DNA of 64,000 bases, taken from contig NZ_FMAT01000002.1 of the NCBI RefSeq assembly GCF_900094805.1, positions 372,001 through 436,000 of the forward strand, given 5' to 3'. Below are positions 1-64,000 of this stretch, piece by piece. Position 1 is the first letter of the stretch, and each line of letters opens with the position of its first letter. Under the pieces are notes generated by a model. It saw nothing but the letters and a program-made list of their open reading frames with translations, did no database searches and was not told the origin of the DNA. A program made the position numbers and the translations under genes. The DNA is from Arthrobacter sp. NIO-1057 (GTDB lineage: Bacteria > Actinomycetota > Actinomycetes > Actinomycetales > Micrococcaceae).

Positions 1-378
1 AACTTTCTCGCGCAATCGTCATTAGCTTTTCTCACTTCAAGTAGTGACCGTTGCCGTAGTCCCGACGGAGAACTTCGTTGGCTCCTTTGCCGAACCCCTT
101 AGGACAAAAATAATCATTCGGGCTATGTTCCTTATGAACGCGATCGAATATTCGGGTCAATCGAGATTGCAGAAATTTTGTCGCTAAAAGAAAAATTGAC
201 ACCGAACGCTTTGTCGATCTGACCGTATCCACAAGTTACATCATTCAAACGCGTAACTACACGCATGCCAAGTCTGGAATAAAACTCAAATGTAATCTAG
301 TAGAATTCGCATCTAGTTCGTAGCTATTTGTCGACCGGCATTTGTGTTTCTTAGGCAGAGATCGGTGGTCGTCAAGGA
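1..378. other. Left-edge region with no recognisable gene
   Basis: This stretch is AT-richer than the genes that follow. The one open frame in it (minus strand, 32-232, 66 codons) has no motif I recognise and no clear ribosome binding site. Together with the integrase-like relic to its right it reads as decayed accessory DNA left of a tRNA gene. That is inference; nothing functional can be assigned. Confidence 0.4.
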
Positions 379-657
379 TTGACCTCATACTCACTGGCCA
401 CACATCTGCTCGTCAACGGCATTGTCCGCGACATATCGATACGCATGAGCGTAATTCATAAGTCGCGACTGCTGCCCCAGTATCAGGCATTTCAGGTCAG
501 ACGTCGCACTACTGAAATCTTCGCTGTGAGCGCCGGAACGAACGTGGAAACTGTTCATTGGATGTTTGGGGATAGTTCTGCTGCGTTGATATTAGTAGCG
601 CTTGCAGAACTGTTCGTTGCCAATCTCAAACAGTGTCGGGGAGGCCCCTTGCATTAA
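379..657 (+). pseudogene. Degraded tyrosine recombinase (phage-type integrase) C-terminal remnant
   Basis: The last half of this 92-codon frame resembles the end of tyrosine site-specific recombinases. The segment AGTNVETVHWMFGDSS matches the family pattern AGxNVxxVQxxLGHxS, followed by a helix like the one that carries the nucleophile (AELFVANL in place of a YADLFDDDL-type end). The active-site residues are gone: the histidine of the LGH motif is Asp, the tyrosine column is Leu, and no HxxR box is readable. There is no N-terminal or central domain. It lies about 110 bp from tRNA-Leu, a typical integration target, so it is probably the footprint of an old integrated element. The resemblance is seen; the inactivity is inferred. 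Confidence 0.5.
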
Positions 658-720
658 GGCTGCATCTTAAACGTATGCGCCCTAAATGTGCCTCTATAGT
701 TGTTTTCCAGAAACAACCAA

Positions 721-758
721 GGCCGCTACATCCTTGTATTTACAAGAATGTAACGGCC
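721..758 (-). terminator. Hairpin terminator downstream of tRNA-Leu
   Basis: An 18-bp stem with a two-to-four-base loop (left arm GGCCGCTACATCCTTGTA). Read on the minus strand, the two imperfect positions become G-U pairs, so the stem is continuous only in the tRNA-sense transcript. A T-rich stretch follows on the minus strand. It begins 10 bases beyond the tRNA 3' end and fits a transcription terminator. Confidence 0.75.
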
Positions 759-768
759 TAGGCATCTG

Positions 769-850
769 TGCCCCCAGTGGGACTCGAACCCACAAGCCTT
801 TCGGCAGCTGATTTTAAGTCAGCCGTGTATGCCAATTCCACCATGGGGGC
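769..850 (-). tRNA. tRNA-Leu (anticodon UAA)
   Basis: The minus-strand sequence folds as a class II tRNA. The 7-bp acceptor stem pairs GCCCCCA with TGGGGGC, with discriminator A at position 769. The anticodon loop CTTAAAA carries anticodon TAA, the long variable arm typical of leucine tRNAs is present, and the T-arm contains GGTTCGAGTCC. The 3' CCA is not encoded. It decodes UUA codons, which are rare in high-GC actinobacteria. A strong hairpin follows it, and an integrase-like relic lies beyond. Confidence 0.95.
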
Positions 851-911
851 AAGACTCTCAAATCTTACGTGATCGGGAAAGCAAATAAGAAATCCGCTAT
901 CCACAAGTGTA

Positions 912-937
912 CGAGGGGCCGAAAAATCGGCCCCTCG
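912..937 (-). terminator. Hairpin downstream of ndh
   Basis: A perfect 11-bp inverted repeat (CGAGGGGCCGA and TCGGCCCCTCG) around a four-base A loop, 30 bp past the ndh stop codon. There is no strong U-tract, so it may act as a terminator or as a 3'-end stabilising hairpin. Confidence 0.65.
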
Positions 938-966
938 ACACCTAGTCGATCATCGAAGTCTTGCGC

Positions 967-2334
967 CTACTTCTTTGGCTTTGCAGACTCTTCGAAAGCA
1001 GTGCGTGGTGCTTCAAGGTTGTTCAGCTGCAGACCATCGCGCTTGAAGAACAGCGCAACCAGCCAGTCGCCTACAACACGGAACTTGCGCTCGAAGGTTG
1101 GCATGGCCATGCCGTGGTAACCGCGGTGTGCCATCCACGCTGGCCAGCCTTTGAGCTTGATGCCAACAACCTTGGCAACACCCTTATTACGGCCAAAGCC
1201 AGCAACTGCGCCGAGGTTCTTGTGCTTGTATTCCTTGATGGTGCCAACGCCGTAGCGGGCAGCGTAAAGGTTCTTTGCCAAGAGCTTTGCCTGGCGAACA
1301 GCGTGCTGTGCGTTAGGAACGCAGGTACCGTCTGGCAAGCCACCGGTGACGTCCTTGACGGCGGAGATATCGCCGGCAGCCCAGGCGCCCTCAAGAGCAT
1401 CGCCATTGGCATCCTTGACGCGAAGGTCGGTGCGGGTCTCAATACGACCACGGGCCTCGATTGGGAAGTCGGTGGAGCGAACCATTGGGTTAGCCATAAC
1501 ACCGGCACACCAGATCAGGGTGTCTGCGCCGAACTCGCCAGCTGGGGACTTGTCAGCCATGTTGATCAGTTCAAGGTTGCCATCCACTGCGCTGTTCAAC
1601 GAAGTGTTCAGCAGTACCTCTACGCCACGGCTACGCAGGTGCTCAACAACCCACTCAGCCTGCTGCTCGGTAACTTCTGGCATGATGCGGCCCATGGCCT
1701 CAACGAGAACGAAGCGAGCTTCCTTCTCATCAATGCGGTCATTGAGCTTGATCAGGTCACGAGCCATGTCTTCGAGCTCGGCGATGGTTTCGATGCCGGC
1801 GAAGCCGCCACCAACAACCACGAAGGTCAGTGCGCGCTTGCGAGCCACTGGGTCAGTCATGTTCGAAGCGGACTCGATACGCTCGGCAACCTTGTTGCGC
1901 AGGGCGACGGCCTCTTCGATGGTCTTCAGGCCAATACCGGTTTCTGCAAGACCGGTGATTGGGAAGGTACGGGTGATCGCACCAGCCGACATAACAACGT
2001 CGGTGTATTCCAGTTCGAACTGCTCGCCATTGTTCGGAGCAATGACTGCCTTCTTGTTGGCGTGGTCGATGCTCAGTACACGGCCATTAACAAGCTCGGA
2101 GTGCTTCAGGTGCTGGCGGTGGGAAACCACTACGTGGCGTGGTTCAATCTGGCCACCTGCAACTTCTGGCAAGAATGGCTGATAAGTCATGTAAGGGTTT
2201 GGGTCAACAACGGTGACGATGCCACCGTGAGCCTTGACCTTCTTCTGCAACTTCATCGCGACGTAAAGGCCAACATAGCCACCGCCAACGATAAGAATGC
2301 GCGGACGCTTCTGGGAGGATTCAATGATCGACAT
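967..2334 (-). CDS. ndh: Type II NADH:quinone oxidoreductase (NDH-2)
   Basis: A single-subunit, non-proton-pumping NADH dehydrogenase that passes electrons from NADH through FAD to menaquinone at the inner face of the membrane. An FAD-binding Rossmann motif lies at the N-terminus (LIVGGGYVGLYVA), and a second, NADH-binding GxGxxG-type motif near the middle (FVVVGGGFAGIET). The C-terminal amphipathic membrane-associating region (PAWMAHRGYHGMAMPTF) is also present. The frame can be opened 15 codons earlier at a GTG (2379), but that codon falls inside a palindromic operator. The ATG at 2334, giving the start MSIIESSQKRPRIL and about 455 residues, is therefore preferred. The gene is monocistronic, with a hairpin after it. 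The family assignment is firm. Confidence 0.9.
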   Translation of the reverse strand: MSIIESSQKRPRILIVGGGYVGLYVAMKLQKKVKAHGGIVTVVDPNPYMTYQPFLPEVAGGQIEPRHVVVSHRQHLKHSELVNGRVLSIDHANKKAVIAPNNGEQFELEYTDVVMSAGAITRTFPITGLAETGIGLKTIEEAVALRNKVAERIESASNMTDPVARKRALTFVVVGGGFAGIETIAELEDMARDLIKLNDRIDEKEARFVLVEAMGRIMPEVTEQQAEWVVEHLRSRGVEVLLNTSLNSAVDGNLELINMADKSPAGEFGADTLIWCAGVMANPMVRSTDFPIEARGRIETRTDLRVKDANGDALEGAWAAGDISAVKDVTGGLPDGTCVPNAQHAVRQAKLLAKNLYAARYGVGTIKEYKHKNLGAVAGFGRNKGVAKVVGIKLKGWPAWMAHRGYHGMAMPTFERKFRVVGDWLVALFFKRDGLQLNNLEAPRTAFEESAKPKK

Positions 2335-2361
2335 ACTCTTGATTCTACGCGGATTTTCCGA

Positions 2362-2383
2362 GTTAGTGAAAACATTCACTAAC
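2362..2383. promoter_or_regulatory. Putative Rex (redox) operator upstream of ndh
   Basis: A perfect inverted repeat, GTTAGTGA-N6-TCACTAAC, contains the core GTGAA-N4-TTCAC. That core and its spacing equal those of known Rex operators in actinobacteria (TGTGAA and TTCACA half sites). Rex senses the NADH/NAD+ ratio and commonly controls ndh. The site lies 28 bp upstream of the preferred ndh start. No Rex gene is in this window, so the link is inference from motif and target. Confidence 0.6.
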
Positions 2384-2485
2384 TATTTACGTCAGGTATG
2401 TCACGCAGAGCTCACCGGCAAGAACATGACTGTGAATTTATGAGATAGCACCCCGTCTCGCCGACGGGTTGCAAAACCAAAAACA

Positions 2486-2513
2486 AAGGGCGAAACCCGT
2501 AGGTTTCGCCCTT
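2486..2513 (-). terminator. Rho-independent terminator of the subtilisin gene
   Basis: A 10-bp perfect stem (GGGCGAAACC and GGTTTCGCCC) with a four-base loop. On the minus strand it is followed by a T-rich run (TTTGTTTTT). It lies about 30 bp after the protease stop codon. Confidence 0.85.
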
Positions 2514-2541
2514 GTCTCATCTTGAATTATTGATCTTGGAA

Positions 2542-4074
2542 TTATTGCTCGTCTTCAGGAATGTCGTCGAAGAGGTCATGATCGCCGGCACTCTTGCCAA
2601 CCTTCAGTGAGCTCAACGATGCTGACGCCGCGCTGGCTGCCAGTCGTTCGCGTCGACGACGCAACAGAGTCTGTGTGCTGCCCAAAACAATCACCAATAC
2701 CAACAGCACCCCTGACCCAATAATCAGCAGCGGCTGAAGAGCCGGCGTCGACTGATCCGGTGCAATAGGCTCAGGAGCCGCCACCTGGTTGAGATCTGAC
2801 TTTTCCATCGATACACCCGGTGCTGGGGCTTCGGTGGACTTGGTCGTGTTCCGACGGTGGACCCGAATCCATTCTTCAATGGTTCCTAGCGGGTTTTCTG
2901 ACACCGAAGGAACGTCATTGTTTACGGCTGCATCGGCATTGATGATGCCGTAGCCGTAGAGGTTGTCGACGCCCGTCGCTCCAGTGTCACGCGCAGTCTT
3001 TAAGATCCGGTTGATGACATCCGGTGCTTTGAGATCCGGATACTTTGAACGAATCAACGCAGCTACACCAGCTACCAATGGAGCGGCACCGGAGGTACCA
3101 GACCAGCGGGCATAACCGTCATCAGGCAGGCCACCGACCAACTGTTCGGCTGGAGCAGCAACACCGATGGAAATGCCTTCCGTGGATGAATCCTGCGAGG
3201 CTTTTCCGCTTTCATCAACGCCGGCCACGGTCAGAACACCTGGGATGGTCGCTGGAGCGCCCACCTGGCTCATGCCACCTGAGCGGTTACCGGCCGCAGC
3301 GACAATTACCACGTCATGGTCCTCTGCGTACTTGAACGCGTCGTCCCAGCTCTCAGGCCAGGCGGGGCTGGTGGAACCCAGAGACATGTTGATGACCTTG
3401 GCGCCTGAATCGACGGCCCACTTTACGGCACGAGGAATCTGGTCTTCCACCGGAATGTTCGCTGGGTTACCCTCTCCCATCCATAGTGAGACGGACAGCA
3501 GCTGGGCAGCCGGAGCTACACCGAGTACTCCGTCGCTTCCACCGGTGAGTTTTGGAACGTCCTCGTACTCGGGCTCTTTAGGAATCTCGACGTCTTCTTC
3601 GTCGTCTTTTTTCTCTTCGTTCTTCTTCTCGGCTTCGGCTTTAGCTTTTTCCCAAGCAGCCTTGAGACGCTCATTCTCAGACTTAACCCGGTTAATCTCG
3701 CCCTTATTGTTGCCACGTCCCGCGAGCAAGGTTGCGACCAACGTGCCGTGTTCACTCATGACACCAATGGGCTTATTGCCGCCGGATTCACCGGCACCGG
3801 ACATGTCAGCTCCGCCAACCACGGCCCCCTTGAGGTCCGGGTGAGAGGTATCGATACCGGTGTCAATGATCGCTACTTTCACGCCTTCACCCTTGGTGCT
3901 CTGTTGAGCTTGGGTGACGCCGAGAGAATCTAACCAGTATTCCGACTCACGCATGGTATCTGCTTGGGCCGGGGTGACGACATTGAGCATGGCCAATGCG
4001 AGTATCGCAACGACAAACAATGAGCCGTATCGTTTCAGGCCCATCGCTTTCTTAGCGCGCAGAGCTGTGCTCAA
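2542..4074 (-). CDS. Membrane-anchored subtilisin-like serine protease (S8 family, mycosin-like)
   Basis: A secreted endopeptidase anchored by its C-terminus. A signal peptide spans about residues 1-39 (hydrophobic core, then PAQA). The catalytic triad reads Asp71 in VAIIDTGID, His109 in SEHGTLVA and Ser328 in SGTSGAAP, with the oxyanion Asn263 in AAAGN. A C-terminal transmembrane helix (about 446-468) is followed by an RRRRER stop-transfer run and a short acidic tail. This matches mycosin architecture, but no type VII secretion genes are nearby. Unusually, a highly charged Lys/Glu-rich coiled-coil insert of about 45 residues (roughly 128-175) lies between the His and the rest of the domain. 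ppx lies just upstream, with a 32-bp gap. Confidence 0.85.
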   Translation of the reverse strand: MSTALRAKKAMGLKRYGSLFVVAILALAMLNVVTPAQADTMRESEYWLDSLGVTQAQQSTKGEGVKVAIIDTGIDTSHPDLKGAVVGGADMSGAGESGGNKPIGVMSEHGTLVATLLAGRGNNKGEINRVKSENERLKAAWEKAKAEAEKKNEEKKDDEEDVEIPKEPEYEDVPKLTGGSDGVLGVAPAAQLLSVSLWMGEGNPANIPVEDQIPRAVKWAVDSGAKVINMSLGSTSPAWPESWDDAFKYAEDHDVVIVAAAGNRSGGMSQVGAPATIPGVLTVAGVDESGKASQDSSTEGISIGVAAPAEQLVGGLPDDGYARWSGTSGAAPLVAGVAALIRSKYPDLKAPDVINRILKTARDTGATGVDNLYGYGIINADAAVNNDVPSVSENPLGTIEEWIRVHRRNTTKSTEAPAPGVSMEKSDLNQVAAPEPIAPDQSTPALQPLLIIGSGVLLVLVIVLGSTQTLLRRRRERLAASAASASLSSLKVGKSAGDHDLFDDIPEDEQ

Positions 4075-4106
4075 AGAATCTCCTTGGTCGGTTCCGAATA
4101 AACGGA

Positions 4107-5045
4107 CTAGGCGTTAACAGCTGCAGTAGCAGCGATTCCGTCGAGAATATCGTGTTCCGATGCAATTAGTCGCATCGGGCGATGTCCGCTAGAAGTCTCC
4201 AAGTAATGAAGGATGCGCTGAACGATTGCTGCACCGGCACGGATGACATCCGCTCGGCCAGGATGCATGAAGCCCAAAGCTGCGCGTTCATCACGAGAAT
4301 AGGAGAGCATGGCATCAGTTGCTTCTCGCATCTGATCAAAGCTCAACTGCGCACCATGAATCTTTTCAGATTCATATTTCTCCAAGCCCAGGGCCTGGGC
4401 GGTCAGCGTGGTGAAAGTTCCTGCCACCATGATTACCGCGTCAACGTCAGCGACGTCGACAGCTCCGTTCAAAGACTGCAGTGCATCGTCCATGAACGCC
4501 ACGGCTTCCGGTGAGTCCACCCCTTGCTCGTGGAACCGTTCGGTGACTCGCACGCAACCCATATCAAGGCTCTTTGCTGCCATCGGACCTGACGCATTGC
4601 CCAGAACAAACTCGGTGGAGCCTCCCCCGAGATCAATGACCAGGCTGTAGCCCGGCTGGCCAGCCCGGACCGAAGCCGCACCGTTGAAGGACAGCGATGC
4701 TTCTTCATCTCCGCTGATCACTTCCGGTGCAACACCGATGATCTTGGTGATTTCTTCGGCAAAAACATCACGGTTGGACACATCGCGAGCTGCAGATGTT
4801 GCCACAAAACGAATGGCCTGCACCTGGTGCTCATCGCACAAGGCACGGTACTCGCGAGCTGCCGCAAAGGTACGTTCCAAGGCTTCTGGTGCAAAGGCGC
4901 CCGTTGCGTCGACACCTTGGCCAAGGCGAACCACTCGCATGGTGCGCAGAACGTCAACAAGGTGGGTTCCATTCTCATCCTGCTGCACATCTGCAATCAG
5001 AAGACGAATGGAGTTCGTTCCGCAATCAATTCCGGCAACGCGCAT
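4107..5045 (-). CDS. ppx: Exopolyphosphatase, Ppx/GppA family
   Basis: Hydrolyses inorganic polyphosphate (or pppGpp) in the cytoplasm. At 312 residues it is the short two-domain actinobacterial form. The actin-like ATPase fold is marked by GIDCGTNSIRLLIAD at the N-terminus, by SGDEEASLSFNGA, and by the glycine-rich phosphate loop VIDLGGGSTEFVLG near residue 140. Its ATG overlaps the stop of the upstream DUF501 gene by one base (TAATG), so the two are translationally coupled. The block mazG-eno-ftsB-like-DUF501-ppx is conserved in actinobacteria, including mycobacteria. Confidence 0.9.
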   Translation of the reverse strand: MRVAGIDCGTNSIRLLIADVQQDENGTHLVDVLRTMRVVRLGQGVDATGAFAPEALERTFAAAREYRALCDEHQVQAIRFVATSAARDVSNRDVFAEEITKIIGVAPEVISGDEEASLSFNGAASVRAGQPGYSLVIDLGGGSTEFVLGNASGPMAAKSLDMGCVRVTERFHEQGVDSPEAVAFMDDALQSLNGAVDVADVDAVIMVAGTFTTLTAQALGLEKYESEKIHGAQLSFDQMREATDAMLSYSRDERAALGFMHPGRADVIRAGAAIVQRILHYLETSSGHRPMRLIASEHDILDGIAATAAVNA

Positions 5046-5746
5046 TAGGCATCATCCTGGGCGGAACGTTCTTCTGCTTCGCGCGCTGCACGCTTGGCTG
5101 CACGTTCGGCACGCTTGGCTGCAGGATCCTGCATTTCCTGGGTCTTGACGTGACGGGAACGATCGCGGCTCGGGGCCTCAGATTCGGTATCCCACGCACC
5201 AATGCAGTAGCACTTGTCCTTGGTCCACCACTCAGCAATAGCATCCACTGCTTCATCACCCAGTGGGTTAACACCCTCACCGGCGGCCAAGGAATGGCCC
5301 ACCAGAACGTGCAGGCACTTCACGCGAGTTGGCATGCCGCCCGCGGAGACGCCAGCAATTTCAGGCACGGCTCCGGTACCGGAGCGCTGCCCGATCGCAT
5401 CGCGGTTTGCTAGGTAGGCTTCGTGGGCGGCCACATATGCCTCAGCCAGCTCGCAGTCTTCACCCAAACGGTCATTCATCTCGTTCATCAGTCCGGCAGC
5501 TTCCAAACGCGAGACAGCTGCGGTGATGACCGGATGGGTCAGGTAGTAGGTGGTTGGGAAGGGAATTCCCGAGGAAAGTCGTGGCGCGGTAGTGGCAACC
5601 AAAGGATTTCCGCAGACGCAGCGAGCGCCGATTTCCACGACATCGCGTGCTGGTCGGTTCAGCTGTCGGGACAGGGTGTCCAGGTCGGCTTCACTAGGTA
5701 CTCGTCCGGCAGCGTCAAGGGCTTCGCGGATTGGCTGTTCAGTCAC
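5045..5746 (-). CDS. DUF501 domain protein
   Basis: A 233-residue protein of the DUF501 family, an actinobacterial family of unknown function found between the FtsB-like gene and ppx. Conserved features visible are a cysteine pair in ARCVCGNP near residue 42, GIPFPTTYYLTHP, GMPTRVKCLHVLVGHSLAAGEGVNPLGDE and the C-terminal KDKCYCIG. These are plausible metal-binding cysteine and histidine positions. The last 45 residues are Lys/Arg/Glu/Ala-rich and probably helical or disordered. It is coupled to ppx by a TAATG overlap. Family membership is clear; its biochemical role is not known to me. Confidence 0.85.
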   Translation of the reverse strand: MTEQPIREALDAAGRVPSEADLDTLSRQLNRPARDVVEIGARCVCGNPLVATTAPRLSSGIPFPTTYYLTHPVITAAVSRLEAAGLMNEMNDRLGEDCELAEAYVAAHEAYLANRDAIGQRSGTGAVPEIAGVSAGGMPTRVKCLHVLVGHSLAAGEGVNPLGDEAVDAIAEWWTKDKCYCIGAWDTESEAPSRDRSRHVKTQEMQDPAAKRAERAAKRAAREAEERSAQDDA

Positions 5747-5776
5747 GGGTATTAGATCTCTTCATGTTCAATGTGG

Positions 5777-6616
5777 TTAGTCAGTGGCGGAACGTTTCAC
5801 CGAGTCAAGCAACGCATCGACCCATGGAAGTTCTTGGCGCACTTCAAAAGTACTGCCATTACCTTCGGTGTCGGTATCGCTATCTTTCGGCCGGTCCCCC
5901 ACGACCATGTAAAGTTTTTCGCCAGGCATGACCAAGTTTATCCGCTCACGGGCTTGCTGTTTGATGTACAGCGGATCATCCCAACGGGCAATCTCAGCTT
6001 TCAGATCGTCTCGTCTGGCTTCCAAAGAATCAATGGAAGCGTTGAGCTCATTAATCTCAATCATCTGAGTTCGGTAGTAATTCACCGTTGGCACCAGCAT
6101 CACGGCGAAGAACGCGAGCACCACGATCAGTGCGGCGATACGACCGGAAAAACGGTGCGCCGCTACCGGTTCACCCTCAGGTGTTGGTTTCTGGTCGACC
6201 GGCTTTTCCCCGGGCTTGCGGCGTACCGCTGCCGAGAACTTTAGACGATCATCGCGACGGCGTTCGTTTTGTTTTTCCTTGGCCCGTTCACGCAGCGGAG
6301 TCTTTGGCTTAGAAGCATAATTGCCGGCAAATTTTTTCGGCTCGCGTGACGTATCTGACGCTGAGGAATTCTGTGTTGCAGGCTTGGGAGCTGGGCTGGA
6401 AGTGCTTTTTTTCGTGGCGCCAGCAGACTTAGGGCGCGGAACAGCGGGAGCCTTTTTAGCTGGGGGTTGCGGTGCCACTACATGCAATGCATCGGTGGGT
6501 GGTTCTACAACTGAACCAGCCTCCTGATATTCGGACTGGTCAACAGCGTTATTCTGCGACTGATCTTCCGGATTCGGAGTATTACGCCGAGGCATGCGTG
6601 GTGGTCGCTGTGCCAT
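5777..6616 (-). CDS. FtsB/DivIC-family septum formation initiator
   Basis: A bitopic cell-division protein. A long proline/alanine/lysine-rich cytoplasmic region (about 160 residues) precedes one transmembrane helix (IAALIVVLAFFAVMLVPTV). A coiled coil follows (EINELNASIDSLEARRDDLKAEIA), then the family tail PLYIKQQARERINLVMPGE. The FtsB/DivIC core is at the C-terminus; the N-terminal extension is usual for actinobacterial versions. The start at MAQRPPRMPRRN (6616) is preferred over an ATG six codons earlier. In the family it bridges FtsQ and FtsL in the divisome. It lies between eno and DUF501 on the same strand. Confidence 0.85.
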   Translation of the reverse strand: MAQRPPRMPRRNTPNPEDQSQNNAVDQSEYQEAGSVVEPPTDALHVVAPQPPAKKAPAVPRPKSAGATKKSTSSPAPKPATQNSSASDTSREPKKFAGNYASKPKTPLRERAKEKQNERRRDDRLKFSAAVRRKPGEKPVDQKPTPEGEPVAAHRFSGRIAALIVVLAFFAVMLVPTVNYYRTQMIEINELNASIDSLEARRDDLKAEIARWDDPLYIKQQARERINLVMPGEKLYMVVGDRPKDSDTDTEGNGSTFEVRQELPWVDALLDSVKRSATD

Positions 6617-6691
6617 ACTCCCCCAATTCCCCATAGTGCTCTGCGTGCCGTACTGCCGTGGAAACGGCGCATATCTCCATTAAATAACGAA

Positions 6692-6722
6692 AAGCTCGCC
6701 GGTATCCACTACCGACGAGCTT
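6692..6722 (-). terminator. Terminator downstream of eno
   Basis: A 13-bp stem with one mismatch (AAGCTCGCCGGTA and TACCGACGAGCTT) and a five-base loop, 19 bp beyond the eno stop codon. On the minus strand it runs into a TTCGTTATTT stretch. It separates eno from the ftsB-like gene. Confidence 0.75.
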
Positions 6723-6740
6723 ATTCGCTATAACTGGAAA

Positions 6741-8811
<2,071 letters not shown>

Positions 8812-8852
8812 GCTCCCATGCTAGCGAAGCAAGCATCTAGCCCGTACAAACA

Positions 8853-8889
8853 CTGAAGACCGGATCCCATTGAGGGATCCGGTCTTCAG
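8853..8889 (-). terminator. Terminator downstream of adenosine deaminase
   Basis: A perfect 16-bp inverted repeat (CTGAAGACCGGATCCC) with a five-base loop, 27 bp past the adenosine deaminase stop and 42 bp before the mazG start. There is no long U-tract. It isolates the two transcription units. Confidence 0.8.
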
Positions 8890-8915
8890 GAGCGAACGTT
8901 TAGCGACGCTGGGTA

Positions 8916-10118
8916 CTAGTCGGCGACGTTTTCGTATTCGTCTTCTTCGTAGTCCTCGTCATCCTCATCGTCGAGCAGGCTGTCGTAGTAATCATTGATG
9001 TACTCAACAAGTAGCTCACGCATTTCCAAAGGAACGAAGGCGGCTTCCGCAGCGTTCAGCGTCAGGTCCAGCAGGTCTTCGAGGTCATAGTCGAAAGCCT
9101 CGACCAGCAACTCGAATTCATCGGACAGGCTGGTACCGGACATCAGACGGTTATCTGGCGAAATCGTCACGTTGAAGCCGGTCTGCACCAACAGGTCAAT
9201 CGGGTGGTTGCGGATGCCTTCACCAAACTTGGCGGTGGCGCCGGTCTGCAGGTTGGACGATGGGCATACTTCCAAGGGGATACCGCGTTCGCGAACCCAG
9301 TTGGCCACTGGGCCCAGGGATACTAAGCCCGTATCTTCGCTGAGTTCTTCACCGTTTTCGTCGATGGCACCGAACTCAATCTCGATGTCTTCAGCAACTC
9401 GTACACCATGTCCCAAACGTTGGGCACGGCCCACCAGCAGCGCATCCTTGATGGAGGCTAAACCTGCTGCTTCACCAGCGTGGACGGTGGTTGGGAAAAG
9501 GTTTTCGGCCAATAGGTCGAACGCTTCCTTCATGTTCGAGGCTGGGAAGCCCTCTTCAGGTCCGGCGATGTCGAAACCGACAACGCCGTGACCGCGGTGG
9601 CGCAAGGCAAGCTTGGCGATTTCTACGCCTTGGTCAGATTGACGCATGGCGCTGAGCACCTGGCCCACCTGCATGGGGTGGCCTTCGCTGTTAAGCAGTT
9701 CGCAGGCCTGGTCTAGGCCTTCCTGCACCGCGTCAACAACGTCATCCAGGCTCAGACCTTCGCGCAGGTGCTGTTCTGGCGCGTAGCGGACTTCGCCATA
9801 GATCACACCGTCTTCTGCGAGGTCTTCAACAAACTCGCGGGCCACGCGGATCAGCGCGTCACGGGTTTGCATCACCGCGAGGGTGTGTTCAAAGGTTTCT
9901 AGGTAGCGTGGCAAAGAGCCGGAGTCGGCGGATTCATGGAACCAGTCGCCCAAAGCTTCAGCTTCGGTCTCGGGCAGCTTGTGGCCAATTTCGGCTGCCA
10001 GTTCGATGATCGTTTGGGGACGCAAACCACCATCAAGGTGGTCATGGAGCGAAACTTTAGGCAGATCTCGGAAGTCGAATTCGGGATCGTAATCAGGATG
10101 AATCAGTTCTTCAGTCAC
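8916..10118 (-). CDS. add: Adenosine deaminase
   Basis: Converts adenosine to inosine and ammonia in purine salvage. Zinc-ligand histidines are in LHDHLDGGLRP (His25 and His27), the third in TTVHAGEAAG with the catalytic Glu region, then GHGVRV and the paired aspartates in SPDNRLMSGTSLSDEF. At 400 residues it is longer than many family members because of a C-terminal tail of about 18 residues that is almost entirely acidic (DDEDDEDYEEDEYE). A nucleoside uptake and salvage operon lies about 1 kb upstream on the same strand, which fits the role. Confidence 0.93.
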   Translation of the reverse strand: MTEELIHPDYDPEFDFRDLPKVSLHDHLDGGLRPQTIIELAAEIGHKLPETEAEALGDWFHESADSGSLPRYLETFEHTLAVMQTRDALIRVAREFVEDLAEDGVIYGEVRYAPEQHLREGLSLDDVVDAVQEGLDQACELLNSEGHPMQVGQVLSAMRQSDQGVEIAKLALRHRGHGVVGFDIAGPEEGFPASNMKEAFDLLAENLFPTTVHAGEAAGLASIKDALLVGRAQRLGHGVRVAEDIEIEFGAIDENGEELSEDTGLVSLGPVANWVRERGIPLEVCPSSNLQTGATAKFGEGIRNHPIDLLVQTGFNVTISPDNRLMSGTSLSDEFELLVEAFDYDLEDLLDLTLNAAEAAFVPLEMRELLVEYINDYYDSLLDDEDDEDYEEDEYENVAD

Positions 10119-10209
10119 ACCACTGAGCCTAGTCGCATTTTGGGCGAACGGACAGCTTCAGCAGGTAAAGATCTGCGAGCCACAATGTGACCCTGCTCAA
10201 TACTGCAGG

Positions 10210-10884
10210 TTAACCCTCGTCGATGCTTGGTGGTACCGTCTCGCGTTCGAATTCTTTGGCGGGTTTGTCCGCTGATTCAACGCGCCGGTGGTAACGGTTT
10301 AGCGCCCAACTGACGATGCGGTCAATGACAAATCCGAGCACCACCGCAATGACGATGGATAGGACAATCCCTAAGAGTTTGTTATCGTGCATCCAGTTGC
10401 CGGCCAAGGCACCAATGCTCACCGAATAAATAGCCCAGGTGAGCACACCGATGGTGTCAAAGAGCGTGAATCTTTTGTGGCTGAACCCGGTGGCGCCTGC
10501 TGTCAGATTCACTGCAACACGTCCCACCGGGATGTATCGTGCTGTGAAAATCAGTAGCGCTCCGGAGGTTTCCAACTTCTTTTCGGCATAGTGCAGCACT
10601 CGTTGTGCTCGTCGTCCGCGCATCCATTTAAATCCGTGTGCGCCAATTTTCCGGCCTATGGCGTAGGTAATCTGATCACCCAGTAACGCGCCCGCTGCAC
10701 CTAGGGCACCGACAAGGAAGAGGTTCGGACTTCCGGAGTGAATGCCCACGGCGGCCAGCGAAACCAGGAAAGATTCACTGGGCACGATAGGGAAAAACGC
10801 GTCCATCAGGCAAAACAAGAACAAGAGGGGCAGTACCCACCATGCACTGGCAGCCTGCGTAATTGCCTCATTAACTAGTTCCAT
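10210..10884 (-). CDS. DedA/SNARE-associated family membrane protein
   Basis: A polytopic inner-membrane protein of 224 residues. Family hallmarks are the early segment DAFFPIVPSESFLV, the GALLGDQITYAIGRKIGAHG region and the F-x-x-R-Y-x-P-x-G-R motif seen here as FTARYIPVGRVAVN. Four to five hydrophobic segments are visible, with a basic/acidic C-terminal tail. DedA proteins contribute to membrane homeostasis and lipid flipping; the specific substrate is unknown. Confidence 0.88.
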   Translation of the reverse strand: MELVNEAITQAASAWWVLPLLFLFCLMDAFFPIVPSESFLVSLAAVGIHSGSPNLFLVGALGAAGALLGDQITYAIGRKIGAHGFKWMRGRRAQRVLHYAEKKLETSGALLIFTARYIPVGRVAVNLTAGATGFSHKRFTLFDTIGVLTWAIYSVSIGALAGNWMHDNKLLGIVLSIVIAVVLGFVIDRIVSWALNRYHRRVESADKPAKEFERETVPPSIDEG

Positions 10885-11112
10885 ACGGACTTACAACTTC
10901 TTTCCCAAAAGAGCGCGTGCTGCGCTACCTGTCCAACCATTTTCACTCGAGATCAAGTGATGGCGCATCATACTGATGTGGCAATGTGGACTTCTGCTGA
11001 CCCCGACCTAGGTAGGAGCTAGTAATCCAACGAGTGGACCCGGCCTGTTGGTTCCCGAAGCAGTACATGAATTTATTCTTGCGCTCATGGGCATGATTTG
11101 AACTTGGAATGC

Positions 11113-11151
11113 GAAGAACCGGAACACATCAATGATGTGTCCCGGCTCTTC
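11113..11151 (-). terminator. Terminator of the nucleoside salvage operon
   Basis: An 18-bp stem (right arm, minus sense, GAAGAGCCGGGACACATC) whose two imperfect positions are wobble pairs, with a three-base loop. It starts 14 bp after the deoA stop codon. Confidence 0.75.
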
Positions 11152-11164
11152 ACTGGTCATGCAC

Positions 11165-12478
11165 TTAGGAAGCAGCAATCCGGTCGAGGATTAGTCGCAT
11201 GTCTGGGCGATCGTTCTCGGAGCCAATCATGATGGCCCGTTCTACCAGTTCGATAGCACGCCCCATCTTTTCTGGGGTATCGGTCAACAACGTGGCAATA
11301 GGTTCGCCGCGCCGCACCAAGGCCCCTGGCTTCACGTGCATGCGCACACCGGCACCAGCCTGAACGCTATCTTCCTTGCGGGCACGACCTGCCCCCAAGG
11401 TCCAGGCCGCTAAACCAATATCCATGGCGTCCAACTTGATCAACACGCCTTCAGCCGGCGCCACCACGGTATGTGATTCCTTAGCTACCGGCAGTGCTGC
11501 GTCAGGATCGCCGCCCTGGGCCGAGATCATGGCACGCCAGCTGTCCATCGCCTGGCCATTTTTCAGTGCTTCACGCACATCGACGTCGTGGATTCCGGCA
11601 CCGGCCAGCATTTCAACCGCGAGCGCCACGGTCAGCTCAACCACGTCTTCGGGACCGCCGCCGGCAAGGACTTCTACCGACTCTTCAACCTCAATGGCGT
11701 TGCCAGCGGTCAACCCCAGTGGGGTTTCCATGTTGGTCAGCAGGGCCACGGTGTTCACCCCGGCATCGGCGCCCAGGTTCACCATGGTTTCGGCCAGTTC
11801 CTTGGCCATGGCTTCATCCTTCATGAACGCGCCGGAACCGACCTTCACATCCAACACCAGGCTGCCGGTGCCTTCGGCGATCTTTTTGCTCATGATCGAG
11901 GAGGCAATTAGTGGGATAGCTTCCACCGTGGCGGTGACATCGCGCAGGGCGTAGAGCTTCTTGTCGGCAGGGGCCAACCCGGCGCCGGCGGCACAAATAA
12001 CAGCACCGACGTTGGAGAGCTGGGAGAAGAGTTCTTCGTTGGCCAAATTGGCGCGCCAGCCTGGAATGGCTTCGAGCTTATCCAAGGTTCCGCCGGTGTG
12101 CCCTAGCCCGCGGCCAGAAAGTTGTGGCACGGCAACACCGAAGCTGGCCACCAGTGGGGCCAGCGGCAGGGTGATCTTATCCCCCACTCCTCCGGTGGAA
12201 TGCTTGTCGGTTGTCGCTAGCTTTGTACCCGAGGCGTTGGTGAGCGTGGAGAAGTCCATGCGTTCACCGGAATTGATCATCGCGGTGGTCCAGCGGGAGA
12301 TTTCGTTGCGGTTCATGCCCTGGAAGTAGATCGCCATATTCAGTGCGGACATTTGCTCTTCAGCAATGACCCCACGGGTATAGGCGTCGATAGTCCAGTC
12401 GATCATCTGATTGCTCAGCTCAGCACCATCACGCTTAGCACGAATCACTTCAACAGCACTGAATTGTTCGGTCGCCAT
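11165..12478 (-). CDS. deoA: Thymidine phosphorylase
   Basis: Cleaves thymidine (and deoxyuridine) with phosphate to the base and deoxyribose-1-phosphate. The family signature KHSTGGVGDKITLPLAPLV is followed by SGRGLGHTGGTLDKLE and by the glycine-rich C-terminal GAGRARKEDSVQAGAGV. The frame is open further upstream, but the conserved protein begins at MATEQFSAVEVIRAKRDG (12478); an in-frame ATG four codons earlier is possible. Length from 12478 is 437 residues, the family norm. It follows cdd by 43 bp, last in the nucleoside operon. Confidence 0.93.
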   Translation of the reverse strand: MATEQFSAVEVIRAKRDGAELSNQMIDWTIDAYTRGVIAEEQMSALNMAIYFQGMNRNEISRWTTAMINSGERMDFSTLTNASGTKLATTDKHSTGGVGDKITLPLAPLVASFGVAVPQLSGRGLGHTGGTLDKLEAIPGWRANLANEELFSQLSNVGAVICAAGAGLAPADKKLYALRDVTATVEAIPLIASSIMSKKIAEGTGSLVLDVKVGSGAFMKDEAMAKELAETMVNLGADAGVNTVALLTNMETPLGLTAGNAIEVEESVEVLAGGGPEDVVELTVALAVEMLAGAGIHDVDVREALKNGQAMDSWRAMISAQGGDPDAALPVAKESHTVVAPAEGVLIKLDAMDIGLAAWTLGAGRARKEDSVQAGAGVRMHVKPGALVRRGEPIATLLTDTPEKMGRAIELVERAIMIGSENDRPDMRLILDRIAAS

Positions 12479-12521
12479 CTTTGGCACCATCCGTTCTACT
12501 TTGAGCCGGTGAATACCAGCA

Positions 12522-12932
12522 TTACACGTTGAGGTTTTGTGGCCCGAACGCATCAGGCAAAAGTTCGTCGATGCCCACGATGGCACGTGCGGTCTTGATT
12601 CGCAGGTCGGCTCCGCGGTGTTCAAAAAGTAATTGTCGGCAGCGTCCGCACGGGGTGATCAGTTCTAATTCCCCGTCCTCCAGCTGTCCGAAGCACACGA
12701 AGTACTCCAGGGTTCCGCCGCCGGTGGCGAAGAGCTGTCCGACCATCGAGCATTCTGCGCAGAGGGTGACGCCATAGGCGGCATTTTCGATATTGCAGCC
12801 GGAGATCATGCGGCCGTCGCTGGTCATCGCTGCAGAACCCACCCGATATTTTGAGTAGGGTGCATACGCCTGAGACAGCGCGGCCGCAGCCGCAGCTTCA
12901 AGCTGCGGCCACGGCGCGGTGTTGGTAGTCAT
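12522..12932 (-). CDS. cdd: Cytidine deaminase
   Basis: Deaminates cytidine and deoxycytidine to uridine and deoxyuridine. At 136 residues it is the small tetrameric type. The zinc site shows as CNIENAAYGVTLCAE (Cys and the proton-shuttling Glu) and PCGRCRQLL (two further Cys ligands). It is 9 bp downstream of the second permease gene and upstream of deoA, so transport and breakdown of pyrimidine nucleosides are co-expressed. Confidence 0.95.
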   Translation of the reverse strand: MTTNTAPWPQLEAAAAAALSQAYAPYSKYRVGSAAMTSDGRMISGCNIENAAYGVTLCAECSMVGQLFATGGGTLEYFVCFGQLEDGELELITPCGRCRQLLFEHRGADLRIKTARAIVGIDELLPDAFGPQNLNV

Positions 12933-12941
12933 CTGTACCGG

Positions 12942-14213
12942 TTATTCCTTCACATAGGGTTCGCCGGCAGCTGCTGGGCCACGAGAGCGGCCCACCAGTC
13001 CCGCCACGGCGAAGATGGTGACGAGGTAAGGCATCATGGCCATGAACTGGCTTGGTACCGGGGTGCCGATTATCGTGAGGATCACCTGCAGGTTATCGGC
13101 AAAGCCGAAGAGTAGAGCTGCCAGGAAGGCACCGATCGGGTTCCAGCGTCCAAAAATCACTGCAGCCAAGGCGATGAAGCCGCGACCACCGGAAATCTCC
13201 TTGGTGAAGGAGTCGATGGCGACCAGGGTGAAGAAGGAGCCACCGATACCTGCCACAATGCCGCCTAGGGTGACATTGAAGAAGCGGGTGCGGTTGACCT
13301 TGATGCCCAGGGTGTCAGCGGCCTTAGGGTGTTCACCCACGGCGCGCACGCGCAGGCCCCACTTGGTTTTGAACAGACCGAACCACACGATGAACACGGC
13401 CAGGTACATCAGGTAGCCGATCACCGACTGCTTGAACAGGATCGGACCGATCACTGGGATCGCCGAGAGCAGTGGAATATCGATCACCGGCAGGTGCACC
13501 GGCGAGTTGTACAGTTCAGGATCCTGCTGCATCACGGTGGTGAACAGGAACCCGGTGATGCCGGAGACCAGAACGTTGAGCACCACACCCACGATGATCT
13601 GGTTCACCACGTACTTGATGGAGAACAGTGCGAGGACCAGGGAGACCAGTGCACCGGCGATACCAGCGGCAATCAGGCCCAGGAACGCATTCTTGGTCAG
13701 CGAGGAGACCAAGGCTGCGGTGAACGCGCCACCGAGCAGCTGACCTTCGATGGCGATGTTGACCACGCCAGCTCGTTCACAGAGCACGCCTGAAAGCGAA
13801 CCGAAAACCAGTGGGACAGCCAGGACCACGGCACCTGCCAGCAGGCTGGCCAGGGAGATGGTGCTGATGTCCGCGCCGGAGACCACCCAGATCAAGAAGG
13901 AGAGCACGAAGAGGATTGCGGCGATGGCCACTATCCAGGTCGCCATGAGCTGACCCTTGGCTCGCAGCATCCACGAGTAGGCGGCAATGCCCAAAAGCAG
14001 CACACCGATCACGATGTTGCTGGCTTTACCAGGGAAGACCAGTTCTGGAAGCGTAAACGCGTCTCCGGCGCTGTTGAGCTGGAAGTGTGCGCTTTCGCTG
14101 TTGCCCAGCAGGCCAAAGCACAAGAAGACGATGACGGCGATCACCGAAAGGATGATCGGGGTCTTCTTACTTGGCAATACGCTGATTGCCGGTTGCAAGG
14201 TGGAGGAGGTCAC
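12942..14213 (-). CDS. Nucleoside-type ABC transporter permease (second permease)
   Basis: A multi-pass inner-membrane subunit of a BmpA/Nup-type nucleoside importer. The core region includes GSLSGVLCERAGVVNIAIEGQLLGGA and RAVGEHPKAADTLGIKVNRTR, typical of the YufQ/NupQ-like permease, with about ten hydrophobic helices. The frame is open earlier, but the GTG at 14213 forms a GTGA overlap with the preceding permease stop, which fixes the start (VTSSTLQPAISVL, 423 residues). cdd follows. Confidence 0.88.
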   Translation of the reverse strand: MTSSTLQPAISVLPSKKTPIILSVIAVIVFLCFGLLGNSESAHFQLNSAGDAFTLPELVFPGKASNIVIGVLLLGIAAYSWMLRAKGQLMATWIVAIAAILFVLSFLIWVVSGADISTISLASLLAGAVVLAVPLVFGSLSGVLCERAGVVNIAIEGQLLGGAFTAALVSSLTKNAFLGLIAAGIAGALVSLVLALFSIKYVVNQIIVGVVLNVLVSGITGFLFTTVMQQDPELYNSPVHLPVIDIPLLSAIPVIGPILFKQSVIGYLMYLAVFIVWFGLFKTKWGLRVRAVGEHPKAADTLGIKVNRTRFFNVTLGGIVAGIGGSFFTLVAIDSFTKEISGGRGFIALAAVIFGRWNPIGAFLAALLFGFADNLQVILTIIGTPVPSQFMAMMPYLVTIFAVAGLVGRSRGPAAAGEPYVKE

Positions 14214-15418
14214 TTGGCACCTGCCTGGGTAGTTTCGAGCTGAGGAGTGCGCTTCTTCTTGCGGTTCATGCCGAAGATCGCCTTGACCAGTGGTGGAGCG
14301 GCGATGAACAGCACGATCAGCGACTGGACCACGGAGACAATGTCGATTGGGGTACCGGTGGTGATCTGCATGTTCACTGCACCGGCCTGGAATGCACCGA
14401 AGAGCAAGCCTGCGAAGAAGGTGCCCCACGGGGTGGAACGGCCCAACAGGGCCACGGTGATCGCGTCGAAGCCCAGGGAGCCAGCGATGCCGCTGGTCAG
14501 TACCTTCTCGGTACCGGCCACCTGGGCAACACCGGCGGCACCGGCCAAGGCACCAGCTAAGGCCATGGCGATGATGGTGCTTCGAGCCACGTTGATACCT
14601 GCAGTCTGTGCAGCATCGGGGTTATGTCCCACGGCACGGAATTCAAAACCTACGGTGGAACGCTTGAACATCCACGAAACGAGGATGACCAGCAACACGG
14701 CCATCACGAAGCCAAGGTGCAGTCGGGATCCGGGGATGGCTGGGAAGACTGCCGACGAGTCCAGAATCGGGGAAATCGGGTTGGTGCCACCTGGACGGCG
14801 GAAGGCTTCGGTGTTCATCAGGTAGTCGATGAAGTACACGGCTACATAGTTGAACATAATCGTCAAGATGACTTCGTGCGCCCCGGTTTTGGCCTTGAGC
14901 AAACCGACCAGACCACCCCAAATGGCGCCACCGATCAGACCGAAGACGATGACCAACAGCAGGTGCAGGCCCAGTGGCAGGTGCCAGGCGAAACCAACGT
15001 AGGCAGCCAGTACGGAACCGATGATGATCTGGCCCTGAGCACCAATGTTGAACAGGCCGGCACGGAAGGCTACGGCCACGCCGAGACCTGCACAGATCAG
15101 CGGGGTGGAAACCGTCAGGGTTTCAAGGAAGGGCTTAAAGCCTTGCGCCGAGTTGTAGATGGCGCCGTTGAACAGGGCCACATAGCTTTCGGTGGCTGCA
15201 CGCCACAGCTCGGTCAGGAAGTCGGTAGGACGGGCAAAGAAGTACCCGGCGGTTTGCGCTACCTTTTCATCGGTGATGGCAATCAGCAAACCGCCGATGA
15301 TCAGTGCCACGATCACGCCGAGGACCGAGATCAGGCCCGGACCTTGGGTGATTTGCTTGAGCAGGTCGTTGCCCGGTTTCTCGGAATCGGGAACAACCGG
15401 TGCTTTAGTCTCGCTCAC
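14210..15418 (-). CDS. Nucleoside-type ABC transporter permease (first permease)
   Basis: The partner permease, of the YufP/NupP type, with 402 residues. It has hydrophobic helices and the family features GLGVAVAFRAGLFNIGAQGQIIIG, EVILTIMFNYVAVY and RAVGHNPDAAQTAGINVARS. The N-terminal 30 residues are polar and cytoplasmic. It overlaps the ATPase gene by 4 bp at its start and the second permease by 4 bp at its end, so all three are translationally coupled. Confidence 0.88.
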   Translation of the reverse strand: MSETKAPVVPDSEKPGNDLLKQITQGPGLISVLGVIVALIIGGLLIAITDEKVAQTAGYFFARPTDFLTELWRAATESYVALFNGAIYNSAQGFKPFLETLTVSTPLICAGLGVAVAFRAGLFNIGAQGQIIIGSVLAAYVGFAWHLPLGLHLLLVIVFGLIGGAIWGGLVGLLKAKTGAHEVILTIMFNYVAVYFIDYLMNTEAFRRPGGTNPISPILDSSAVFPAIPGSRLHLGFVMAVLLVILVSWMFKRSTVGFEFRAVGHNPDAAQTAGINVARSTIIAMALAGALAGAAGVAQVAGTEKVLTSGIAGSLGFDAITVALLGRSTPWGTFFAGLLFGAFQAGAVNMQITTGTPIDIVSVVQSLIVLFIAAPPLVKAIFGMNRKKKRTPQLETTQAGAK

Positions 15419-17016
15419 TGGTCTTCTCCTTCCTGGTTCTCGCTGCGCTCGCCAGCCGGTGCTGCTTCCACGGGCTCATTATTTGACTTGGTAAATTCTG
15501 CTTGTTCTGCGGCTTCTTCAGCCGAGACGCCGGCCATCATCAACCCGAGGACTTCGCGTGAAGTATTGCCCGGGACGATGCCGTTGATCTTGCCCTTGTA
15601 CAGCACGGCGATGCGGTCAGCCAGTTCCATGACCTCATCAAGTTCGGTGGAGACGATCATCACCGGGGTGCCCTTGTCGCGTTCGGCCACGATGCGGCGG
15701 TGCAGGAATTCGATGGAACCCACATCCACACCGCGGGTGGGCTGCGAGGCGATGAACAGCTTCAGATCGCGGGAGAGCTCGCGAGCCATCACGACCTTCT
15801 GCTGGTTACCACCGGAAAGGCTGGAGGCCGGGTTCAGCGGGTTATCGGTACGCACGTCAAAGTCTTTGATCTGCGTGGTGGCGTTCTTCTTGATCGCATC
15901 AAGGTTCATCGAGATGCCCTTGCCAAAAGGTGCCCGGTCATAAAGGTCCAGTACTAGGTTCTCTTCAATGGAGAATTCGGTGACCAATCCGTGGACTGAA
16001 CGGTCTTCGGGAACAAAACCGACACCGGAGCGTAGGACCTGCTTGACGGATTTGCCAACCAGTTCTTGTCCGGCGAGCTTGACCGAGCCGCCGGTGACCG
16101 GTTGAGTCCCCAGGATGGCTTCGGTGAGTTCGGTTTGGCCGTTGCCCTGCACACCGGCCACTGCGAGGATCTCGCCTTCGTGGATGTCGAAGGTGACCGA
16201 GTCCAAGGTGGTGGTGCCTGCCGGGTTGACCACTGACAGGTCTTTGACCTGCAGCACTGCTTCACCTGGGGTGGCTGCAGCCTTGTTCAGGTTCAGTTCC
16301 ACGGCACGGCCCACCATCAGGTTGGCTAGCTCGGTGGTGGATGATTCTGGGGAGACCGAGTCGATCACTTCACCGCGACGGATCACGGTGATGACATCGG
16401 AGACGGCACGAACTTCACGCAGTTTGTGTGAAATGAAAACGATGGAGGTGCCGTTGGCCTTGAGCTGGCGCATGATTTCGAGCAGCTCGTCGGTTTCTTG
16501 TGGGGTCAGCACCGCGGTGGGCTCATCAAGGATGAGGATCTTGGCCTCGCGTACCAAGGCCTTGATGATTTCTACACGCTGCTGCACACCGACAGGCAGG
16601 TCTTCAACCACGGCGTCCGGGTCAACATCAAAACCGTAGCGGTCAGAGATTTCGCGGATCTTCTTGCGGGTGACCTGCAGGTCCAGCATTCCGCCGGCCT
16701 TGGTGGTTTCGGCGCCGAGGGCAATGTTTTCTGCCACGGTGAATACCGGGACGAGCATGAAGTGCTGGTGCACCATGCCGATGCCGGCGGCCATGGCATC
16801 GCCAGGACCAGAGAACTCAACGGGGTTTCCATCAAGCAGGATTTCGCCCTCGGTCGGTTGGTATAGACCGTAGAGCACGTTCATAAGCGTGGATTTTCCA
16901 GCACCATTTTCGCCGAGCAGACAGTGAATCTGCGCGTCATCAACCATCAGGTCAATATTTTTATTGGCGTAGAAAGAACCGAAGGCTTTCGAGATTCCCC
17001 GTAGTTCGAGTTTCAC
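15415..17016 (-). CDS. ABC transporter ATP-binding protein, duplicated ATPase (nucleoside/sugar type)
   Basis: The energy-coupling subunit with two nucleotide-binding domains in one chain. Domain 1 has Walker A GENGAGKST, the signature LPVGVQQRVEI and Walker B ILILDEPTAVL. Domain 2 has a diverged Walker A (GVQGNGQTEL), the signature SLSGGNQQKV and LFIASQPTRGVDV. This degenerate second site is usual for the sugar/nucleoside importer class. The start is the GTG at 17016 (VKLELRGISKAFG), preceded by GGTGG; the open frame upstream is not family-like. A hairpin separates it from the binding-protein gene. Confidence 0.9.
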   Translation of the reverse strand: MKLELRGISKAFGSFYANKNIDLMVDDAQIHCLLGENGAGKSTLMNVLYGLYQPTEGEILLDGNPVEFSGPGDAMAAGIGMVHQHFMLVPVFTVAENIALGAETTKAGGMLDLQVTRKKIREISDRYGFDVDPDAVVEDLPVGVQQRVEIIKALVREAKILILDEPTAVLTPQETDELLEIMRQLKANGTSIVFISHKLREVRAVSDVITVIRRGEVIDSVSPESSTTELANLMVGRAVELNLNKAAATPGEAVLQVKDLSVVNPAGTTTLDSVTFDIHEGEILAVAGVQGNGQTELTEAILGTQPVTGGSVKLAGQELVGKSVKQVLRSGVGFVPEDRSVHGLVTEFSIEENLVLDLYDRAPFGKGISMNLDAIKKNATTQIKDFDVRTDNPLNPASSLSGGNQQKVVMARELSRDLKLFIASQPTRGVDVGSIEFLHRRIVAERDKGTPVMIVSTELDEVMELADRIAVLYKGKINGIVPGNTSREVLGLMMAGVSAEEAAEQAEFTKSNNEPVEAAPAGERSENQEGEDQ

Positions 17017-17091
17017 GATTCCACCATCTTCATTGTTCGTTGTGCGAGGTAGTTTAGCCCGTGGGCCGCGTTGGGCTCTAGGCATTCATAA

Positions 17092-17135
17092 AGCGCGTCA
17101 CCGACTCGCCGGGCAACGGCGAGCAGTGACGCGCT
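17092..17135 (-). terminator. Hairpin between the binding-protein and ATPase genes
   Basis: A perfect 10-bp outer stem (AGCGCGTCAC and GTGACGCGCT) encloses an inner 7-bp stem (CTCGCCG and CGGCGAG). It sits in the 140-bp gap between the BMP lipoprotein gene and the transporter genes. This is likely a partial terminator or mRNA-stabilising element that keeps binding protein above transporter subunits; that role is inferred from position. Confidence 0.6.
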
Positions 17136-17156
17136 AAATGGTTGAGGTGTCAAAGC

Positions 17157-18245
17157 CTACTTAGGGCTTGCAGCCGATTCGACCTTCAGGTCACCGGAGA
17201 TGATCTGGGCCTTGAGGGCTTCGATCTCCTTCTTGGTGTCCTCGCCGATGCTCGAATCGAAATCGTGGAATGGTGCCAGTGCGACACCTTCGTTTTCCAA
17301 GGTGCCGATGTATGGGGTGGCGTCGAATTTACCTTCGGCGTCAGCCTTGATGACATCTTCCACTGCGGTGTCCATGGTCTTCACGACCGAGGTCAGCATG
17401 TAGTCCTTGTAGTCAGGTGCGGTCAGGTAGCCATCGGAGTCAACCCAGATGAGCTTGGCCTTGTCGCCGCCCTTGTTGGCTTCAGCCACGGCAGCGCCAG
17501 CGCCCTTGCCCACTGGACCAGCGACAGGCATGATCACGTCTGCACCGGCAGAGATGAAGTTCTTGGTGATCTGCTTGCCCTTATCCTGCTTTTCGAAGTC
17601 GCCGGAGAAGGTACCGTTCTGCTTCTTCTTGTCCCAGCCCAGCAGCTTGACGTTCTCGCCCTTGTCTTCGTTGTACTTGGCAACGCCGTCAGCAAAGCCG
17701 TCCATGAAGATGGTCACGGTAGGGATCTGCATACCACCGAAGGTGGCTACGGTGCCGGTCTCGGAAGCAGCTGCTGCTGCGTAGCCTGCGAGGAAGGCAG
17801 CCTGAGCCGTGTCGTAAATGATTGGCTTGACGTTGTCGATGTTCTTTTCGTACTGCTTGTCGACGATAGCAAAGTGCGAATCTGGGTTCTTCGCTGCTGC
17901 ATCTGCAGTAGCGTCGGCCAGTAGGAAGCCCACGGTGATGGTCAGGTTGCAGTTAGCGCCCATCATGCCTTGGAGGTTGGTGGTGAAGTCTGCGTTGGAC
18001 TTCGATTCGGCCTGCTTGACCGTGATACCCAGATCCTTTTCGGCGTTCTTCAGGCCGCGGTAGGAAGATTCATTGAAGGACTGATCGTCGAATCCACCGG
18101 AGTCCGAAACGATGCAACCGATGTAGTCCGGGTATTGACCAGCTGAGCTGGACTCTTCCGGTGCTGCGCCACAGGCGCTCAAAGCCAATGCCGAGATGCC
18201 GAGCATGGCCGTAGCCACACCGGTCTTGCGCGATACGAAGCGCAT
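17157..18245 (-). CDS. BMP-family substrate-binding lipoprotein (nucleoside ABC importer)
   Basis: The extracellular receptor of the nucleoside importer. A lipoprotein signal peptide ends in the lipobox LSAC, giving Cys25 as the lipidated residue, and a Ser/Glu-rich linker follows. Family features are GCIVSDSGGFDDQSFNESSYRGL near the mature N-terminus, FAIVDKQYEKN, and AFLAGYAAAAASETG. At 362 residues it is normal for PnrA/BmpA/Med proteins. It is the first gene of a run with ATPase, two permeases, cdd and deoA, which supports nucleosides as ligands. A TTCCTCC-type Shine-Dalgarno complement (GGAGGAA) lies just before the ATG. Confidence 0.9.
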   Translation of the reverse strand: MRFVSRKTGVATAMLGISALALSACGAAPEESSSAGQYPDYIGCIVSDSGGFDDQSFNESSYRGLKNAEKDLGITVKQAESKSNADFTTNLQGMMGANCNLTITVGFLLADATADAAAKNPDSHFAIVDKQYEKNIDNVKPIIYDTAQAAFLAGYAAAAASETGTVATFGGMQIPTVTIFMDGFADGVAKYNEDKGENVKLLGWDKKKQNGTFSGDFEKQDKGKQITKNFISAGADVIMPVAGPVGKGAGAAVAEANKGGDKAKLIWVDSDGYLTAPDYKDYMLTSVVKTMDTAVEDVIKADAEGKFDATPYIGTLENEGVALAPFHDFDSSIGEDTKKEIEALKAQIISGDLKVESAASPK

Positions 18246-18532
18246 CTATTCCTCCAAAAGTCGTGCGAGATCATGTGGGAGTTCAGACACCAGTCACCCT
18301 TTGTAAGGCATCTTTGCCTGGGCCTTACGCGGGCACACCTAAAGTCGTAGATTCCCCATCGTTTCCATAGCCTATCGGAGATACGTCACAGGTAAAGACG
18401 ATAAAGATTACAAACAGATAACTAAGAGGCATCAAAACGGCAAGCGCTTAACGTCAATGCCCAAGTCACTCAAACAATTGAGAAAGTGTCAAAGACTAGT
18501 TAAAAAGTTTTGAGTTTACTGTGACCAACACG

Positions 18533-19738
18533 CTATTTCGTGCGATGTTCACCCACGGCTTGCATTGCAGCCGCTGTCATGATCCGTACGCCGATACCAA
18601 TACAGGATTCATCAGGCATGTAATCCCCACGATGCAGATCGTATGTCTTTCCACCGGGAGTCCTCGTTCCCAGGCGCAACATCGCACCCGGGATCTTCTG
18701 GGTCATCCAGGCGAAATCTTCCCCACCCATGGACTGCGGGGTCAGCTCAATGGCGTCCGCACCGAATTCACGCCGGGCAGCATCTTCAATCAATGCCGTC
18801 TCAGCTGGGGCGTTCACCACCGGCGGGACACCCCGAGTGTGCTGGAGCTTAATTTCCACGCCATAGGGAGCGGCAATTTGGCGCACCGCGTTATCCAACA
18901 GTTCACCGGCTTCATACCAAATATCACCGTCAAGGCAGCGCATGGTTCCAGCCAGGTAGCCGGTGGCAGGGATGGCGTTCGGCGCGCTTCCGGCATGGAT
19001 CTGACCCCACACCACAGAAACTGCAGAACGTACGTCGACCTTGCGTCCGAGTACCGCAGGAACCTGGGTGGCGATCTGACTCATCGCAAAAACGATGTCT
19101 TCGGTCAGGTGTGGGCGCGAGGTGTGCCCGCCTCGCCCATTAACCTCAATGCGGATGGTGTCGCTGGCAGAGGTGATAGCTCCGATACGGGTACCGATAT
19201 GTCCCGCGTCGATTCGCGGATCACAGTGCAGGGCCAGGACACGGGGTACTTCATCGAGCAGTCCCTGCTCAATCACCGACAGTGCACCGCCGGGTAGTTT
19301 TTCCTCGGCAGGCTGGAAGATCACTCGCACCCGCCCAGCAAGCAGGCCCGCCTCATTGAGGTTATTCAGGGCCAGGGCGACACCGAGCATCACGGTGGTG
19401 TGAATGTCGTGGCCGCAGGCATGCGCCACTCCCTCGACCAAGGAGCTGTACTCTAAATCGGTTTCTTCTAAGACCGGTAGCGCATCAATATCGGCACGGA
19501 AGCCAATACGGATTGGGCCCTGGCCAATGTCAACAAAGGCTCCGGTATCGCTCATCTTCTGCGGTGAGAGGCCAGCGGCCTGCAGGGTTTTCATGATGCG
19601 TTGAGTTGTTTGGTGTTCCGCAAAGGACAGTTCTGGGTTCCGGTGCAGCTCACGCCGAAAGTCGATCAGCTGATCGATTAACGGCTCGGTGAAGGCGCTG
19701 ACGGAGGCAACATTGTCATAATCATTCACGGTGGACAC
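18533..19738 (-). CDS. M20-family amidohydrolase
   Basis: A cytoplasmic zinc amidohydrolase of the N-acyl-amino-acid / hippurate hydrolase type. The motifs are ELSFAEHQTTQRI, the metal-site ACGHDIHTTVMLG, FQPAEEKLPGGA with the catalytic Glu pair, and GGEDFAWMTQKIPG near the C-terminus. A dimerisation insert lies in the middle. Length 401 is standard. The exact acyl substrate cannot be deduced from the sequence. It stands alone between the nucleoside and betaine operons. Confidence 0.88.
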   Translation of the reverse strand: MSTVNDYDNVASVSAFTEPLIDQLIDFRRELHRNPELSFAEHQTTQRIMKTLQAAGLSPQKMSDTGAFVDIGQGPIRIGFRADIDALPVLEETDLEYSSLVEGVAHACGHDIHTTVMLGVALALNNLNEAGLLAGRVRVIFQPAEEKLPGGALSVIEQGLLDEVPRVLALHCDPRIDAGHIGTRIGAITSASDTIRIEVNGRGGHTSRPHLTEDIVFAMSQIATQVPAVLGRKVDVRSAVSVVWGQIHAGSAPNAIPATGYLAGTMRCLDGDIWYEAGELLDNAVRQIAAPYGVEIKLQHTRGVPPVVNAPAETALIEDAARREFGADAIELTPQSMGGEDFAWMTQKIPGAMLRLGTRTPGGKTYDLHRGDYMPDESCIGIGVRIMTAAAMQAVGEHRTK

Positions 19739-19824
19739 CTTTCGAAGATACTCGTCTATGCGCTACAGATGACAGTTCTTCGTAATGTTTGGCTTCAGCG
19801 CGAAACAGTTGACCCAAGACAAAG

Positions 19825-19859
19825 ATGGTGGCCACCGGCTTCCCGATGACCACCACCAT
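19825..19859 (-). terminator. Possible terminator of the betaine operon
   Basis: A seven-base stem (ATGGTGG and CCACCAT) with an internal three-base pair set (CGG and CCG), 12 bp past the choline dehydrogenase stop on the minus strand. It is imperfect and lacks a strong U-tract. Confidence 0.4.
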
Positions 19860-19870
19860 TGTTTTGATCC

Positions 19871-21430
19871 CTAGTTTTCGCGGATCAGTTCAGCACAACG
19901 CTCACCAATCATCATCACGGTGATGTTTGGATTCACGGTGACCAGTTCTGGCATCACCGAAGCATCGGCAACACGCAAACCGCTAACACCCTTGACCCGC
20001 AGTTCTGGGTCCAAGGGGCTGAGCTCATCATCGACGGCACCCATGCGCACGGTGCCTGCTGGGTGGTACACGGTGTTGTGTGTGCGCTTGATGTAGTCGA
20101 AGATTTCCTCATCGCTCTGGGTCGCCTGCCCCGGGAACTGCTCTTCCCCGGCCCACTCCCCCAACGAGGACTGCGAAACAATTTCGCGGGCCTTGCGAAT
20201 ACCGGCAATCATCACGCGGGCATCATGGCCCTCGGCATCAGTGAAGTAGCGTGGGTCAACCTTGGGCTTGTCACGGAAGTCGCAGCTACGCAAACGCACG
20301 GTACCCCGGGACTTGGCATGGGTGACATTCGGGGTGAGGCAGAAAGTGTTTTCACCCGTTGGGTAGCCCTGACGCAGGGTGTGCATATCAAAAGGCACCG
20401 AACCGTAGTGCATCATCAGATCTGGACGGTCCAAGCCTTCTTCGGTCGGGGTGAAGATCCCGATTTCCCACCACTGGGTGGAAGTTTCAGGCATCGGCTT
20501 CTTCGCCTCCCACTGGATCACCGCTTCTGGGTGATCCTGCAGGTGCTCGCCCACACCAGGAGCGTCAACCAGCACCTGGACACCGACCGATTCGAGGTGC
20601 TCTGCTGGGCCAATACCCGAAAGCATCAGCAGCTTCGGCGAGTCAATCGCACCGGCACTGACCACCACTTCGCGTCGAGCGTTCAGGGTCTTGGTGCGCC
20701 CGAAGGCACCCTCAACCACGTCAACACCGGTGCAGCGCTTGTCCTGATCGAAGTTCAGCTTTCGCGCCTGCAACCCGGTGAGCAAGGTGAAGTTCTCACG
20801 CTCAAGGATCGGGTGGATGTAGGAGACCGACGAGGAAGAACGCACGCCATCGGCGCGGCGGTTGATCTGGAAGAAGTTCGCCCCGTTGATCACCGTCTGG
20901 TTGTTGTTGAACTTGGCGCGCGGAATGCCCGCTTCTTCACAAGCGTCCAGCAGTGCAACACCGCAAGGATCATTCGCCGGAACATTCATCAGCTTCACCG
21001 GGCCACTATCGCCGTGGTGTGGCGCGTCCGGGCCGGCATCTTCGTTGTTTTCCAGCTTCTTGTACAGGCGGTAGGCGGTCTCGGCGTTCCAGCCGGTGGC
21101 ACCAAACTTTGATTCCCACTCGTTGAGGTCTTCACGAGGAGCCCAGAACGCAATGCACGAGTTGTGGCTCGAGCAGCCGCCCATCACCTTGGCGCGTGCG
21201 TGGCGCATGAAGGAGTTGCCGTTTTCCTGCTCTTCAATCGGGTAGTCCCAATCCAGGCCAGATTCCAGCAGCTCCATCCAGCGCTCCAGCTGGAGCACCT
21301 CATCATAGTCGCGGTCATCGGGACCGGCCTCCACGAGGGCAACCTGTACCGAAGGATCTTCACTCAGTCGTGCAGCTACTGCAGCTCCGGCGGAACCGCC
21401 GCCGATAACGATGTAGTCGAATTCCTGCAT
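19871..21430 (-). CDS. betA: Choline dehydrogenase, GMC oxidoreductase family
   Basis: An FAD-dependent oxidation of choline to betaine aldehyde. The N-terminal ADP-binding motif is DYIVIGGGSAGAAVAARLSED. GMC signature regions follow (MGGCSSHNSCIAFWAPRED, and GAIDSPKLLMLSGIGP). The C-terminal active-site region is THNTVYHPAGTVRMG, ending with VTVNPNITVMMIGERCAELI. At 519 residues it is slightly short of E. coli BetA. It lies 12 bp after betB with a ribosome binding site (GGAG) in between, and is third in the operon transporter-betB-betA. Confidence 0.9.
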   Translation of the reverse strand: MQEFDYIVIGGGSAGAAVAARLSEDPSVQVALVEAGPDDRDYDEVLQLERWMELLESGLDWDYPIEEQENGNSFMRHARAKVMGGCSSHNSCIAFWAPREDLNEWESKFGATGWNAETAYRLYKKLENNEDAGPDAPHHGDSGPVKLMNVPANDPCGVALLDACEEAGIPRAKFNNNQTVINGANFFQINRRADGVRSSSSVSYIHPILERENFTLLTGLQARKLNFDQDKRCTGVDVVEGAFGRTKTLNARREVVVSAGAIDSPKLLMLSGIGPAEHLESVGVQVLVDAPGVGEHLQDHPEAVIQWEAKKPMPETSTQWWEIGIFTPTEEGLDRPDLMMHYGSVPFDMHTLRQGYPTGENTFCLTPNVTHAKSRGTVRLRSCDFRDKPKVDPRYFTDAEGHDARVMIAGIRKAREIVSQSSLGEWAGEEQFPGQATQSDEEIFDYIKRTHNTVYHPAGTVRMGAVDDELSPLDPELRVKGVSGLRVADASVMPELVTVNPNITVMMIGERCAELIREN

Positions 21431-21442
21431 TGTTTTCTCTCC

Positions 21443-22957
21443 TTACTTGAACCAGCCGGTGACCTGTGGGTCCAGGTTTTGGTAGATATGCTTTGCTTCT
21501 TGGTACTCGCCCAGGCCCGTCGGGCCGAGCTCGCGGCCCACACCTGACTGGCCGAAGCCACCCCATTCGGCCTGTGGCAGGTATGGGTGGAAGTCGTTGA
21601 TCCAGATGGTGCCGTGGCGAAGTCGTCCGGCAACACGCTGGGTCTTGGACGCATCCTGGCTCCAGACCGCACCGGCCAAGCCGTAGTCGGTATCGTTGGC
21701 GATCGCGACCGCTTCGTCCTCGGTGCTGAAGGTTTCTACGGTCACCACAGGGCCGAAGGCTTCATCAACGACGACCGACATGCCGCGGGAGACCTGATCC
21801 AGCACGGTTGGCAGGTAGAAGCTGCCCTTCTCTAGTCCTGCGCCGTCTTCTGCGGTAGCGCGGCGGCCACCGCAACGCACGCGCGCGCCCTCGGCGATCC
21901 CGGCCTGGACATAAGCGTCAACCTTGGCCAGGTGGTCCTCGGAAATCAGTGCACCGGTTTCGGCATTCTCATCAAAGGGGCCACCGATAACGATGTTCTG
22001 CGTGCGACGCACCAACTCGTCAACGAACTTTTCGGCGATCGATTCTTCAACCACCAGTCGGGCGCCGGCCGAGCAGACCTGACCGGAGTGTACGAAGGCC
22101 GCGTTCAGCGCATTGTCCACGGCAGCGTCAAAGTCAGCATCGGCAAAGATGACGTTCGGGTTCTTGCCACCCAATTCCAGTGCCACCTTCTTCACGGTGC
22201 CCGCAGCCGCAGCCGCGACCTTGCGCCCGGTGACCAGTCCGCCGGTGAAGGAGACCAGGTCCACGTCGCGGTGTTCGCTCAGGATGGCGCCGGCTTCGGC
22301 ACCGGTACCGGTGACCAGGTTTGCTACACCGGCTGGCAGTCCCAGCTCAGCAAGGATTTCCATGGTCAAAATGGAGGTGGAGGGGCTCAGCTCGGCAGGC
22401 TTGAGCACGAAGGAGCAACCAGCTGCCAGCGCAGGAGCAATCTTCCATGCTGCTTGCAGTAGTGGGTAGTTCCATGGGGTGATCATCGCGGCCACACCCA
22501 CCGGTTCGTAACTGATGCGGCTGAGCACATTGATATCCCCGGCATCCACCAGGCGGCCCATGTCCTGGCCGGCCAGCTTGCCGAAGTAGCGGAAGCAGGC
22601 GGCGATATCGTCCATGTCGATTTCGGATTCCACCAGGCGCTTGCCGGTGTCCAGGGTTTCGGCCAGTGCGAACTCGGCCTTGCGCTCGATGAGGCGATCG
22701 GCCACCTTCAGCAAGAAGTCTCCGCGTTCACCGGCGGGTACCTGCGACCATACGCCGGAGTCAAAGCTCTGGCGTGCTGCGGCGATGGCGCGCTCGGAGT
22801 CTGCCTGGCCGGCTTCGGAGACCTTGGCGACCTCTACGCCGTTAGCTGGGCATTTGATGGTGCGGGTGGCACCGCTGCTGGCTGCTTCAAAGACGCCGTT
22901 GATAAAGAGCGTTTCCCCGCTGTGTAGGCGTGGATTTTGATTGCTTGGAAAACTCAT
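21443..22957 (-). CDS. betB: Betaine aldehyde dehydrogenase
   Basis: An NAD(P)-dependent oxidation of betaine aldehyde to glycine betaine, an osmoprotectant. Aldehyde dehydrogenase motifs include MITPWNYPLLQAAWKIAPAL, ALELGGKNPNVIFADAD (general-base Glu) and HSGQVCSAGARL (nucleophilic Cys). At 504 residues it is the family length. Its ATG overlaps the transporter stop (ATGA), and betA follows after 12 bp. The substrate is inferred from neighbours rather than from specific residues. Confidence 0.9.
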   Translation of the reverse strand: MSFPSNQNPRLHSGETLFINGVFEAASSGATRTIKCPANGVEVAKVSEAGQADSERAIAAARQSFDSGVWSQVPAGERGDFLLKVADRLIERKAEFALAETLDTGKRLVESEIDMDDIAACFRYFGKLAGQDMGRLVDAGDINVLSRISYEPVGVAAMITPWNYPLLQAAWKIAPALAAGCSFVLKPAELSPSTSILTMEILAELGLPAGVANLVTGTGAEAGAILSEHRDVDLVSFTGGLVTGRKVAAAAAGTVKKVALELGGKNPNVIFADADFDAAVDNALNAAFVHSGQVCSAGARLVVEESIAEKFVDELVRRTQNIVIGGPFDENAETGALISEDHLAKVDAYVQAGIAEGARVRCGGRRATAEDGAGLEKGSFYLPTVLDQVSRGMSVVVDEAFGPVVTVETFSTEDEAVAIANDTDYGLAGAVWSQDASKTQRVAGRLRHGTIWINDFHPYLPQAEWGGFGQSGVGRELGPTGLGEYQEAKHIYQNLDPQVTGWFK

Positions 22958-25152
22958 GCTTCCTCTTCTTTCGGGGTCGGTTCAAAATCTGATTCCCATT
23001 GGGTTTTGAAGGCGCCGTCCGAGTTGATCTGGCTCGGTGCAGCGGCTTCGGTCTGGGCTTCGAGGAACACCAGGTGCGCTTCGTACTGGTCCAGTACGTC
23101 GCCAATCAGTTGTTCCTTGGTCAGTCCCATCAGGTCGTAGCCGTGGCTGCCCTCCTGTGAGAAAACTTCAATGCGGAAGTAGTCATCGGCGCCGGCGGAG
23201 ACTCGGGCGAAACTTGGTACCTGCAATTGCACCGGATAGATCTGGTACTTGAAGGGACGTTCCGCGCCGTTGGCCACCACCAGGTCCAGCGAATTCATTT
23301 CTAGGTGCTCAACCGGAGCAATATCCAGGTTGACCTCAGCACCACGCACGGTGAATTCTTCGCTGACTTCTTGCAGGGCCGGCAAAGCGACTTCCGCGAG
23401 GAATTTCTTGGCCGAGCGTCGTCCCGGGTAGGTCATGGCACGAGTCATGCGCTGCTTCCAATTGCGCCGATCCGAGTTGGTGCCCATACGGCTGGTGAGC
23501 ACCTTGTGCATGTTGTTCTGATAGCTATCTGCCAGGGCCCCTTCCATGCGCAGGGATTTGAACAGTCCCAACATGATCAGCACCAGCACGAAGGAGAATG
23601 GCAGCCCCATGATGACGGTGGCTCCCTGCAAGGTCGGCACCCCGTCGACGAAGAGCATGCCCAGGGTCAGCAGGCCGGTGGCCAGCGACCAGAACAGTCG
23701 TACCGGCTTGGAGCCGTCGGCCTGCGCGTCCTTCAGGTGCGAGGTGAAGTTGGCCATGACCAACGCGCCCGAGTCGGCACTGGTGACGTAGAACAGCAAT
23801 CCGGTGAAGGTGGCGATCGCCGCGGTGATCGGCGCTCCGGGCATCTGCTCCAGCAGCGAGTAGAAGGCGCGCTCCGGGGTGTTCATGGCCACCTCGCCAA
23901 AGGCGGCATTGCCCGAACGGACCAGCTCCAGCGCGCTGTTGCCGAAGATCGAGATCCACAGCAGGATGAAGGCGAAGGGAACCACCAGCACGGCAACAAC
24001 AAACTGGCGGATGGTGCGGCCGCGGGAAATGCGGGCCAGGAACAGGCCAACAAATGGCGCCCAGGCGATCCACCAGGCCCAGAAGAACAGCGTCCAGCCA
24101 TTCAGCCATTCATCGGGGCGCTCATAGGCGAAGGTATCCAGCGCCATGGAGGGGAACATCGAGATGCTGTCGCCGATGTTGTTCACGATGCCGTCGAACA
24201 GGTAGGCGGTGGAGCCAACGATCAGCACAAAGAGCATCAACGCGATGCATAGCACCACGTTCAGTTCGGAGAGTCGGCGGATGCCCTTCTCCACGCCGGT
24301 AAGCACCGAAACGGTCGCCATGATCACGGCGATGACGATCAGGATGATCTGCCAGGAACGGTTTTCGGGGATGCCGAACATGAAGTTCAGCCCGTAGTTC
24401 AGCTGTGCGACGCCGATGCCCAGTGAGGTGGCAATGCCAAAGATGGTGCCGAGCATGGCGGCAATGTCGACGGTGTGCCCGATCCATCCTTCGGTGCGCT
24501 TGCCCAGGATCGGGTAGAGGGCCGAGCGGATGGACAGTGGCAGGTTGTGCCGGTAGGCGAAGTAGCCCAGTGCCAAGCCGATCAGTGCGTAGAGTCCCCA
24601 GCCGAGCAGGCCGTAGTGAAAGAGCGTCCACGCCATGGCTTGGCGGGCGGCTTGTACCGTGGATCCTTCGATCGCTGGTGGTGCTAGGTACTGGGTGACC
24701 GGTTCGGAGACCGAGAAGAACATCAGGTCGATGCCGATACCGGCGGCGAAGAGCATGGCCGCCCAGGTGAACATGTTGAAGGTGGGCCGCGAGTGATCCG
24801 GGCCTAGTCGGGTTTTGCCGACTTTAGAAACTGCGATCCCGACCACGAAGATCAGGACCGTCACGACGATCAGCGTGTAGTACCAGCCAAAGTTTTTGCC
24901 GATCCAGGTCACGGTGCTGGTGATGACCGTGCTGGCCGATTCGCGATCGATCATCGCCCATAGAGCAATGGCCAGCACTAATAGTGCTGAACCATAAAAT
25001 ACGACTCTGTTGATTCGGGTTTTTTCATTGCCCGGTGGGGCTCCAGGTAGCCCGGGCGGTGAGCTGTTCTCTGTCTGTTTACTATTGGTCTCGATATTTT
25101 CGGGTACGGATGATCCGGAACCCATCTTGGCCGTAGTCATATCCTCCAACAT
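22954..25152 (-). CDS. betT: BCCT-family choline/betaine transporter
   Basis: A sodium- or proton-coupled uptake system for choline or related betaines. It has about twelve transmembrane helices and the BCCT signature in helix 8 (WTLFFWAWWIAWAPFVGLF). A cytoplasmic C-terminal domain of about 200 residues is present, as in the large BetT-type members; this domain usually tunes osmotic response. The start is either the ATG at 25152 or the ATG at 25140; GGAGGAT lies immediately before the latter, but only two bases away. The coupled betB and betA genes point to choline. No betI-type repressor is adjacent. Confidence 0.88.
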   Translation of the reverse strand: MLEDMTTAKMGSGSSVPENIETNSKQTENSSPPGLPGAPPGNEKTRINRVVFYGSALLVLAIALWAMIDRESASTVITSTVTWIGKNFGWYYTLIVVTVLIFVVGIAVSKVGKTRLGPDHSRPTFNMFTWAAMLFAAGIGIDLMFFSVSEPVTQYLAPPAIEGSTVQAARQAMAWTLFHYGLLGWGLYALIGLALGYFAYRHNLPLSIRSALYPILGKRTEGWIGHTVDIAAMLGTIFGIATSLGIGVAQLNYGLNFMFGIPENRSWQIILIVIAVIMATVSVLTGVEKGIRRLSELNVVLCIALMLFVLIVGSTAYLFDGIVNNIGDSISMFPSMALDTFAYERPDEWLNGWTLFFWAWWIAWAPFVGLFLARISRGRTIRQFVVAVLVVPFAFILLWISIFGNSALELVRSGNAAFGEVAMNTPERAFYSLLEQMPGAPITAAIATFTGLLFYVTSADSGALVMANFTSHLKDAQADGSKPVRLFWSLATGLLTLGMLFVDGVPTLQGATVIMGLPFSFVLVLIMLGLFKSLRMEGALADSYQNNMHKVLTSRMGTNSDRRNWKQRMTRAMTYPGRRSAKKFLAEVALPALQEVSEEFTVRGAEVNLDIAPVEHLEMNSLDLVVANGAERPFKYQIYPVQLQVPSFARVSAGADDYFRIEVFSQEGSHGYDLMGLTKEQLIGDVLDQYEAHLVFLEAQTEAAAPSQINSDGAFKTQWESDFEPTPKEEEA

Positions 25153-25303
25153 ATCAAGCTCTTTCAGCGCGTGTCCTGCCTGCGAGAAAACTTCGCGTTA
25201 TTTACCCTTAAGGACAAACAAATAAATATGACTTAAAGTGCTTGTCAAGCGCTGATTAGGTGAATTGGCAATTAAACTTTCACGAACAGATCACAAAAGG
25301 AAA

Positions 25304-25343
25304 AGCCGAGACACGCCACTGATCCCAGTGGTGCATCTCGGCT
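25304..25343 (-). terminator. Terminator of the mannose-1-phosphate guanylyltransferase gene
   Basis: An eight-base outer stem (AGCCGAGA and TCTCGGCT) with a long inner stem (CCACTG and CAGTGG). On the minus strand it is followed by TTTTCCTTTTG. It lies 22 bp after the stop codon. Confidence 0.85.
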
Positions 25344-25364
25344 CTTACCGAAGTTATTTGTGCC

Positions 25365-26480
25365 TTAGAGCACTTCCGTTGCTCCGTCGGCTTTCAGTGC
25401 TTCAACGGTCTGCTTGACCTTCTGCGCGTGCTCTTTGGTGGTCACCAATAGCGCGTCAGCGGTATCAACGACCACTACGTCTTCGATCCCTACCAGGGCG
25501 ATCACGCGCGGGCGATCCGAGTAGACCACACCGGTGGCGTTATCCGCGTAAACGCGCACTTCCTTATCCCCGAGGTTGATGATCCCTTCCTCGGCACTTG
25601 CCTTGTTCAGGCGGCCAATCGCTGCAAAGTCTCCCACGTCATCCCAGTTGAATACGCCAGGAATCACTGCCACGTCGCCGGCTTCGGCGGCAGGTTCGGC
25701 CACCGCATAGTCAATGGCGATCTTTGGCAGACCTGGCCAGATCTCACGCATCACATGATCACGGTTTTCACTCTCCCAGGCGTCGGCGATCTTCATCAAC
25801 CCGGCATGAAGTTCTGGCTCATTGGCTTCAAGATGCTGCAGCATCAGGCTGACCGGGGCGACAAACATGCCGGCATTCCAGAAGAAACCACCGGAGGCTA
25901 GGTATTTGCGGGCCGTATCCTCATCGGGCTTTTCCACGAACTCCACCACGCCACGTGCGGTCGGCGCATTGGGCACGGCCAGTGGTTCACCGGTGCGAAT
26001 GTAGCCGAACCCGGTTGATGGGTGGGTGGGGTGAATTCCGATGGTCACAATCTTGCCGGTGGCGGCGGTGTGAATTGCCTCACTTAAGGCAGCTTGGAAG
26101 ACCTCGACCGGTTCGATCACCTGGTCGGCAGCAAAAGAACCCATGATGATATTTGGGTCACGGCGGTAGAGGATGGCAGCAGCCAACCCGATGGCGGCGG
26201 CCGAGTCTCGCGGCTCGGGTTCGAGTACCAAGTCCTCATCGCACAGCTCAGGAAGCTGGCTGACCACCGCACCGCGGTGCGCCCGACCAGTGACGACCAT
26301 AATCCGTTCGCCGGCCAAAGGCACTAGTCGATCGTAGGTTGCACGGATCAGGGTTGAGCCCGACCCGGTGAGATCGTGCAAAAACTTAGGAGCGGAGGCC
26401 CGGGAGAGGGGCCACAATCGGGTACCGACGCCTCCGGCGGGGATCACGCCGTGGAATCTGGATAATAGGTCTGCATTCAC
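25365..26480 (-). CDS. manC: Mannose-1-phosphate guanylyltransferase
   Basis: Makes GDP-mannose from mannose-1-phosphate and GTP, supplying glycan synthesis. The nucleotidyltransferase signature GVIPAGGVGTRLWPLSRASAPKFL is at the N-terminus. VEFVEKPD, GGFFWNAGMFVAP and DYAVAEPA, FNWDDVGDF follow, all typical of the family. At 371 residues it lacks the C-terminal isomerase domain of bifunctional enzymes. It is divergent from sdhC. Confidence 0.92.
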   Translation of the reverse strand: MNADLLSRFHGVIPAGGVGTRLWPLSRASAPKFLHDLTGSGSTLIRATYDRLVPLAGERIMVVTGRAHRGAVVSQLPELCDEDLVLEPEPRDSAAAIGLAAAILYRRDPNIIMGSFAADQVIEPVEVFQAALSEAIHTAATGKIVTIGIHPTHPSTGFGYIRTGEPLAVPNAPTARGVVEFVEKPDEDTARKYLASGGFFWNAGMFVAPVSLMLQHLEANEPELHAGLMKIADAWESENRDHVMREIWPGLPKIAIDYAVAEPAAEAGDVAVIPGVFNWDDVGDFAAIGRLNKASAEEGIINLGDKEVRVYADNATGVVYSDRPRVIALVGIEDVVVVDTADALLVTTKEHAQKVKQTVEALKADGATEVL

Positions 26481-26759
26481 GCATTCCAGACTAATTCATT
26501 CGGTGGATAATCCGGTTCACCGACATTTGCCAAAACACTTAAATACGAAAAGCATGTATGAGGTATTGCGGGCGGGAATTCAGCCTTTTAGCGCATTTTC
26601 ATGGCTATTCGGTGAACATGCTCACAGGAACTCGACACGAAATAGATTGGAGCGCATCAAGTGGTTTAGACTCGCACAAGGAACGCTCGCACAAGTGCGT
26701 CAAATCTCATTGTGTGCAATATACACATGCGCCGTTGCGAGCCTTGGAGGTTTAGTTCA
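26481..26759. promoter_or_regulatory. Divergent intergenic region between manC and sdhC
   Basis: This 279-bp gap must hold the promoters of both manC (minus) and the sdhCDAB operon (plus). A good ribosome binding site, TTGGAGG, ends nine bases before the chosen sdhC GTG. I see no convincing operator palindrome or riboswitch. Confidence 0.5.
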
Positions 26760-27140
26760 GTGTCGAAGACTTCGTCAGGCACCCTATACCGCGGCCATGA
26801 AGGCATGTGGTCCTGGGTGGGACACCGAGTCACCGGTGTCGTTATTTTTCTCTATCTACTGGTTCACGTGCTGGACACGGCGATGGTCCGCGTTGACGCC
26901 AACGCTTACGACGCAATCATCAGCACCTATCAGACCCCGTGGATGGCTTTGGGTGAAACCGGTCTGGTTGCAGCAATCCTCTTCCACGCATTCAATGGTC
27001 TGCGTTTGATCCTGGTTGACTTCTGGAAGCAGGGCACCAAGTACCAGCGCCAGATGCTCTGGGGCGTTCTGATCCTCTGGGTTATCGTCTTCGCAGGCTT
27101 CGCAATCCGCCACTTGTCGATCGCATTTGGGAGCCACTAA
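26760..27140 (+). CDS. sdhC: Succinate dehydrogenase cytochrome b556 subunit
   Basis: A membrane anchor of complex II that binds heme b and quinone. It has about 126 residues and three transmembrane helices. The conserved motifs are LYRGHEGMWSWVGHRVTGVV near the N-terminus (SRH-type histidine region) and LFHAFNGLRLILVDF with the heme-ligand His. The GTG at 26760 (VSKTSSGTLYRG) has GGAGG upstream and is preferred to an ATG 16 codons earlier. sdhD follows after 3 bp. Confidence 0.9.
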   Translation: MSKTSSGTLYRGHEGMWSWVGHRVTGVVIFLYLLVHVLDTAMVRVDANAYDAIISTYQTPWMALGETGLVAAILFHAFNGLRLILVDFWKQGTKYQRQMLWGVLILWVIVFAGFAIRHLSIAFGSH

Positions 27141-27143
27141 GCC

Positions 27144-27590
27144 ATGAGCGTTACTATTCCTGCTCCGCGCAGCCAGCGCATTGACCCTAAGTACAAGCGT
27201 GGACCAAAGTCCCGTGGCAGCTTCGAAATGCTGGCATGGCTGTTCATGCGCCTCTCCGGTGTTGTACTGATCGTATTGATCTTCGGCCACCTCTTCGCAA
27301 ACCTCATGGTCGGAGAAGGCATCTCCGGTATCGGCTTCGGCTTCGTCGCCGGCAAGTGGGCCTCCCCTATATGGCAGTTCTGGGACCTCGCTATGCTGTG
27401 GCTGGCCATGCTGCACGGGACCAACGGTGTGCGCACCATCATCAACGACTACGCAGAAAAGCACGCCACCCGTGCATGGCTCAAGGGCATTCTGTACGTC
27501 GCAACGATCTTCATCATCGTGCTCGGTTCCCTGGTGATCTTCACCTTCGATCCTTGCGTAGCTGGTAGCCAGCTGCAGCAGTGCTTGTGA
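27144..27590 (+). CDS. sdhD: Succinate dehydrogenase membrane anchor subunit
   Basis: The second membrane anchor of complex II, with 148 residues and three hydrophobic helices. A heme/quinone-proximal histidine region reads MLHGTNGVRTIINDY. A polar N-terminal stretch precedes helix 1. It sits 3 bp after sdhC and 57 bp before sdhA on the same strand. Confidence 0.9.
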   Translation: MSVTIPAPRSQRIDPKYKRGPKSRGSFEMLAWLFMRLSGVVLIVLIFGHLFANLMVGEGISGIGFGFVAGKWASPIWQFWDLAMLWLAMLHGTNGVRTIINDYAEKHATRAWLKGILYVATIFIIVLGSLVIFTFDPCVAGSQLQQCL

Positions 27591-27647
27591 AACTCCCCTA
27601 GTTTCAGCCGATAGCCACATAGATTTTTAGAAAAGAGAGCATCAAGA

Positions 27648-29435
27648 ATGCAGGTACACAAGTACGACGTAGTCATCGTCGGTGCCGGTGGTGCAGGTAT
27701 GCGTGCAGCGATCGAATCCGGTCAGCGCGCACGCACCGCAGTACTAACCAAGCTTTACCCAACCCGCTCGCACACCGGTGCAGCCCAGGGCGGCATGTGT
27801 GCAGCACTTGCCAACGTCGAAGAAGACAACTGGGAATGGCACACCTTCGACACCATCAAGGGTGGCGACTACCTGGTTGACCAGGACGCAGCAGAAGTTA
27901 TGGCTAAGGAAGCCATCGACGCCGTGCTGGACCTGGAAAAGATGGGTCTGCCGTTCAACCGCACCCCAGAGGGCAAGATTGACCAGCGTCGTTTCGGTGG
28001 CCACACCCGCGACCACGGCAAAGCCGCAGTACGTCGCGCCTGCTACGCAGCAGACCGCACCGGCCACATGATTCTGCAGACCCTGTACCAAAACTGCGTC
28101 AAGCACAACGTTGAGTTCTACAACGAGTACTACGTGCTGGATTTGCTGATGGTCGAAGAAGAAGCTTTCCGCGAAGACGGAACCGCGTACAAGCAGAAGC
28201 GCGTTGCTGGCGTCGTCTCCTACGACCTGGCCACCGGCGAACTGCACGTCTTCCAGGCCAAGTCCGTGGTCTTCGCCTCCGGCGGTGCCGGCAAGGTCTT
28301 CAAGACCACTTCGAATGCACACACCCTGACCGGCGACGGCATGTCCATTGCCTTCCGCACCGGTCTTCCACTGGAAGACATGGAGTTCTTCCAGTTCCAC
28401 CCAACGGGCCTTGCAGGCCTGGGCATCCTTCTGACCGAGGGTGCACGTGGTGAAGGCGCGATCCTGCGTAACTCGGATGGTGAGCGCTTCATGGAGCGAT
28501 ACGCTCCAACCATTAAGGACTTGGCACCTCGTGACATCGTGGCTCGCGCCATGGCCAATGAAGTGCGTGAAGGCCGCGGTTGCGGTCCTAACAAGGACTA
28601 CGTGCTGCTGGATCTGACCCACCTGGAACCAGAGCACATCGAATCCAAGCTGCCTGACATCACCGAATTCGCCCGCACCTACCTGGGTGTGGAACCATTC
28701 ACCGATCCAGTGCCTGTGTACCCTACCGCGCACTACGCCATGGGTGGTGTTCCAACGAACATCAACACCGAGGTACTGCAGGACAACGACACCGTCGTTC
28801 CAGGCCTCTTTGCTGCAGGTGAAGTTGCCTGCGTTTCGGTGCACGGTTCGAACCGTCTGGGCACCAACTCGCTGCTGGACATCAACGTCTTCGGTAAGCG
28901 CGCCGGTGTGGCTGCAGCTGAGTACTCCAAGACCGCCGACTTCGTCGAGCTGCCAGAGAACCCAGAAGCATTTGTCACCGCACAGATCGAGGGCGTGCTC
29001 TCCGGTACCGGCACCGAGCGTGTGGCCGATCTGCGTGCGACCCTGCAGGAAACCATGGACGCCAACGTCCAGGTATTCCGCGACGAGCGTTCGCTGAAGG
29101 AAGCACGCGACGTGATCGAAGATCTGCGCCGCCGCTACAAGAACATCAGCGTCCAGGACAAGGGCAAGCGCTTCAACCTGGATCTGCTCGAAGCCATCGA
29201 GCTGGGCTTCCTGCTCGACTTGGCCGAGGTCATCACCGTTGCAGCTCTGCACCGCAAGGAATCCCGCGGCGGCCACTACCGCGAAGACTTCCCGAACCGC
29301 GACGACGAGAACTTCATGAAGCATTCGATGTCCTACCGTGACGCTGAAGCTGTCACCGAGGACATCAAGGGCATCCGCATGGAGACCAAGCCAGTGGTCT
29401 TTACCCGTTACCAGCCAATGGAGCGTAAGTACTAA
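27648..29435 (+). CDS. sdhA: Succinate dehydrogenase flavoprotein subunit
   Basis: Oxidises succinate to fumarate on a covalently bound FAD. The motifs are VVIVGAGGAGMRAAIE (FAD binding), RSHTGAAQGGMCAAL with the FAD-linking His, HPTGLAGLGILLTEGARGEGAIL (active site) and HGSNRLGTNSLLDINVFGKRAG. At 595 residues it has the usual length. Its TAA overlaps the sdhB ATG by one base. AAGAGAG upstream of the ATG serves as ribosome binding site. Confidence 0.97.
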   Translation: MQVHKYDVVIVGAGGAGMRAAIESGQRARTAVLTKLYPTRSHTGAAQGGMCAALANVEEDNWEWHTFDTIKGGDYLVDQDAAEVMAKEAIDAVLDLEKMGLPFNRTPEGKIDQRRFGGHTRDHGKAAVRRACYAADRTGHMILQTLYQNCVKHNVEFYNEYYVLDLLMVEEEAFREDGTAYKQKRVAGVVSYDLATGELHVFQAKSVVFASGGAGKVFKTTSNAHTLTGDGMSIAFRTGLPLEDMEFFQFHPTGLAGLGILLTEGARGEGAILRNSDGERFMERYAPTIKDLAPRDIVARAMANEVREGRGCGPNKDYVLLDLTHLEPEHIESKLPDITEFARTYLGVEPFTDPVPVYPTAHYAMGGVPTNINTEVLQDNDTVVPGLFAAGEVACVSVHGSNRLGTNSLLDINVFGKRAGVAAAEYSKTADFVELPENPEAFVTAQIEGVLSGTGTERVADLRATLQETMDANVQVFRDERSLKEARDVIEDLRRRYKNISVQDKGKRFNLDLLEAIELGFLLDLAEVITVAALHRKESRGGHYREDFPNRDDENFMKHSMSYRDAEAVTEDIKGIRMETKPVVFTRYQPMERKY

Positions 29436-30217
29436 TGAGCACCGAACTGCCAGAACCAGCATCAAAGATCGAGCTGAAGCCAGGTGTTGGTGGCGGCGGA
29501 GAAATCCCAAGCTTCGACATCACCCTGCGCGTTCGCCGCTACCTGCCTGAGACTACCGCGGACGCTTATTGGGAAGACTTCAAGCTGACCATGTACGGCA
29601 CCGACCGCGTGCTCGACGCCCTGCACAAGGTCAAGTGGGACCACGACGGCACGCTGTCCTTCCGCCGCTCCTGCGCGCACGGCGTGTGCGGCTCGGATGC
29701 AATGCGCATCAACGGCCGCAACCGACTGGCCTGCAAGACCCTGCTCAAGGACCTGGACACCTCCAAGCCGATCACCGTTGAAGCCATCAAGGGCCTGCCC
29801 CTTGAAAAGGACCTCATCGTCGACATGGAACCGTTCTTCCAGTCCTACCGCGAGATCATGCCATTCCTGATCTCCAAGGGCCACGAGCCAACCAAGGAAC
29901 GCTACCAGTCCGCCGAGGACCGCGAGCGCTTCGACGACACCACCAAGTGCATCCTGTGCGCCGCGTGCACCAGCTCTTGCCCAGTGTTCTGGACCGATGG
30001 CCAGTACTTCGGCCCGGCCGCGATCGTGAACGCACACCGCTTCATCTTCGACTCCCGCGATGATGCCGGCGATATGCGTCTGGAGATCCTGAACGACAAG
30101 GAAGGCGTGTGGCGCTGCCGCACCACCTTCAACTGCTCCGAAGCATGCCCACGCGGCATCCAGGTGACCAAGGCCATCGCCGAGGTCAAGCAGGCAATCC
30201 TCTCGCGCACCATCTAA
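29435..30217 (+). CDS. sdhB: Succinate dehydrogenase iron-sulfur subunit
   Basis: Transfers electrons from SdhA to quinone through three iron-sulfur clusters. The [2Fe-2S] cysteines are in RRSCAHGVCGSDAMRING and RLACKTL. The [4Fe-4S]/[3Fe-4S] cysteines are in CILCAACTSSCPVFW and NCSEACPRGIQVTKAI. Length is 260 residues. It is translationally coupled to sdhA (TAATG), the last gene of sdhCDAB, and is followed by a strong terminator. Confidence 0.97.
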   Translation: MSTELPEPASKIELKPGVGGGGEIPSFDITLRVRRYLPETTADAYWEDFKLTMYGTDRVLDALHKVKWDHDGTLSFRRSCAHGVCGSDAMRINGRNRLACKTLLKDLDTSKPITVEAIKGLPLEKDLIVDMEPFFQSYREIMPFLISKGHEPTKERYQSAEDRERFDDTTKCILCAACTSSCPVFWTDGQYFGPAAIVNAHRFIFDSRDDAGDMRLEILNDKEGVWRCRTTFNCSEACPRGIQVTKAIAEVKQAILSRTI

Positions 30218-30229
30218 GTACGCGAGCAC

Positions 30230-30270
30230 AAGCCCGGACCAATCCTGTGAGTTTGATCCGGGCTTTTTGC
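30230..30270 (+). terminator. Rho-independent terminator of sdhCDAB
   Basis: A nine-base stem (AAGCCCGGA and TCCGGGCTT) followed directly by a T-run (CTTTTTGC), 13 bp past sdhB. Confidence 0.9.
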
Positions 30271-30344
30271 ATGCCTTTAGTTCTTTCGCCACTCGTGGCA
30301 CGATGGGTACTGCCAGCCCTTGTCCTGTGAGCTAAGGAGTACTA

Positions 30345-31799
30345 ATGGTCAGTAATCAACCAGATTCAACTACTCAAGCGGGAATTCCTGCGTCAAGCGA
30401 CCGCAACTCCCTCACCGTGGGTGCCAACGGTCCCATCGTTTTACACGATCACCACCTGATTGAGACCCTGCAACACTTCAACCGCATGAACGTTCCTGAA
30501 CGTCGGCCCCATGCGAAGGGCGCCGGCGCCTTTGGCGAGTTCGAAACCACCGAAGACGTTTCGCAATACACCAAGGCCGCGCTGTTCCAGCCCGGGGTGA
30601 AAACCGAAACGCTGCTGCGCTTCTCCACCGTCGCCGGCGAGCTCGGCTCCCCCGACACCTGGCGCGATGTGCGCGGCTTCGCGCTGAAGTTCTACACCAC
30701 CGAAGGCAATTTCGACCTGGTCGGCAACAACACCCCGGTGTTCTTCGTGCGCGACCCGATGAAGTTCCCGCACTTCATCCGCTCGCAGAAGCGGCTGCCC
30801 GATTCCGGGCTGCGCGACGGCACCATGCAGTGGGACTTCTGGACGCAGAACCCTGAATCCGCCCACCAGGTCACCTACATCATGGGCCAGCGCGGCCTGC
30901 CCAAGACCTGGCGGGAGATGAACGGCTACGGCTCGCACACCTACATGTGGGTCAACGCGGCCGACGAGAAATTCTGGGTGAAGTACCACTTCCTGAACAA
31001 GCAGTCCGAGAAGTTCGAGACCATGCGCGGCGCGCAGGCCGAGGAGCTGGCCGGGGCCGATGCCGACTTCCACCGCCGCGATTTGTTCGAGGCGATCAAG
31101 GCCGGCAACTTCCCGCAGTGGGACCTGTACGTGCAGGTCATGCCCTACGAGGAGGCGAAGACCTACCGCTTCAACCCCTTCGATCTGACCAAGGTCTGGT
31201 CCAAGAAGGACTATCCGCGCATCAAGGTCGGCACCCTGACGCTGAATAAGAACCCGGAGAACTTCTTCGCGCAGATCGAACAGGCGGCATTCTCGCCGGG
31301 GAACATGGTTCCGGGCATGGGGATGAGCCCGGACAAGATGCTGCTGGGCCGCAACTTCGCCTACGCGGACGCCCAGCGCTACCGCATCGGCACCAACTTC
31401 CAGCAGCTGCCGGTGAACAAGCCCAAGTGCCCGGTGCACTCGTACAACTTCGAGGGCAACATGACCTACGAGCACACCGGCGATCGCAGCGTCTACGCGC
31501 CGAACTCTTTCGGTGACTCGTGGAGCGATGAAACCGGGCCGGCGGAGAATTCCTTCGAGTCCGACGGCGAGCTGGTCCGCGAGGCCTACACGCTGCGCAA
31601 GGACGACGGGGACTTCGTCCAGCCCGGCATCCTGGTCCGCGAGGTGATGGACGATGCCCAGCGCGCAGAGCTAGTCGAAACCGTCACCGGGGCGCTGGAC
31701 GGGGTCATCGAACCAGTGCTGTCCAACGCGATCGAGTACTGGAAGAACATCGATGCGGATACCGGAGCGAAGATCGAAGCTAACGTGCGCTCCAAATAG
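30345..31799 (+). CDS. katA: Monofunctional heme catalase
   Basis: Dismutates hydrogen peroxide to water and oxygen. The active-site histidine is in [18 protein letters not shown], the distal Asn region in the [17 protein letters not shown] segment, and the proximal heme-ligand Tyr in [17 protein letters not shown]. At 484 residues it is a small-subunit catalase. The ATG follows GGAGT (AAGGAGTACTA). The gene is noticeably richer in G+C than the sdh operon beside it. It is followed by a long inverted repeat rather than a classic terminator. Confidence 0.95.
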
Positions 31800-31826
31800 C
31801 GCGCATGAAAAACGCCAGCCACTTGT

Positions 31827-31891
31827 GCGGGTTCTAGCGGTCGTCGCAGCTTCTGATTGTTCAGGGTGTTGCAACGACCGCTAGAACCCGC
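31827..31891. repeat. Long inverted repeat with 18-bp perfect arms
   Basis: Arms GCGGGTTCTAGCGGTCGT and its exact complement enclose about 29 bases; a further GCA/TGC pairing extends the arms inward. It lies between katA and a convergent lipoprotein gene. It lacks U-tracts on both sides. It could be a bidirectional terminator, or two facing copies of an insertion-sequence end (a MITE-like scar). I cannot decide between these from one copy. Confidence 0.6.
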
Positions 31892-31932
31892 CAGGGCAGT
31901 CCCCGCTTTGTTTAACTATGAGGAATTTAGAC

Positions 31933-32529
31933 CTAAGATTCCTGGCAATACGCGCCATATGCTTTGTTTGCTACCTTGGGAGCGTCTTTGTCTAACTTCA
32001 AGTTGCAGTCGATAATCCCTAAATCAGAATCAGTCCAAGTAGAAAAGCTCAACTGATACCAATTGTCCTGATCATTCTGACACTGAACTCTGAATTCATA
32101 AGTCAGAGGCGTCGCTGCGTAGTATCCAAGAAACCCAGGGGACTGATCAGAGTTCTCGAGCATGCTTTCAATGCTCTCGGCAAAGGGGAAAGACTGCGCC
32201 TTGACGGGATCCGGCGAGACCTCATCGACAGCTTTCAGCACTTCGTCCCGGTTATCCCACTCGGGCTGCGGATCCCATTGGATGGATGAGGCAACCTTCT
32301 TGTCAAGCAAAGTTTTACTCATATCCTGATCGTAGAACTTGTCGACTCGAATGAATTCCGGCTTTCCTATGGACTCACCGTCACTGATCACATACGGACG
32401 ATCGCATGAAGCGACAGTGGCTAATCTAGGCTCCGCAGTCTCCCCGCTTTGAGAATTCCCCTGGTTCGTGCATGAAGTAATCACCAGAACTAGGCCAAGA
32501 GCAAATGCTGCGAGGGCATTTCGCTTCAT
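31933..32529 (-). CDS. Hypothetical lipoprotein
   Basis: A 198-residue protein. A short signal peptide ends in a lipobox (LVITSC), giving Cys20 as the probable lipidated residue, followed by a Ser/Gly/Glu-rich linker. The mature part is acidic, with two more cysteine pairs (TVASCDRPYV, FRVQCQNDQDNW, IIDCNLKL, YGAYCQES), suggesting disulfides outside the membrane. I recognise no domain. It starts 16 bp after the secreted protein gene upstream, so the two form an operon. Base composition is AT-richer than the surrounding core genes, consistent with acquisition. Confidence 0.7.
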   Translation of the reverse strand: MKRNALAAFALGLVLVITSCTNQGNSQSGETAEPRLATVASCDRPYVISDGESIGKPEFIRVDKFYDQDMSKTLLDKKVASSIQWDPQPEWDNRDEVLKAVDEVSPDPVKAQSFPFAESIESMLENSDQSPGFLGYYAATPLTYEFRVQCQNDQDNWYQLSFSTWTDSDLGIIDCNLKLDKDAPKVANKAYGAYCQES

Positions 32530-32545
32530 CTAGTTACTCCTTGTT

Positions 32546-33193
32546 CTAGCAGGACCTAGACTTAGCTAATCCTGCGAGCGATCCTGATGGCTGCGATAGA
32601 TCGCATTGCACTGCAGCGGTTTCACGGATGGTATGGGATTTACCGGTTCCACTGGCTTTAACAACAACCCCCGAGTTCCCAGAAGCGCAATAGTTCTTCT
32701 TCCACTTACCAGTGACTTGAGTATTGCCAGCTGCTACGACGAGGTACTTCTTTGGCTTGGTCGTGGCAGATATCGAGAGGGTACTTCCACTAGTTTTGGA
32801 TCCTGAAGCTGCCAAATCTAGGCGGGTATTGGATTCAAGTTTGGCGGCAACTGCTATTAAATCAACAGTTGCTCCTGTGGATGCTCCTACAGAATAAGTC
32901 AGTCCGGCGGTCAAGGTTAGTTGCTTCTTGGAAGAGTATGTTGCCTTTGCATTGCTGATCGTACCATTGTAGTACTTACTGGCATGAGTTACTTTCTTGA
33001 CTTTTGATATGTTGGTGACAGTGTAGTAACTCCCCGCGAAACCACCGCTGCTAATTGCGGCCGGAGTACCTACTATCTCTCCTGAAATCAGCTCATCACC
33101 GGATGCGAGAGCTGGCGGTGCCACCATTGCGGCTCCCGATGCCAAACTGACAACACTTGTAAATGCGGCGATCCGCCGCTTGCTTTTCTTCAC
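32546..33193 (-). CDS. Hypothetical secreted protein
   Basis: A 215-residue protein. It has a KKSKRR basic start, a hydrophobic stretch and an ALASG cleavage region, a classic Sec signal peptide ending near residue 31. The mature part is rich in Ser, Thr, Ala and Lys, with beta-strand-like alternation and a few Cys near the C-terminus (NYCASGNSG, VQCDLS, SRSC). No catalytic motif is visible. It is upstream of, and in an operon with, the lipoprotein gene. The region is AT-rich and adjoins a wrecked recombinase. Function unknown. Confidence 0.7.
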   Translation of the reverse strand: MKKSKRRIAAFTSVVSLASGAAMVAPPALASGDELISGEIVGTPAAISSGGFAGSYYTVTNISKVKKVTHASKYYNGTISNAKATYSSKKQLTLTAGLTYSVGASTGATVDLIAVAAKLESNTRLDLAASGSKTSGSTLSISATTKPKKYLVVAAGNTQVTGKWKKNYCASGNSGVVVKASGTGKSHTIRETAAVQCDLSQPSGSLAGLAKSRSC

Positions 33194-33410
33194 ACTTCCC
33201 CTCGGAATGATGCGAGTGATTCATCAAGTCAGCCTGATAATTTTGAGTGTCGTCTATGCCTCGCTAGCATATGATCTGACCTACACGTGTAGCCTATTCC
33301 GTTCCTCTTGCAAATTATTCCGATTTTTCGAAAAACCAGTGTTTCGTTATCAATTTGTTGCAAATGATGAAATAGGTTGTTCTTGAGAAGTAGCGACTTT
33401 ATGCGGTTTT

Positions 33411-33830
33411 TAGGAAGACTTCTCGAATTTATCCTGCAATAGGCGTAACGCTCGTTGAATCGTAGAAGTGCCAGCCCGTAGAATCTTGGCAATTTGTGGA
33501 TAGCTCTTGCTTTCGAGTCGTTAGCTCTCCGCTGTCTCTACGTGCTCAGTTGTCATGATAGTTGTACGGCCGCCTAATTTCCCTTGGGCGCGTGTTCCTA
33601 TTCCCTGCGGGTGTTCTTGCGGATTGTAGAGACGCGCAATTGCGCCAAGACAGCCATGATTCCTATGATAGCTTCGACCATCGGCGTGCTCGCGTCATGT
33701 CTAAGAATGGCTCTAGGACTCTATGAAGCTTGAAGTCCCGATCCCGGCTCGCTGATCATATCGATGGCCGTTCGCTCAGTTCCAGCTAACCGGTCCAGCG
33801 AGCGCACTCACCATCGTCGCAAGACTCTAG
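33411..33830 (-). pseudogene. Degraded serine recombinase (resolvase/invertase), C-terminal two thirds
   Basis: Read on the minus strand in shifting frames, pieces of a resolvase are plain. They are LDRLAGTERTAIDMIS, then TPMVEAIIGIMAVLAQLRVS with IRKNTRRE, and finally an HTH-like YPQIAKILRAGTSTIQRALR tail. These follow the order of the catalytic-domain helix E and the DNA-binding helix-turn-helix. Several stops and at least two frameshifts separate them. The N-terminal catalytic serine part is missing. It abuts the AT-rich secreted-protein pair, so it may be the relic of the element that brought them in. Confidence 0.6.
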
Positions 33831-33908
33831 GCTTCCACGCGATCAGGGCATCGATCACAGTCACGAAACTCAATGAGCCTGATAGAAGTGCACTCGCCTA
33901 TCAACAAG

Positions 33909-33937
33909 AAAGCGCCGCCCTTTAAGGACGACGCTTT
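33909..33937 (-). terminator. Terminator of the RNA-ligase-like gene
   Basis: An imperfect hairpin (AAAGCGCCGCCC and GGACGACGCTTT, with G-U pairs in the minus-strand RNA) 11 bp beyond the stop codon, followed by CTTGTTG. Confidence 0.6.
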
Positions 33938-33947
33938 AGTGCAAAAT

Positions 33948-34466
33948 TTAGGACTGCAGGGAGATCCTCTCGCTGAAGTTCCACTGTCCGCTGCGCGTAT
34001 CAAAAAGCTCGATGCTTTCCACCTCGAAGGTGATCTGCACATCCTTCAAATCTGCTTGAGCCGCGTCCAGCTGCGCAGCCGGCACGTTCTGCGCAATGGT
34101 CAGGTGCGGATGATAGGCGAACTCCGACTCGTGGCGCAGGGCATCGGAGAGTAGCTCACGGTGCAATTTCCAGCATTCTTCCGCACCAGAGAGCAAGGGA
34201 AGGTAAACGACCTCGCTAGCCGGGCGGAAGGTGCGGGCCGCCCCCAATTGGACGGTAAAGCAGTGAGTACTGCCCGCCACCTGACGCACCTGCGCGGCCG
34301 CCTTCTCCCAAGAATGCAGGTAGGACCCGGATACCAGGGTGATATGCGGGGCGATTGGCGCGGTGGACTCTCCCCCGTATTCCTCGCGCCACGCGCGCAG
34401 CGTCTCCCGGTGCGGCACCGGCACCGGGATCACCACCCCCAAGGTGAAGCGGGATTCGATGCTCAT
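33948..34466 (-). CDS. 2'-5' RNA ligase superfamily protein
   Basis: A 172-residue protein of the 2H phosphoesterase fold. The two HxT/S motifs are present: PHITLVSG near residue 38 and HPHLTIAQ near residue 120, the expected catalytic histidine pairs. Such proteins open 2',3'-cyclic phosphates or join RNA ends; the cellular substrate is unknown. The open frame extends upstream into trpS, but the ATG at 34466 (MSIESRFTLGVV) starts one base after the trpS stop, indicating coupling. Confidence 0.8.
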   Translation of the reverse strand: MSIESRFTLGVVIPVPVPHRETLRAWREEYGGESTAPIAPHITLVSGSYLHSWEKAAAQVRQVAGSTHCFTVQLGAARTFRPASEVVYLPLLSGAEECWKLHRELLSDALRHESEFAYHPHLTIAQNVPAAQLDAAQADLKDVQITFEVESIELFDTRSGQWNFSERISLQS

Positions 34467-34467
34467 A

Positions 34468-35487
<1,020 letters not shown>

Positions 35488-36330
35488 TTAGAACTGGTAG
35501 TCGACGACCAGCGGTGCATGGTCAGAGAAGCGCAAATCGTAGGCCGAGGCACGGTCCACGTGGGACTTGATGGCCTTGCCGGCCAGCGCCGGGGTGGCCA
35601 TGTGGTAGTCGATGCGCCAACCGGCGTCGTTGTCGAAGGCCTGGCCGCGGAAGGACCACCAGGTGTACGGTCCCTGCACGTCGCCGGCCAGCTCGCGCGC
35701 CACATCCTTGTAGCCGATTTCCGGGCCGAAGAAGCCATCGAAGTAGGCGATTTCCTCGTCCATCACGCCGGCTCGCTTATTGTGGTTCGGCTTCCAGTTC
35801 TTGATGTCCTTCTGCGTGTGCACGACGTTCAGATCGCCCACCACCAGCACGTGGTCCTTCTCGTTCTTCAGCTCCACCAGGCGCACGTTCATGCGCTGCA
35901 GGAAGCGGTACTTGTCCTCCTGCTTCTGCGTGCCCAGCTCGCCGGAGTGGACGTAGGCGGAGACCACGGTGAAGATCTCGCCGCTGACCTCGAAGTCGGC
36001 TTCGACCCAGCGGCCGGATTCGGCGAAGTAGTCCTCGCCGATGTGCTCGCGCACGGCGACCGGCTCGGTGCGCGAGAGCACTGCGACCCCGGCCCGGCCC
36101 TTGTCCTTGGCTTCGGCGTGCAGAATATGCCAACCCTCGCCGATCAACTCGCGCAGGATCTTGTCCGGTGCGCGCACTTCCTGCAGGCACAGGATGTCCA
36201 CGTCGCGGGCGGCAATCCAGTCGGCCATATTGCGCTTGTAGGCGGCGCGGATGCCGTTGACGTTGACCGACGCGACGCGCAGCGCGCCGGCGTCTTTGCT
36301 GAGAATTTCCACACTGGTAGGTATCACCAT
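35488..36330 (-). CDS. Exodeoxyribonuclease III / AP endonuclease
   Basis: A base-excision repair nuclease of the endonuclease-exonuclease-phosphatase fold. The motifs are VASVNVNGIRAA near residue 20, CLQEVRAP (metal-binding Glu), AYVHSGE, GDLNVVHTQKDI, and the C-terminal SDHAPLVVDYQF (catalytic His). At 280 residues it is slightly longer than E. coli Xth at the N-terminus. It is first in a run with trpS and the RNA-ligase-like gene. Confidence 0.92.
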   Translation of the reverse strand: MVIPTSVEILSKDAGALRVASVNVNGIRAAYKRNMADWIAARDVDILCLQEVRAPDKILRELIGEGWHILHAEAKDKGRAGVAVLSRTEPVAVREHIGEDYFAESGRWVEADFEVSGEIFTVVSAYVHSGELGTQKQEDKYRFLQRMNVRLVELKNEKDHVLVVGDLNVVHTQKDIKNWKPNHNKRAGVMDEEIAYFDGFFGPEIGYKDVARELAGDVQGPYTWWSFRGQAFDNDAGWRIDYHMATPALAGKAIKSHVDRASAYDLRFSDHAPLVVDYQF

Positions 36331-36400
36331 TCCACCTTACAAAACTATGTGCCCTATTACGCGCTGATCTGGCCTGCGCCGGAATACGCGCAACGAAAAA

Positions 36401-36422
36401 GGGCAACGCTTGCGCGTTGCCC
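36401..36422 (-). terminator. Rho-independent terminator
   Basis: A nine-base stem (GGGCAACGC and GCGTTGCCC) with a four-base loop, followed on the minus strand by TTTTTCG. It terminates the membrane-protein gene at 36430-36927. Confidence 0.9.
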
Positions 36423-36429
36423 GGATCGG

Positions 36430-36927
36430 TTAGTCGATGATTTCGCCGTCCATCGGCTTGGCCGGCTTGATCATGTCCCGCGCATTCGCCGCGGTCATCT
36501 GGATCGTCTCCAGCGCCCGGTCGATCATGCCCTCGTAGTCCTCGCCCTTCGCCTCGCGCTGCTCGGCGATCACCCGGGCTTGGACCTGGACGATCTTGAA
36601 GGAGTGGTCCAGCTTCATGTCGCGCTGGCTGGTGGACTCGTCGACGATCACCGAGCCGGACTGGGCGCGCGGGGTGGCCGCCGCGGTCGCTTCACGCAGC
36701 GAGCTGTTGAGCTTGTCCGCACCGCGCTTGAGGCCGAACATCATGAAAGCGGCCAGCAGCAGCCAACCGGCGGAGATGACCACGACAAACCAGCCGACGA
36801 TCTCATTGGAGTTGGCGGCGAAGACCACTGCCACCAGAAGGACGATGACCATGACGGCCATTGCCAGAGTTGATGCGTTGAGGGTGACTTTCTTGCCCTG
36901 CTTCGCGCTGCTGCCTAGAGGTTCCAT
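36430..36927 (-). CDS. Small two-helix membrane protein of unknown function
   Basis: 165 residues with two adjacent transmembrane helices (STLAMAVMVIVLLVAVVFA and WFVVVISAGWLLLAAFMMF). A cytoplasmic tail with amphipathic, coiled-coil-like segments follows (LDHSFKIVQVQARVIAEQREAKG, then IDRALETIQMTAANARDMI). The ATG at 36927 has GGAGG four bases upstream and is preferred to an ATG 11 codons earlier. I recognise no family motif. Confidence 0.75.
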   Translation of the reverse strand: MEPLGSSAKQGKKVTLNASTLAMAVMVIVLLVAVVFAANSNEIVGWFVVVISAGWLLLAAFMMFGLKRGADKLNSSLREATAAATPRAQSGSVIVDESTSQRDMKLDHSFKIVQVQARVIAEQREAKGEDYEGMIDRALETIQMTAANARDMIKPAKPMDGEIID

Positions 36928-36996
36928 GCCTCCAATTCTCGCACCATCACCCCGCTTCAAGCCAATTTCAACCCTGCCCTTTCGCCCACAGCGTGG

Positions 36997-37794
36997 CTAG
37001 CCGAACAGGCTGTGCAGATCCTGCCCGGAAAGGCTCGCGCGAATCAGCAGGTAGCCGGCGATGCCCACCACCCAGCCGAGGGTTTCCTGGGCGTAGACCG
37101 CGGCCTTGGCCCCCATCTTCTGCATCCAGGCTTCGATGCGCGGCCCGGCCAGCGCCCGCGCGCCAACCAGCGCCAGGGCGGGCACGATCATCACCAGGCA
37201 GTAGCCGATGAGCGCGAGCAGCTGCACGCTGGTGCCCCACCCGGCGCCCTGCATCACCCCGACGGCTGCCAGGTAGGGAAGCATCGTGGGCAGTTCCAGC
37301 AGGCCGGCGAACAGCGCCAGTGCCACCAGCCCGGTGCGCGTATCCAGTGCGGTGCCAAGGCGTCCGCGCAGCCGCTTCGGCACCTGATCGGTGGCCTCCG
37401 TTGCTTCTGCGGCGGGGGCTGCGGATCCCCCGCCGCTATTCACCACGCCGCTATGCGCGGCGGCTTTCTTCCGCGCGCTGGCCGCCTTCTGCGCGTCGGT
37501 GCGGTAGGACAGCGCCCAGATGATCATCAGCGCGCCAATCGCCATGCCCGCCAGCCGGAAGAACCGGTGCTCGAAGATGCTGGGGTCGATGAGCAGCAGT
37601 CCGCTGCGCAGCAGCACCCCGATGACCCAGTAGAACGCGGCGATGACCATGAGGTAGGCCAGCACCTTGGCGATGGCCTCGCGGCGCCCGCGCAGCAGCA
37701 GCCACAGCGGGATGACCAGGGTGCCGATGCTGGTCGAGTCGATCAGCGCCAGGATGACCAGGGAAAGTTCGGGATTGCTCGTGATGATGTCCAT
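36997..37794 (-). CDS. GAP-family (Sap, sulfolipid-addressing-like) membrane protein
   Basis: A six-helix membrane protein of 265 residues. It starts MDIITSNPELSLVILALIDSTSIGTLVIPLWLLL, the family's conserved first helix with a D-S-T-S-I-G-T motif, and has the repeated half GLVALALFAGLLELPTMLPYLAA after a basic, Ala/Gly-rich cytoplasmic loop. Proteins of this type are proposed to export glycolipids or small molecules. The frame is open upstream, but the conserved start is at 37794. It is divergent from the histidine kinase gene. Confidence 0.75.
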   Translation of the reverse strand: MDIITSNPELSLVILALIDSTSIGTLVIPLWLLLRGRREAIAKVLAYLMVIAAFYWVIGVLLRSGLLLIDPSIFEHRFFRLAGMAIGALMIIWALSYRTDAQKAASARKKAAAHSGVVNSGGGSAAPAAEATEATDQVPKRLRGRLGTALDTRTGLVALALFAGLLELPTMLPYLAAVGVMQGAGWGTSVQLLALIGYCLVMIVPALALVGARALAGPRIEAWMQKMGAKAAVYAQETLGWVVGIAGYLLIRASLSGQDLHSLFG

Positions 37795-37903
37795 GGTTTC
37801 CACTTTTCCGTGCGTTGCCGCAATGCGGTATCGGCCAGTGGTCTGCGCTTTCTCCTCCTTAAGGGGGATACCCGGCGGGCGGGGCGTAGGGGATGCTGGA
37901 AGC

Positions 37904-39058
37904 ATGAACTTCATTCGGCGGATGGGCAGCGGCGACAAGGAGCCCGAGGTCGTCGGCACCTATCTGGTGCTGACCGTGATCCTGCACCTGTCCGGGTTGT
38001 CCAACCCGCCGTGGGTCGCGATCGGCGGCTACGAGTGGATTGTGCTGCTGCTGATCGGCCTGGCCGCCGTGCTGGTGCGCCGCCGGTTCCTGCTCGCCAG
38101 CACGCTGATCGTGCTGCTGTGCGGTGCCGGCCTGCTGGCGGTGGGCAGCATCGGCGGGTATTTCCTGCTCTTCGAGTGCGTCTTCGGCCTGTTCCTGCTC
38201 GGCTCATCCAGGCTCCGGACGGCGGCCTTCGCGCTGCTGTGCCTGGCCGCCATCGTGCTGGGCGTCGCCGCCTGGCTGGGCAGCGGTGATCCGCAACAGG
38301 TGGTGCTGAGCCTGTTCATGGCCGGCTTCATCCTGTTCACCCCGATGCTCTGGGCGCAGAATGTGCGCACGGCCAAGGACCTGGCCACCGCGGAGGCCCA
38401 GCGGGTGCAGGCGGTGCAGTCCGCGGCGGCGGCCCGCGAGGACCAGCTGGTCGCGGAGCACGAGTTCTCGCGGGTCGAGGAGCGTACCGCGTTGGCCAGG
38501 GAGATGCATGACGTGCTTTCGGCCAGGTTCTCGTCGATCGCCCTGCTGTCCGGCGCGCTGCTGCCCTCGGCGCCGGAAACGGTGCGCGCCCCGCTGCAGA
38601 GCATCCGCGACGAGTCGGTGTCCGGGCTGGAGGACATGGCCGGCATGGTGCGGATGCTGCATTCTGGCGGGCCGGCGCTGCAGGCGCGGATCGAGGACCT
38701 GCCCGAGCTGGTGGCAGGGTTCGGCAGCCCGGTGCGCTGGGAGTACCGGGTGGCGGATCCGCGGCGCTTCTCCCCGGCGGTGCACACCGCTGCGCACCGC
38801 ACGGTCGCCGAGCTGCTGGTCAATCATGCCAAGCATGCCCCGGGCACCGATCTGGAACTGAGCGTCATCCAGGACCGGAATCTGTCCCTCACCGCGCGCA
38901 ACCCGCTGGGGCAGGATGCCGGATCGTCCCCGGGTGCCGGGACCGGGCTGGAGAACATCAAGACCCGCGTCGCCGCGCTGGGCGGGCACGTCGAGGTGCG
39001 CAACGACGCGGATTTCGCGGTGCACGTCGAATTCCCTGAAACCGCGGAGGAAAAATGA
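37904..39058 (+). CDS. Sensor histidine kinase (NarL/DesK type)
   Basis: The sensor of a two-component system, 384 residues. About six N-terminal transmembrane helices with little extracellular sequence point to a membrane-embedded sensor. The dimerisation/phosphorylation box is ERTALAREMHDVLSARFSSI (His acceptor). The ATPase domain is short, with an N-box AELLVNHAKHAPG and a C-terminal GLENIKTRVAALGGHVEV region. The ATG at 37904 is chosen because upstream codons are not kinase-like. The ATGA overlap with the next gene couples it to its regulator. The signal is unknown. Confidence 0.88.
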   Translation: MNFIRRMGSGDKEPEVVGTYLVLTVILHLSGLSNPPWVAIGGYEWIVLLLIGLAAVLVRRRFLLASTLIVLLCGAGLLAVGSIGGYFLLFECVFGLFLLGSSRLRTAAFALLCLAAIVLGVAAWLGSGDPQQVVLSLFMAGFILFTPMLWAQNVRTAKDLATAEAQRVQAVQSAAAAREDQLVAEHEFSRVEERTALAREMHDVLSARFSSIALLSGALLPSAPETVRAPLQSIRDESVSGLEDMAGMVRMLHSGGPALQARIEDLPELVAGFGSPVRWEYRVADPRRFSPAVHTAAHRTVAELLVNHAKHAPGTDLELSVIQDRNLSLTARNPLGQDAGSSPGAGTGLENIKTRVAALGGHVEVRNDADFAVHVEFPETAEEK

Positions 39059-39711
39059 AAGTGCTGATCGTCGATGACCATGCCACCGTCCGCATGGGCA
39101 TCCGGCTGGTGCTGCAGGCCGCCGATGACCTGGAGGTCGTCGGCGAGGCGGCGGACGGGCGCTCGGCCATTTCCATGGCCCGGGCCCTGTCCCCGGACGT
39201 GATCCTGATGGACCTGCGCATGCCGGTGCTCGATGGCATCGAGGCCACGAAGGCGCTGCACGAGAAGTACCGGGTCGTGGTGCTCACGACCTTCGACGAC
39301 GACGAGTACCTGTTCGGCGCGCTGCAGGCCGGCGCGCACGGGTTCTTGCTCAAGAGCGCCGAGCCGCAGGCGATCATCATGGGCGTGCGGGCCGCCGCGC
39401 GCGGCGAATCGGTGCTGGATCCGCAGGTGACCGCCCGGATCTTGGCCCGTGCGCTGGCGGTGCCCGAGGCCGCTGCGCTGCCGGAGCTGACCGGCCGGGA
39501 GCGCGAGGTGCTGCAGGGCATCGGCGAGGGGCTGAGCAACCCGCAGCTGGCGCAGCGCCTGGGCATCGGGCAGAGCACCGTGAAGACGCACGTCTCCCAG
39601 GTGTTGGCCAAGCTCGGGGTGTCAACCAGGCTGCAGGCGGCGAGGATCGCCTACGGGGCTACCAGCTCACCAGGCAGAACGGGTGGTCCTGCGGATCCAG
39701 GTACACCCTGA
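39055..39711 (+). CDS. LuxR/NarL-family response regulator
   Basis: A receiver domain with VLIVDDHATVRMGI (acidic pocket), VILMDLRMPVLDGIEAT (phospho-Asp near residue 53) and VVVLTTFDDDEYLFGALQAGAHGFLLKS. The C-terminal LuxR-type helix-turn-helix is LTGREREVLQGIGEGLSNPQLAQRL and STVKTHVSQVLAKLGVSTR. It partners the upstream kinase (4-bp overlap). Its last 17 codons, after the HTH, overlap the end of the oppositely oriented VOC gene by 53 bp. Confidence 0.92.
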   Translation: MKVLIVDDHATVRMGIRLVLQAADDLEVVGEAADGRSAISMARALSPDVILMDLRMPVLDGIEATKALHEKYRVVVLTTFDDDEYLFGALQAGAHGFLLKSAEPQAIIMGVRAAARGESVLDPQVTARILARALAVPEAAALPELTGREREVLQGIGEGLSNPQLAQRLGIGQSTVKTHVSQVLAKLGVSTRLQAARIAYGATSSPGRTGGPADPGTP

Positions 39712-40015
39712 AGGTTTTGGTGCCTTCGCCGGTGGCGCGGGCGCCCAGGTGCAGCACCTGCTCTTCTGCCAGGTCCAGGTCGGCGACCTTCACGTCGATA
39801 TGCGCCTGCTGCGGGTGCACATGACCCGGCCATTGCGGCGCCACATAGGGGCCGACCGCCTGGAAGGCGAGCGCAGGATGATCCGGGGCATCGCCAATGG
39901 AAACCCAGTCGGGCTCGTTGTCGATGCGCACCATTCCGAGGAGCTGTTCATAGAATCCGGCCAGTGCATCGGGGTCCTCGCAGTCGATGACCATGGCCTG
40001 CCATGTGCCAATCAT
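39659..40015 (-). CDS. VOC/glyoxalase-like domain protein
   Basis: A 118-residue single-domain protein of the vicinal oxygen chelate superfamily. It starts IGTWQAMVIDCEDPDALAGFYEQLLGM and carries WPGHVHPQQAHIDVKVADLDLAEEQVLHLGA, the usual pattern of this uncharacterised actinobacterial subgroup. The final segment VYLDPQDHPFCLVSW matches the family end (xxDPxGHPFCLv). It is convergent with, and overlaps, the response regulator gene. The substrate is unknown. Confidence 0.8.
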   Translation of the reverse strand: MIGTWQAMVIDCEDPDALAGFYEQLLGMVRIDNEPDWVSIGDAPDHPALAFQAVGPYVAPQWPGHVHPQQAHIDVKVADLDLAEEQVLHLGARATGEGTKTFRVYLDPQDHPFCLVSW

Positions 40016-40047
40016 GTGGCCATTATCCGCGCAGCTTTGCTCCGCGT

Positions 40048-40415
40048 CTACCAGGATTCAGCCATTGCGCAGGTGCAGTGGTCGATCAGCGCCTGCACGC
40101 GGGCAGGGATCTGCACCCCCTTGGGCGTGATCGCCACGACCGCGTTCGGGTAGTTGGGCGCCTTGAGCTCGCGGAAGGCCAGCGGGCGGCCCTCGATGGA
40201 GACCTCGGCGTTGTTCGGGCGGCGCATGAGCAGCCCGTAGCCCAGACCGCGGCCCACCATCGCGGCCACCAGGATCATCTGCGGGACCGAGGCGGTGATC
40301 TTCGGGACCAGGCCCTGGGAGGCGAAGAGCTGCATCTGGTGCTCGGTGCTCGGGTCGGACTCGTAGACGATCAGCGATTCGTCAACCAGGTCCGCCAGTT
40401 CCAGCGGACGGTCGG
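40048..40415 (-). pseudogene. LysR-type regulator, C-terminal fragment
   Basis: The minus-strand frame encodes the second half of a LysR effector-binding domain: LADLVDESLIVYESDPSTEHQ, then MQLFASQGLVPKITASVPQMILVAAMVGRGLGYGLL, ending ARVQALIDHCTCAMAESW. The N-terminal HTH and first half are absent. At about 40415 the homology stops and abuts the interior of an MFS gene on the other strand. It was presumably a divergent regulator of that transporter before a deletion. Non-functional by inference. Confidence 0.75.
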
Positions 40416-40974
40416 GCTGGAGCGCACCGACGTGCTGGTGGCGGTGGCCTCCGGCGCCGCGGTGTGGCTGATCGTGACCCTGGTGGCAGGGTTCCTTGCC
40501 GATAAGATCGGGCGCAAACGCACCTACCAGCTGGGCTTCATCATCCTTGCCATTAGCCTGTTCCCGGTCTTCGCCCTGGTCAATTCCGGGTCGCTAGCGC
40601 TGCTCTACCTGGCCTTCGGCCTGTTCTCCATCGGGCTTGGCCTGACCTACGGCCCGCAGGCAGCCCTGTACTCCGAGCTGTTCCCGGCTTCGGTCCGCTT
40701 CTCCGGGGTCTCGATTTCCTACACGATCGGCGCGATCGTTGGTGGTGCCTTTGCCCCGACCATCGCTCAGGCGCTGGTGCAGGCGACCGGTGGCACCACG
40801 GCCGTGGCGGTGTACCTGCTGATTGTTGTTGCGATTTCCTTCACCGCGGTCTCGCTGATTCGCGACCGCGCCGGAATCGATCTGTCCGTCCGGAACCAGG
40901 CTGAGCAGGAAGTGGGCGCGCTGATCATTGATAAGCGCACCGTTGAGTCAGTGAAAACTGCTCAAGAGGTTTAA
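40414..40974 (+). pseudogene. MFS (metabolite:H+ symporter type) transporter, C-terminal half
   Basis: Reading from GLERTDVLVAVASG, the protein matches the last six helices of metabolite:H+ symporters. These include AGFLADKIGRKRTYQLGF (the second-half cytoplasmic loop signature), YGPQAALYSELFPASVRFSG and the final helices ending near FTAVSLIRDRAG. The first half is missing. The frame is open leftward only because it runs antisense to the LysR fragment. A deletion joining the two genes is the simplest explanation. Confidence 0.75.
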
Positions 40975-40986
40975 AGGTTAAGACAC

Positions 40987-41019
40987 AGCAGGGGTCCGCT
41001 CACCGAGCGGACCCCTGCT
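40987..41019. terminator. Bidirectional hairpin between convergent genes
   Basis: A perfect 15-bp stem (AGCAGGGGTCCGCTC) with a three-base loop. It lies 12 bp past the MFS fragment's stop and 13 bp before the TM2-protein stop, serving both strands. Confidence 0.8.
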
Positions 41020-41032
41020 GCGTCTCAAGAGA

Positions 41033-41350
41033 TTACTGGAACGAGCGAGTCGCCCGCTGGTTGATCCGCTGCACCGTTCCCGGGATCGTGAACAGGTCGA
41101 TAATCAGCAAGATCCACAGCACACCCAATGGCACCCAGCCGATCAGGATGAATGTTGTCGCCCAGCCGATAATGCCCAGTGCCAGGTAAACAACGCCGGC
41201 CACGACCTGGCCGAGGTAGAACTTGTGGATGCCTAGCTGGCCCAGGAAGAACCACAATACGTAGGCCAGCAGGGTGCTCTTCTGGTTGACCACCACGATG
41301 TGGTTGTTGATCTGGATGGGGCGTTCGTTCTGCTCGTAATTCTGTGTCAT
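41033..41350 (-). CDS. TM2 domain-containing membrane protein
   Basis: A 105-residue protein with two transmembrane segments in the TM2 arrangement: YVLWFFLGQLGIHKFYLGQVVAGVVYL (conserved G-x-H-x-F-Y-L-G), then WVPLGVLWILLIIDLFTIPGTV. The N-terminus is polar (QNNHIVVVNQKST-like). The family's function is unknown. It is monocistronic and preceded by AGGGACACAT in the minus sense. Confidence 0.85.
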   Translation of the reverse strand: MTQNYEQNERPIQINNHIVVVNQKSTLLAYVLWFFLGQLGIHKFYLGQVVAGVVYLALGIIGWATTFILIGWVPLGVLWILLIIDLFTIPGTVQRINQRATRSFQ

Positions 41351-41448
41351 GTGTCCCTTTAGTGAAGATGCGATGGCCGAAAACCCGGCTCACCTCACTT
41401 TATCCGACGAGTGGAACATCCACTATGAAATTTACTTTGGGTACACAA

Positions 41449-41473
41449 AAGCCCGCACCGTGAAGTGCGGGCT
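41449..41473 (-). terminator. Terminator of folD
   Basis: A nine-base stem (AGCCCGCAC and GTGCGGGCT) with a six-base loop, followed by TTTTGTG on the minus strand. It starts 9 bp past the folD stop. Confidence 0.85.
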
Positions 41474-41481
41474 AAAGGTGC

Positions 41482-42345
41482 TTAGCGGGCGTTGCGCTCG
41501 GCGGCTTCCACCACGTTGTTCAGCAGCATGGCACGGGTCATCGGACCCACACCGCCCGGGTTCGGGCTGATCCAGCTGGCCACCTCGGCGGCAGCTGGGT
41601 CAACGTCGCCGGTCACCTTGCCGTCCACGCGGGAGACACCAACATCCAGCACGATCGCGCCGGGCTTGATCGCGTCGGCCTTCACAATGTGAGGCACACC
41701 GGCGGCGGCGATGATGACATCGGCCTGAGCCAACAGCTCTGGCAGGTTAGTGGTGCCGGTGTGGGCCAGAGTGACGGTGGCGTTCACGCTACGGCGGGTG
41801 AGCAACAGACCGACCGGGCGACCGATGGTCACACCGCGACCGAGCACCAACACGTGCTTACCGTTCAAATCAATATCGTGACGGGCCAGCAGATCAACAC
41901 AGCCCAGCGGGGTGCAAGGCAATGGCGAATTCATTGGGCGGTTCACGTTGGCCACCAAGCGGCCAAGGTTCATCGGGTGCAGACCGTCGGCATCCTTGGC
42001 CGGATCCATGGCCTCCAAGATGACATCCTGATCGATGTGCTTTGGCAGGGGCAGCTGCACGATGTAACCGGTGCAGGCCGGGTTTTCGTTCAGTTCCTTG
42101 ACCTTGGCGAGCAGTTCGTCCTGGGTGGTTTCTTCGGGTAGGTCTACGCGGATGGACTCGATGCCCACCTCGGCGCAGTCCTTGTGCTTACCACCGACGT
42201 ACCAGGCGGAGCCCGGATCGTTGCCGACCAAAATGGTACCTAGTCCGGTGCTATGACCCTCGGCCTTCAGCTTGGCCACGCGTTCAGCGAGTTCCTGCTT
42301 GATGGTGGCCGCGGTGGCCTTTCCGTCGAGAATGCGTGCGCTCAC
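41482..42345 (-). CDS. folD: Methylenetetrahydrofolate dehydrogenase / cyclohydrolase
   Basis: A bifunctional one-carbon enzyme that interconverts 5,10-methylene- and 10-formyl-tetrahydrofolate with NADP+. The motifs are [28 protein letters not shown] (catalytic Lys), [13 protein letters not shown] and the Rossmann region [18 protein letters not shown], ending [15 protein letters not shown]. Length is 287 residues from the GTG at 42345, which has GGAAGGAT upstream; the longer open frame is not folD-like. purU, which uses the product, is 1.2 kb away on the other strand. Confidence 0.95.
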
Positions 42346-42494
42346 GCGTATCCTTCCGTAGGTGCCTCGTTGCCAAGGCGGGTGGTGTGCGGACCCAGGC
42401 GCGCGGCTCGCACGATTAGCTCCCCGGTGGTTACCCACCTAACGCCAGTCACGGGTTCCAGTGTAGCGAAAATTGGTGCGGGAATGAGAGTGCG

Positions 42495-43544
42495 GTGTTC
42501 CCGGTTACCTTGTATGTGTACTCAACTATTGTGATCGGTGCCGGGCAGGCCGGGCTTTCAGCTGCCTACCATTTAGCCAAGCGCGGTGTGGACTTTATAG
42601 TGCTTGATGCCAACCCTGAACCGGGCGGGGCGTGGCAGAACCGGTGGGACACGCTCACTTTGGGTGCCACGCACCATATCCACCCCTTGCCAGATTTCCC
42701 TCTGAAAGTTCAGGACTCCAGTCGGCCTGCTTCTCAGGTAGTTAAGGAGTACTACGGCGAGTATGAGCGAAAGTTCTCACTGCCGGTACGACATTCGGTC
42801 ACGGTCAGCTCCGTGCAACGGGTGGAGGATCACTTCGAGGAGTACGCCGATCAGCGCTACACGGCGCGCACCATTATTAACGCCACCGGGACCTGGACCA
42901 ATCCGTTCTGGCCGGTCTACCCGGGACATTTCGATGGCTTGCAAGTGCATACCAACGGGTTTGTTTCTTCCGCGCAGTTTGCGGGCAAGCGAGTACTGGT
43001 GGTCGGCGGCGGGGCCAGCGCCACGCAGTTCATCGTGCAGTTGCGCGAGGCCGGGATCGATACCCTCTGGTCTACTCGGCAAGCACCGGACTGGCGGGAG
43101 GTCACCGGGACAGAATGGGGCTTGGAGGTAGAACGCCAGGTCAACGAGCGCACTCGGGCCGGGTTGCCGCCCAAATCGGTGGTGGGCACTACCGGACTGT
43201 TGCTTAACGAGAGGATGCGTGCCGGAATTGAGTCCGGTGCGCTGGTCTCACGCGGGAAGATCGCCCGTCTGGAATCCGACGCGGTTCTTTTCACCGATGG
43301 TTCGAGGGAGCACATCGATGCGATCCTCTGGGCCACCGGATTCCGACATGCTCACCGTCATTTACGTGATCTGAAATTACATACCGCAGCCGGTGGCATC
43401 GTGATGGCCGACGATGGGGTGAGTACCACGATGCCCGGGATCTTTTTTGTTGGCTACGGAGCGTCGGCTTCCACGCTGGGAGCCACTAGGGCTGGGCGTA
43501 AAGCTGCGTTGGCCGCCACAAAATACCTCGTAAACGCAACGTAG
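42495..43544 (+). CDS. FAD/NAD(P)-binding flavin monooxygenase-like protein
   Basis: A 349-residue oxidoreductase. The FAD motif is TIVIGAGQAGLSAAYHLAKRGVDF with an acidic end, followed by EPGGAWQNRWDTLTLGATHHIHPLPDF. A second Rossmann motif is GKRVLVVGGGASATQFIVQL for NAD(P)H. The C-terminal ATGFRH and PGIFFVGYGASASTLGATRAGR close the FAD site. It resembles the flavin-containing monooxygenase/thioredoxin-reductase-like group (CzcO-like). The start is uncertain: GTG at 42495 or GTG at 42516. The substrate is unknown. Confidence 0.8.
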   Translation: MFPVTLYVYSTIVIGAGQAGLSAAYHLAKRGVDFIVLDANPEPGGAWQNRWDTLTLGATHHIHPLPDFPLKVQDSSRPASQVVKEYYGEYERKFSLPVRHSVTVSSVQRVEDHFEEYADQRYTARTIINATGTWTNPFWPVYPGHFDGLQVHTNGFVSSAQFAGKRVLVVGGGASATQFIVQLREAGIDTLWSTRQAPDWREVTGTEWGLEVERQVNERTRAGLPPKSVVGTTGLLLNERMRAGIESGALVSRGKIARLESDAVLFTDGSREHIDAILWATGFRHAHRHLRDLKLHTAAGGIVMADDGVSTTMPGIFFVGYGASASTLGATRAGRKAALAATKYLVNAT

Positions 43545-43591
43545 CTCACTGAATTGGTAGAAATTCGCTGGCGGGCGCTAACTTAGAATCC

Positions 43592-44434
43592 ATGAACCAG
43601 TACATCCTCACCCTGTCTTGCATCGACCGCCCCGGCATTGTCCACGCCATTTCCGGAGGTCTCTTGGGTGCCGGTTGTAATATCACTGAGTCGCAGCAGT
43701 TCCTCTCCCCGGAGACCGGGACTTTCTTTATGCGCATTGAGGTTGAAACGGAGCAGTCGCTCGAACAGACGCGTGCTGCTCTAGCGCCGATTAAAGATGA
43801 GTTCGCGATGTCGCTGAAGGTCGCCGACGCGAGCGACACGGTACGCACCATGATCATGTGCTCCAAGGCCGGACACGCGCTCAACGACCTGCTCTTTGCG
43901 CAACGTGCCGGAACCTTGGCCATCGAGGTACCGGTGATCGTCTCCAATCACCTCGATTTGAAGCCGATGGCAGATTTTTATGGCGTGGACTTTGTCCACC
44001 TGCCGGTGACCAAGGAGAACAAGGTGCAGGCCGAGGCCGAGTTGCTCAAGCTCGCCGAAGATTACGACATTGAACTGGTCGTGCTCGCCCGCTACATGCA
44101 GATCCTCTCCGATTCTCTGTGTGAGCGCATGGCCGGGCGCGTCATCAACATTCACCACTCGTTCTTGCCATCCTTTAAGGGTGCCAAGCCTTACCACCAG
44201 GCTTATGCCCGTGGGGTGAAGCTGATCGGCGCCACCGCGCACTATGTGACCGCGGATTTGGACGAGGGTCCGATCATTGATCAGGAAGTCACCCATGTTT
44301 CGCATACCCGCACCGCGCAGCAGTTGGTGGAGCTGGGGCGCAGTGTGGAAGGCCGCACGCTGAACCGTGCGGTGCAGTGGCATTCGGAACATCGTGTGAT
44401 GCTCGACGGTCAGCGGACCATCGTTTTCTCCTAA
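43592..44434 (+). CDS. purU: Formyltetrahydrofolate deformylase
   Basis: Hydrolyses 10-formyl-tetrahydrofolate to formate and tetrahydrofolate, balancing one-carbon pools. An N-terminal ACT domain (about 1-80) begins ILTLSCIDRPGIVHAISGGLLG. The formyltransferase domain carries VIVSNHLDLKPMADFYG, the HHSFLPSFKGAKPYHQAY loop (catalytic His) and ATAHYVTADLDEGPIIDQEV (catalytic Asp). Length is 280 residues. It is close to folD, which makes its substrate. Confidence 0.94.
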   Translation: MNQYILTLSCIDRPGIVHAISGGLLGAGCNITESQQFLSPETGTFFMRIEVETEQSLEQTRAALAPIKDEFAMSLKVADASDTVRTMIMCSKAGHALNDLLFAQRAGTLAIEVPVIVSNHLDLKPMADFYGVDFVHLPVTKENKVQAEAELLKLAEDYDIELVVLARYMQILSDSLCERMAGRVINIHHSFLPSFKGAKPYHQAYARGVKLIGATAHYVTADLDEGPIIDQEVTHVSHTRTAQQLVELGRSVEGRTLNRAVQWHSEHRVMLDGQRTIVFS

Positions 44435-44471
44435 CTCGCACCGTGCTCCGGCTCCAACTAGAGTAGGTGCC

Positions 44472-44990
44472 ATGAGCCACATTATTACTATTGATGGGTC
44501 GACCCCGCAGGTCGGCGAGCTTGTATTTGTTGCACCCACCGCCGTGTTGAGCGGTGATGTGGCTTTGGCTGATCGGGCCAGCGCTTTCTATGGGGTGTCC
44601 GTGCGCGGGGATTCGGCTCCGATTCGCGTCGGCGAAGGCACCAACTTGCAGGACAACGTCGTGCTTCACGCCGATGAAGGCTACCCATGCACATTGGGCG
44701 CCGGGATTTCGGTGGGCCACTCGGCGGTAGTGCACGGTGCCACCGTGGGTGATGGCTGCTTGGTTGGCATGAGTGCCACCATCATGAATGGTGCGGTGAT
44801 CGGCGAGCAGTCGCTGGTGGCTGCTGGTGCACTGGTGCTGGAGGGCACGCAGGTTCCACCGCGTTCGTTGGTTGCCGGTGTACCTGCCAAGGTCCGCCGC
44901 GAGCTGAGCGATGATGAAGTCGCCGGATTGAAGACCAACGCTGACCACTATCTCGTGCTGGCTGCCAAGCATCTGGAAGCCAACGCCTAG
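44472..44990 (+). CDS. Gamma-class carbonic anhydrase family protein
   Basis: A 172-residue left-handed beta-helix protein with hexapeptide repeats. Metal-ligand histidines appear as NVVLHADEGYP and VGHSAVVHGATVGDGCLVGMSA, the spacing expected for gamma carbonic anhydrases. It ends with the usual C-terminal helix. Many such actinobacterial proteins have untested catalytic activity. It begins 37 bp after purU and is followed by a strong terminator. Confidence 0.85.
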   Translation: MSHIITIDGSTPQVGELVFVAPTAVLSGDVALADRASAFYGVSVRGDSAPIRVGEGTNLQDNVVLHADEGYPCTLGAGISVGHSAVVHGATVGDGCLVGMSATIMNGAVIGEQSLVAAGALVLEGTQVPPRSLVAGVPAKVRRELSDDEVAGLKTNADHYLVLAAKHLEANA

Positions 44991-44997
44991 ATTTTTC

Positions 44998-45032
44998 AAG
45001 GTCCTGGAAGCGCATTGCTTCCAGGACCTTTC
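44998..45032 (+). terminator. Terminator after the gamma carbonic anhydrase gene
   Basis: A perfect 14-bp stem (AAGGTCCTGGAAGC) with a five-base loop and TTTCG after it. A T-run also precedes it, so it could work for the convergent HNH gene too. Confidence 0.85.
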
Positions 45033-45056
45033 GCATTAAGCACCGTGGGCGTTGGC

Positions 45057-46811
45057 TCAGGGCTCCGCGATTTCGACGTCCAGCAACCCCGCACGCCACT
45101 GCACTGTGGTCTCCTCCGCCAACGCCTCAGCCTCCAACGCCTCCGCCGGAGTCATGAAATACGTATTGACCCGCAACTTCTGCTCCGGATCCAGCTCCGG
45201 AGGCAACAGCACCATCGGCCGGCTCCCAGGGATTTTCACCGCATGGAACAACCCGCAGTGCCTGGCCGCATGATGAATCAAGCAATTCAACACCGCAGAG
45301 TTGATATCAGTACACCCGCCCTTCTCCCACGGATCCAAATGATCCGCTTCGCACCGCTGCGCCGGCATGCTGCAACCAGGATACGAACACCCCCGATAAG
45401 CCGCCCGCAAAGCACGCACCTGCGCCTTGGAGAACAACCGCTGGGTCCGCCCCAAATCCAGTGGCAGGCTCTTGCCGTTGAGCACCACCGGAAGAACACC
45501 AGCAGTGCACAATGCCGTCCTGGCCTCGCCCGGGGACAGCAAGATCCCCGAAGACGTCACCGCGAAATCCTCCATTTTCCGTTGCAGCTTCTCCCAATCC
45601 AAGATGATGCTCACCTGCGAGCTGGCAAGCCCGGCCTGCTGGTCCGGCGAGCTGCCATTCGGTTTCCGTTCGCTCATCAGCAAAGCCATGAAACCAACGA
45701 GCCGTCTGCGTTCGGGTTTCAGATCTTCCCATTCACCACTTGCCGGCCCCGGTTCGGAACTATCACCTTCTGGTTGGTGATCCTCGTCTTCCCATACTGG
45801 TCGATGACCGTCCCCTTGGGAACGGGGATCCTCTGCGTCTGGATTGAGTCCTTCTCCCGGCGGGTCATCCTCGATGTCATCGACGTCCTCGTCACCGGGT
45901 CTGTCTTTCGCCCAATCCGGCTTGCTGTCCTCATCATCCCAATCACTGGTTTCCTCACCGGTGAACTGGGCATCCACGTCCTTCAACCCCTGCCGGTTGC
46001 CGGCAACGGTGGAAGGATTATCCAGATTCGCGAAATACGCCTCGATATAGGCGGATTGCGAAGGGAGAACACGGATGAGGTATTCGACCAGGCCTTTGCG
46101 CATCCCGCGCTTGAAGAACCCGATCCCGTCCAGCAAGGCCTTCAGCGGGCGCTTGCCGGCCTTGACCTGCGCGACCAGGTCGTTGATGTGCTTGCGCGCA
46201 GATTTCGGCTCCGACCGCAAGAACGCCGCGGACTCGGCCTGCAGCTGCTGCTTCTTCGCTTCGGCCGCTTTCCCTTCGCCCAGGTCCTTGCGCACCGAAT
46301 GCAGCTTCATCGCCGCCGAGGCCACCAGCCGCGGATCGATGCCCGGGTCCTGGAACTGCACGGCGAGCTCGGGCAGCCATGGCTCCGTTGGTTCTCCTGC
46401 TTCGTCCACGCCACCGAGCAGGCAGTCGGCCTGCACCAGCCGGGCAGTGGCGGTGCTGCGCGGGATATCCAGCCATCCGGCCATCAGCCCTTTGGCGTCC
46501 TTGAAATGCGTGCGGCCGGTGGTGGTGCGCCCCTTCGCCGCTTCGATCTCCTCGATGGTGGGGTCGGGCCCGAGGTCCGTGACGGCCTGGAAGGATTCCT
46601 GGTCCAGCTTGTGCGCGCCGGTGCTGCGCAGGGCGGTAGCCGCGTGGACCTGGGTGCGGGTGAGTTCTTGGGTCATGTCTTCGGTGAGCAGCGCGAGATA
46701 GGCGGCCTGGCCTGCGGTGAGATCCGCGTGGGCCAGGCGCCGGGTTGCTGAAGCGGCCAACGCTTTGGCGTTGGCCAGGTCCTTCAGTGCTTGCGCGATG
46801 CCTGTGCTCAT
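45057..46811 (-). CDS. DUF222 / HNH endonuclease domain protein (13E12-repeat type)
   Basis: An actinobacterial family protein. The N-terminal DUF222 helical region spans about residues 1-330, and an acidic, Pro/Asp-rich linker (rich in DDEDSK, EDVDDIEDD) is in the middle. The C-terminal HNH nuclease motif is CSYPGCSMPAQRCEADHLDPW then INSAVLNCLIHHAARH, with the zinc cysteines and catalytic histidine intact. These genes are multicopy and mobile-like in actinobacteria; their role is unknown. The ATG at 46811 (MSTGIAQALKDL) is preferred, though no strong ribosome binding site supports it. Confidence 0.85.
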   Translation of the reverse strand: MSTGIAQALKDLANAKALAASATRRLAHADLTAGQAAYLALLTEDMTQELTRTQVHAATALRSTGAHKLDQESFQAVTDLGPDPTIEEIEAAKGRTTTGRTHFKDAKGLMAGWLDIPRSTATARLVQADCLLGGVDEAGEPTEPWLPELAVQFQDPGIDPRLVASAAMKLHSVRKDLGEGKAAEAKKQQLQAESAAFLRSEPKSARKHINDLVAQVKAGKRPLKALLDGIGFFKRGMRKGLVEYLIRVLPSQSAYIEAYFANLDNPSTVAGNRQGLKDVDAQFTGEETSDWDDEDSKPDWAKDRPGDEDVDDIEDDPPGEGLNPDAEDPRSQGDGHRPVWEDEDHQPEGDSSEPGPASGEWEDLKPERRRLVGFMALLMSERKPNGSSPDQQAGLASSQVSIILDWEKLQRKMEDFAVTSSGILLSPGEARTALCTAGVLPVVLNGKSLPLDLGRTQRLFSKAQVRALRAAYRGCSYPGCSMPAQRCEADHLDPWEKGGCTDINSAVLNCLIHHAARHCGLFHAVKIPGSRPMVLLPPELDPEQKLRVNTYFMTPAEALEAEALAEETTVQWRAGLLDVEIAEP

Positions 46812-46921
46812 GGGAACCAGCATGCACCGCAGATAAGGATCTGCGGGGCATGACTGTGCGGACTGTGGGCAAACCTTGGTTATCGTCATCCGTTGGAACT
46901 CATAGGACCCCGTTCGCGCTC

Positions 46922-47265
46922 CTAGAGTCCACGTTCCATCGGTAGCCACAGCTCACAGGTAGCGGTGCTGAAATCTTCGGCTCGTTGCAGCACCGCTACC
47001 ATGGACGGGCCCTCGCGTAGCATCCACGGATTCGATGGGAACCGCTGCTTTGCGGTGGAAGCCCAGACTTCCTGCAAAGCCGCCGGATACGGACCGGAGG
47101 TACAGCGGGCTTCGCCCGGGCTGGCATCATGCGGCGCACGTTGCACACGGTGGTACCCGAGCCCTCCAGCAATTGGCCAAAATCTATTTCCGCATCAAGC
47201 TCCTGTTTGATCTGATCCATGAGCCGATTCAGAATTCCGACCATGTTCCCACCCTCCGCCATCAA
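46922..47265 (-). pseudogene. AraC-type regulator with GyrI-like domain, internally deleted copy
   Basis: The right part (47265 leftward) encodes the start of an AraC regulator, GGNMVGILNRLMDQIKQELDAEID and FGQLLEGSGTTVCNVRRM. The left part (about 47100 to 46922) encodes only the end of its GyrI-like effector domain, SGPYPAALQEVWASTAKQRF to TCELWLPMERGL. They are in different frames, and the middle (most of the HTH plus half the GyrI domain) is gone. Both ends are near-identical to the fuller copy at 56455-57334, and the upstream sequence is shared as well. It is a deletion derivative of the same gene. Confidence 0.8.
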
Positions 47266-47441
47266 CTATCCCGAGGGGAGGCATCGTGGCGCCCGACTTT
47301 CGCGGTTCGTTCCGATCAGCTAGTCCGATGACGCCAGCTTGCGACAGTAGCCAATACGGGCGCATCGCTGCAAGAACTACTGTGCACCGTTTCCTGCCTT
47401 TCCTCGCCAGTCGGCTCCCGCAAGACAAAGTATCCCGGTTC

Positions 47442-47599
47442 TAGGCGACGTCGGCGCTGTTGCCGGTGGCTGGATCGGCTCAGCCGTCTTCGGTGAAGGA
47501 GTGGATCAGTTCTGGTCCCTGTCCAGTTGGCTTCTGGCCATCGGCGGTTCGTTGATCGTACTGGTCATTTGGGGAGTGCTCACGCGCAAGCATGCCTAA
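47442..47599 (+). pseudogene. GlsB/YeaQ-type membrane protein, C-terminal fragment
   Basis: A plus-strand frame without a start reads VAGGWIGSAVFGEG, WSLSSWLLAIGGSLIVLVIWGVLTRKHA and then stops. This matches the last two helices of the small GlsB/YeaQ/transglycosylase-associated stress membrane proteins, which have about 85 residues. The first helix is missing; the sequence before it belongs to the AraC pseudogene region. It is too short for the ORF-length cutoffs normally used. A Gls24-like gene lies 1.4 kb away, and that family is often paired with GlsB. Confidence 0.6.
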
Positions 47600-47687
47600 C
47601 TGCACCTGCAGAGCAACAGCTCACCACGGAATCGCGGTGGACCGTTGTCGTGCGAGGAAGCTCATCTGGCATGCCTGCGCCGGATGT

Positions 47688-47996
47688 TCATTGACGAGAA
47701 TCAGACTCGGAGTCCCGATCCCGAGCCGAATCGACCTCGGGGCCAGTGTCCGCTTCTTTGGTGGAAGACTCGCCCTGTTCGGGCTCGTCAGTACTGTGCT
47801 CGTGAATCGTCTCGCGCAGACCCTCGACTTCCGCAGCTCGCCCTTCCCAGTATTCCGGTTCCAAACCGAAGCCGTTGGCTGCCTCTTCGGCCATCTGCTT
47901 GAAACCATCTCGATGGTCCTCCAGAGCGTTATTCAGATCTTCGAACTCGTCATGGCTGACACTGACGTCAAGGTGCTTTCGTCGCATTTGCATCAT
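47688..47996 (-). CDS. Small charged protein, member of a family repeated in this window
   Basis: 102 residues. The first 65 form two helices (VSVSHDEFEDLNNALEDHRDGF, then PEYWEGRAAEVEGLRETI). The rest is an acidic, Ser/Asp/Glu-rich disordered tail. It resembles the 79-residue protein at 54623-54862 in length between motifs and in the pattern LNxAL, RDxF, YW, and a final Ile helix. The start is one of two adjacent ATGs after TTAGG. A 13-bp operator-like sequence, shared with the MarR gene promoter, lies ten bases upstream. Function unknown. Confidence 0.65.
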   Translation of the reverse strand: MMQMRRKHLDVSVSHDEFEDLNNALEDHRDGFKQMAEEAANGFGLEPEYWEGRAAEVEGLRETIHEHSTDEPEQGESSTKEADTGPEVDSARDRDSESDSRQ

Positions 47997-48005
47997 CCTA
48001 ACTTG

Positions 48006-48018
48006 TTAGACAGGCTAA
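48006..48018. promoter_or_regulatory. Putative MarR-type operator, copy 1
   Basis: TTAGACAGGCTAA, an interrupted palindrome TTAG-N5-CTAA. The identical 13-mer in the opposite orientation lies upstream of the MarR gene at 48904-48916. Here it sits between a plausible AT-rich -10 region and the ribosome binding site of the small gene at 47688-47996, a repressing position. A further TTAG half site overlaps the ribosome binding site. Confidence 0.55.
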
Positions 48019-48234
48019 ATAATTTTCATCCTCCCACCCTACGGCCCTGGGTTACCCGTGGCAGTAACCATAAGCTTTTCCCCAGAAACCCGGAAATGGG
48101 CTCTTTCGCACATCTGGCGCTGACCCGATAAAAGTAAGAGACGACCAGCCAGGACCGCCCCGCGGCAAGGCTGGCAGTCAAGCCGTCAGCCAGGTCACGC
48201 GCCGTGGGCGAATCACATGCCCTGCGCCTTGCAC

Positions 48235-48783
48235 CTACCTCGAAGGCAGGGCACTCTCCCTCACCGCGCCCTTCCCCGCGGATGGCTGTCTTGGCTCGTC
48301 ATCGATCTCGACACTGCGGATCATAGCCTCCAGGAACTTGGCTACCGCAACCCGCTCATCCTCGGAGAGCGTGCCCACGGCATCCATCATCTGCTCATGC
48401 ATCCGATGCAGCGTTCCACGAACCTCCGTATCGCTGTAATCCGTGGGCACAATTCCCACAGACCGCCGATCCGCAGGATGCACGACACGCTCGGCATACC
48501 CATCGCGGCATAACCGGTCGATCAATACCGACACCGAAGCATTGGAGATCCCCAGCTCCTCAGCAAAATCCCGCTGGCGGGGAGTCACCCCTTCGCGGTG
48601 CGCGGCGAGCAGGAATCGCAGCGCGGACATATCGGTCTCGTTCATCCCCATCGAACCGCGGGTCGCAGCTCGCATCCTGCGCTCGGCCTCACGGTACCTG
48701 CGCATCAGATTCAGCAAATCCACTGCTTCGGGCACCGAATCGCCCTCGCTATACCAATACCCACTGGCTTGATAGCTGCTCAT
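48235..48783 (-). CDS. MarR-family transcriptional regulator
   Basis: 182 residues. A winged helix-turn-helix is clear: NETDMSALRFLLAAHREGVTPRQRDFAEELGISNASVSVLIDRLCRDGYAERVVHPADRRSVGI, including the wing motif D-R-R-S. N-terminal and C-terminal helices provide the dimer interface. The ATG at 48783 has AAGGAG eight bases upstream; the 14 codons before it are not needed. It lacks an obvious reactive Cys in the core. The promoter region carries a palindrome that also lies upstream of the small gene to the left, so it probably represses itself and its neighbours. The ligand is unknown. Confidence 0.88.
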   Translation of the reverse strand: MSSYQASGYWYSEGDSVPEAVDLLNLMRRYREAERRMRAATRGSMGMNETDMSALRFLLAAHREGVTPRQRDFAEELGISNASVSVLIDRLCRDGYAERVVHPADRRSVGIVPTDYSDTEVRGTLHRMHEQMMDAVGTLSEDERVAVAKFLEAMIRSVEIDDEPRQPSAGKGAVRESALPSR

Positions 48784-48895
48784 GAGAAGAACTCCTTCCG
48801 CCGGATACGAACGCCATGCCCGCAACCCCCGGGGCTTCCAATGCCCTTTTCCTCGAGGTCCAGCTTGCCCAATACCGAAAAATTCATATAACCTA

Positions 48896-48916
48896 GCTAA
48901 TAGTTAGCCTGTCTAA
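48896..48916. promoter_or_regulatory. Putative MarR-type operator, copy 2, in a divergent promoter
   Basis: TTAGCCTGTCTAA (48904-48916), exact complement of the 13-mer at 48006-48018. It is preceded by GCTAA-TAG-TTAGC, which makes an overlapping second palindrome (48896-48908). It lies between the MarR gene (minus, start 48783) and the Gls24-like gene (plus, start 48959), so one regulator could control both. An AT-rich TAAATATATT stretch follows directly. Confidence 0.6.
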
Positions 48917-48958
48917 ATATATTCTACTACGAAACAGCTATCAGTACCGGAGTGAAAG

Positions 48959-49438
48959 ATGAAAAAATCCTTAGCAGTTCCCGTAGAAATCTCCCCGCAG
49001 CAAGGCAGCGCGTGGAGCACGCGAATCCAGAAGATCGCCGCCTTCGCCTCTGAACAGTGCCAGAGCCGGGATACCGTGCATTCAGCAGTATGCACCATTA
49101 CCGGCTCCCCGGAGCAGCTGGTCATCAACTTGGCATGCACGGCAAAAAGCGAAGACCAGGTGCCCGAGTTGATGCAATACGTCAACGACACCCTCCTGCC
49201 GCAGATGGAAAGCGCGCTCGGTGTCCGATTCGAGGTGAAGAATCTGCAGTTCGCCGTCGCGGGCAAGGAGAGCCTTCTCGCAGCACCAGAGCACGCACCC
49301 GAGGCCGAACTCCCCGCGCATTGGCTCGACCAGCCTTTCGCCGCACCGAAGCAGACCCCCACCCCCGGGTCAGGGCTCGAACCTGCCAGGTCGGGAAGTC
49401 AATCAGATGCAGCCCCTGCAGATTTGAGCATGGCCTAG
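48959..49438 (+). CDS. Possible Asp23/Gls24-like envelope stress protein
   Basis: 159 residues. The first 110 show an alternating helix/strand layout: TRIQKIAAFASEQCQSRDTV, LVINLACTAKSEDQVPELMQYVNDTLLPQMESALGVRFEVKNLQFAV. This follows the Asp23/Gls24 pattern (conserved strand, helix, then G-V-x-V-x-x-V-x-V). The similarity is only at pattern level, so the call is tentative. The last 45 residues are Pro/Ala-rich. It is divergent from the MarR gene with a shared operator between them. GGAG lies before the ATG. Confidence 0.5.
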   Translation: MKKSLAVPVEISPQQGSAWSTRIQKIAAFASEQCQSRDTVHSAVCTITGSPEQLVINLACTAKSEDQVPELMQYVNDTLLPQMESALGVRFEVKNLQFAVAGKESLLAAPEHAPEAELPAHWLDQPFAAPKQTPTPGSGLEPARSGSQSDAAPADLSMA

Positions 49439-49548
49439 AACCTGCAGCACCCGCCGCCCGCCAAGAGTGGCAGCAGCAAAACGAAAGGACCTTTCCAAAG
49501 CGCATCCCGCTGCAGAACCTTACGTCAATATCGCTATTTTCATGAGCA

Positions 49549-50055
49549 GTGCAAGAAAGGGAAGTATCTAAAATGCCAGGTCGAATCGTACGAACCCGAA
49601 CCGCAGTCAGAGTCGCTGATTTTCTCGCCACCCGTGAAGGCAAAGCCCACCTGTCCAACTACGGCTGGGCGCAGGGAATGCCGATCGTCATGACCCAGCC
49701 GACCGAAACACTCAACGATGCCATGGGAATGGCATCGATCCATGGCCGCGCAGTGCTGTTGGCCATGCTCGATCCGCAGACCGAGGAACTGCACATGATG
49801 CATGTCACCGTCCCCCAAGCAGCATTGAAAGTGACCAAGGCCTGCGCTGATCGACTCACCATGGGAGAGTTCTTCGAACGCCTGTCGACCGATCTCATTG
49901 CTGAGTTCCGCGTGAAATTCTGGAAGAACACCGCCGTCGCTCTTAAGATCCCGGCCTGCCCCGCGATGCAGTCGCGAACCACCTCAGCGACTCGATACCC
50001 AATGCCAGCACACCAGCCTGAAGCCGAGCGCGTCGCGGCGGGCACTAGTAGGTAA
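49549..50055 (+). CDS. Hypothetical protein, paralogue A
   Basis: 168 residues of unknown function. The sequence has a short basic N-terminus, then KAHLSNYGWAQGMPIVMTQPTETLNDAMGMASIHGRAVLLAMLDPQ, a mixed strand region, and a tail rich in Ala and Pro. A second copy at 50927-51418 shares HLxxYG, MPIV, QPxExLxDxMGxxSIHGR and FRVxxWxxxAxxxxIP. The likely start is the ATG at 49573 (MPGRIVRTRT), because GAAAGGGAAG lies before it. No transmembrane segment or signal peptide. It may be controlled with the upstream gene, 110 bp away. Confidence 0.65.
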   Translation: MQEREVSKMPGRIVRTRTAVRVADFLATREGKAHLSNYGWAQGMPIVMTQPTETLNDAMGMASIHGRAVLLAMLDPQTEELHMMHVTVPQAALKVTKACADRLTMGEFFERLSTDLIAEFRVKFWKNTAVALKIPACPAMQSRTTSATRYPMPAHQPEAERVAAGTSR

Positions 50056-50066
50056 ACACCTTAGCT

Positions 50067-50135
50067 CCGGTTCTGGCTCATTCCCCTGGCCAGCCAGCTA
50101 ATACCCCCGTGGAACGGCTGGCGAGCCAGAACCGG
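50067..50135. repeat. Large two-part inverted repeat downstream of paralogue A
   Basis: An outer 13-bp perfect stem (CCGGTTCTGGCTC and GAGCCAGAACCGG) with an inner 7-bp stem (GCCAGCC and GGCTGGC). It begins 11 bp after the stop of the gene at 49549-50055. It is GC-rich with no U-tract: it could be a terminator or a mobile-element end. Confidence 0.5.
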
Positions 50136-50926
50136 GCCCCGTCTGGGGCTAGTTGTTGGCCTCGGTCCTCTATCCAGGTTTGCGGATACCAGGACCCGTC
50201 ACAACTCAGCGGCCAGAAACAGGTCCCGAAACCGTGTCGGCATCACCCATGAAGCTCGGACGCTCCCCCTTCGTAGCCTTCGAACCGGACTCTTGTGCCT
50301 GCCATCCCACTCTCAATGACGTCTTCTCGTGAAAGGCGTTAAGAAATGCTCACCATCAGCGCGGAAAGCTGCCTGGGACGCAGCATCCGCGTCAATCAAC
50401 AGCCGACCTTCATCGCAACGTCGGCAGTTGGGCATTTCAGGATGAATTGGAGGAGCTCAGCGAAAAATTTATCCCCTACCGAGTCGTGCTCGATAATGAC
50501 CGCCATGACGAGATCTACTGCTTCTTCGAGGGGCTCCAGGATTGCTTTCGATACCTTTCAGCACAGGAGCACCACCCGCCCGAACTGCACAGCACGCGCC
50601 AACTACTCGACAATGTTGACGCAGCCAGGCTGAACTCCGCGAACGTGACCGATAGAAACTATCAACACGAGCCTTGCTCGATTCTTCCCCGCGAAGGAAT
50701 TTCAGAACAAGCCGATCATTCTTTGGGCTATCACCCGCGAACTAGCTCTTCATTTACAGCAACACTCAACTGTCGGGTATCCATACGGGGGAATTGCGCG
50801 TACCGTCGAAAGAACACTCCGCCATAGTACCCGTGGCAAACCCGGCACCTGCACCATCCACGACAAGGCATCGCGGCAGGGCTCTAACTGGAAATACCGC
50901 AAGAGCCGCAAGAGCGGAGGCCCGCC
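50136..50926 (+). other. Long intergenic stretch with one doubtful reading frame
   Basis: No convincing gene. The plus frame from a TTG at 50447 to 50827 encodes EELSEKFIPYRVVLDNDRHDEIYCFF and a helical segment DCFRYLSAQEHHPPEL that loosely resembles the small-protein family seen at 47688 and 54623. Its N-terminus lies in another frame from an ATG at 50346 preceded by AAAGGCG. It could be a frameshifted relic. The rest has no recognisable content. Confidence 0.3.
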
Positions 50927-51418
50927 ATGTCCATCCACAGCCTAAGATCGCACACAGCTGAACACGTCAAGCATATCCTTGGCTCCCGCCAAGCCCGCAT
51001 CCATCTGGCCTCCTATGGCTGAAGGGAAGGGATGCCCATCGTCCTGGCACAACCCCACGAACGACTCGATGATGTCATGGGACTGGTCTCCATCCACGGA
51101 CGATCCGCAGTGGTCGCGATCTACGATGAACCCGACGACCACCTGAGCTTCTGGTTCGTCTCTCTGCCAAACCCGGCATTGGAAAACGTACTGGCCGAAC
51201 CACAAGGCCAGACAGTGGGGGAATTCAGCGCCCATGGCACACCTGACGGGGCGAGAACGTTCCGTGTCAGGTACTGGGCACACAGTGCCATCACTTTTGA
51301 AATCCCCTGTTACGTGCGCAGCGACCTAGAACATCGAACCTCGTGCAACACGCACCCCGATGCATTAGGCAAACCGCTACCTGAAGATTCCCTGGATGAT
51401 CCAGAACTTGCAGACTGA
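50927..51418 (+). pseudogene. Hypothetical protein, paralogue B, interrupted by a UGA codon
   Basis: Starting at ATG 50927 with GGAGG upstream, the frame reads MSIHSLRSHT to HLASYG, then TGA at 51020-51022, and continues in frame as REGMPIVLAQPHERLDDVMGLVSIHGRS to the stop at 51418. Paralogue A has Trp (TGG) at the TGA position, so this is a one-base nonsense change. A second ATG at 51032 has an SD-like AAGGGAAGGG immediately before it, so the larger 128-residue part could be expressed by reinitiation. Either a young pseudogene or a split gene. Confidence 0.65.
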
Positions 51419-51668
51419 CCTGCGGTGCGAAGAGTTAAGCTGGTCTTGTGTATAACTGAAAAATCAGCCTATTCGCACTGAAGCATCCCACGGACATCGC
51501 GGGATGCTTCAGTGTCTAATGCTGACAGCCAGCTCACCCAACGCAAGTCCACTGCCCAAAGATGTATAGAATCCATCTGAAACACTTCGCTGCTAGCAAC
51601 ACCGCCACGAGCACATGCCGAGCTGGTCAAGTTTCTGAGACACGATCTTTGATCTTTTCTAAATATTC

Positions 51669-52590
51669 TCAAGCCGCAAGGGCCAGAGAATTCCTTTCCC
51701 AATACGAGTCCAGAGCTGCTTGGGGGCTAAGCCCTCCATTAGCTGCATGCGGGCGCCTCCGGTTGTATCAAACCTCGATGAACTCCATCACCGCGGTCCG
51801 CGCTGCCACCCTGCTGGTAAATGCCCGGTGATGGTACATTTCGTTCTTGATCGTCGAGAACGTCGACTCGACCACGGAATTATCCCAGCACACCCTGGTG
51901 CGCCCCATCGACTGCCGCACGCCGTGGAAAGCGCACCACCCCTGGAACGCGTCCGAGGTGTACTGCGTTCCCCTGCCCGAGTGGAACACGCTGCCAGGCT
52001 GGACAAAACCCCGCGACACAGCCAGTTCCATCGCGTCAATGACCAGCTGAGTTTGCATTTTCTCGCCCATTGACCAGCCCACGATCTGACGCGAAGACAA
52101 ATCGATGACCGTCGCCAAGTACAGCCAGCCCTCTCCGGTGCGCAGGTAGGTGATATCGCCAACCAGCTTCGCCCCAGGCCGGCAAGAGCGGAAGTCCCGC
52201 CGTCCGAGCTTGTCGACCATATGGTTCTTGATATGCGCCGTTCGCGCTTGGTGGTCACGCACCGTCGTGGTCTTGAACGCACTGATCCGCTTGGCCTGGA
52301 TTCCCAGGTCTTTCACAATCGAGAGGACCGCGGACTTCGGGATCTCTTCCTCATGGTTGTTGCGGAGCAGGTCCACCAGGTGGCCGGCCCAGCAACCTGG
52401 TTGGATGCCTCGAACTCGGTGTGGACCAGTTCGGTGCGGCGCATGCGCAGTGCTTGGGCTGCGCTCAGCTCCTCGCCGGGGTTCACCCACCGGTAGTACG
52501 AGGCGCGGGAAACGCTGAGTTTCTGGCACATCCACTTCACCGGGTACCGGCCGGTATGGGCTTTGATGAAGGGGTCTGCCGGCAGCATCA
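51669..52590 (-). pseudogene. IS3-family transposase OrfB, inactivated
   Basis: The N-terminal part (minus frame from about 52590) reads GRYPVKWMCQKLSVSRASYYRW. After a frameshift near 52385 the protein continues in another frame with KSAVLSIVKDLGIQAKRISAFK and the DDE core. The first Asp is in GDITYLRTGEGWLYLATVID. The second catalytic region reads FHSGRGTQYTS instead of HSDRGxQYTS, so the catalytic Asp is Gly. The Glu is in WDNSVVESTFSTIKNE. A TGA then interrupts IEV-YNRRRPHAANGG, with the true end at 51669. No OrfA is found. A possible terminal repeat begins at 51624. Dead by several changes. Confidence 0.8.
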
Positions 52591-52600
52591 TCGCGCCATA

Positions 52601-52700
52601 ATGGCAAAGCAAAGTTCACCGAATCCAAGAGCTCATAGACCAAGTCAGCGACGCACTCTACGACTCCCGCCTACTGGAGAACGACCATCAGAGGCCCTGT
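52601..52700 (+). pseudogene. 3' fragment of a small-protein family gene, next to the IS3 remnant
   Basis: From 52604 the plus frame reads WQSKVHRIQELIDQVSDALYDSR, matching WQSKVHAIQEMIDQVNDSLYGSQ at the end of the gene at 54623-54862 (17 of 23 identical by eye). The N-terminal half is missing and the sequence upstream belongs to the IS3 remnant, so an insertion or deletion destroyed it. The frame then runs on without a stop through antisense DNA. Confidence 0.7.
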
Positions 52701-52737
52701 AATTCACCGGCAAACCTTCAACCACCTGTCACGCCCG

Positions 52738-53187
52738 CTATCCTGCTAGCAAATCCAAATAGATCCGCTCATGGGCTTCCGCTAGTGCCATACGTTGGCG
52801 CTTACGCTCCTCGGCATCCATCCCCGGCACCCTGGATAAAGCCAATTGATGCTTCACTGCTTCCTCCAGTGAGTCCTCATCAACACGGTCGTAATCCCAT
52901 CGGTACGGTGCCACCGACGCATGCTGCCCCACATACTGACCACAATCAGGAGCGACGATGGCAGCTCCAGTATCCAAAGCCGCTTCGAGCCACCCGGAAT
53001 GCATGCCGAATCGATAGGGAAGGACATTCACATCCAGCGAACCCAAGTATTCGAAGAGCTCCTGTTCGGAGAAGAACTCATGCGCCTCAAGATTCCACTT
53101 TCCTTGCTTTTCTCCCTCTAGGAGCTGCCCTGCGAGATCCGACGTGTACTCGCGGTTGGATGGATCACGCACACGGAACACTAGCAC
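52738..53187 (-). pseudogene. Glycosyltransferase (GT-B) C-terminal fragment
   Basis: 149 residues reading FFSEQELFEYLGSLDVNVLPYRFGMHSGWLEAALDTGAAIVAPDCGQYVGQH, the donor-sugar-binding part of a GT-B glycosyltransferase (the E-x-L-x-x-G-x-P-V-x-A pattern). The N-terminal acceptor-binding domain is absent. The ORF opens with a start-like codon at 53187 inside what should be the fold, and the upstream sequence has no family resemblance. Truncated, probably non-functional. Confidence 0.55.
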
Positions 53188-53356
53188 TCTCCACTATTTG
53201 CTCCATAGAGAATGTTCAGGAGAGAACAGTCCGCCAAACAGCAAGGGCCACTGCCAAGTGCTCGAGCAGAACGCGCCTTTTCCTGCTCCGCGGCGACTAG
53301 GCAAGAATTCGTCGGCACCCTGCCGAGAAGCATAGACCCTCAACGGTCTTGATGAT

Positions 53357-53668
53357 TCAATCCGCGCCTTGCCGATGAGACTGCTTTGCAAGTGCCTTAC
53401 GCAACCTTTCATTTTCAGATTCCAGCTCCAAGATGATGCCAATGCCCGCCAAATTCACGCCTCGATCAATCAACTCTGAGATTTGCTGCAACCGAGCTAA
53501 ATCCTTGGCTTGATACCTGCGCGTTCCACCGCTGGTACGTAACGGGGTGATCAAACCACGCAACTCATACAACCGCACTGTTTGCACACTCACTCCCACA
53601 CTCTGGGCAGCTGTAGCGATCGAATGCGATCCAGCAACAGGAACGGATCGCGGCGAATTTTTTGTCAT
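53357..53668 (-). CDS. MerR-family regulator (HspR-like)
   Basis: 103 residues. The winged helix is SIATAAQSVGVSVQTVRLYELRGLITPLRTSGGTRRYQAKDLARLQQISELIDRG, followed by a coiled-coil dimer helix (LELESENERLRKALAKQ). HspR proteins of actinobacteria repress heat-shock genes; the short length and the divergent Hsp20 gene fit this. The N-terminus before the domain is 20 residues. The promoter region is shared with hsp20. Confidence 0.8.
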   Translation of the reverse strand: MTKNSPRSVPVAGSHSIATAAQSVGVSVQTVRLYELRGLITPLRTSGGTRRYQAKDLARLQQISELIDRGVNLAGIGIILELESENERLRKALAKQSHRQGAD

Positions 53669-53686
53669 TTTTTACTCTCAATAGGC

Positions 53687-53716
53687 TTGCATGAACTCAG
53701 AATCCCATGCTATAAA
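53687..53716 (+). promoter_or_regulatory. Sigma-70-like promoter of hsp20
   Basis: TTGCAT (53687-53692) and TATAAA (53711-53716) with an 18-bp spacer, reading toward the Hsp20 gene. The predicted start is near 53723, just before a palindrome. Assignment by consensus only. Confidence 0.5.
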
Positions 53717-53724
53717 ATCTACAT

Positions 53725-53744
53725 CGTTAGACATAGATCTAACG
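53725..53744. promoter_or_regulatory. Putative operator between the HspR-like and hsp20 genes
   Basis: CGTTAGA-N6-TCTAACG, a 20-bp palindrome just downstream of the predicted hsp20 transcription start, a position where binding would block transcription. Its half site TTAGA resembles the TTAG of the MarR-associated operators 5 kb away, so the regulator is not certain. It does not match the HAIR consensus (CTTGAGT-N7-ACTCAAG) of classical HspR. Confidence 0.5.
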
Positions 53745-53796
53745 GAAAGTGAATTGCAGCATCGTAGAGAGTCACACCAGAAAGGAATGAGTTCAG

Positions 53797-54231
53797 ATGA
53801 TGCAGACCGAGGTACTTCGCGATTTCGACCGCTTGGTACAGCGAGCTTTCAACACCCAGCTCAGCTCCGAACCAGTCCACCCAATGCCAATGGAGGCTTG
53901 GAAAGACGACACCGGATTTCACGCTGAGTTCGACCTGCCAGGGGTCGACGCCGAGCAGATCGACATGGCAGTGGAAAAGAACATCCTGACCATCCGCGCT
54001 GAACGCGCCAAACCAGCAGACCGCCAGCACATCGCCGGCTCGGAACGACTCTGGGGCCATTTCACCCGGGAACTTATCCTTGGGGATCATTTGGACACTG
54101 AAAGTATCCAGGCCACCTATGTGGATGGCGTGCTACGTGTCGACATCGCCGTCGCCGAGAGTGCCAAACCCCGCCGGATTCAGGTCGCGGTCGGCCAAGG
54201 CAAGAAGAACCCCAAGGAAATCACCAGTTAA
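53797..54231 (+). CDS. Hsp20/alpha-crystallin family small heat-shock protein
   Basis: 144 residues. The alpha-crystallin domain runs from about residue 35: GFHAEFDLPGVDAEQIDMAVEKNILTIRAERA, then the conserved late segment ATYVDGVLRVDIAVAESAKPRRI (the A-x-x-x-n-G-v-L motif). It is an ATP-independent holdase that keeps unfolded proteins soluble. A good ribosome binding site (AAAGGA) precedes the first of two ATGs. Divergent from the MerR/HspR-like gene, with a palindrome in the gap. Confidence 0.9.
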   Translation: MMQTEVLRDFDRLVQRAFNTQLSSEPVHPMPMEAWKDDTGFHAEFDLPGVDAEQIDMAVEKNILTIRAERAKPADRQHIAGSERLWGHFTRELILGDHLDTESIQATYVDGVLRVDIAVAESAKPRRIQVAVGQGKKNPKEITS

Positions 54232-54274
54232 CCCAAGAAAGGCCCCTTGGAGGCCTGTGCGGAGATGATGTGTC

Positions 54275-54535
54275 ATGTCTGCCCACATTGGTTCGGAACT
54301 TGATCCGCTGGTCACTGATGACGAGTTGCTTCTGGCCATATACGAGCTCGAGCTATCCACAGCTTCCCGTCAGCATCAGCCGCCTCGATCGCACCTTTGC
54401 ACCTCGATCGAGGATGTTCCGCGGCCCAGTCAGCGGTGCCCGGAAGGAACCAATGAAGTACGAACAATTCAACGTTCGGTGCCTCGGGCGGGTCCCGTCC
54501 GGGTGTATTCACGCTCGCCACCGAACACGAGATGA
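54275..54535 (+). CDS. Uncertain small ORF
   Basis: 86 codons beginning MSAHIGSELDPLVTDDELLLAIYELEL, an acidic amphipathic helix, but turning into low-complexity Ser/Arg/Pro sequence that looks non-coding after about residue 40. GCGGAG lies 11 bases before the ATG. It follows hsp20 by 43 bp. It may be a frameshifted relic with only the first part real; no function can be assigned. Confidence 0.3.
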   Translation: MSAHIGSELDPLVTDDELLLAIYELELSTASRQHQPPRSHLCTSIEDVPRPSQRCPEGTNEVRTIQRSVPRAGPVRVYSRSPPNTR

Positions 54536-54622
54536 CTCCCGGGGAAACTTTTAAGGAGTGGTTGATTCGGGGGTGCGTCCGGAACGCACCGGACGCACCC
54601 TGGCAACGAAAGGATCAGCACC

Positions 54623-54862
54623 ATGCGTGAATCATTGCTCAACGTCCACCTCAACGACGAGCAAATCGAAGTTCTCAATGCTGCGCTGTGCGCCTACCGA
54701 GACCATTTCAGCGAGCTTCTTGAGTTGAACGAAGAAGCAGAGGGACCGCAAGCTCGCGAGAACAACAAGTACTGGCAGAGCAAAGTCCACGCGATTCAAG
54801 AAATGATCGATCAAGTCAACGACTCACTGTATGGTTCCCAACCCCGGGAGGGGCCTCAATAA
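54623..54862 (+). CDS. Small helical protein, second member of the repeated family
   Basis: 79 residues: LLNVHLNDEQIEVLNAALCAYRDHFSELLELNEEA, then an ENNKYWQSKVHAIQEMIDQVNDSL helix and a short polar tail. No transmembrane or signal features. The same pattern occurs at 47688-47996, and the last third is nearly repeated as a fragment at 52601. GAAAGGATC precedes the ATG. Function unknown; its repeated occurrence near stress genes is the main clue. Confidence 0.7.
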   Translation: MRESLLNVHLNDEQIEVLNAALCAYRDHFSELLELNEEAEGPQARENNKYWQSKVHAIQEMIDQVNDSLYGSQPREGPQ

Positions 54863-54997
54863 CACCCAGACATTCCGCCACCGCACACTATTCACCTATC
54901 TGCCTGTTGATCGTCGACCTTCGAGTGTTGGAATAGGCGTTTCGAGGCTAGGTACCGTGTTTAGGAGACTGATCGAATATAGGTCATCGAGCCGGCG

Positions 54998-55309
54998 GCC
55001 CGCTGCAGCGCGTGCTCCGCGATGTCGGGGAGCGGTTGGGCGAGACTGAGTGGATTAATCCGCGTTTCCCAGCTCGCGGAGCGTTTCGAGGGTACGTTCG
55101 GTGCCGGCTATCCGATGTGCCCAGATCACGAGCCTGCTATCGGCCCTCATGTATCTCAGTCATGCTTCCCATCGCGACCGGCTGGCGATGTGGCTCGATT
55201 CCCCGCGCTCGGTAAGCACCTTTTCCGCGCCAGCGGCACGCATCTCGGCTTCCTGCGGCGTTGGGGTCCCCTGGTGCCGGCTTACTCGCGCGTATCCGAT
55301 AATTGCCAT
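54998..55309 (-). pseudogene. Degraded serine recombinase, N-terminal half
   Basis: From about 55309 the minus strand encodes AIIGYARVSRHQGTPTPQEAEMRAAGAEKVLTERG, the resolvase start with the catalytic Ser in ARVS. It continues as SRSRWEA, a stop, then LRYMRADSRLVIWAHRIAGTERTLETLRELGN before further frameshifts. The pattern RIAGTERTLE is the same as in the remnant at 33411-33830 (RLAGTERTAI), so both belong to one subfamily. The C-terminal half is missing here. Confidence 0.65.
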
Positions 55310-55369
55310 AGCAACAACGGGACCTTGAGCCCTTCGACCTATTTTGGTTTTAAACGGCGTTTCTGACAT

Positions 55370-56121
55370 GCAAGGACCCTGCTTATCGCCAGAGCCGGTA
55401 AATGTTAGTTGCGACCGGCGGTTAAGACCAGTACCAGACAGAGGTTCTTGGCATGAATTTCTGCTTCAGCCATGGCGCAAGGGCGAAGGATTTTCCGCCG
55501 TCTCGGCTGGGGAACTCCTGACGTGGATGTGCCTGCTCAGAGCAGATGGACGTCGCACTGTCATCAGACTGCCGTTGTGCCTCAGTATGGGATACTGGCC
55601 GTTCCTCCGGCCCACACCATCCTGCCCCGGAATCTGACTGCGTGCTCGCCGGACCTGCCCATAAGCGTTCTCCGGGAGGCTCGATAGTTCGCAGGTGTCT
55701 TCGCAGTATTGGTGAGCCATTGGACGCCCAAGGCGTTCGTCGATCCGCATACCTGATCCTCGAACGCTTTGGCTTCAGGGGAGAAAGTGTGCAGCTCGAA
55801 CGCATGCGGCGATCCCCTGCGTGCGAGCCGACGGCACCGACCTTCGCATTGGGCAAGTCGGGTTCCAAGGCCTGAACCTCCTCGGAGGAGCCCACTGCAC
55901 CGCGGCCCCGTCCTTGCCATTGCCAACTGATGGATTTCGCGGCATAGGCGGCTCCCCGAAAGCAATCGTAGTGAGGGGCACAGATCGCGATGCCGGAGAT
56001 CATTAGGTTGGAACCCAGTTTTGCAAGCTTGGAGTGCCCCGGAGGGGCGAATCGCTAAGCGGTGCCGACGTCTTGCACGCGGGCCTTCCTGTGCGGACGG
56101 CCCGCGTGCTGCGACGGCAGG
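55370..56121. other. 750-bp stretch without a recognisable gene
   Basis: Open frames exist on both strands, the longest on the minus strand at 55422-56003, but none shows a domain, a good ribosome binding site or protein-like composition throughout. It lies between a wrecked recombinase and a truncated PLP enzyme, so decayed genes are likely. I assign nothing. Confidence 0.4.
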
Positions 56122-56372
56122 TCAGGCGGTAGCCAGGCTGCGGTGCTGGATGCTGTCGGTCTCGGAAGCCTTCACTGCCGCGGCCAGCCCGCGTTCCAGA
56201 TCGCCGATGAGATCTTCGACCTCTTCGATGCCCACCGACAGGCGGACCAGGTTGGCCGGGATTTCCAGCTCGGTGCCGATCAGCGAGGCGTGGGTCATTT
56301 CGCGCGGATAGCAGACCAGGGATTCCACCCCGCCCAGTGAGACCGAAAGCTGGGCAACAACGAAGTCGCGGC
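56122..56372 (-). pseudogene. Cys/Met metabolism PLP-dependent enzyme, C-terminal fragment
   Basis: The minus-strand frame reads VAQLSVSLGGVESLVCYPREMTHASLIGTELEIPANLVRLSVGIEEVEDLIGDLERGL. This is the C-terminal domain end of cystathionine gamma-synthase / O-acetylhomoserine sulfhydrylase-type enzymes (V-S-L-G-x-x-E-S-L then V-R-L-S-V-G-x-E). The first 300 or so residues, including the PLP lysine, are missing and the sequence breaks off abruptly near 56372. A truncation relic. Confidence 0.7.
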
Positions 56373-56454
56373 TTGAAGACTACGCTAATCGCTACCCTGT
56401 GCTCCTAACCAAGCACCCGGCAGCCAATGCTTGGTCCTTTGCGTCCTGGATGCC

Positions 56455-56946
56455 TTACCCGCGTTCCACGGGCAGCCACAGTTCGCAGGTAGCGGTACTG
56501 AAATCTTTGGCTCGTTCCAGCACCGCCACCATGCAGAGACCTTGTCGCAGCATCCACGGATTCGACGGGAACCACTGCGTTGCGGTGGAAGCCCAGACCT
56601 CCTGCAAAGCCGCTGGATACGGGCCAGAGGTGCGGAATACCGCACACGTCCCGGCAGGAACCGTGATGGCATCCAAGTCTTCGGGCACCGGCCCATCCAG
56701 CACGGCGACCCCGTGCAGGTAAGTCAGCTCGGTGCCTTCCGTGTAATCGGTATCCACATCCGCGCTGACCTGGAGCAGGCCGGTAGGCTCGGTGCTGCCC
56801 AATTCCTTGAGCCGGGCCTGCTCGGCGATCGGCAGCGAGGCGATATGCGCCTGGATCTGGGGGATGCCCCCTTCGTGGATCAATGGCACACGGGCCGCGT
56901 GGCCCACCAGCGTGAAATCCGGGCGTTCAACAATTCGGGCATCCAC
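56455..56946 (-). CDS. GyrI-like effector domain (separated C-terminal half of an AraC-type regulator)
   Basis: 163 residues: RIVERPDFTLVGHAARVPLIHEG to a GyrI/BmrR-like small-molecule-binding fold ending CELWLPVERG. In relatives this domain is fused behind an AraC HTH. Here the reading frame is broken from the HTH gene just upstream (56966-57334). The linker SLTVEGSAP is encoded in a third frame, which suggests two one-base losses near 56979 and 56947. A GTG start gives this half its own ORF, but it may simply be part of a frameshifted pseudogene. Confidence 0.6.
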   Translation of the reverse strand: MDARIVERPDFTLVGHAARVPLIHEGGIPQIQAHIASLPIAEQARLKELGSTEPTGLLQVSADVDTDYTEGTELTYLHGVAVLDGPVPEDLDAITVPAGTCAVFRTSGPYPAALQEVWASTATQWFPSNPWMLRQGLCMVAVLERAKDFSTATCELWLPVERG

Positions 56947-56965
56947 GGGGCACTCCCTTCGACGG

Positions 56966-57334
56966 TCAGGCTGAACCTAGTATTGGTTGGCTTCGAAGGG
57001 GTCCGCCTGCACGGCCGACATCGCCCAGGCTGGCACCGTGCACCGCACGAAACGCCCGGCCGAAAGCTTCTGCCGAGCCATATCCGTAGCGCACGGCAAG
57101 TCCCAACAGGTCCTGGCCTTCGAGCAGGTCGCCAGCCGCCACCGTCATGCGCCGACGGCGCACGTATTCGGACAACGGCATTCCTGCCAGCGAAGAGAAC
57201 ATGCGGCGCACGTGGTACACAGTGGTACCCGTGCCCTCCAGCAACTGGCCAAAATCGGTCTCCGCATCAAGCTGCTGTTCGCTCTGTTCCATGAGCCGAT
57301 TCAGAATTCCAATCATGTTCCCACCCTTCGCCAT
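56966..57334 (-). CDS. AraC-family HTH domain protein (separated N-terminal half)
   Basis: 122 residues with the two AraC helix-turn-helix motifs: FSSLAGMPLSEYVRRRRMTVAAGDLLE and LLGLAVRYGYGSAEAFGRAFRAVHGASLGDV. It ends prematurely as LRSQPILGSA, where relatives continue into the GyrI-like domain that here is the next ORF. The N-terminal GGNMIGILNRLMEQSEQQLDAETD and the DNA just upstream are duplicated at 47195-47345. It may still bind DNA, but it has lost its fused effector domain. Confidence 0.65.
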   Translation of the reverse strand: MAKGGNMIGILNRLMEQSEQQLDAETDFGQLLEGTGTTVYHVRRMFSSLAGMPLSEYVRRRRMTVAAGDLLEGQDLLGLAVRYGYGSAEAFGRAFRAVHGASLGDVGRAGGPLRSQPILGSA

Positions 57335-57839
57335 CCACTATCCCGATCAGAAGCATAGTCGCGCCCGACTTTTGCGGTTCGTTCCGATCAGCATATTGAT
57401 AAGTGCTCGCCTGTGACCGTCATTGTTTTCCGAGCAGCGATGCATGTCATTGCCGTCACCAGGGTTTCGACTTCCCTTTATCTCGCCAAACCATGGACAT
57501 TCCCGAAGGCCCTACAAGAGATTGTGGAGCATCCAGATTCGGGAGCCATCACTACTTCAGCACCGCTTCCGGAGGGGCCAGAACCAGTCAACTAGAAAAC
57601 CAATCGAACGCACCCTCGATTTATCGAGTGCAATTTGATTTCAACAAAGGTTCGACAAAGAGCCCCTTGGCTCCTGCCCTGCGCTAGGTGAGATTTCACC
57701 CATTTCATGCAGTGGGCAAACGAAAAGTTCAAACAAATCCAGCGCTGGCTCCAAACATTCTTGCTCGTGGTATTTTTTTGTGAAATAGTACCATAAATGA
57801 TGTATGACACACCTCACACACTCCTCTAAGGATCCCCTC
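57335..57839. other. Intergenic region upstream of the tricarboxylate transporter operon
   Basis: The left part repeats sequence upstream of the AraC copy at 47 kb. The middle holds short frames without recognisable content. Toward the operon there is TGGTA-N16-TACCA (57768-57793), a possible regulator site, in an AT-rich stretch that should contain the promoter. AAGGA lies seven bases before the TctC start. No operator can be assigned with confidence. Confidence 0.4.
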
Positions 57840-58817
57840 ATGAAATGGACAAAGCGTGGAGCGCTCCTCGGCGTTGCACTCATCGTCGCCCTGCCCATTG
57901 CCATATCGGACGCGGCTTCAAGCGATGGCACCGGAGGACCCCGAGCATCTCTGACATTGCTCGTTCCAGGGTCCGCTGGCGGCGGCTACGATTCACTCGC
58001 TCGCGAATCCCAACAAGCCCTAAGATCGAACGGAATCTCTGGGAATATTCAAGTCGTCAATGTCCCCGGCGCATCCGGAACCTTGGGACTGGAAAAGATC
58101 ATCGAAATGCAAGGGCAAGACAACGTAGCCCTCGTGGTAGGCTCCGCCATGGTGGGCGGAGTTGAAATTACCGGCTCCGATGCAACACTTGACGGCGTCA
58201 CCCCTTTACTGTCATTGACAACAGATTTTCCAGTCTTCGCACTTCCATCCGACTCACCATATGACAACATTGACGAGTTCGTGGCGGCCTGGAAAAAGGA
58301 TCCCCAGGGATTCCCTATTGGCGGAGGAGCGTTGGGGAATATCGATCATCTAGCGGCGCTTCAGTTCGCCCAAGCGGTGGGGATCGATCCCAAAGAAGTC
58401 AACTATATTGCCTACTCAGGCGGTGGAGAAGTACTCGGAGCCATGCTTTCGAATACCGTCAAAGTCGGAGTATCAGGGTTTTCCGAGATCGCAGATCAGC
58501 TGGAGGCAGGAACCGTCAAGCCTTTGGCAGTTGCTTCACCCGCCGACGGGCCGGATTTCGGGATGCCGTCTTTCGCAAGCCTCGGCTATGACGTCGTAGT
58601 TCCCAACTGGCGTGGTCTTGTTGCACCTCCCGGCATCACTGACGAGCAACGCAACGACCTAATATCCATGGTCGAAGAAATGCGCCACACCGAAGAATGG
58701 CAGCAAGCACTTGATCGGCAGCAATGGGACGAGGATGTTCGAACTGGCGATAAATTCTCCGAGTTCATCGACGACGATATTGAACGGACCCAGGATCTAC
58801 TTGAAGGAACGCTATGA
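57840..58817 (+). CDS. tctC: Tripartite tricarboxylate transporter substrate-binding protein (TctC family)
   Basis: The extracytoplasmic receptor of a TTT-type transporter, about 325 residues from the ATG at 57840 (after AAGGATCCCCTC). A signal peptide spans residues 1-25. The Bug-family fold shows in LTLLVPGSAGGGYDSLAR, VNVPGASGTLGLEKI, ALGNIDHLAALQFAQAVG and YSGGGEVLGAMLS, followed by PNWRGLVAPPGITDEQRN. Such receptors bind carboxylates; the ligand here is unknown. Its stop overlaps the tctB ATG (ATGA). Confidence 0.9.
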   Translation: MKWTKRGALLGVALIVALPIAISDAASSDGTGGPRASLTLLVPGSAGGGYDSLARESQQALRSNGISGNIQVVNVPGASGTLGLEKIIEMQGQDNVALVVGSAMVGGVEITGSDATLDGVTPLLSLTTDFPVFALPSDSPYDNIDEFVAAWKKDPQGFPIGGGALGNIDHLAALQFAQAVGIDPKEVNYIAYSGGGEVLGAMLSNTVKVGVSGFSEIADQLEAGTVKPLAVASPADGPDFGMPSFASLGYDVVVPNWRGLVAPPGITDEQRNDLISMVEEMRHTEEWQQALDRQQWDEDVRTGDKFSEFIDDDIERTQDLLEGTL

Positions 58818-59332
58818 CGCAAGCATCAGTAGAGGCCATTGCCCCGCCCCAAGACTCGACTCAATCCAAACGTCCTCTCGGCGCACTCCTCGTCAGCCTG
58901 GTCCTGTTCATACTCGGACTTTTCGCAGTAGTACAAGCCGCGACCATGGACGTAGTGGGAGACAGCATTCCAGGGCCCGACTTCTTCCCCATGGTAGTTG
59001 GAATCCTTTTGCTGCTCACAGCTATTCTGCTAGCGATTAGTTGGTTCAGAAGCAAAGAAAAAGACCATTCCGAAGATTCCCAAGCCGCTATGGACTGGGT
59101 ATCCCTCGGCGGAGCAGCCGGGTCATTTATTGCCTTCATTTTCATCCTTGAACCGCTAGGTTGGCTGATCGCCGCCACCGGTTTGTTCTGGCTAGTTTCG
59201 CTAAGTCTAGGCGGCACGAAGCATCTAATGAACTTGGCCATTGCTGCATTGTTCTCAGCGATAACCCAAATCGTGTTCTCCCTCGGACTAGGCATCAGTT
59301 TGCCATCAGGTATCTTAGGAGGCATTTTCTAA
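58814..59332 (+). CDS. tctB: Tripartite tricarboxylate transporter small membrane subunit (TctB family)
   Basis: 172 residues with four hydrophobic helices (LLVSLVLFILGLFAVVQA, FFPMVVGILLLLTAILLAI, GSFIAFIFILEPLGWLIAATGLFWLVSLSLGG and a last one near residue 145). This is the usual small subunit pattern between receptor and large subunit. Both ends overlap neighbours (ATGA with tctC, TAATG with tctA), giving full translational coupling. Confidence 0.88.
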   Translation: MTQASVEAIAPPQDSTQSKRPLGALLVSLVLFILGLFAVVQAATMDVVGDSIPGPDFFPMVVGILLLLTAILLAISWFRSKEKDHSEDSQAAMDWVSLGGAAGSFIAFIFILEPLGWLIAATGLFWLVSLSLGGTKHLMNLAIAALFSAITQIVFSLGLGISLPSGILGGIF

Positions 59333-60888
59333 TGGAACAGATCATCAGCCTGATCGGCGGGTTCGCCGGAGCCCTGACCCCGATGAATCTTCTGCTGCTG
59401 TTCATCGGTGCAATGCTTGGTACCGCCGTGGGAGTCCTGCCAGGACTCGGCTCTTCTATGGCCGTGGCCCTCTTGTTGCCCGTCACTTTTTCGATGGATC
59501 CAACGGGCGCACTGATCATGTTTGCCGGTGTCTATTATGGCGGACTGTTCGGTGATTCAATTTCTGGCATCCTGCTGAACACACCAGGAAGCGCAACCGC
59601 GATCGCAGGCTCATTCGAGGGACACCGCATGGCCCTGGATGGGCGGGCGGCGAAAGCCCTGGCGACCAGTGCGTTGGGAGCCTTTACCGGTGGCTTGCTG
59701 GCCACCACGGTCGTTGTATTCACTTCGCCCTATATCGTGAAGCTCGCTTCGATGTTCGGTCCAGCTGAGTACTTCGCACTGGCTGTCTTCGCATTCATTG
59801 CCATCTCGTGGGTAGTATCCGAATCCTTTATCAAGGGCATTGCCTCGTTGGCGATCGGACTGCTGATCGCGCTGGTCGGCGTCGACGGAGTCAGCGGAAC
59901 CGTCCGCCTGACCATGGACGTACCGCATCTTTTCGACGGTATCGACATCATCGTCGTCACCGTGGGTTTGCTTGCGCTGGGTGAAGTTTTCTACCGCGCC
60001 TCGCGACGCCGTACTGTTCCAGGGCGCAGCTCGATCATCTCCTCCGGCCGTCCCTGGCTGAACCGGAAGGAAATCAGGCAAGCAATGCCTGCATGGCTTC
60101 GCGGAACTGCATTTGGGTTGCCGTTTGGGGCGATCCCCGCTGGCGGCGCCGAAGTTCCTTCATTCCTCGCCTACTCGACGGAAAAGAAACTTGCGCAGCG
60201 GCGCCGAGATTCTGACTTTGGAACACGTGGAGCAATTCAAGGTGTGGCCGGCCCCGAAGCTGCCGGTAATGCTACGGCGGGTAGCGCAATGGGAGCCTTG
60301 CTGGCCATTGGCCTTCCCACCTCCGCGACCGCTGCCATCATGTTGGCTGCATTCCGCCAGTATGGAATGCAGCCCGGACCGTTGCTCTTTGACCGTAGTG
60401 CTGATCTCGTCTGGACGCTGTTCGCAAGCTTGTTCCTCGGCTTGTTCGTTCTGCTGGCCTTGAATCTTCCGTTTGCTCCATTGTGGGCCAAACTTCTCAA
60501 AATCCCCGCGCACCTCCTATACCCCGGCATCGCGGTTCTTGCAGCTGTCGGCGTCTATGCAATCGGCGGTTCGGTGATAGACCTGGCGCTGCTGTTCGGG
60601 CTTGGTCTGCTGGGACTGCTCATGCGGCGATTTGATCTGCCAATGGCACCGGTGTTGATCGGCGTAATTCTCGGACCCATGGCCGAGACAGAACTTCGCA
60701 GGTCAGTCAGCGTCGCTGAGGGCCAGCTTTCCTATTTCGTATCGAGCCCCGTAACGATTGCGCTCTATGGTGTCCTAGCCATTGGTGCAATAGTGCTCCT
60801 GGTCATCAAGTTCCGTAAGCGTACGGTGCTCAAGCGTGAAACCAAGACGGTTAGCCAACCAGAGCAGGTCGGTTCCGGAACAAACTAG
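59332..60888 (+). CDS. tctA: Tripartite tricarboxylate transporter large membrane subunit (TctA family)
   Basis: The 518-residue translocating subunit, with about twelve helices. Family features are AMLGTAVGVLPGLGSSMAVALLLPVTF, FAGVYYGGLFGDSISGILLNTPG, AIQGVAGPEAAGNATAGSAMGALLAIGLPTSATAAIML and a late glycine-rich segment. The ATG at 59332 shares a base with the tctB stop (TAATG), so the long open frame upstream is not used. A hairpin terminator follows. Confidence 0.92.
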   Translation: MEQIISLIGGFAGALTPMNLLLLFIGAMLGTAVGVLPGLGSSMAVALLLPVTFSMDPTGALIMFAGVYYGGLFGDSISGILLNTPGSATAIAGSFEGHRMALDGRAAKALATSALGAFTGGLLATTVVVFTSPYIVKLASMFGPAEYFALAVFAFIAISWVVSESFIKGIASLAIGLLIALVGVDGVSGTVRLTMDVPHLFDGIDIIVVTVGLLALGEVFYRASRRRTVPGRSSIISSGRPWLNRKEIRQAMPAWLRGTAFGLPFGAIPAGGAEVPSFLAYSTEKKLAQRRRDSDFGTRGAIQGVAGPEAAGNATAGSAMGALLAIGLPTSATAAIMLAAFRQYGMQPGPLLFDRSADLVWTLFASLFLGLFVLLALNLPFAPLWAKLLKIPAHLLYPGIAVLAAVGVYAIGGSVIDLALLFGLGLLGLLMRRFDLPMAPVLIGVILGPMAETELRRSVSVAEGQLSYFVSSPVTIALYGVLAIGAIVLLVIKFRKRTVLKRETKTVSQPEQVGSGTN

Positions 60889-60903
60889 TTCAACCCTCAT
60901 GGG

Positions 60904-60953
60904 GCCCGGCGACTCGTATGGTGATCGACACCTTACAGGTCGCCGGGCTTCGT
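60904..60953 (+). terminator. Terminator of tctCBA
   Basis: A 10-bp outer stem (GCCCGGCGAC and GTCGCCGGGC) and an inner GGTG/CACC pair, followed by TTCGTTCT. It begins 15 bp past the tctA stop. Confidence 0.7.
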
Positions 60954-61087
60954 TCTGCTCTCGTCCAGGACTCACAGGCGGCGTGGGCTCAGCGACATGC
61001 TATTAGGGCCCCGCTATTGCTTGCACGTTCTGATTTCAATCCGGAGGGTCCACGTAAATTGCCTGAGCCGAGGAACCGAAGACCGAA

Positions 61088-61119
61088 AAGCCACCCGTTA
61101 GAAAACTAACGAGTGGCTT
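61088..61119 (-). terminator. Terminator downstream of the convergent catabolic genes
   Basis: An imperfect stem (AAGCCAC, GTTAG with CTAAC, GTGGCTT) with a four-base A loop, about 20 bp beyond the stop of the ABM-family gene on the minus strand. On the minus strand it is followed by TTCGG. Confidence 0.6.
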
Positions 61120-61141
61120 CTTTGCGATTTCAGGTATCGAT

Positions 61142-61441
61142 CTAGAACCCTGTGTAGGAGTGCTGGGTGTGGTGCACTTCCGGCGCACCATCGAAGTATG
61201 GGGAAACTAGGTCGCGCCATTGCTGGTAGCTCTCAGATTCTCGAAAACCGATCATGTGGGCATCCACCGATGTCCAGCCGACCGTCAGCACGTACTGCAA
61301 TGGGTTTTCGAGGCGGCGAGACAGCGAGAAACTCAGCGCACCTTCAGCCGCTTGGAAAAGCGGCCTGGCCGCTTTCACTGCGGCTTCGAAGTCGTGTTCA
61401 GTACCTGGGCGGACGGTTATTACTGCGTTTTCGTAGATCAT
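61142..61441 (-). CDS. Antibiotic biosynthesis monooxygenase (ABM) fold protein
   Basis: A 99-residue dimeric alpha/beta barrel-type protein. It begins IYENAVITVRPGTEHDFEAAVKAARPLFQAAEGALSFSLSRRLENPLQYVLTVGW and continues HMIGFRESESYQQWRDLVSPYF, the usual ABM/quinol monooxygenase layout. The role could be monooxygenation or merely binding of a small intermediate. It lies 17 bp downstream of the cupin gene, in the same operon. Confidence 0.8.
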   Translation of the reverse strand: MIYENAVITVRPGTEHDFEAAVKAARPLFQAAEGALSFSLSRRLENPLQYVLTVGWTSVDAHMIGFRESESYQQWRDLVSPYFDGAPEVHHTQHSYTGF

Positions 61442-61458
61442 GTTCCGTTCCTCTCCTC

Positions 61459-61884
61459 TTAAGCTTTCTCGGAATCGATTCGGTGCGCGTCGGCACTACC
61501 TGCCATAGTTCTTGTCGCGTCGATTGACGCGTAGGTCCAAAGAATCTTCATCTCGGCATCAGTGGAAGCATTACGAAATCTGTGGACTACGTTCGCCGGT
61601 ACGAAAGTCGTGTCATAGGTATTCATGAAGTACTCGGTACCATCGATATCTACCCAAGCTGTACCTTCAATGACGCAGACGGATTCAACGACATTGTGGC
61701 TATGGTGGGCAATTTCAGCTCCAGGAGCAAAGGTTGTAATTCCGTTAAGGAAATCAGTGGATCCGATTTCTGAATCAACCATTGAAACGGTGCGTGCGCC
61801 GTTTCCCCGATCTTTCACGGGTAGTTCGCTTGGCCGCAGAATCACGGCATCGAGGGAGCTGACGGTTGTACTAATTCGTGTCAT
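61459..61884 (-). CDS. Cupin-domain protein
   Basis: About 141 residues. The cupin core is FAPGAEIAHHSHNVVESVCVIEGTAWVDIDGTEYFMNTYDTTFVPANVVHRFRN, containing the GxxxxxHxH...E metal motif and the second motif with His. The ATG at 61884 follows AAGGGAAACACC. Such small cupins bind metals and act as dioxygenase, isomerase or decarboxylase-like enzymes, or as sensors. It sits in an operon of unknown substrate with an aldehyde dehydrogenase upstream. Confidence 0.8.
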   Translation of the reverse strand: MTRISTTVSSLDAVILRPSELPVKDRGNGARTVSMVDSEIGSTDFLNGITTFAPGAEIAHHSHNVVESVCVIEGTAWVDIDGTEYFMNTYDTTFVPANVVHRFRNASTDAEMKILWTYASIDATRTMAGSADAHRIDSEKA

Positions 61885-61930
61885 GGTGTTTCCCTTATCT
61901 TCTTTAGTCGATTGACGATTAAACGCCACG

Positions 61931-61958
61931 GTGCCGGAGGCAATTGAGCCTCCGGCAC
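61931..61958 (-). terminator. Terminator-like hairpin between aldehyde dehydrogenase and cupin genes
   Basis: A perfect 11-bp stem (GTGCCGGAGGC and GCCTCCGGCAC) with a six-base loop, 10 bp after the dehydrogenase stop and before the cupin start. It may reduce readthrough and set a lower level for the cupin and ABM genes. Confidence 0.7.
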
Positions 61959-61967
61959 TGTGTTTAC

Positions 61968-63359
61968 TTAGTTGGCTGGGCCTACCCATAGGGTCTTCAT
62001 GTTGGTGAATTCCCGAATACCGTAAGAACCAAGCTCCCGTCCGTACCCCGAACGCTTGATTCCTCCGAAAGGCAGACGCGGGTCGGATGCCACCATGCCA
62101 TTAATGAAGACAGCTCCTGCATCAATCTGGGAAGCAACGTTCCTCGCGGCGTCAGTGTCGGTGGACCAAACAGAGGCAGCCAGTCCGAATTCGGTCTGAT
62201 TTGCCAGCTCGATAGCTTCCTGGGTTGAGGACACACGAATCACAGCAGCAACTGGACCGAAGGTTTCCTCGTCGAACGCTACTTGTCCCGGCGTCACATG
62301 ATCCAGAACTGTCGGTGCGTAGTAGAACCCGGGTCCCTGGATCGCGTATCCGCCAGTGCGCACCGTAGCTCCGGCTGCGATGGTTGCCTGGACCTGGGCG
62401 TCAAGTTCCTGGCGCAGGTTCCCACGAGCCATGGGACCGATCTGGGTATTATCGTCCGTTGGATCACCGATGGCGAGTGCTTCAACCTTCGCAGCGAAGG
62501 CATCAACAAATTGATCCGCAATGTCCTGATGAACGATAAATCGTTTCGCGTTGACGCAGCTCTGCCCGTTATTCGTGAATCGAGCTTTGACCGCAGTTTC
62601 GGCGGCTTGTTCAATGTTCGCGTCAGCCAATACGATGAATGGATCCGAACCCCCGAGCTCCAGCACCTGCTTTTTCAAAGCATGTCCAGCTTGAGACGCG
62701 ACAAGAGCGCCAACTTCCGTGGAGCCCGTCAGCGTCACCGCAGCGATACGCTCATCTGCGATGAGATCCGCAACCTCGCTTGACTGGATCAGCAGAGAGG
62801 CAAACAAGTCGTCGGCGATACCTGACTTCTTGAGGATCTGCTCTACAGCCAGTGCAGACTGCGGAACGTTGGCCGCATGCTTTAGCACTGTGGCATTTCC
62901 GGCGGCAAGAGCGGGCAATGCGAAGCGGAAAAACTGCCAGAATGGGTAATTCCACGGCATGATCGCCAAGACTGTGCCTAGCGGTTCAAAGACTACGCCG
63001 GATTCTTCGGCATTCGAGTCAATGTATTCCGGGGCCAAGAACTTCGGGGTATGCTGTGCATAGTACTCGGCCGTCAACGCGCACTTTTCAATTTCAGAAC
63101 GAGCTTCGCTAATCGGCTTTCCCATCTCCTGGGTGATGAGCAGCGCATACTCGTCTTTGCCTTCACGCAAGACCCGGGCGACTTCGAGCAGCTTGGCCGA
63201 ACGTTGTTCTACCGGTACGGTACGCCAAACACGCTGGGCGGCCGTGGCACGGTTGAGAATTGCGTCGACTTCTTCGGGGGTATGTCCTTCGACTGTGGTC
63301 ACGGTTTCGCCGGTGGCGGGATTCACCACGGGAAATGTTGGTCGTGCTTCGAATGCCAT
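61968..63359 (-). CDS. NAD(P)-dependent aldehyde dehydrogenase, succinate-semialdehyde type
   Basis: 463 residues of the aldehyde dehydrogenase superfamily. The motifs are [41 protein letters not shown] (general-base Glu) and [12 protein letters not shown] (nucleophilic Cys), with the C-terminal [15 protein letters not shown]. The short form and the motif details fit succinate-semialdehyde dehydrogenases (GabD/YneI-like), but the substrate is not certain. It lies 26 bp after the isocitrate/isopropylmalate-type dehydrogenase gene. Confidence 0.85.
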
Positions 63360-63385
63360 GATGAGTGCTCCTTGAGATTCGATGG

Positions 63386-64000
63386 TTAAGATTTTGCGGT
63401 CAGCTCGAGGCTGCCAATGACATCAATGAGTTTGGCGGTAAAGTCTTTGGTCCCAAGGGATCCACCGACATCGCGAGTGCGGCTTTCCCGCTCAGAAATG
63501 ACCGTTTCTACGCTCCGCTCGATGAGTGAAGCGGCAGCAATGAGCTTTTCATTGCCATCGCGCTTTCCTCGCCAGTCGAGCAGCATCGCGGCAGAGAGAA
63601 TCAGGGACACGGGATTGGCGATACCCTGGCCTTCGATATCCGGAGCAGACCCATGCTGTGCCTGAGCGACAGCCAAGTCTTGGCCCTGGTTGAGGGATCC
63701 GCCTAGTCCCAAAGAGCCAGACAATTCAGATGCCTCATCGGACAAGATATCGCCGAACATGTTCGTAGTGACGATGACGTCGAACGATTCTGGCTTCCGG
63801 ATGAGCAGGGCCGCAGTCGCGTCCACGATGAGTTCTTCCAACTGCACATCAGGATATTCCGCGGCGACTTTGCGAACTTCCCGCAAGAAGAGACCGTCAG
63901 ACAGCTTCACAACGTTCGCCTTGTGTACTGCTGTCACCTTCTTGCGTCGCCCGCGTGCTAATTCGAAAGCTGCACGCGCGACACGTGATGAGGCTTCCGC
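63386..64000 (-). CDS. Isocitrate/isopropylmalate/tartrate dehydrogenase family protein (5' end beyond window)
   Basis: 205 codons visible; the N-terminus lies past the right edge. The frame enters as SSRVARAAFELARGRRKKVTAVHKANVVKLSDGLFL (contains the conserved Lys-Asn substrate region). It continues with FDVIVTTNMFGDILSDEASELSGSLGLGGSLNQG, the divalent-metal aspartate and glycine-rich signature, and HGSAPDIEGQGIANPVSLILSAAMLLDW. It decarboxylates a 2-hydroxy acid with NAD+; whether isocitrate, isopropylmalate, tartrate or a relative cannot be told from this half. Confidence 0.85.
   Translation of the reverse strand, partial: AEASSRVARAAFELARGRRKKVTAVHKANVVKLSDGLFLREVRKVAAEYPDVQLEELIVDATAALLIRKPESFDVIVTTNMFGDILSDEASELSGSLGLGGSLNQGQDLAVAQAQHGSAPDIEGQGIANPVSLILSAAMLLDWRGKRDGNEKLIAAASLIERSVETVISERESRTRDVGGSLGTKDFTAKLIDVIGSLELTAKS

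Follow-up and report, generated by a model that had tools for sequence, protein, structure and literature searches.

An in-frame UGA shared at the tryptophan site of a genus-restricted protein family and its probable readthrough

Genes A and B and their family

The window, i.e., the whole 64,000-nucleotide stretch of Arthrobacter sp. NIO-1057 analysed here (contig NZ_FMAT01000002.1), carries two paralogous genes on the + strand, which we call A and B. The upstream start of B is ATG 50927, and its frame is interrupted by a TGA at codon 32. The features are listed below in the order of their coordinates.

49573..50055, + strand: gene A, 160 residues, with TGG (Trp) at the site where B has TGA
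50775..50816, + strand: conserved leader of B, with GGGTAT at 50775-50780 and CGCGTACnGTCnAAA...ACA at 50797-50816
50911..50920, + strand: Shine-Dalgarno-like AGAGCGGAGG 5' of the upstream ATG of B, identical in the four copies
50927..51418, + strand: gene B, complete frame, with codon 32 as an internal TGA and 163 codons ahead of the final stop
50927..51019, + strand: codons 1-31 of B, 5' of the TGA (omega 0.061 for codons 2-31)
51020..51022, + strand: in-frame TGA at the family's Trp site, in four of four B copies
51023..51418, + strand: B 3' of the TGA (omega 0.121 over codons 33-135, with a nearly neutral tail)
51032..51034, + strand: candidate restart ATG, ACG in one of the four B copies
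51476..51515, + strand: terminator-like inverted repeat 3' of B, CACTGAAGCATCCC...GGGATGCTTCAGTG, read by eye, its first arm largely conserved in the four copies

Downstream of the stop, B shares 36% identity with A over 110 amino acids (BLASTP, E=8e-25), in agreement with the sequence-only reading, which had taken the two for a paralogous pair. That reading had let A begin at GTG 49549, which is in frame with A; the placement of the pair stands, but the start of A is most likely ATG 49573, judging from the many relatives that begin at MPGR, i.e., at this ATG. A block consisting of a hypothetical gene, MarR, a second hypothetical gene, A and B is present in the window, at a G. soli locus on a 664.5-kb contig and on a plasmid of Arthrobacter sp. 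YC-RL1. Four further loci (L066, L076, L077 and L078) keep the block with A; tblastn at 1e-5 detected no B copy there and only other members of the family. In the window, an rve-domain transposase gene lies just downstream of B (51768-52643, minus strand).

Neither A nor B matched a profile of Pfam, NCBIfam, PHROG or PADLOC at E 1, consistent with the family having gone unrecognised in the sequence-only reading. The best PDB sequence match had an E of 0.15 and was to a designed protein, and Foldseek gave no match at E 0.001. The top eight rows from VIA-align were tRNA-splicing endonucleases (best Z 8.3, 109 aligned, 3.4 A, 10% identity), and Z values of this kind are common for models that have no clear match. 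We considered the tRNA-splicing endonuclease fold as a guide to function and set it aside as too weak to use, with a Z of up to 8.3.

Members of the A/B family were found at 88 places in 17 of the 18 genomes of the genus (Glutamicibacter), five of them in the genome of the window. The sample of the taxonomic family comprised 295 genomes, and among the 277 outside the genus a single one yielded a match, a weak one (E 7.4e-4) that contains a TAG; the phage search gave no match to the family, and the viral contigs scanned held no relative of it. As far as these sequence searches reach, the family is genus-restricted and multi-copy. At the position corresponding to codon 32 of B, the 88 places have Trp (81), TGA (3) or Gly (1), and the site is missing from the remaining three. 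A searchable motif located the site in 80 places (77 TGG, 3 TGA) and the other eight were read by eye (4 Trp, 1 Gly, 3 without the site). With TGA taken as Trp, column 32 did not vary across 73 aligned rows, a selection made without the broken and short members and the one with Gly. In-frame TGAs at non-Trp sites were seen in two other members, L067 (G009:C5:113444-113860, two TGAs) and L068 (G010:C20:306783-307073, one TGA), and from their sequences both look like decaying copies.

The shared TGA and selection on its two sides

B is most closely related to three loci, two in G. soli and one on the 112.8-kb plasmid of YC-RL1. One G. soli locus is on the 664.5-kb contig, and the other is on a 64.6-kb contig, which has 2.5 times the coverage according to its title and is perhaps a plasmid. 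All four B copies have TGA at codon 32, in frame, and none shows a frame change between the two halves. The Trp-to-UGA change proposed by the sequence-only reading was thus confirmed, the TGA at 51020-51022 standing opposite the Trp of A; when the three other copies were compared, all three had TGA and none had TGG. No TGG version of B was found in the 295 genomes, in the genome contigs scanned or on plasmids. The two other Trp codons of B are TGG in every copy.

In a tree of 86 rows (the 88 places minus four short ones, plus two YC-RL1 rows), the four B copies formed a single clade with support of 100/98 and a long stem. The simplest reading of this tree is that the TGA arose once, ahead of the divergence of the four copies. 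The codons flanking the stop vary among the copies (GGC or GGT before it; AGG or AGA and GGG or GGA after it), and recent copying of the stop from one B copy to another is disfavoured because these codons differ. Pairwise comparison of the copies (six pairs) gave 3 to 5 mismatches within a 30-base stretch around the stop and 7 to 12 within 60 bases. Three of seven comparable purine-ending codons of B are likewise unchanged, and four copies are too few to prove that the TGA has been kept beyond chance. Codon 147 of the YC-RL1 copy (L116 8001-8480) is a second in-frame TGA; it falls in the tail, where constraint is weak, and similar sequence goes on after it. The PLSDB gene table, which is incomplete and omits pseudogenes, has no entry under B on this plasmid; genes like B, with an in-frame stop, are easily missed by annotation.

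Both sides of the stop bear the mark of coding-type selection. Upstream of it, variable sites in codons 2-31 of B fell at codon positions 1/2/3 in the numbers 6/3/21 (p=5e-7), and two 60-base blocks of the B leader had no such pattern. In a codon model, these 30 codons gave an omega of 0.061, with a 2dlnL of 50.0 against omega=1, and the 3.84 limit falls between 0.02 and 0.15. Downstream of it, codons 33-135 (102 codons) gave 0.121, with a 2dlnL of 131 against omega=1. The tail of B past codon 135 (27 codons) was near neutral with an omega of 0.74. Selection of this type on each side of a shared in-frame stop is what a readthrough gene should display, with values of 0.061 and 0.121 in the present case.

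Readings of the stop codon

We consider that B probably makes a protein of about 163 residues by low-level readthrough of the UGA. Since the stop and the coding character on each side of it have both been retained in four diverged copies, the stop is probably read through and the gene not broken. B would then be a working gene with a UGA fixed in its mRNA where the family has a near-invariant Trp codon. Initiation would take place at ATG 50927 behind the strong ribosome-binding site, and most ribosomes would terminate at codon 32. A minority would decode the UGA as Trp with the ordinary tRNA-Trp(CCA), aided by the leaky UGA-A context, and would go on to produce the complete chain of about 163 residues. 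In this way the stop would keep the level of B low and dependent on translational fidelity. Readthrough, the inserted residue and any regulatory use are what we best infer from the comparison of sequences.

The base following the UGA is A in all four B copies, which are related and so do not amount to four independent observations. In E. coli, UGA followed by A is particularly prone to misreading by tRNA-Trp, according to an excerpt of PMC5289835. The leaky UGA read by tRNA-Trp (Engelberg-Kulka 1981, as cited in the same excerpt) resembles the case of B in that the context is UGA-A and Trp fits the site; it differs in being a property of E. coli UGA codons, whereas in B the UGA is fixed inside a gene and its readthrough is our proposal. 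In 29 long frames of the window, chosen by a composition rule, AGA and AGG together account for 6.7% of the 777 Arg codons, and the AGR codon after the stop is only suggestive because AGR is present elsewhere in B too. A stimulatory RNA structure after the TGA was not supported, with one of 22 predicted pairs changed on both sides.

The structure of read-through B was modelled with a pLDDT of 80.5 and a pTM of 0.71. In the model, the part before Trp 32 forms two helices that lead to Trp 32 and the first strand, and block means were 88 to 94 from residue 11 on. This predicted fold bears on a different account of the same locus, in which translation would end at the UGA and begin again at ATG 51032, nine bases further along. 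A 31-residue peptide and a chain of 128 residues would result, either working apart or coming together as a split domain. The sequence-only reading had pointed to this ATG behind a purine-rich run and to a 128-residue open reading frame starting there, and both are readily seen by direct reading. The ATG lies behind such a run in three of the four B copies, termination-reinitiation between close genes is well described in the excerpts of PMC6728339, and two translated chains would likewise fit the selection on both parts. However, a start codon does not follow the stop closely in every copy: three have ATG, and one, the second G. soli copy, has ACG and yet a core that remains under constraint (omega 0.111, 2dlnL 8.51). 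Thr at this position also occurs in some Trp-bearing relatives. The Met at 51032 is the usual Met of the family's GMP motif, the purine run before it encodes R-E-G in all four copies, and the SD-like run of the G. soli chromosomal copy nearly abuts the ATG. In relatives, moreover, the two parts make up one continuous domain. The new ribosome binding site and 128-residue product proposed by the sequence-only reading are weakened by these observations. Restart is the main rival account, possible for the three copies with ATG, and we regard it as rather unlikely; one continuous chain is favoured because of the GMP Met, the R-E-G-coding run, the constrained ACG copy and the predicted fold.

That B lost its function once the Trp codon became a stop appears improbable. 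A pseudogene would account for the in-frame stop, and other members of the family do decay (with two TGAs in G009:C5:113444 and one in G010:C20:306783). The four diverged copies nevertheless share the stop, with an omega of 0.06 before it and 0.12 after it, and no copy has suffered a frame change between the halves. When branches were tested one by one over the whole core, omega=1 was rejected on the window branch (2dlnL 7.25), the YC-RL1 branch (5.69) and both G. soli branches (59.15 and 8.51). For the upstream part alone it was rejected on the window branch (10.94) and the G. soli chromosomal branch (13.83) and not on the YC-RL1 branch (2.62) or the second G. soli branch (0.32). For the downstream part alone it was rejected on both G. 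soli branches (46.12 and 7.89) and not on the YC-RL1 branch (3.50) or the window branch (1.52), the last of which is compatible with loss of function. Relaxed selection with an omega near 1 was not what we observed, although some single-branch tests on the parts were not significant. The pseudogene reading fails for the clade because the whole-core branches and both sides of the stop are under constraint. The young pseudogene that the sequence-only reading had offered as an alternative does not agree with a TGA common to four diverged copies and with purifying selection on both sides of it; the sequences leave some room for a recent relaxation in the window's own strain.

Dedicated recoding of the UGA, whether through insertion of selenocysteine, through a special tRNA or through some factor as yet unknown, seems improbable. 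The UGA is fixed at one codon, and there is room for an unknown factor; against this, tRNA-Sec was over the cut-off in none of three genome entries and SelB in neither of two genomes. The 62 tRNA places typed in the window's genome include a single tRNA-Trp, with anticodon CCA, and a UCA anticodon is absent from all 62. This tRNA-Trp looks ordinary, with a five-pair anticodon stem and G at position 24 (read by eye). RF2 was over the cut-off in both genomes searched, the window's and that of G. soli. The YC-RL1 plasmid, covered over 107,395 of its 112,763 bases, has one tRNA, for Asp. On these results we rejected several candidates: selenocysteine, with no tRNA-Sec or SelB over the cut-off and with Trp, not Cys, in the relatives; a suppressor tRNA, with none among the 62 places of the window's genome; and genome-wide reading of UGA as Trp, given no UCA tRNA, an ordinary tRNA-Trp and the presence of RF2. 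Since no special machinery was detected and RF2 is present, decoding of B would rest on ordinary leakiness, hence with low output. A sequencing or assembly error is very unlikely, because the identical codon is found in the three other B copies, from two other sources.

Going further than readthrough itself, the UGA may be an expression gate, so that full-length B would appear only upon misreading and its output would report translational fidelity (RF2 activity, Trp-tRNA supply, stress); in Glutamicibacter and relatives, the gene under this gate may have passed between chromosomes and plasmids. We offer this idea tentatively.

Known in-frame stops and the leader of B

The coat gene of phage Q-beta also has a UGA whose readthrough gives a longer protein, as we propose for B. 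There, the stop precedes a C-terminal extension of a complete protein, whereas the stop of B lies inside a domain, at codon 32. Bacterial selenoproteins likewise have an in-frame UGA; unlike them, B has a site that is Trp and not Cys in relatives, and no tRNA-Sec or SelB was over the cut-off. UGA is also read as Trp where it has been reassigned, which includes cases of a tRNA-Trp with a 4-bp anticodon stem, according to the excerpt of PMC13092985. Unlike such reassignment as described there, the proposed reading of UGA as Trp in B concerns one codon only, the other Trp codons being TGG, in a genome with RF2 and a five-pair stem in tRNA-Trp(CCA).

In-frame stops are widespread in bacteria and mostly short-lived (Belinky et al. 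2021, PMC7918605). In the portion of that large survey considered here, 71% of pairs had no mismatch in a 30-base window and 4% had more than three, the example shown had a dN/dS of 0.73, and readthrough and lowered expression were suggested. B resembles the stops described there in that orthologues share the in-frame stop and show signs of purifying selection. It differs from the short-lived ones in its 3-5 mismatches in 30 bases and its omega of 0.06-0.12, and we set its UGA apart as long-lived because pairs in the portion cited mostly have no mismatch. From these comparisons, B would be a variant of the known in-frame stops, long-lived and internal, with UGA at a Trp site. Persisting across species, on chromosome and plasmid and in a strongly selected domain, such a stop is an exception to the short persistence reported in that portion of PMC7918605. 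We found no description of the UGA of B in the open-licence papers searched, nor one of readthrough in Glutamicibacter. B is well suited to testing UGA readthrough in a gene of a bacterial chromosome.

About 150 bases 5' of the B start, GGGTAT is present in all four copies. We take it to resemble the -10 box of stress sigma factors, and a SigB-type promoter at this position was considered. The predicted RNA fold of the B leader had seven of 39 pairs changed on both sides, many pairs broken and a covariation term against the fold. Structured RNA was rejected as a candidate both after the TGA and in the leader, the compensatory changes being unconvincing (1/22 and 7/39).

Paralogues of the MNTPEL type (e.g., L069, L070, L071, L079 and L080) have a strongly conserved element, ACTCCACGATGATCACCGAGCGCC..GCGAAACCCGGGG, in 12 leaders, about 140-90 bases before the start, and part of it recurs in the B leaders. 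It had no Rfam match at that place in these five loci, its predicted fold had almost no compensatory changes, and by its conservation it is perhaps an undescribed regulatory element. In L079, a match to the cspA thermoregulator (4318-4625, minus strand) stayed below threshold (33.3 bits, gathering score 78, E 6e-5). Elsewhere in the window, a ZMP/ZTP riboswitch match at 42386-42462 (minus strand) scored 38.9 against a gathering score of 39, and its counterpart in L064 (7437-7513) passes the threshold with 43.5. The gene after the match in the window is presumably folD, as recognised by eye.
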